Assembly: GCA_021158805.1 (NCBI GenBank)
Contig: JAGGTZ010000098.1
Coordinates: forward strand, 1-11,844
DNA: 11,844 bases
From: Thermoproteota archaeon
GTDB taxonomy: Archaea > Korarchaeota > Korarchaeia > Korarchaeales > Korarchaeaceae
Reading direction: 5' to 3'
The notes under the pieces were generated by a model. It did no database searches and was not told the origin of the DNA. It saw only the letters and a program-made list of their open reading frames with translations. A program made the translations under genes and the position numbers. This document shows, one piece after another, positions 1 through 11,844 of the stretch; within the stretch, counting starts at the first letter, position 1; each line of letters starts with the position of its first letter.

Positions 1-224
1 CTCTCGGCCTCCATGGCTGCCTCTATTACGGCCTCAACAGCCTCCTGTCCATCTTCCCTTACAACGACGAGAACGTTAGAGTCGTATACCCTATCATTAG
101 GGGAATATAGGGCTACTATCTTGAGGAGGGAATCTCCAAGTCTCTTGAGTAAGGCGGCCTTAAGCCTCTCAATTAACTCAATCCAATTCCTGTCTGCCTT
201 TAAGTCTACGATGTAAGCTGGCAT
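1..224 (-). CDS. Nucleotidyltransferase-like (MNT/pol-beta fold) protein, N-terminal part, cut by window edge
   Basis: The minus-strand reading frame is open from an ATG at 224 to the window edge, giving 74 residues beginning MPAYIVDLKADRN. An amphipathic helix (about residues 13-30) is followed by a strand-turn-strand KIVALYSPNDRVYDSNVLVVV (35-55, last residue counted). This is where minimal nucleotidyltransferases carry the pattern ALYGS-x-ARG-...-SDIDLLVV. The hydrophobic strands and spacing match. The Gly-Ser of the active-site turn is replaced by Ser-Pro (41-42), and the Asp-x-Asp pair reads D48-S-N50. The protein may therefore be a catalytically dead or diverged member, for instance one half of an antitoxin-like or DNA-repair-associated NTase. 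A TATA-like box about 26 bp upstream supports the ATG at 224 and leaderless transcription. The family call rests on a short segment and is inference; that the frame is coding is more secure. Confidence 0.6.
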   Translation of the reverse strand, partial: MPAYIVDLKADRNWIELIERLKAALLKRLGDSLLKIVALYSPNDRVYDSNVLVVVREDGQEAVEAVIEAAMEAE

Positions 225-244
225 CCCCTTATTCTCATAGGGAG

Positions 245-255
245 CCTATAAAACT
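245..255 (-). promoter_or_regulatory. TATA-like box for the 1-224 gene
   Basis: Read on the minus strand the site is AGTTTTATAGG. Its centre is about 26 bp upstream of the ATG at 224, the spacing expected for an archaeal leaderless transcript. No convincing Shine-Dalgarno sequence with normal spacing is seen before that ATG (the G-run abuts it), which agrees with leaderless initiation. Confidence 0.55.
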
Positions 256-431
256 TTGCCGTTCCATTAGGAGATCTGCCCTGCAATCTTTTTATCGATC
301 CCTCAGCACTCTCAAAGTCCCCAGGCGTGGATCTATTGGGAAGATTATTCAAGTAAAGGGGTTACCATGTTTAGAGAAACTAAAGGAATTGTCGATATCC
401 AAGTAGACATGCCAAGCTAAGAGGAGAATGA

Positions 432-490
432 GACCTCAGTCCGCCCGTCATTCCTCATTATGTAGGATGAAGGAATTATCATCATCGGCC
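432..490 (-). ncRNA. Candidate box C/D guide sRNA, predicted to target 16S rRNA C1402 (E. coli numbering)
   Basis: All parts are read on the minus strand. Bases 490-487 (GGCC) and 435-432 (GGTC) can form a terminal stem with one G-U pair. Box C is ATGATGA (485-479, matching RUGAUGA) and box D is CTGA (439-436). A C'-like box ATGAGGA (458-452, one mismatch) lies exactly 12 nt before box D. The 12-nt D guide (451-440) reads ATGACGGGCGGA. Nine of its bases pair perfectly with CCGCCCGUC (1399-1407) of the universally conserved 16S decoding region, and 1408 pairs as A-U or G-U. The base adjacent to box D does not pair. The N+5 rule puts the methylated base at C1402, a position 2'-O-methylated in bacteria by RsmI. 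C-to-D length is 50 nt, typical of archaeal sRNAs. The D' box is poor (CTAC at best), so the first guide is uncertain. The RNA would act with L7Ae, Nop5 and fibrillarin. No transcript has been observed; the call is from sequence alone. Confidence 0.78.
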
Positions 491-510
491 ATTCTATATC
501 CCCAGGATGC

Positions 511-525
511 CTTTTAATTATTTTA
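511..525 (-). promoter_or_regulatory. TATA-like box for the C/D sRNA
   Basis: On the minus strand this AT-rich tract reads TAAAATAATTAAAAG. The AATTAAAA core (519-512) is centred about 25 bp upstream of position 490, which is the first base of the sRNA terminal stem. The predicted transcription start therefore coincides with the predicted RNA 5' end, and this supports an independently transcribed sRNA gene. Confidence 0.55.
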
Positions 526-571
526 CTAGCGAAAAGACCGTTGACGCACTTTTGTCCCACTAATGTCTCAG

Positions 572-580
572 AAATATTTA
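572..580 (+). promoter_or_regulatory. TATA-like box for the 607 gene
   Basis: The sequence AAATATTTA is centred about 31 bp before the ATG at 607. It favours that ATG over the in-frame upstream TTG at 541, because the box would lie inside the coding region of the longer version. Confidence 0.5.
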
Positions 581-606
581 ATAGCCGTCAGCTCATCCGT
601 CACTTG

Positions 607-1110
607 ATGTCTCGCCTCCCCGTCCTGCTCCTACTAGTAATGTTAATGGGGGCCACAGTGATCCCTTCGCTAGCTCAAGCCCTGACAGGCCCAATAGCAA
701 TTATCTCAAATCAAATAGATATGCCAACGGCCGAGAGAATGGAGGATGTCCTAGCATCTATGGGTTTCGATGTTTCCATCTATACCCCTTATCAGTTTGA
801 TAAGGCCCTAGAGGAGGCTCAATTCGTCATAGTATTGGGTGGACATAAGGCCCCAGGAGGTATTTCAGAGATCTCAGGATATTTCCTTAGCGATAAAGAG
901 AAAGGACTCTTGGAGAAGAGAAACTATGCCTATTACTTCATTAAGAGGGCCTCTAATAGAAAACCTGTAGTCATAGTAGCTGGAAACGACCGATTTGGCA
1001 CCTATAGAGCTGCTAATACGTTTCTGATAAAGGGCCTCCCTGAGGTTGAGAAATTCCTCTCATATGCAAGTCCCGTTCTAGTGGTTACTTACTTCCCGAG
1101 CGGGGGATAA
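607..1110 (+). CDS. Small secreted protein with S-layer-like GG / AGxDRxGT domain
   Basis: The product is 167 aa from the ATG at 607. A longer in-frame start (TTG at 541) adds 22 polar residues before the signal peptide and is rejected. Residues 1-25 form a signal peptide: Arg3, a leucine-rich core, then SLAQA as the likely cleavage site. The mature part is one alpha/beta domain with SNQIDM (34-39), strand VIVLGG followed by HKAPGG (about 74-85), and VVIVAGNDRFGT (121-132). The same three motifs in the same order occur at residues 33-38, 76-84 and 122-130 of the 9120-10199 product, so the two are paralogues. Paired 'GG-x-APG' and 'AGxDRxGTxxA' motifs resemble domains in archaeal S-layer and surface proteins; this is a motif-level resemblance, and the function is unknown. 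There is no C-terminal membrane anchor, so the protein is likely extracellular. It is probably co-transcribed with the next gene, 2 bases downstream. Confidence 0.75.
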   Translation: MSRLPVLLLLVMLMGATVIPSLAQALTGPIAIISNQIDMPTAERMEDVLASMGFDVSIYTPYQFDKALEEAQFVIVLGGHKAPGGISEISGYFLSDKEKGLLEKRNYAYYFIKRASNRKPVVIVAGNDRFGTYRAANTFLIKGLPEVEKFLSYASPVLVVTYFPSGG

Positions 1111-1112
1111 AA

Positions 1113-2216
1113 ATGACCTCCCGCTACAGGGAGGAGCCCCCAAGCCCAGAGATAATTCAGCTTGCTCACCTATATCATGATCTAGTTAAGGGATCACCTA
1201 TCTCTCCACGAGATATTACTGGATCCCGCAGCGATTCGATCCTCTGGCTACCTAATGAGGGTGTGAGCCTCACAGAGGCAGTACTATTGGCGGGTAAACC
1301 AGTAGTTCCTCTCCAAACAGTCCAGATGAAGTTAGAGAGGCAGTTAGGGATTAAGGCAGGGTACCTAATGGATCTCTTGAAGGCTGGTCTAATTTCCCTA
1401 ATATCGGATACTCCTTCTCAGGACCCCCTGATACCATATTATCTTAAGAGGGTGGTCCTATTCTCTCTCGCTTGGTTCATAACGAATTCAGCCCTCGCGT
1501 CAGGATTAACAGCTTTAGAAGAAATTGTCTCCTTCTACCTCCTTAAGATGAGGGAGTATGTAAGGGAGTGGGGCGAGAAGGCGAGGGAGGCATTTTCACT
1601 GATGGCCTTGGGGATGGAGCCCCTCCTCAGGGAAATGCTCCATAAGGGCGTTAAATCTGAGCTCTCTACATTAGTCAATCTTATCCTTTATCCAGTAGCT
1701 CTAGCAGCAACAATGAAGGCCTTCTTATCACCCCAGCTGGACAAAAGCCTATTATGGCCCTTAATATCGCCGAAAATGGTCGTACATACGGATAAACTTC
1801 ATGGATACCTACCTATGGTAATCAGGGATAATGAGGAGTTGCTGAGGTTTGCTCAGGATATGCATGAGACTTATAGGGAGATAGGCTTAAGGCTCATCTT
1901 GACACTCAGACGACTATCCTTAGGAAGGATGCCCGTTGATCTCGGCTCCCTGCAGGAGCTCTTAGACCAGGTATCAAGTGATTTAATGGACTGGTCTAGG
2001 AGAAGGAGGGTTAGATTCCTAGGAGCCAAGGTAAAGAGGAAGGAGATAAGGGTCTATGCATTTTACCCCTCCGCACCGGACATATGGCTCAGCAGACTCC
2101 GTGAGTGGGGGCTTCAGAGGATGAGCAGCGGGCCCTCGCCTACAACAGCATACCCATGGCCCTTCAAGGAGAAAGGAGTGGCCTTCCTCTCACTCAGCTT
2201 CGGAATCCAGAACTGA
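1113..2216 (+). CDS. Hypothetical protein, 367 aa, mostly helical
   Basis: I do not recognise this protein. The ATG at 1113 lies 2 bases after the preceding stop, with a G-rich tract (CGGGGGA, 1101-1107) as ribosome-binding site, so it is probably the second gene of a bicistronic unit. The N-terminal 110 residues include a possible winged-helix-like region (helices near 50-95, with repeated leucines and a Gly-Leu-Ile turn). Two hydrophobic helical stretches (about 113-131 and 184-203) contain Asn/Ser and could be buried core or membrane-associated. A basic patch (S-R-R-R-R-V-R, 295-301) leads into a strand-rich C-terminus (KRKEIRVYAFYPS, 308-320). There is no signal peptide. Its 3' end overlaps the convergent small gene at 2190-2450 by 27 bases. 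Pairing with a secreted surface protein suggests an envelope-related role, but this is only contextual. Confidence 0.7.
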   Translation: MTSRYREEPPSPEIIQLAHLYHDLVKGSPISPRDITGSRSDSILWLPNEGVSLTEAVLLAGKPVVPLQTVQMKLERQLGIKAGYLMDLLKAGLISLISDTPSQDPLIPYYLKRVVLFSLAWFITNSALASGLTALEEIVSFYLLKMREYVREWGEKAREAFSLMALGMEPLLREMLHKGVKSELSTLVNLILYPVALAATMKAFLSPQLDKSLLWPLISPKMVVHTDKLHGYLPMVIRDNEELLRFAQDMHETYREIGLRLILTLRRLSLGRMPVDLGSLQELLDQVSSDLMDWSRRRRVRFLGAKVKRKEIRVYAFYPSAPDIWLSRLREWGLQRMSSGPSPTTAYPWPFKEKGVAFLSLSFGIQN

Positions 2217-2450
2217 TATAGCCTCGTGACACCCAAATCCCCTATCATGAATTCTACCTAAGGTATAGAGGATGTCCCTTAACGAATCCTTCGCCTCACC
2301 TCTCTCACTAAACTCATCGAACCAGACACCAAGTATTGCCCCCCTAGAATTATCTCTTTCCACCACGATGACTATGTAGGAATCATCTCCTTTTACCAGA
2401 AAACCCTCCGCCTCATAGTCGTCCACTCTCTCAGGACCTACGCATACCAT
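2190..2450 (-). CDS. Small hypothetical protein (86 aa)
   Basis: The product is unrecognised. It is acidic, with a beta-hairpin-like core (YIVIVVERD ... GAILGVWFDEF, about residues 25-46) followed by a helix (SLRDILYTLGRIHDR, about 56-70). The frame stays open upstream of the ATG at 2450 to just past the stop of the preceding minus-strand gene, encoding LKRYELVEKID, which reads like protein. There is no ATG, GTG or TTG in that extension, and no clear ribosome-binding site before 2450. The start is therefore uncertain, and a frameshift joining it to the upstream small gene cannot be excluded. The 3' end overlaps the convergent 1113-2216 gene by 27 bases. Confidence 0.55.
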   Translation of the reverse strand: MVCVGPERVDDYEAEGFLVKGDDSYIVIVVERDNSRGAILGVWFDEFSERGEAKDSLRDILYTLGRIHDRGFGCHEAISVLDSEAE

Positions 2451-2479
2451 ATCTATCTTTTCGACTAGTTCGTACCTCT

Positions 2480-2728
2480 TCAGTCCAGATCACCCAGTTT
2501 ATCCCTTAGCATAGTTAGGGCCCTTCTTAAGACCCCATCTGACTCCTTGCCCAGCCATCTCGGTCTCCTTATTAGTTCCTCAATCTCCTTAATGTCATTT
2601 ATCTTCTCGTAGATTCTCAGTCCTAACCTCCCTTGCCTCCTAAGTTCGCAAATGAGGATCTTGTATGTTCCAGAATCCTTAAGTTCGCATGTCACATAGA
2701 CGCCTTGGGAGATCTCGACCTTCACCAT
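2480..2728 (-). CDS. Small hypothetical protein (82 aa)
   Basis: This is an unrecognised soluble protein. N-terminal strands (VKVEISQGVYVTCEL and YKILICELR, to about residue 30) are followed by basic and acidic helices (IKEIEELIRRPRWLG, then a second helix about 66-79). The ATG at 2728 is preceded by a purine-rich GAGGCGG about 6 bases upstream and a TATA-like box at 2771-2782. That would give a roughly 20-nt leader. It is the first gene of a short minus-strand unit with the 2190-2450 gene, 29 bases further on. Both proteins have the order strand-pair then helix and similar size, so they might be distant paralogues; the sequence identity is too low to assert it. Confidence 0.6.
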   Translation of the reverse strand: MVKVEISQGVYVTCELKDSGTYKILICELRRQGRLGLRIYEKINDIKEIEELIRRPRWLGKESDGVLRRALTMLRDKLGDLD

Positions 2729-2770
2729 GGCTACCGCCTCTGGGGTTTATCATGTATCGATATAACCCCC

Positions 2771-2782
2771 TATTATTTAAAG
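2771..2782 (-). promoter_or_regulatory. TATA-like box for the 2728 small-gene unit
   Basis: On the minus strand the site reads CTTTAAATAATA, a good archaeal box A. It is centred about 48 bp upstream of the ATG at 2728, which leaves room for a short leader carrying the GAGGCGG ribosome-binding site. A second AT tract (TTATATC, near 2758-2764) at about 32 bp is an alternative. Confidence 0.45.
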
Positions 2783-2791
2783 CGAATATCG

Positions 2792-2806
2792 GGAGCCACT
2801 AGCTCC
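2792..2806. repeat. Short perfect hairpin
   Basis: GGAGC (2792-2796) and GCTCC (2802-2806) form a perfect 5-bp inverted repeat around a 5-base loop (CACTA), extendable by one G-U pair. It lies in the divergent intergenic region 2729-2989. No T-tract follows it, so a terminator role is not supported. It may be chance or a protein-binding site. Confidence 0.3.
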
Positions 2807-2830
2807 TGCCTATATGGACTAAGTTAAAGG

Positions 2831-2909
2831 GAATTAGCGGGCTTTGATCTGTTAATTTAGCAAACTGGCCGAATCATGTTATGAATTTAGCACTTTATCC
2901 GATTACCAC
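2831..2909 (+). repeat. Imperfect direct repeats containing AATT(T)AGC
   Basis: The core AATTTAGCA occurs at 2854-2862 and again at 2884-2892, exactly 30 bases apart. The two surrounding 26-base units agree at about 18 positions. A third, shorter copy GAATTAGC is at 2831-2838. They lie upstream of the antiporter operon on the divergent side, between it and the 2480-2728 promoter. An operator for a DNA-bending or multimeric regulator is one reading; an AT-rich chance repeat is the other. Confidence 0.4.
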
Positions 2910-2931
2910 TAGCCAATGTCCACATGGTTAG

Positions 2932-2988
2932 CCCATTAAAGGACAGGGAAATTCATTAATAGATGGTATTTTAATGAGACTGGGAGAG
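2932..2988 (+). promoter_or_regulatory. Promoter and ribosome-binding region of the antiporter operon
   Basis: Three AT-rich TATA candidates lie here: CCATTAAAG (2933-2941), ATTCATTAATAG (2951-2962) and TATTTTAAT (2967-2975). The second, about 33 bp before the ATG at 2990, fits a near-leaderless start. The first would leave a leader of roughly 25 nt containing GGGAG (2982-2986), a plausible Shine-Dalgarno sequence. The sequence alone does not decide between them. Confidence 0.4.
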
Positions 2989-2989
2989 C

Positions 2990-4657
2990 ATGACGGAAGC
3001 GGGCCTTCCCCACATATCTTCGATACTTTACTTGGCCATTGTATCTCTAGTCGCGGTATTCTATAGTAGGATAAAGCCCATTGTCATTCTCCCAGCCCTG
3101 ATGATCGGTTCCTTGGTGGGGAAGGCCCTAGGACTTGAGATTCCAGTTATATTGACTTCTTTAAGTCCTTTCGCGCTTGCATTACTTGTATTTATAGCTG
3201 GAGTGGAGCTAGATGTTGATTTCGTAAAGAGGGAGAAGGAGAGGCTCTTCTTGTTCATTTTCTTTGAAGCGTCCATTATCCTCTCCCTTTACGGTGTTCT
3301 CAGAACTGTAATGAGTCATGCAGCGGCACTGACACTAACAGCAATAATGATAGCCTCTAACGAGGCCTTTGCATACGAGTTCGGGAAGAGGGTGGATAGG
3401 GAACTCGCAAATTATGGGATAGCAATCTCCATTCTGGAGGATTCTCTAGCGGTATTCCTTGCCTCGGTTGGTTACTTTACCGTCGGACTGGAGGGACTGT
3501 CTAGGGATGCCTTCTATAATCTCCTAGTGTGGAGCGTTATTGTGCTCCTAATTTCCATAATACTAGCGAGATGGATAGACAAGCTGATCAAGGGAGCGGA
3601 AGAGAACACCAAGCTTCTAATGGTACTCCTCTATCTCATCATCCTAATATCCATATCTGAGTTCCTGAAGCTCCCTGAGGCCCTAGTAATCTTCATCGGA
3701 GCCATCGCTATGGCCATTCAAGGCTTAGATAAGCCGGTATTTGAGGTGTTAGAGGGGCTAATGACCCTCGCTCTAATGGGTTTCGTGATGATACTACCAT
3801 ATGATGTGACCGTCGGTACCATGGACCTCTGGAGTACCTTCTGGCTCTATACTAGGGCAGCTGTGATAGGTTTTGCATTAGCCATCTTAGTTTATGTTTT
3901 CAGGGCTATGGCTTTGTTTGTAGCTAGCTTTCTAAGTGGGATGGAATTCGTTAGGGGTCTCAGGCTTACACTGGTTCTAGCTAACACCGGGGAGTTCGGT
4001 CTACTGGTGCTCGCTACCCTGCTTGCCGAGGGAGTTAAGCTTCCACCTGAACTCTCTTTGGGAGCGATGTTCGCTTACGCCTTTAATCTAACAATCCTCA
4101 ACGTGCTGACATCTAGGATCGACGGTGTGGTCAATACGATAATGCTCAAGACCCCGAAGCAGCTCATGGATAAGATTCTTAGGATACATCAAGAGATCTC
4201 AGAGCTTATAGAAAGCTTAATTGCTGATGTGGAGTTCAAATATTATGTTTACCAGCTCGCCTTCACTATCTCCATAACGTACCTGTTAACCCTCCTGTTC
4301 AACCTCAAGATAAGCTTTGAAGTCAATACTGTAGTGCTCCTATTCCTTGTATCCTCTATAATAGCATCGCTATACCTGATATTCCAGAAGGTGACAATTA
4401 GTTTGAGGAGGATGACGGGTTTGGGTGTTACTAAAACGTTCAGCCTTATACTGAGGCTATTAATACTCTATGTGACCCTACTCCCGCTAATCAGTATAGT
4501 GAGCGAGTTCTATACTCAGGGAATGCACCTCATTTTCTCCAACCCCCTAACATTCATAGTAGTTGTTGTCCTATCGATAGGGTTCATCTCCCTTACTGAT
4601 AAGATCTTCTCCAAGCTCATGCACCTATCAGCCCCAAGTGAAGAGGAGGGGGTGTGA
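2990..4657 (+). CDS. CPA2-family cation/proton antiporter (KefB/NapA type)
   Basis: This 555-aa polytopic membrane protein belongs to the Na+(K+)/H+ antiporter type of the CPA2 superfamily. Hydrophobic segments occur throughout residues 10-380, about 11-12 of them. Landmarks fit the family in order: the early LPALMIGSLVGKALGL segment (34-49), LLVFIAGVELD (65-75), the ion-site segment ILEDSLAVFL (148-157) in which D151 corresponds to the transport Asp of Q-D/E-D motifs, and ANTGEFGLLVL (331-341) matching the family's A-x-x-GEF signature. A linker helix (about 385-412) is followed by a C-terminal group of four further membrane segments (about 419-538). No cytosolic TrkA-N/TrkA-C nucleotide-binding domain is seen, so KefC-like ligand gating is not expected. 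The protein likely exchanges Na+ or K+ for H+ across the cytoplasmic membrane; ion specificity cannot be read from sequence. It is followed after 3 bases by a dehydrogenase gene in the same operon. Confidence 0.88.
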   Translation: MTEAGLPHISSILYLAIVSLVAVFYSRIKPIVILPALMIGSLVGKALGLEIPVILTSLSPFALALLVFIAGVELDVDFVKREKERLFLFIFFEASIILSLYGVLRTVMSHAAALTLTAIMIASNEAFAYEFGKRVDRELANYGIAISILEDSLAVFLASVGYFTVGLEGLSRDAFYNLLVWSVIVLLISIILARWIDKLIKGAEENTKLLMVLLYLIILISISEFLKLPEALVIFIGAIAMAIQGLDKPVFEVLEGLMTLALMGFVMILPYDVTVGTMDLWSTFWLYTRAAVIGFALAILVYVFRAMALFVASFLSGMEFVRGLRLTLVLANTGEFGLLVLATLLAEGVKLPPELSLGAMFAYAFNLTILNVLTSRIDGVVNTIMLKTPKQLMDKILRIHQEISELIESLIADVEFKYYVYQLAFTISITYLLTLLFNLKISFEVNTVVLLFLVSSIIASLYLIFQKVTISLRRMTGLGVTKTFSLILRLLILYVTLLPLISIVSEFYTQGMHLIFSNPLTFIVVVVLSIGFISLTDKIFSKLMHLSAPSEEEGV

Positions 4658-4660
4658 TCC

Positions 4661-5857
4661 ATGAAGATAGTTGTACTTGGTGCTGGTATAATGTCTAGAG
4701 CTGCTATTTTTGACCTAGCTGACGATGAAGTAAGCCCGGATGTCAGCGAGATATTTGTCTACGATCTGGATGGAAGGAAGGCTGAGGATGTAGCCAAGAA
4801 GGCATCTAAGCTAACGAGTTTTAAGGAGATAAATCACGGAAAGCTAGATGTGAGGGATGTAGATAGCACTGCTGAGGTATTGAGCGACGCTGATGTGGTG
4901 ATAAACGGGGTGATCTACTACTATATTCCTCAAGTGATGGAAGCTGCCCTAAAGGCAGGCGCCAATTATCTAGACCTGGGGAGCGATGTAGAGACCTTAG
5001 TCAGGCAGCAAAAGATGGATCCTGAATTTAGGGATAAAGGGCTAGTGGCGATCCCTGGAATGGGAGGAAGCCCCGGTCTGATAAATATAGAGGCGAAGTA
5101 CGCCGTAGAGAGAATGGATTATGTGGAGAAGTTGTATCTGAGAGAGGGATGGATCGACTTTAACGACTATGACTCTTTAGGAATTCCTCTACCTGTTCCA
5201 TATTCTTTAGATACGATAATGGACGAGTTTGAGGATCCAGTGGAGGTATGGGAGGAGGGTCGTCTTAGGTACATTCCACCCTTCTCAGGCAGGGAAGAGA
5301 TGGAATTCCCACCTCCTGTTGGAAAGGTAGAGCTTTACTATGTTGAACATCCTGAGGTCTATACCTTGGGCGAGACCTTCAAGCATAAGGGACTTAAATT
5401 CGTGGATTATAAGCTCTCATTCCCCAGAGATCTCTACATAAAGTACAAACTCCTGAAAGATCTGGGCCTCTCCTCCACAGAGCCCCTAGACATAATGGGA
5501 GTTGATGTGGTCCCGAGGGATGTGATAAAGTTTCTCGTTGAAAAAACGCTACAAAAGAGAGAGATCCCTCCAAATGATTATGATATCATGAGGGTAATAG
5601 CGCTGGGCCGAAAAGACGGTAAAAAGGCTAAGCTAGTGGTAGACATATTCATAGAGTGGAGTAAAAAGTGGAATGTTAGTGCTCAGGCTCTCCTAGTTGG
5701 GAGCCCTGCCTCCATAGCCGCTCAGTGGACCGCTAAGGGTATCATAGCTGAACCAGGCGTTCACAATCCTGAGGAGGTTATAGAGCCAATTCCTTTCTTC
5801 AACGAGTTGAAGTTAAGGGGGATGAAGTTTAGGGAGAGTTTAGAGGTCTTCGTTTAG
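4661..5857 (+). CDS. Saccharopine dehydrogenase / lysine dehydrogenase-like NAD(P)-dependent oxidoreductase
   Basis: This 398-aa cytosolic enzyme has an N-terminal Rossmann fold. It opens MKIVVLGAGIMSRAA, with the dinucleotide motif GAGxxS at 7-12 where the third Gly is Ser. An acidic residue at the end of strand 2 (YDLDGRKAE, 34-42) suggests preference for NAD+. DADVVING (76-83), YLDLG (103-107) and GMGGSPGLINIEA (133-145) match the saccharopine dehydrogenase/carboxynorspermidine synthase superfamily, in which G-x-x-PG-x-x-N is highly conserved. The substrate-binding C-terminal domain runs from about 145 to the end. Archaeal relatives are annotated as L-lysine dehydrogenase or saccharopine reductase; substrate cannot be assigned here. 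A strong Shine-Dalgarno sequence (GGAGGGGGTG, 4646-4655) at the end of the antiporter gene supports the ATG at 4661 and translation from the shared transcript. Its stop overlaps the convergent M42 gene by 4 bases. Confidence 0.87.
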   Translation: MKIVVLGAGIMSRAAIFDLADDEVSPDVSEIFVYDLDGRKAEDVAKKASKLTSFKEINHGKLDVRDVDSTAEVLSDADVVINGVIYYYIPQVMEAALKAGANYLDLGSDVETLVRQQKMDPEFRDKGLVAIPGMGGSPGLINIEAKYAVERMDYVEKLYLREGWIDFNDYDSLGIPLPVPYSLDTIMDEFEDPVEVWEEGRLRYIPPFSGREEMEFPPPVGKVELYYVEHPEVYTLGETFKHKGLKFVDYKLSFPRDLYIKYKLLKDLGLSSTEPLDIMGVDVVPRDVIKFLVEKTLQKREIPPNDYDIMRVIALGRKDGKKAKLVVDIFIEWSKKWNVSAQALLVGSPASIAAQWTAKGIIAEPGVHNPEEVIEPIPFFNELKLRGMKFRESLEVFV

Positions 5858-6885
5858 CTTGGAGGGAAGGGTAAGTTTGATTCCAACAGTAAGGAAAGTA
5901 GTTTAATGGTCTCCTCTATGTCCCCTATTTTCGCTAAGCTCGATGGTGTATGTATATACCTAGAGGGAACCGATATTATCCCGACGGGAGCCCCTTTACC
6001 CCTAATGCTTATCTCAGCTGCATCTGTACCACTAGTAGGGGAGAGTTGGAGCTGGTATTTGATCTTATTCTCCTCAGCTATGTTTATCATGTATTCAAGG
6101 AGTTTCTCCTGAACGATTACGGTCCTATCCATTACCCTTATGGCTGGACCCCTTCCTAGCTCTGTAACATGCTTATGCGGCGGGACATTCGGAACATCAG
6201 AGGCTATTGTTCCCTCTAGAACGAAAGCTAAGTCCGGCTGTACTCTGTTAGTGGCTACAGTAGCCCCCTTCATTCCCCTCTCCTCCTGAGAGGTGAAGAC
6301 CCCGTATATCGTTACAGCTGGCTTCACGGCCTTGAGTACCTCTATCAGCACGAGGCACCCAAGCCTATCATCGAAGGCCTTCCCTATTACGGTCCCAGTC
6401 TCCTCCTGATATATGAAGGGGACATCGAACGTTATAACAGTCCCAGGTCTTATCCCCATTGAGGAAACCTGCTCCCTGCTTTCTGCTCCTATGTCAACAT
6501 AGAGATCATCCATCGTTAGCTTCTCATCCTTGGAGACATGTACGGGCAGGGTACCAATTACTCCGCGCATCTTCTTCTTACCATGAACCAAGACTCTCTG
6601 TGCGAGGAGTTGAGTTGGATTTAGACCTCCCAAGTTAGTTACCCTGAGAAAGCCATTTTCCTCTATATACCTCGTCATCAGAGCAACCTCGTCCATATGA
6701 GCTGCTATCATGACTTTTTTCTCACTACTCCCTCTCTTCACTGCATAGAGGTTTCCAAATGGATCCGTAAAGGCCTCGTCCACGTAAGCAGCTATTTCCC
6801 TCTCTATGAGGCTTCTTACCTCATCCTCCCTGCCAGGAGGTCCGGGAGCAATTGAAAGCTCCCTTAGAAGATCTAACCATCTCAT
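5854..6885 (-). CDS. M42 family metallo-aminopeptidase (TET-type)
   Basis: This 343-aa cytosolic co-catalytic dimetal peptidase opens MRWLDLLRELSIAPGPPGRE, typical of TET/FrvX/deblocking aminopeptidases. Ligands and catalytic residues are visible: AHMDE (H63, D65), KAFDDRLG (bridging D172), SQEERG (general base E201 and metal ligand E202), VLEGT (E224, where many members have Asp) and YIHTPSS (H312). The insertion between H63 and D172 is the family's oligomerisation domain, so a large self-compartmentalised peptidase acting on proteasome products is expected. The GTG at 6900 would overlap the upstream stop (GTGA). The ATG at 6885 is preferred because AAGGTGATT just upstream is a good ribosome-binding site and because the family N-terminus begins there. 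It is probably transcribed with the SDR gene, 11 bases upstream. Confidence 0.92.
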   Translation of the reverse strand: MRWLDLLRELSIAPGPPGREDEVRSLIEREIAAYVDEAFTDPFGNLYAVKRGSSEKKVMIAAHMDEVALMTRYIEENGFLRVTNLGGLNPTQLLAQRVLVHGKKKMRGVIGTLPVHVSKDEKLTMDDLYVDIGAESREQVSSMGIRPGTVITFDVPFIYQEETGTVIGKAFDDRLGCLVLIEVLKAVKPAVTIYGVFTSQEERGMKGATVATNRVQPDLAFVLEGTIASDVPNVPPHKHVTELGRGPAIRVMDRTVIVQEKLLEYMINIAEENKIKYQLQLSPTSGTDAAEISIRGKGAPVGIISVPSRYIHTPSSLAKIGDIEETIKLLSLLLESNLPFPPS

Positions 6886-6896
6886 GGGAATCACCT

Positions 6897-7676
6897 TCAC
6901 AGGGTAGAGACGAGTTTACCACCATCCACTGGGATGATAGCTCCGCTTACATAGCTAGCTCTCTCACTAGATAAGAAGGCCACTACATCTCCTATCTCCT
7001 CGGGCCTACCCATCCTCCTCAGTGGTATCTCCTTTACAGCGATCTTTTCCATTTCTTCTACGCTAATCCCCCTCTCTTTAGCTCTAGTAACTAGTAATTC
7101 CATCTGCCTTTCAGTTTTTATGGATCCAGGCATTACTGCATTAACGTTAACCTCAGGCGCTAGTTCTCGTGAGAGAACTTTGACCAGTCCCGCCAAGCCC
7201 ATCCTCACAGATGTAGAAAGGGGTATATTCACATTCACCTCTTTAATAGCGACTGAGGTCACGAAGGTTATTCGACCCCACCCCCTCTCCTTCATCTCCA
7301 AGCCAAAGAGCTTAGATAGCCTCATAGCACTCATTATGAGGAGATTAAAGGCATTAAGCCAATCTTCATCACTGAGCTCGAAGAACCTGGCTATTCTAGG
7401 ACCCCCATAACTCACCACTAGTATATCGGGACCTCCCAGCTCCTTCGCCCTAGCAAGCAGGTTTTCAATATCTTCTGCTCTCGTTACATCTGCCCTCTCC
7501 CAGTGTACCTCCCCAAGGGTTGAGAGCTCTTCTGCAGCCTCCTTTAGATTTTCCTCGTTCCTCGAGGCTATAAGGACCCTAGCCCCCTCAGATAGGAGGG
7601 ATCTAGCGCATGCCTTCCCTATCCCTCTACTCCCACCTGTTACAACAGCGAGCTTATCCCTCAGACCCAAGTCCAT
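6897..7676 (-). CDS. SDR-fold oxidoreductase, divergent FabG-like, lacking the canonical Tyr-x-x-x-Lys
   Basis: This 259-aa protein has the classical SDR Rossmann motif TGGSRGIG (13-20), a basic residue after strand 2 (ASRNEEN, about 37-43) favouring NADP(H), and a DVT loop (63-65). The NNAG motif is replaced by SYGGPR (89-94). The C-terminal VMPGSIKTER and YVSGAIIPVDGG segments are normal for the family. The active site is unusual: the strand with TSVAIKE retains a Ser (about 141), but the Tyr and Lys positions are occupied by the NIPLSTSVRMGL segment. This corresponds to a known SDR subgroup with N-[IL]-x-L-S-[NT]-x-[VL]-R in place of Y-x-x-x-K. The reaction is therefore uncertain. The start is set at the ATG at 7676 because a TATA-like box lies 26 bp upstream; the GTG at 7712 would place that box inside the gene. 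Confidence 0.87.
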   Translation of the reverse strand: MDLGLRDKLAVVTGGSRGIGKACARSLLSEGARVLIASRNEENLKEAAEELSTLGEVHWERADVTRAEDIENLLARAKELGGPDILVVSYGGPRIARFFELSDEDWLNAFNLLIMSAMRLSKLFGLEMKERGWGRITFVTSVAIKEVNVNIPLSTSVRMGLAGLVKVLSRELAPEVNVNAVMPGSIKTERQMELLVTRAKERGISVEEMEKIAVKEIPLRRMGRPEEIGDVVAFLSSERASYVSGAIIPVDGGKLVSTL

Positions 7677-7697
7677 ATTCTTGTCTAACAGGGAGTG

Positions 7698-7705
7698 AAA
7701 TAAAA
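7698..7705 (-). promoter_or_regulatory. TATA-like box for the SDR-aminopeptidase unit
   Basis: TTTTATTT on the minus strand lies in the 32-base gap between the beta-propeller gene stop and the SDR ATG at 7676, centred about 26 bp upstream. It implies that the SDR and M42 genes can be transcribed independently of the upstream membrane protein gene, as a leaderless mRNA. Confidence 0.55.
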
Positions 7706-7708
7706 CCT

Positions 7709-9016
7709 TCACACCTTCTTCGGCCTAAATAATCTGTAGCAGAATACCATGCTGAGGAATATTAGGGCAGCCACTATCAGGAAGAATTTTAGGTTAGCTG
7801 AGGAGTACTCTCCCACGAGGATACCGTAGTTGTATATCTTTACGGTATAGTAAGGGCCAAATCCAGTGTCTACCTTCACCGTACCCCTTAGGGGGAGTAA
7901 TCTACCTTCATACTCTATTGAGAAGTTCCCCTCCCCATCAACTTCGATCTCGCCATCCATTCCTAGATTCACAACTAGAGGGTACGTCCTCACGGATATT
8001 GATACATTCTGCCCGAGCGAGTCCTTGAGGATAACTAAATGCTCTCCAAGACCCTTTGTCCTGATGAACGTGATCCTACCTACCTCTACTTCCTTACTTT
8101 CACCGTCTACGATAGCCCTAAGCCTCCCCTTGACCCAGTAAGGGAGTGACCATTTTATCAATAAGCCTCCGCTAACCCCCTTCACCTCAGCTCGAGACCA
8201 GTCGGCAAGGACATGGACAGCCCCATCTCCCGTTCTAACTAATATTATCCCTTCCCTAGCCACAACATCGTATCCCTTCACAGGGATCTCCTGTATTACC
8301 TTTCCAGTAGAGGAATTCAGGATGGAGAGCTTCATGTTACTAGTTAGCACGTAGAGATGGCCGGAATCGCTATACAACTTTCCCAGCGCACAACAACCAC
8401 AGAGATCTTCCATCCATTTAAGGATGCCCCTTTCATCAAATGTGTAAACGTTACAGCCCTTCATGTACACATGGACTAGGTCCTTCTCCACCTCTACATC
8501 AAGTAGGTGCGTCCTAATTTCCTTAGCCCACTTAATACCCGACAGATCTAGGAGGGCTACTTTGTTATATCCTAGGATGGATAGGCTACTGCCATCCTCG
8601 GACCAGCTTAGCTCTCGTACTGGGAACTTAATCCTCAACACCTCAGAGCCGTTTTTGATTATCTTTAAGAACCCATCCTCATAGACTGCAATTAGATCCC
8701 TGCTATAGGGGTAAAAGGTACATTTATCGCATTTAGCTATCTCCTTTAAACCTTTAGAGAATTCCTTAAGGCTATTTCCAGCTTGGATGAATACCTCATT
8801 GGATTGTATGAGTCGGGAATTCTCTTCATATGTCAGGTAGGTAATGGAGCCGTTATAGATACCGACTCCCCTGTCATCTAGGAAGATAATGACTTCCTTC
8901 CCTAGAGCCACTGATCTTGCTTCGAGAGGTACCGTTTGAACTAATAGATATGGTTGGGCGCTCACTCCAATCTGTCCTACCAGTAATAGCGCCATCATGA
9001 ACACTATTCCTCTCAT
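7709..9016 (-). CDS. Extracellular beta-propeller-like protein with C-terminal membrane anchor
   Basis: This 435-aa protein has a signal peptide at residues 1-21 (MRGIVFMMALLLVGQIGVSAQ). Repeated strands about 25 to 285 contain turns such as DDRG, EDGFLKII, DERGILKW and NSSTGKVI, resembling WD/PQQ-type propeller blades. A beta-rich C-terminal domain follows, then one transmembrane helix (about 411-430) and a basic RPKKV tail. The topology is thus an outward-facing sensor or adhesion ectodomain anchored at the C-terminus. Six ectodomain cysteines (C96, C99, C188, C206, C208, C209) could form disulfides or bind metal. Several N-x-S/T sequons (NGS, NSS, NVS, NFS) suit an archaeal surface glycoprotein. 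The ATG at 9016 is preferred over the GTG at 9040, since it gives a normal signal peptide and a TATA box at 28 bp. No specific family is recognised. Confidence 0.75.
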   Translation of the reverse strand: MRGIVFMMALLLVGQIGVSAQPYLLVQTVPLEARSVALGKEVIIFLDDRGVGIYNGSITYLTYEENSRLIQSNEVFIQAGNSLKEFSKGLKEIAKCDKCTFYPYSRDLIAVYEDGFLKIIKNGSEVLRIKFPVRELSWSEDGSSLSILGYNKVALLDLSGIKWAKEIRTHLLDVEVEKDLVHVYMKGCNVYTFDERGILKWMEDLCGCCALGKLYSDSGHLYVLTSNMKLSILNSSTGKVIQEIPVKGYDVVAREGIILVRTGDGAVHVLADWSRAEVKGVSGGLLIKWSLPYWVKGRLRAIVDGESKEVEVGRITFIRTKGLGEHLVILKDSLGQNVSISVRTYPLVVNLGMDGEIEVDGEGNFSIEYEGRLLPLRGTVKVDTGFGPYYTVKIYNYGILVGEYSSANLKFFLIVAALIFLSMVFCYRLFRPKKV

Positions 9017-9040
9017 CAGATCGCTTCTCCCGTGGAACAC

Positions 9041-9047
9041 TAATTAA
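9041..9047 (-). promoter_or_regulatory. TATA-like box for the beta-propeller gene
   Basis: TTAATTA on the minus strand is centred 28 bp upstream of the ATG at 9016, consistent with leaderless transcription and with rejecting the GTG start at 9040. Confidence 0.5.
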
Positions 9048-9089
9048 CAACTGCCCTTACTTGAATCATTGTCAAAAGCATGTGAAAAG

Positions 9090-9097
9090 CTATAAAG
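9090..9097 (+). promoter_or_regulatory. TATA box with BRE for the 9120-11080 operon
   Basis: CTATAAAG is centred about 27 bp before the ATG at 9120 and is preceded by GTGAAAAG, a BRE-like purine run. It is the best-looking archaeal promoter in the window and is divergent from the 9041-9047 box. Confidence 0.65.
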
Positions 9098-9119
9098 GAG
9101 TTAACCCGTTAGTGGTTCG

Positions 9120-10199
9120 ATGAAGTTAAATATTGTTCCTCTACTGATACTGCTACTATTACCAACGGTAACGGTCTATTCAGCTGAGGAAAGAGCGCCT
9201 AAGGTTGCCTTACTCAGTAACCAAGCCGATATGAAGACTGCCCAGTTCATAGGACAGCTATTCAATCAGTCTAATGTTGAGTACACGATACTACCTCCTG
9301 ACTCGTTTGAGGATGCTTTAAGGCAGTATGAAGTGCTTATACTGCTAGGAGGACCGAGGGCCTATGATGGGATGGGCAACATAACCTCCAACTACATACC
9401 TCCTAAGAACGCGACAACCCTAATAAACGAGCCCAGGACATTCATAGTCTCGATATATGAGGGAAATAGGGAGATAATAGTCCTAGCTGGCCATACGAGG
9501 GTTGAAACTTTCGAGGCAGTTCCGTATTTCTTCAAAGACCTAATTAGAGTCACTAAACTATGGAGATGGGTCGGCTATCCGGTGGATTTCGATGAGAACT
9601 CTTCTGCTATATACTATGTACAGGAGTACTTCTATAACAAGGAGAAAGGGGAGTTCAAGAAGGGGAAAATAAGAAATGTTGTTACTCAAGTTAACGGTGT
9701 CGTATCCGTCAACGGCACAGATCTCTACAATGTAACTACAACTGACTCCTATATATACTTGGGAGTGAACTATACGACATTCACTGAACTATTACTGGAC
9801 GATCTTGGGAGACCTTACTCATGTGAGATGAAGAGATTTGTAGAAGACCGCCTGAACTCGACGGTGAACTGCCTCGAATATCGGAGAGCACAAGGCTACG
9901 TATTTGTTGCCATTAGGATGGAGGCAACTAACGATAGGGTCTATTGGAAGATAGAGAACAGGAGACTTAGAAGGACTTTGATATATCCTATTGGAACGAG
10001 GAACATAAAGGCGGACATGGTACTCAGGTACTTATTCAAATATCCGAGCTGGGAGTTGCAGGATGAGTTCGATATACGGTACATTAATCCAACAATTCCA
10101 TTCGGTGGACTAGTAATGAGGATACATAACATTATCATAGATGGGGATATAATAACAAAGGAAAAGATGGAACTAGTTTCCTTCAGGGGTAAGGGGTGA
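9120..10199 (+). CDS. Secreted sequon-rich protein; N-terminal domain paralogous to the 607-1110 product
   Basis: The product is 359 aa. Residues 1-21 are a signal peptide (MKLNIVPLLILLLLPTVTVY then SA). The first domain (about 27-145) repeats the motif order of the 607 gene product: SNQADM (33-38), ILLGGPRAYDG (74-84) and IIVLAGHTRVET (119-130). It is followed by a larger beta-rich domain (about 150-359) not present in the short paralogue. At least six N-x-S/T sequons (NIT, NAT, NGT, NVT, NYT, NST) suggest N-glycosylation outside the cell. There is no C-terminal anchor. Transcription is likely leaderless from a strong TATA box 27 bp upstream. The stop is 2 bases before the ATG of the heme O synthase gene, so the two are co-transcribed. 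The function is unknown; the link to heme synthesis allows a role in respiratory-complex assembly, but that is inference. Confidence 0.8.
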   Translation: MKLNIVPLLILLLLPTVTVYSAEERAPKVALLSNQADMKTAQFIGQLFNQSNVEYTILPPDSFEDALRQYEVLILLGGPRAYDGMGNITSNYIPPKNATTLINEPRTFIVSIYEGNREIIVLAGHTRVETFEAVPYFFKDLIRVTKLWRWVGYPVDFDENSSAIYYVQEYFYNKEKGEFKKGKIRNVVTQVNGVVSVNGTDLYNVTTTDSYIYLGVNYTTFTELLLDDLGRPYSCEMKRFVEDRLNSTVNCLEYRRAQGYVFVAIRMEATNDRVYWKIENRRLRRTLIYPIGTRNIKADMVLRYLFKYPSWELQDEFDIRYINPTIPFGGLVMRIHNIIIDGDIITKEKMELVSFRGKG

Positions 10200-10201
10200 T
10201 T

Positions 10202-11080
10202 ATGGAAGCTAAGGTCTTGTCATCCAAGATCTCAGATTACATATGCCTCACAAAGCCTAAACAGACGTTTCTCCTCCTGCTTACCTCCCTCTTCACCTAT
10301 GTGGGAGCTGGAGGAACGGACCTACATACGCTGGTAACTCTTACGGCTGCGATGGTACTGTCCATCTCAGGTACTACGGCAGTTAATATGGCTTTAGATG
10401 CTGATATCGATTCCCTAATGAACCGAACGAGGAGGAGACCTGTTCCAGCGGGTAGGGTCTCTAGGGAAGAGGCTTTATCATTCGGAGTTGTATTATTTCT
10501 TTTAGGCGTAGCTCTGGCTTACTTCATTAATGTACCAACTGCTTTTGCCACCTCGCTAGGGGTGATCTTCGACCTCATTGTGTACACGCTATGGACTAAG
10601 AGGAGGACAGCCCTCTCCATAATATTTGGTGGAGTAGCTGGAGCTGCTCCCTCCTTAGCCGGTTGGACAGCCGTGAGAGGTGCCATAGAACTACCAGCCA
10701 TTATGATAATGATAATCACGATAACTTGGATCCCAGCACACATATGGTATATCGCAATCTACCACCTAGAGGACTATAGGGCTGCCGGGGTACCCATGCT
10801 TCCCGTGGTCCTTGGGGTTGAGAAGACCGCCAAAGCCATAATAGTCTCAGTGATCATAATGGTATCAATAGAACTCGCCCTATTCCTAACTGGGACATTT
10901 GGGCTAGTCTTCCTAATAGTAGCTCTACCATCCAGCCTCTTACTGCTCTATAGATCCATCTTGTACGCTAAGAATCCGACAATCAAGGAGGCCAGAAGGA
11001 TGTATAAGACAGCTAGTCCCGTCGAAGGGATGGCATTCCTAGGAATCGCGTTAGACGGTCTGCTGAGGACCCTCCTATAG
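10202..11080 (+). CDS. ctaB: Protoheme IX farnesyltransferase (heme O synthase)
   Basis: This 292-aa integral membrane UbiA-family prenyltransferase attaches farnesyl diphosphate to heme B to give heme O for heme-copper oxidases. Family motifs are clear: NMALDADIDSLMNRTRRRP (62-80, with N62, D66 and D70 for Mg-diphosphate binding), YTLWTKRRT (128-136), SIIFGGVAGAAPSLAGW (139-155), and the second conserved block WIPAHIWYIAIYHLEDYRAA (176-195) followed by GVPMLPVV. About eight to nine hydrophobic helices fit the family. A GTG at 10196 overlaps the previous stop. The ATG at 10202 is preferred because GGGGTGAT immediately upstream is a good Shine-Dalgarno sequence. No oxidase subunits or heme A synthase are in this window, so whether heme O or heme A is the end product is not visible. 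Confidence 0.93.
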   Translation: MEAKVLSSKISDYICLTKPKQTFLLLLTSLFTYVGAGGTDLHTLVTLTAAMVLSISGTTAVNMALDADIDSLMNRTRRRPVPAGRVSREEALSFGVVLFLLGVALAYFINVPTAFATSLGVIFDLIVYTLWTKRRTALSIIFGGVAGAAPSLAGWTAVRGAIELPAIMIMIITITWIPAHIWYIAIYHLEDYRAAGVPMLPVVLGVEKTAKAIIVSVIIMVSIELALFLTGTFGLVFLIVALPSSLLLLYRSILYAKNPTIKEARRMYKTASPVEGMAFLGIALDGLLRTLL

Positions 11081-11083
11081 GAA

Positions 11084-11095
11084 AGATTATTAAAC
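11084..11095 (+). promoter_or_regulatory. TATA-like box for the 11116 gene
   Basis: AGATTATTAAAC is centred about 27 bp before the ATG at 11116, preceded by GAAAG as a BRE-like element. Leaderless transcription is implied, separate from the heme O synthase operon that ends at 11080. Confidence 0.5.
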
Positions 11096-11115
11096 ATGAT
11101 TGATCGGTTAGGACA

Positions 11116-11547
11116 ATGAGTTCTAAGGTGCTGGTAAGGGGAGAGTTAGTATTCGGGAGTGAACAGGAATTAAAGAAGCTCCTCTCAACTTTAGGAGCTC
11201 TAGATAAATTAGAAGAGTTATTAGAGGGAGGTCCAAAGGATTTAAAGTTGAATGGGCTGAAGATAACTGAGGTTGCTGTGAGAGATGGAAGATACCACCT
11301 AAAATTTGAAGGTGATGTAAATTGGCCATCATCTGCAGCCCCAAAGGACATGAATTACTTAGACTGGCTGAAAAGTCAGCTTTTAGGTCTTGTCTGGGAT
11401 GTTGAGGAGCTAAAGAGTTTAGAGATCCATAGAGGAAGCGAAAATCTCAAATTTGCTTTCTACGAGGATGAAGAACTGAAATTGAAGAAAGAGGAGTACA
11501 ATAGATGGTGGATGGAATCTGCTAGTAACATCACGGGTCTCTTCTAG
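11116..11547 (+). CDS. Hypothetical acidic protein, 143 aa
   Basis: I do not recognise this protein. It is soluble and rich in Glu, Lys and Leu. A first strand (KVLVRGELVFG, 4-14) is followed by a helix with leucine spacing (about 16-37), then strands LKITEVAVRDGRYHLKFEGDV (last residue about 68), a helix around DWLKSQLLGLVWDVEEL (about 83-99) and a strand SLEIHRG. It ends in an aromatic tail with NRWW. The alternation is that of a small alpha/beta domain. It has its own promoter and lies between ctaB and the aIF1 gene. A T-rich run (TGTTTTCTT, 11578-11586) after its stop could terminate it. Confidence 0.65.
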   Translation: MSSKVLVRGELVFGSEQELKKLLSTLGALDKLEELLEGGPKDLKLNGLKITEVAVRDGRYHLKFEGDVNWPSSAAPKDMNYLDWLKSQLLGLVWDVEELKSLEIHRGSENLKFAFYEDEELKLKKEEYNRWWMESASNITGLF

Positions 11548-11612
11548 CTGAATGTCATTAGTGGGAGGCTCTCTTCGGTGTTTTCTTAAGCGGAAACCGT
11601 CTCAACCATATG

Positions 11613-11624
11613 TTTTTATATTTA
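11613..11624 (+). promoter_or_regulatory. TATA-like box for the aIF1 gene
   Basis: TTTTTATATTTA is centred about 27 bp before the ATG at 11646, which supports that start and leaderless transcription. It is flanked by a 6-bp inverted repeat, AACCGT at 11595-11600 and ACGGTT at 11624-11629. Confidence 0.6.
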
Positions 11625-11645
11625 CGGTTAGCCCGAATAGGTGGA

Positions 11646-11844
11646 ATGGTTGCGTTCGATGAGAGATTAAGGGACCCTGTTACCGGACTCCCACTGGAGC
11701 TTTTTTCATGGGAGGAGGTTGAAAAGGAACTTAGGCCGGTAAGGATCAGAACGGAAAGGAGGAGGGGAAGGGACGTTACTATCATAGAAAACCTACCCTT
11801 TTCGAGAGACACTATGAAGTCCTTTCTAAAAGAGATTAAGCGGA
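11646..11844 (+). CDS. Translation initiation factor aIF1 / SUI1 homologue, 5' part
   Basis: The frame is open from the ATG at 11646 to the window edge, giving 66 residues. The segment PVRIRTERRRGRDVTIIENL (31-50) is the SUI1 hallmark (basic strand-loop-strand, then V-T-I-I-E-G/N), and the following FSRDTMKSFLKEIKR is the first SUI1 helix. The N-terminus retains TGLPLELFSWEE (13-24), aligned with the CGLP-ELC-C zinc-type motif common in archaeal aIF1, but here the cysteines are replaced (T, F and W). aIF1 binds the 30S subunit near the P site and enforces start-codon fidelity. The paired domain containing the GG-T motif lies beyond the window. A minus-strand frame over this gene (11558-11812) is a shadow. 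Confidence 0.85.
   Translation, partial: MVAFDERLRDPVTGLPLELFSWEEVEKELRPVRIRTERRRGRDVTIIENLPFSRDTMKSFLKEIKR

Follow-up and report, generated by a model that had tools for sequence, protein, structure and literature searches.

Does the short gap between two open reading frames at one end of a korarchaeal contig encode a guide RNA for the decoding centre of the small ribosomal subunit, and if so, which nucleotides would it address? We investigated this question for a window of 11,844 nt, i.e. the whole stretch of DNA analysed here, for which a sequence-only reading had proposed a single-guide box C/D sRNA directed at C1402 of the 16S rRNA.

A box C/D sRNA gene on the minus strand

The candidate gene occupies positions 431..490 of the minus strand (about 57-60 nt from terminal stem to terminal stem, delimited by pattern, conservation and an alignment of 15 sequences). 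It is placed in a gap with a minus-strand ORF (3-224) on one side and a plus-strand gene with a likely ATG at 607 on the other. Read 5' to 3' on the minus strand, it consists of the 5' arm of the terminal stem (GGCC, 487..490, invariant in 15/15 aligned sequences), box C (ATGATGA, 479..485), a D' guide of 12 nt (467..478, with the core ATTCCTT invariant in 15/15), a degenerate D' box (CCTA, 463..466), box C' (ATGAGGA, 452..458), a D guide of 12 nt (440..451), box D (CTGA, 436..439) and the 3' arm of the stem (GGTC, 432..435); boxes and 3' arm are seen in the window as well as in the alignment. Boxes C and D follow the archaeal consensus RUGAUGA and CUGA exactly and are flanked by the terminal stem GGCC/GGTC. 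Within the internal pair box C' is good and the D' box differs from CTGA by two changes. All elements previously read from the DNA (box C, a C'-like box, a 12-nt guide, box D and a terminal stem, in this order) were recovered where they had been placed. A generic C/D pattern was found once in the window versus 0.004 times per shuffled window (order-1 Markov, 500 shuffles), while the single-strand fold energy of the sRNA was no better than that of shuffles (z -0.20). On the grounds of sequence comparison we regard it as confirmed that minus strand 490-431 carries a real box C/D sRNA gene.

The TATA-like box that had been noticed upstream also held up: AATTAAAAG lies at 511..519 on the minus strand, some 25 nt ahead of the first base of the stem, and positions -26, -25 and -24 were A or T in 19/19 upstream regions aligned on the stem. 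These 19 regions were extracted from 21 sequences, leaving out G016 and G020, which were not caught by the pattern. A scan for bacterial-type promoters, whose models do not cover archaeal promoters, returned nothing at the sRNA start.

Some observations concern the neighbouring ORFs. The minus-strand ORF 3-224 is cut by the contig edge, and in the same-genus relative G013 (L022) its orthologue is adjoined by a second, 60% identical copy. ORFs 607-1110 and 9120-10199 share by eye a similar N-terminal motif (a leader resembling those of secreted proteins, SNQxDMxTA after it and LGG further on), and neither had a Pfam match.

Two guides complementary to 16S rRNA

Because the genome bin of the window (1.46 Mb, 79% complete) yielded no 16S match, pairing was tested on the 16S rRNA of the close same-genus relative G013, with E. 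coli numbering set by anchor motifs; the bin gave no 23S match either. The D guide forms 10 Watson-Crick pairs with 16S 1399-1408 of G013, in register, and the N+5 rule points to C1402. Its runner-up sites scored 8.0 elsewhere on the 16S rRNA and at best 7.5 on the 23S locus of G013 (both strands). The previously claimed match to 1399-1407 plus 1408 with C1402 as the target is therefore borne out on the 16S rRNA of a relative, the same genome having provided none for this comparison. The proposal of a single guide was incomplete: while its C1402 guide is real, it overlooked the D' guide (478-467), which forms 10 Watson-Crick pairs with 16S 912-921 of G013 plus a G-U pair with 922 and places N+5 on A915. 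Runner-up sites of the D' guide scored 8.5 elsewhere on the 16S rRNA and 8.0 on the 23S locus. Shuffled guides equalled the D pairing score on the G013 16S rRNA in 2/1000 tries and the D' score in 4/1000, and complementarity ended at the edges of the guides. On the relative's 16S rRNA the locus thus has what is expected of archaeal C/D guides, namely a guide of about 10-12 nt adjoining box D or D', complementarity to rRNA and a paired N+5 nucleotide.

The D target CCGCCCGTC was present in 10/10 16S genes of the family whose sequence covered this region (G001, G006, G008, G009, G011, G012, G013, G019, G022 and G023). Pairing of the D' guide varied, G009 having 11 pairs plus G-U and G001, mismatched at 913, having 8 pairs plus G-U. 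The register of the D' guide is supported by G016, G020 and G025, since these have a canonical CTGA at the place of the window's CCTA. When 16S position 913 was compared with position 3 of the D' guide in the 12 genomes with both sequences, six showed a Watson-Crick pair (A913 with T in G009 and G011; G913 with C in G013, G019, G022 and G023), one a G-U wobble (G139) and five a mismatch (G001, G004, G006, G007 and G008), a distribution that is only suggestive of compensatory change between the two. The 16S matches in G003, G004, G007, G014, G016, G018, G069 and G139 (L045-L049, L123-L129) were broken or partial; several of them end near model position 828, which may reflect contig ends, introns or assembly breaks.

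Rfam families and modification machinery

A covariance-model search pointed to the expected kind of RNA, the best Rfam match of the window being the archaeal C/D family sR1 (RF01152; 26.8 bits, E 0.0016), although this score lies below the gathering cut-off of 45 and the window therefore does not count as an sR1 member. The second match, sR2 (RF01139; 24.6 bits), was likewise below its cut-off of 42. The window sRNA has the C/D architecture in common with sR1 and sR2, whereas the partner guides differ and the C1402 guide is found at the D' position in the loci that pass as sR1. Among 20 C1402-type loci run against Rfam, L238, L241 and L188 exceeded the sR1 cut-off at the guide, L134 and L157 that of sR2, and L197 those of sR3 and snoPyro_CD. 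In L238 and L241 the sR1-type C1402-guide sRNA is followed on its own strand, after 10 and 18 nt, by an sRNA over the sR60 cut-off, and each pair could possibly be a two-sRNA transcript.

In the window's genome a fibrillarin gene (300 bits) adjoins a Nop gene (234 bits), and two genes of the L7Ae family are present (family-level match), so that by family-level matches L7Ae, Nop5 and fibrillarin occur together in one genome. A model of the RsmI family scored over its cut-off in 0/61 archaeal genomes, with sub-threshold matches in seven, compared with 10/14 control genomes over the cut-off.

Conservation within Korarchaeota

We take the host to belong to Korarchaeota because, among named organisms, Korarchaeum and Methanodesulfokora carry the nearest relatives of a saccharopine-dehydrogenase-like protein encoded in the window. 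The exact string GACGGGCGGNCTGA was found in 23/150 genomes and its reversed control in 1/150. The matches comprised 14/16 genomes of the genus (window's genome included), 4/8 of the rest of the family and five outside the phylum (G036, G053, G109, G118 and G127), among which G127 had no C/D boxes in the context examined and G053 is doubtful. For a broader search we used R1, a sequence-only model built from 15 of 17 pattern-found sequences; as near-duplicates of G001 and G007, the sequences of G008 and G015 were not used, and those of G016, G017, G018, G020 and G025 either did not fit the pattern or were not among the sequences then collected. At E<=0.01 it matched 45/150 genomes, i.e. 22/29 of the phylum and 23/121 outside it, the latter mostly weakly. 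The comparison in related genomes that had been suggested as a check thus recovered the gene in 14/16 genomes of the genus (again including the window's own), 7/8 others of the family and, at class level, G025.

The alignment has sharp edges, with stem, boxes and guides conserved and spacer and flanks not. In G016, G017, G020 and G025 (family and class level) the D guide is spelt GATGGGCGG and the D' guide AATTCCTTCA, and box D is CCGA in G016 and G020. G018 was matched by its 3' half only, keeping the D-guide half, and no AATTCCTT guide was seen there. Outside the phylum, G139 shares the D' guide core, and its D guide has a single mismatch, at 1404, when paired with the 16S rRNA of that genome. 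Seven genomes of the phylum had no match at E<=0.01 (G005, G012, G021, G024, G026, G027 and G028); G005 is 63% complete, and G012, which belongs to the same genus and has the standard target in its own 16S rRNA, is 99% complete, so that the sRNA gene is not universal in the phylum.

C1402-type guides across archaea

A C/D-type pattern around a C1402 guide had an exact match in 149/394 archaeal genomes and 88/252 genera, with zero matches to the reversed control among the matches listed, which suggests that predicted C1402 guides are widespread in archaea. As a count separate from that of the 149 genomes, at least 149 distinct sequences with a wider C1402-guide pattern were present among the loci examined. 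By loose tests, the 149 sequences among the matches listed divided into 106 with an upstream box C only, 29 with a downstream C'-D only, three with both and 11 with neither. Since some have the upstream box C and others the downstream C'-D, the candidate guide is employed in the D as well as the D' position, with various partners. Its spellings among the matches listed were GATGGGCGA (98 of the 149), GATGGGCGG (18), GACGGGCGG (12), GACGGGCGA (10) and others (11). Also among the matches listed, 124/149 sequences have a U opposite G1405 if the 16S rRNA is standard, and 11/149 an A opposite C1404 (GATAGGCGG in six, GACAGGCGG in three and GATAGGCGA in two), which is a mismatch if the 16S rRNA is standard. 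The wobble at G1405 is kept across lineages though a Watson-Crick C is one step away, and possibly it eases release. In G128 the organism's own 16S rRNA has A1405 and the guide U, giving a Watson-Crick pair.

We also counted how often the partner of the C1402 guide targets 16S rRNA. When long flanks were compared with 20 pooled 16S genes, 227 segments had at least nine pairs versus 222 in the reversed control, and we discarded this analysis because it was not informative. A test with a smaller scope (one reference 16S, 157 candidates, at least eight pairs) placed 19 candidates in the bin at about E. coli 911-925, whereas no bin of the reversed control held more than six. As 14 of the 19 came from the window's own phylum, we do not claim a general rule for the partner of the C1402 guide. 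G114 carries a C1402-type guide upstream, and its downstream guide forms 13 pairs with the reference 16S rRNA of G109 at about 908-920; a 16S gene of G114 itself was not found. At L096 (G119) and L101 (G079) we observed a second C/D-like sRNA in which a AATTCCTTTAG guide (16S A915 region) is paired with the guide GAGTACTCCCCAGG, the latter looking by eye antisense to 16S near 884-895. Both genomes also carry a C1402-guide sRNA (L091 and L099), and after it comes a guide with TCCTTTAAGT.

Relation to known modifications and guides

The sequence-only reading had presented an RNA-guided C1402 mark as new convergence with bacteria. This does not hold, as the equivalent nucleotide is guided by C/D snoRNAs in eukaryotes (U43, snR70 and SNORD43; PMC11542601, PMC9045821, PMC7114786). 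In Table 2 of PMC11542601, yeast Cm1639, human Cm1703, Arabidopsis Cm1645 and P. abyssi Cm1369 share the row of E. coli Cm1402, P. abyssi Cm1369 being listed as the archaeal equivalent. Arabidopsis 18S Cm1645 is guided by U43 (PMC11542601), yeast Cm1639, located in the P site (PMC9045821, PMC8307265), by snR70 (PMC9045821), and human 18S C1703 is assigned to SNORD43 (PMC7114786, PMC12288042). Although eukaryotic, snR70, SNORD43 and U43 resemble the window sRNA in being C/D guide RNAs and in their target, since its D guide, too, places N+5 on the C1402 equivalent. In bacteria both RsmI and RsmH are named for 2'-O-methylation of C1402 (PMC11542601); they share the 16S nucleotide with the window's RNA guide but are stand-alone proteins, and Table 1 of the same article already puts them beside the snoRNP route. 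The window gene is therefore of a known kind, the C1402 equivalent being already RNA-guided in eukaryotes.

Less ordinary is the combination of a C1402 guide with an A915 guide, which together bracket helix 28. Here the closest likeness is sR17 of N. equitans, a dual-guide C/D sRNA that pairs with opposite strands of helix 28 and for which Dennis et al. proposed a chaperone model (PMC4644070). Like the window sRNA it has one guide to each strand; unlike it, sR17 targets A915 and U1370/U1371 in the alignment numbering of that article, not C1402, and from the offsets given there we infer that its targets lie near E. coli 932 and 1384. In the accessible text of this seven-species archaeal survey, predictions for helix 44 are relatively sparse (PMC4644070); that of PMC7994747 states that no position was uniformly present in seven species, and in that of PMC3608112 the number 1402 does not occur. 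Our literature search, which most subscription journals lay beyond, returned no description of a Korarchaeota C/D sRNA or of the C1402/A915 pairing.

Proposed function and alternative explanations

Very probably the locus is a bona fide two-guide archaeal box C/D sRNA gene with its own TATA-type promoter, whose D guide would direct methylation of C1402 and whose D' guide would direct that of A915 if the weak D' box works. Transcription would proceed leftward from this promoter and yield an RNA of about 57-60 nt, to which L7Ae would bind at the C/D and C'/D' motifs and then recruit Nop5 and fibrillarin. With the D guide on 16S 1399-1408, fibrillarin would methylate the 2'-OH of C1402; with the D' guide on 912-921, A915 would be methylated provided that the weak D' box is functional. 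In the 16S structure the strands 912-921 and 1399-1408 leave the same end of helix 28, and since they lie together there, the RNP bound to both probably also holds them during 16S folding, thereby bracketing the helix. Methylation of C1402 by a dual-guide C/D sRNA is our best reading of the boxes, guides, complementarity to the relative's 16S rRNA, conservation, promoter-like box and machinery genes; methylation of A915 we consider probable and grade below it.

The same evidence could be read with the emphasis reversed, namely that the sRNA serves mainly 16S folding, its guides clamping the strands by helix 28, and that one or both methylations are a by-product or do not occur at all. The two guide sites are about 490 nt apart in sequence and yet on either side of helix 28, they occur together in 15 aligned sequences, the window's D' box is degenerate, and just this role was proposed by Dennis et al. 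for N. equitans sR17 (PMC4644070). We nevertheless hold this to be rather unlikely, as box D, the register of the guides and the N+5 base have all been kept in the form that methylation needs, G016, G020 and G025 have canonical D' boxes, and bacteria, eukaryotes and P. abyssi are all listed with a methylated equivalent nucleotide (PMC11542601).

Two further explanations deny the locus the role of a guide RNA gene. With its exact antisense match to 1399-1408, the D guide could simply represent a very conserved part of the 16S sequence in reverse complement, as an antisense 16S rDNA fragment or a chance match; yet its complementarity stops at the guide edges, it is flanked in order, in relatives too, by boxes C, C' and D and a second, separate 16S complement, and the C/D-type pattern recurs in 149/394 genomes with none for the reversed control among the matches listed, which reduces this explanation to a negligible chance. 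Alternatively the RNA could act in cis on the divergent gene 607-1110, as its leader or as a regulatory RNA; a homologue of the encoded protein is near the sRNA in 14/14 same-genus loci. The sRNA lies outside the leader of that gene, however, because the two are on opposite strands, and it is kept in G016, G017, G019, G020, G022 and G023, in whose flanks (up to about 1.5 kb) the neighbour's homologue is absent at E<=1e-3; G025 has one weak match (28% identity, E 4e-4). Since these other family loci retain the sRNA without a homologue of the neighbour in those flanks, we take the sRNA not to depend on this neighbour and a leader function to be very unlikely.

Beyond the preferred reading of a two-guide methylation sRNA, a bolder version may be entertained tentatively, and we are more inclined to doubt than to accept it. 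It would make the sRNA a phylum-wide two-site clamp, in which a single RNP reads 912-921 and 1399-1408 simultaneously, and the closing of helix 28 and of the central pseudoknot would be both linked to and timed by the methylation of C1402 and A915. In this version the C1402 guide itself would be an ancient element of archaea and eukaryotes, retained while lineages exchanged its partner guide.

Implications for Korarchaeota and other archaea

With this locus a predicted RNA guide for C1402 is now placed in the little-studied archaeal phylum Korarchaeota. If the guides work, many archaea, like eukaryotes, would place the C1402 mark of the decoding centre by means of guide RNAs, and bacteria by means of proteins. 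In the korarchaeal gene, moreover, a single sRNA that is conserved among relatives addresses the two sides of helix 28, and therefore the chaperone idea put forward in PMC4644070 may become testable by lineage comparison.
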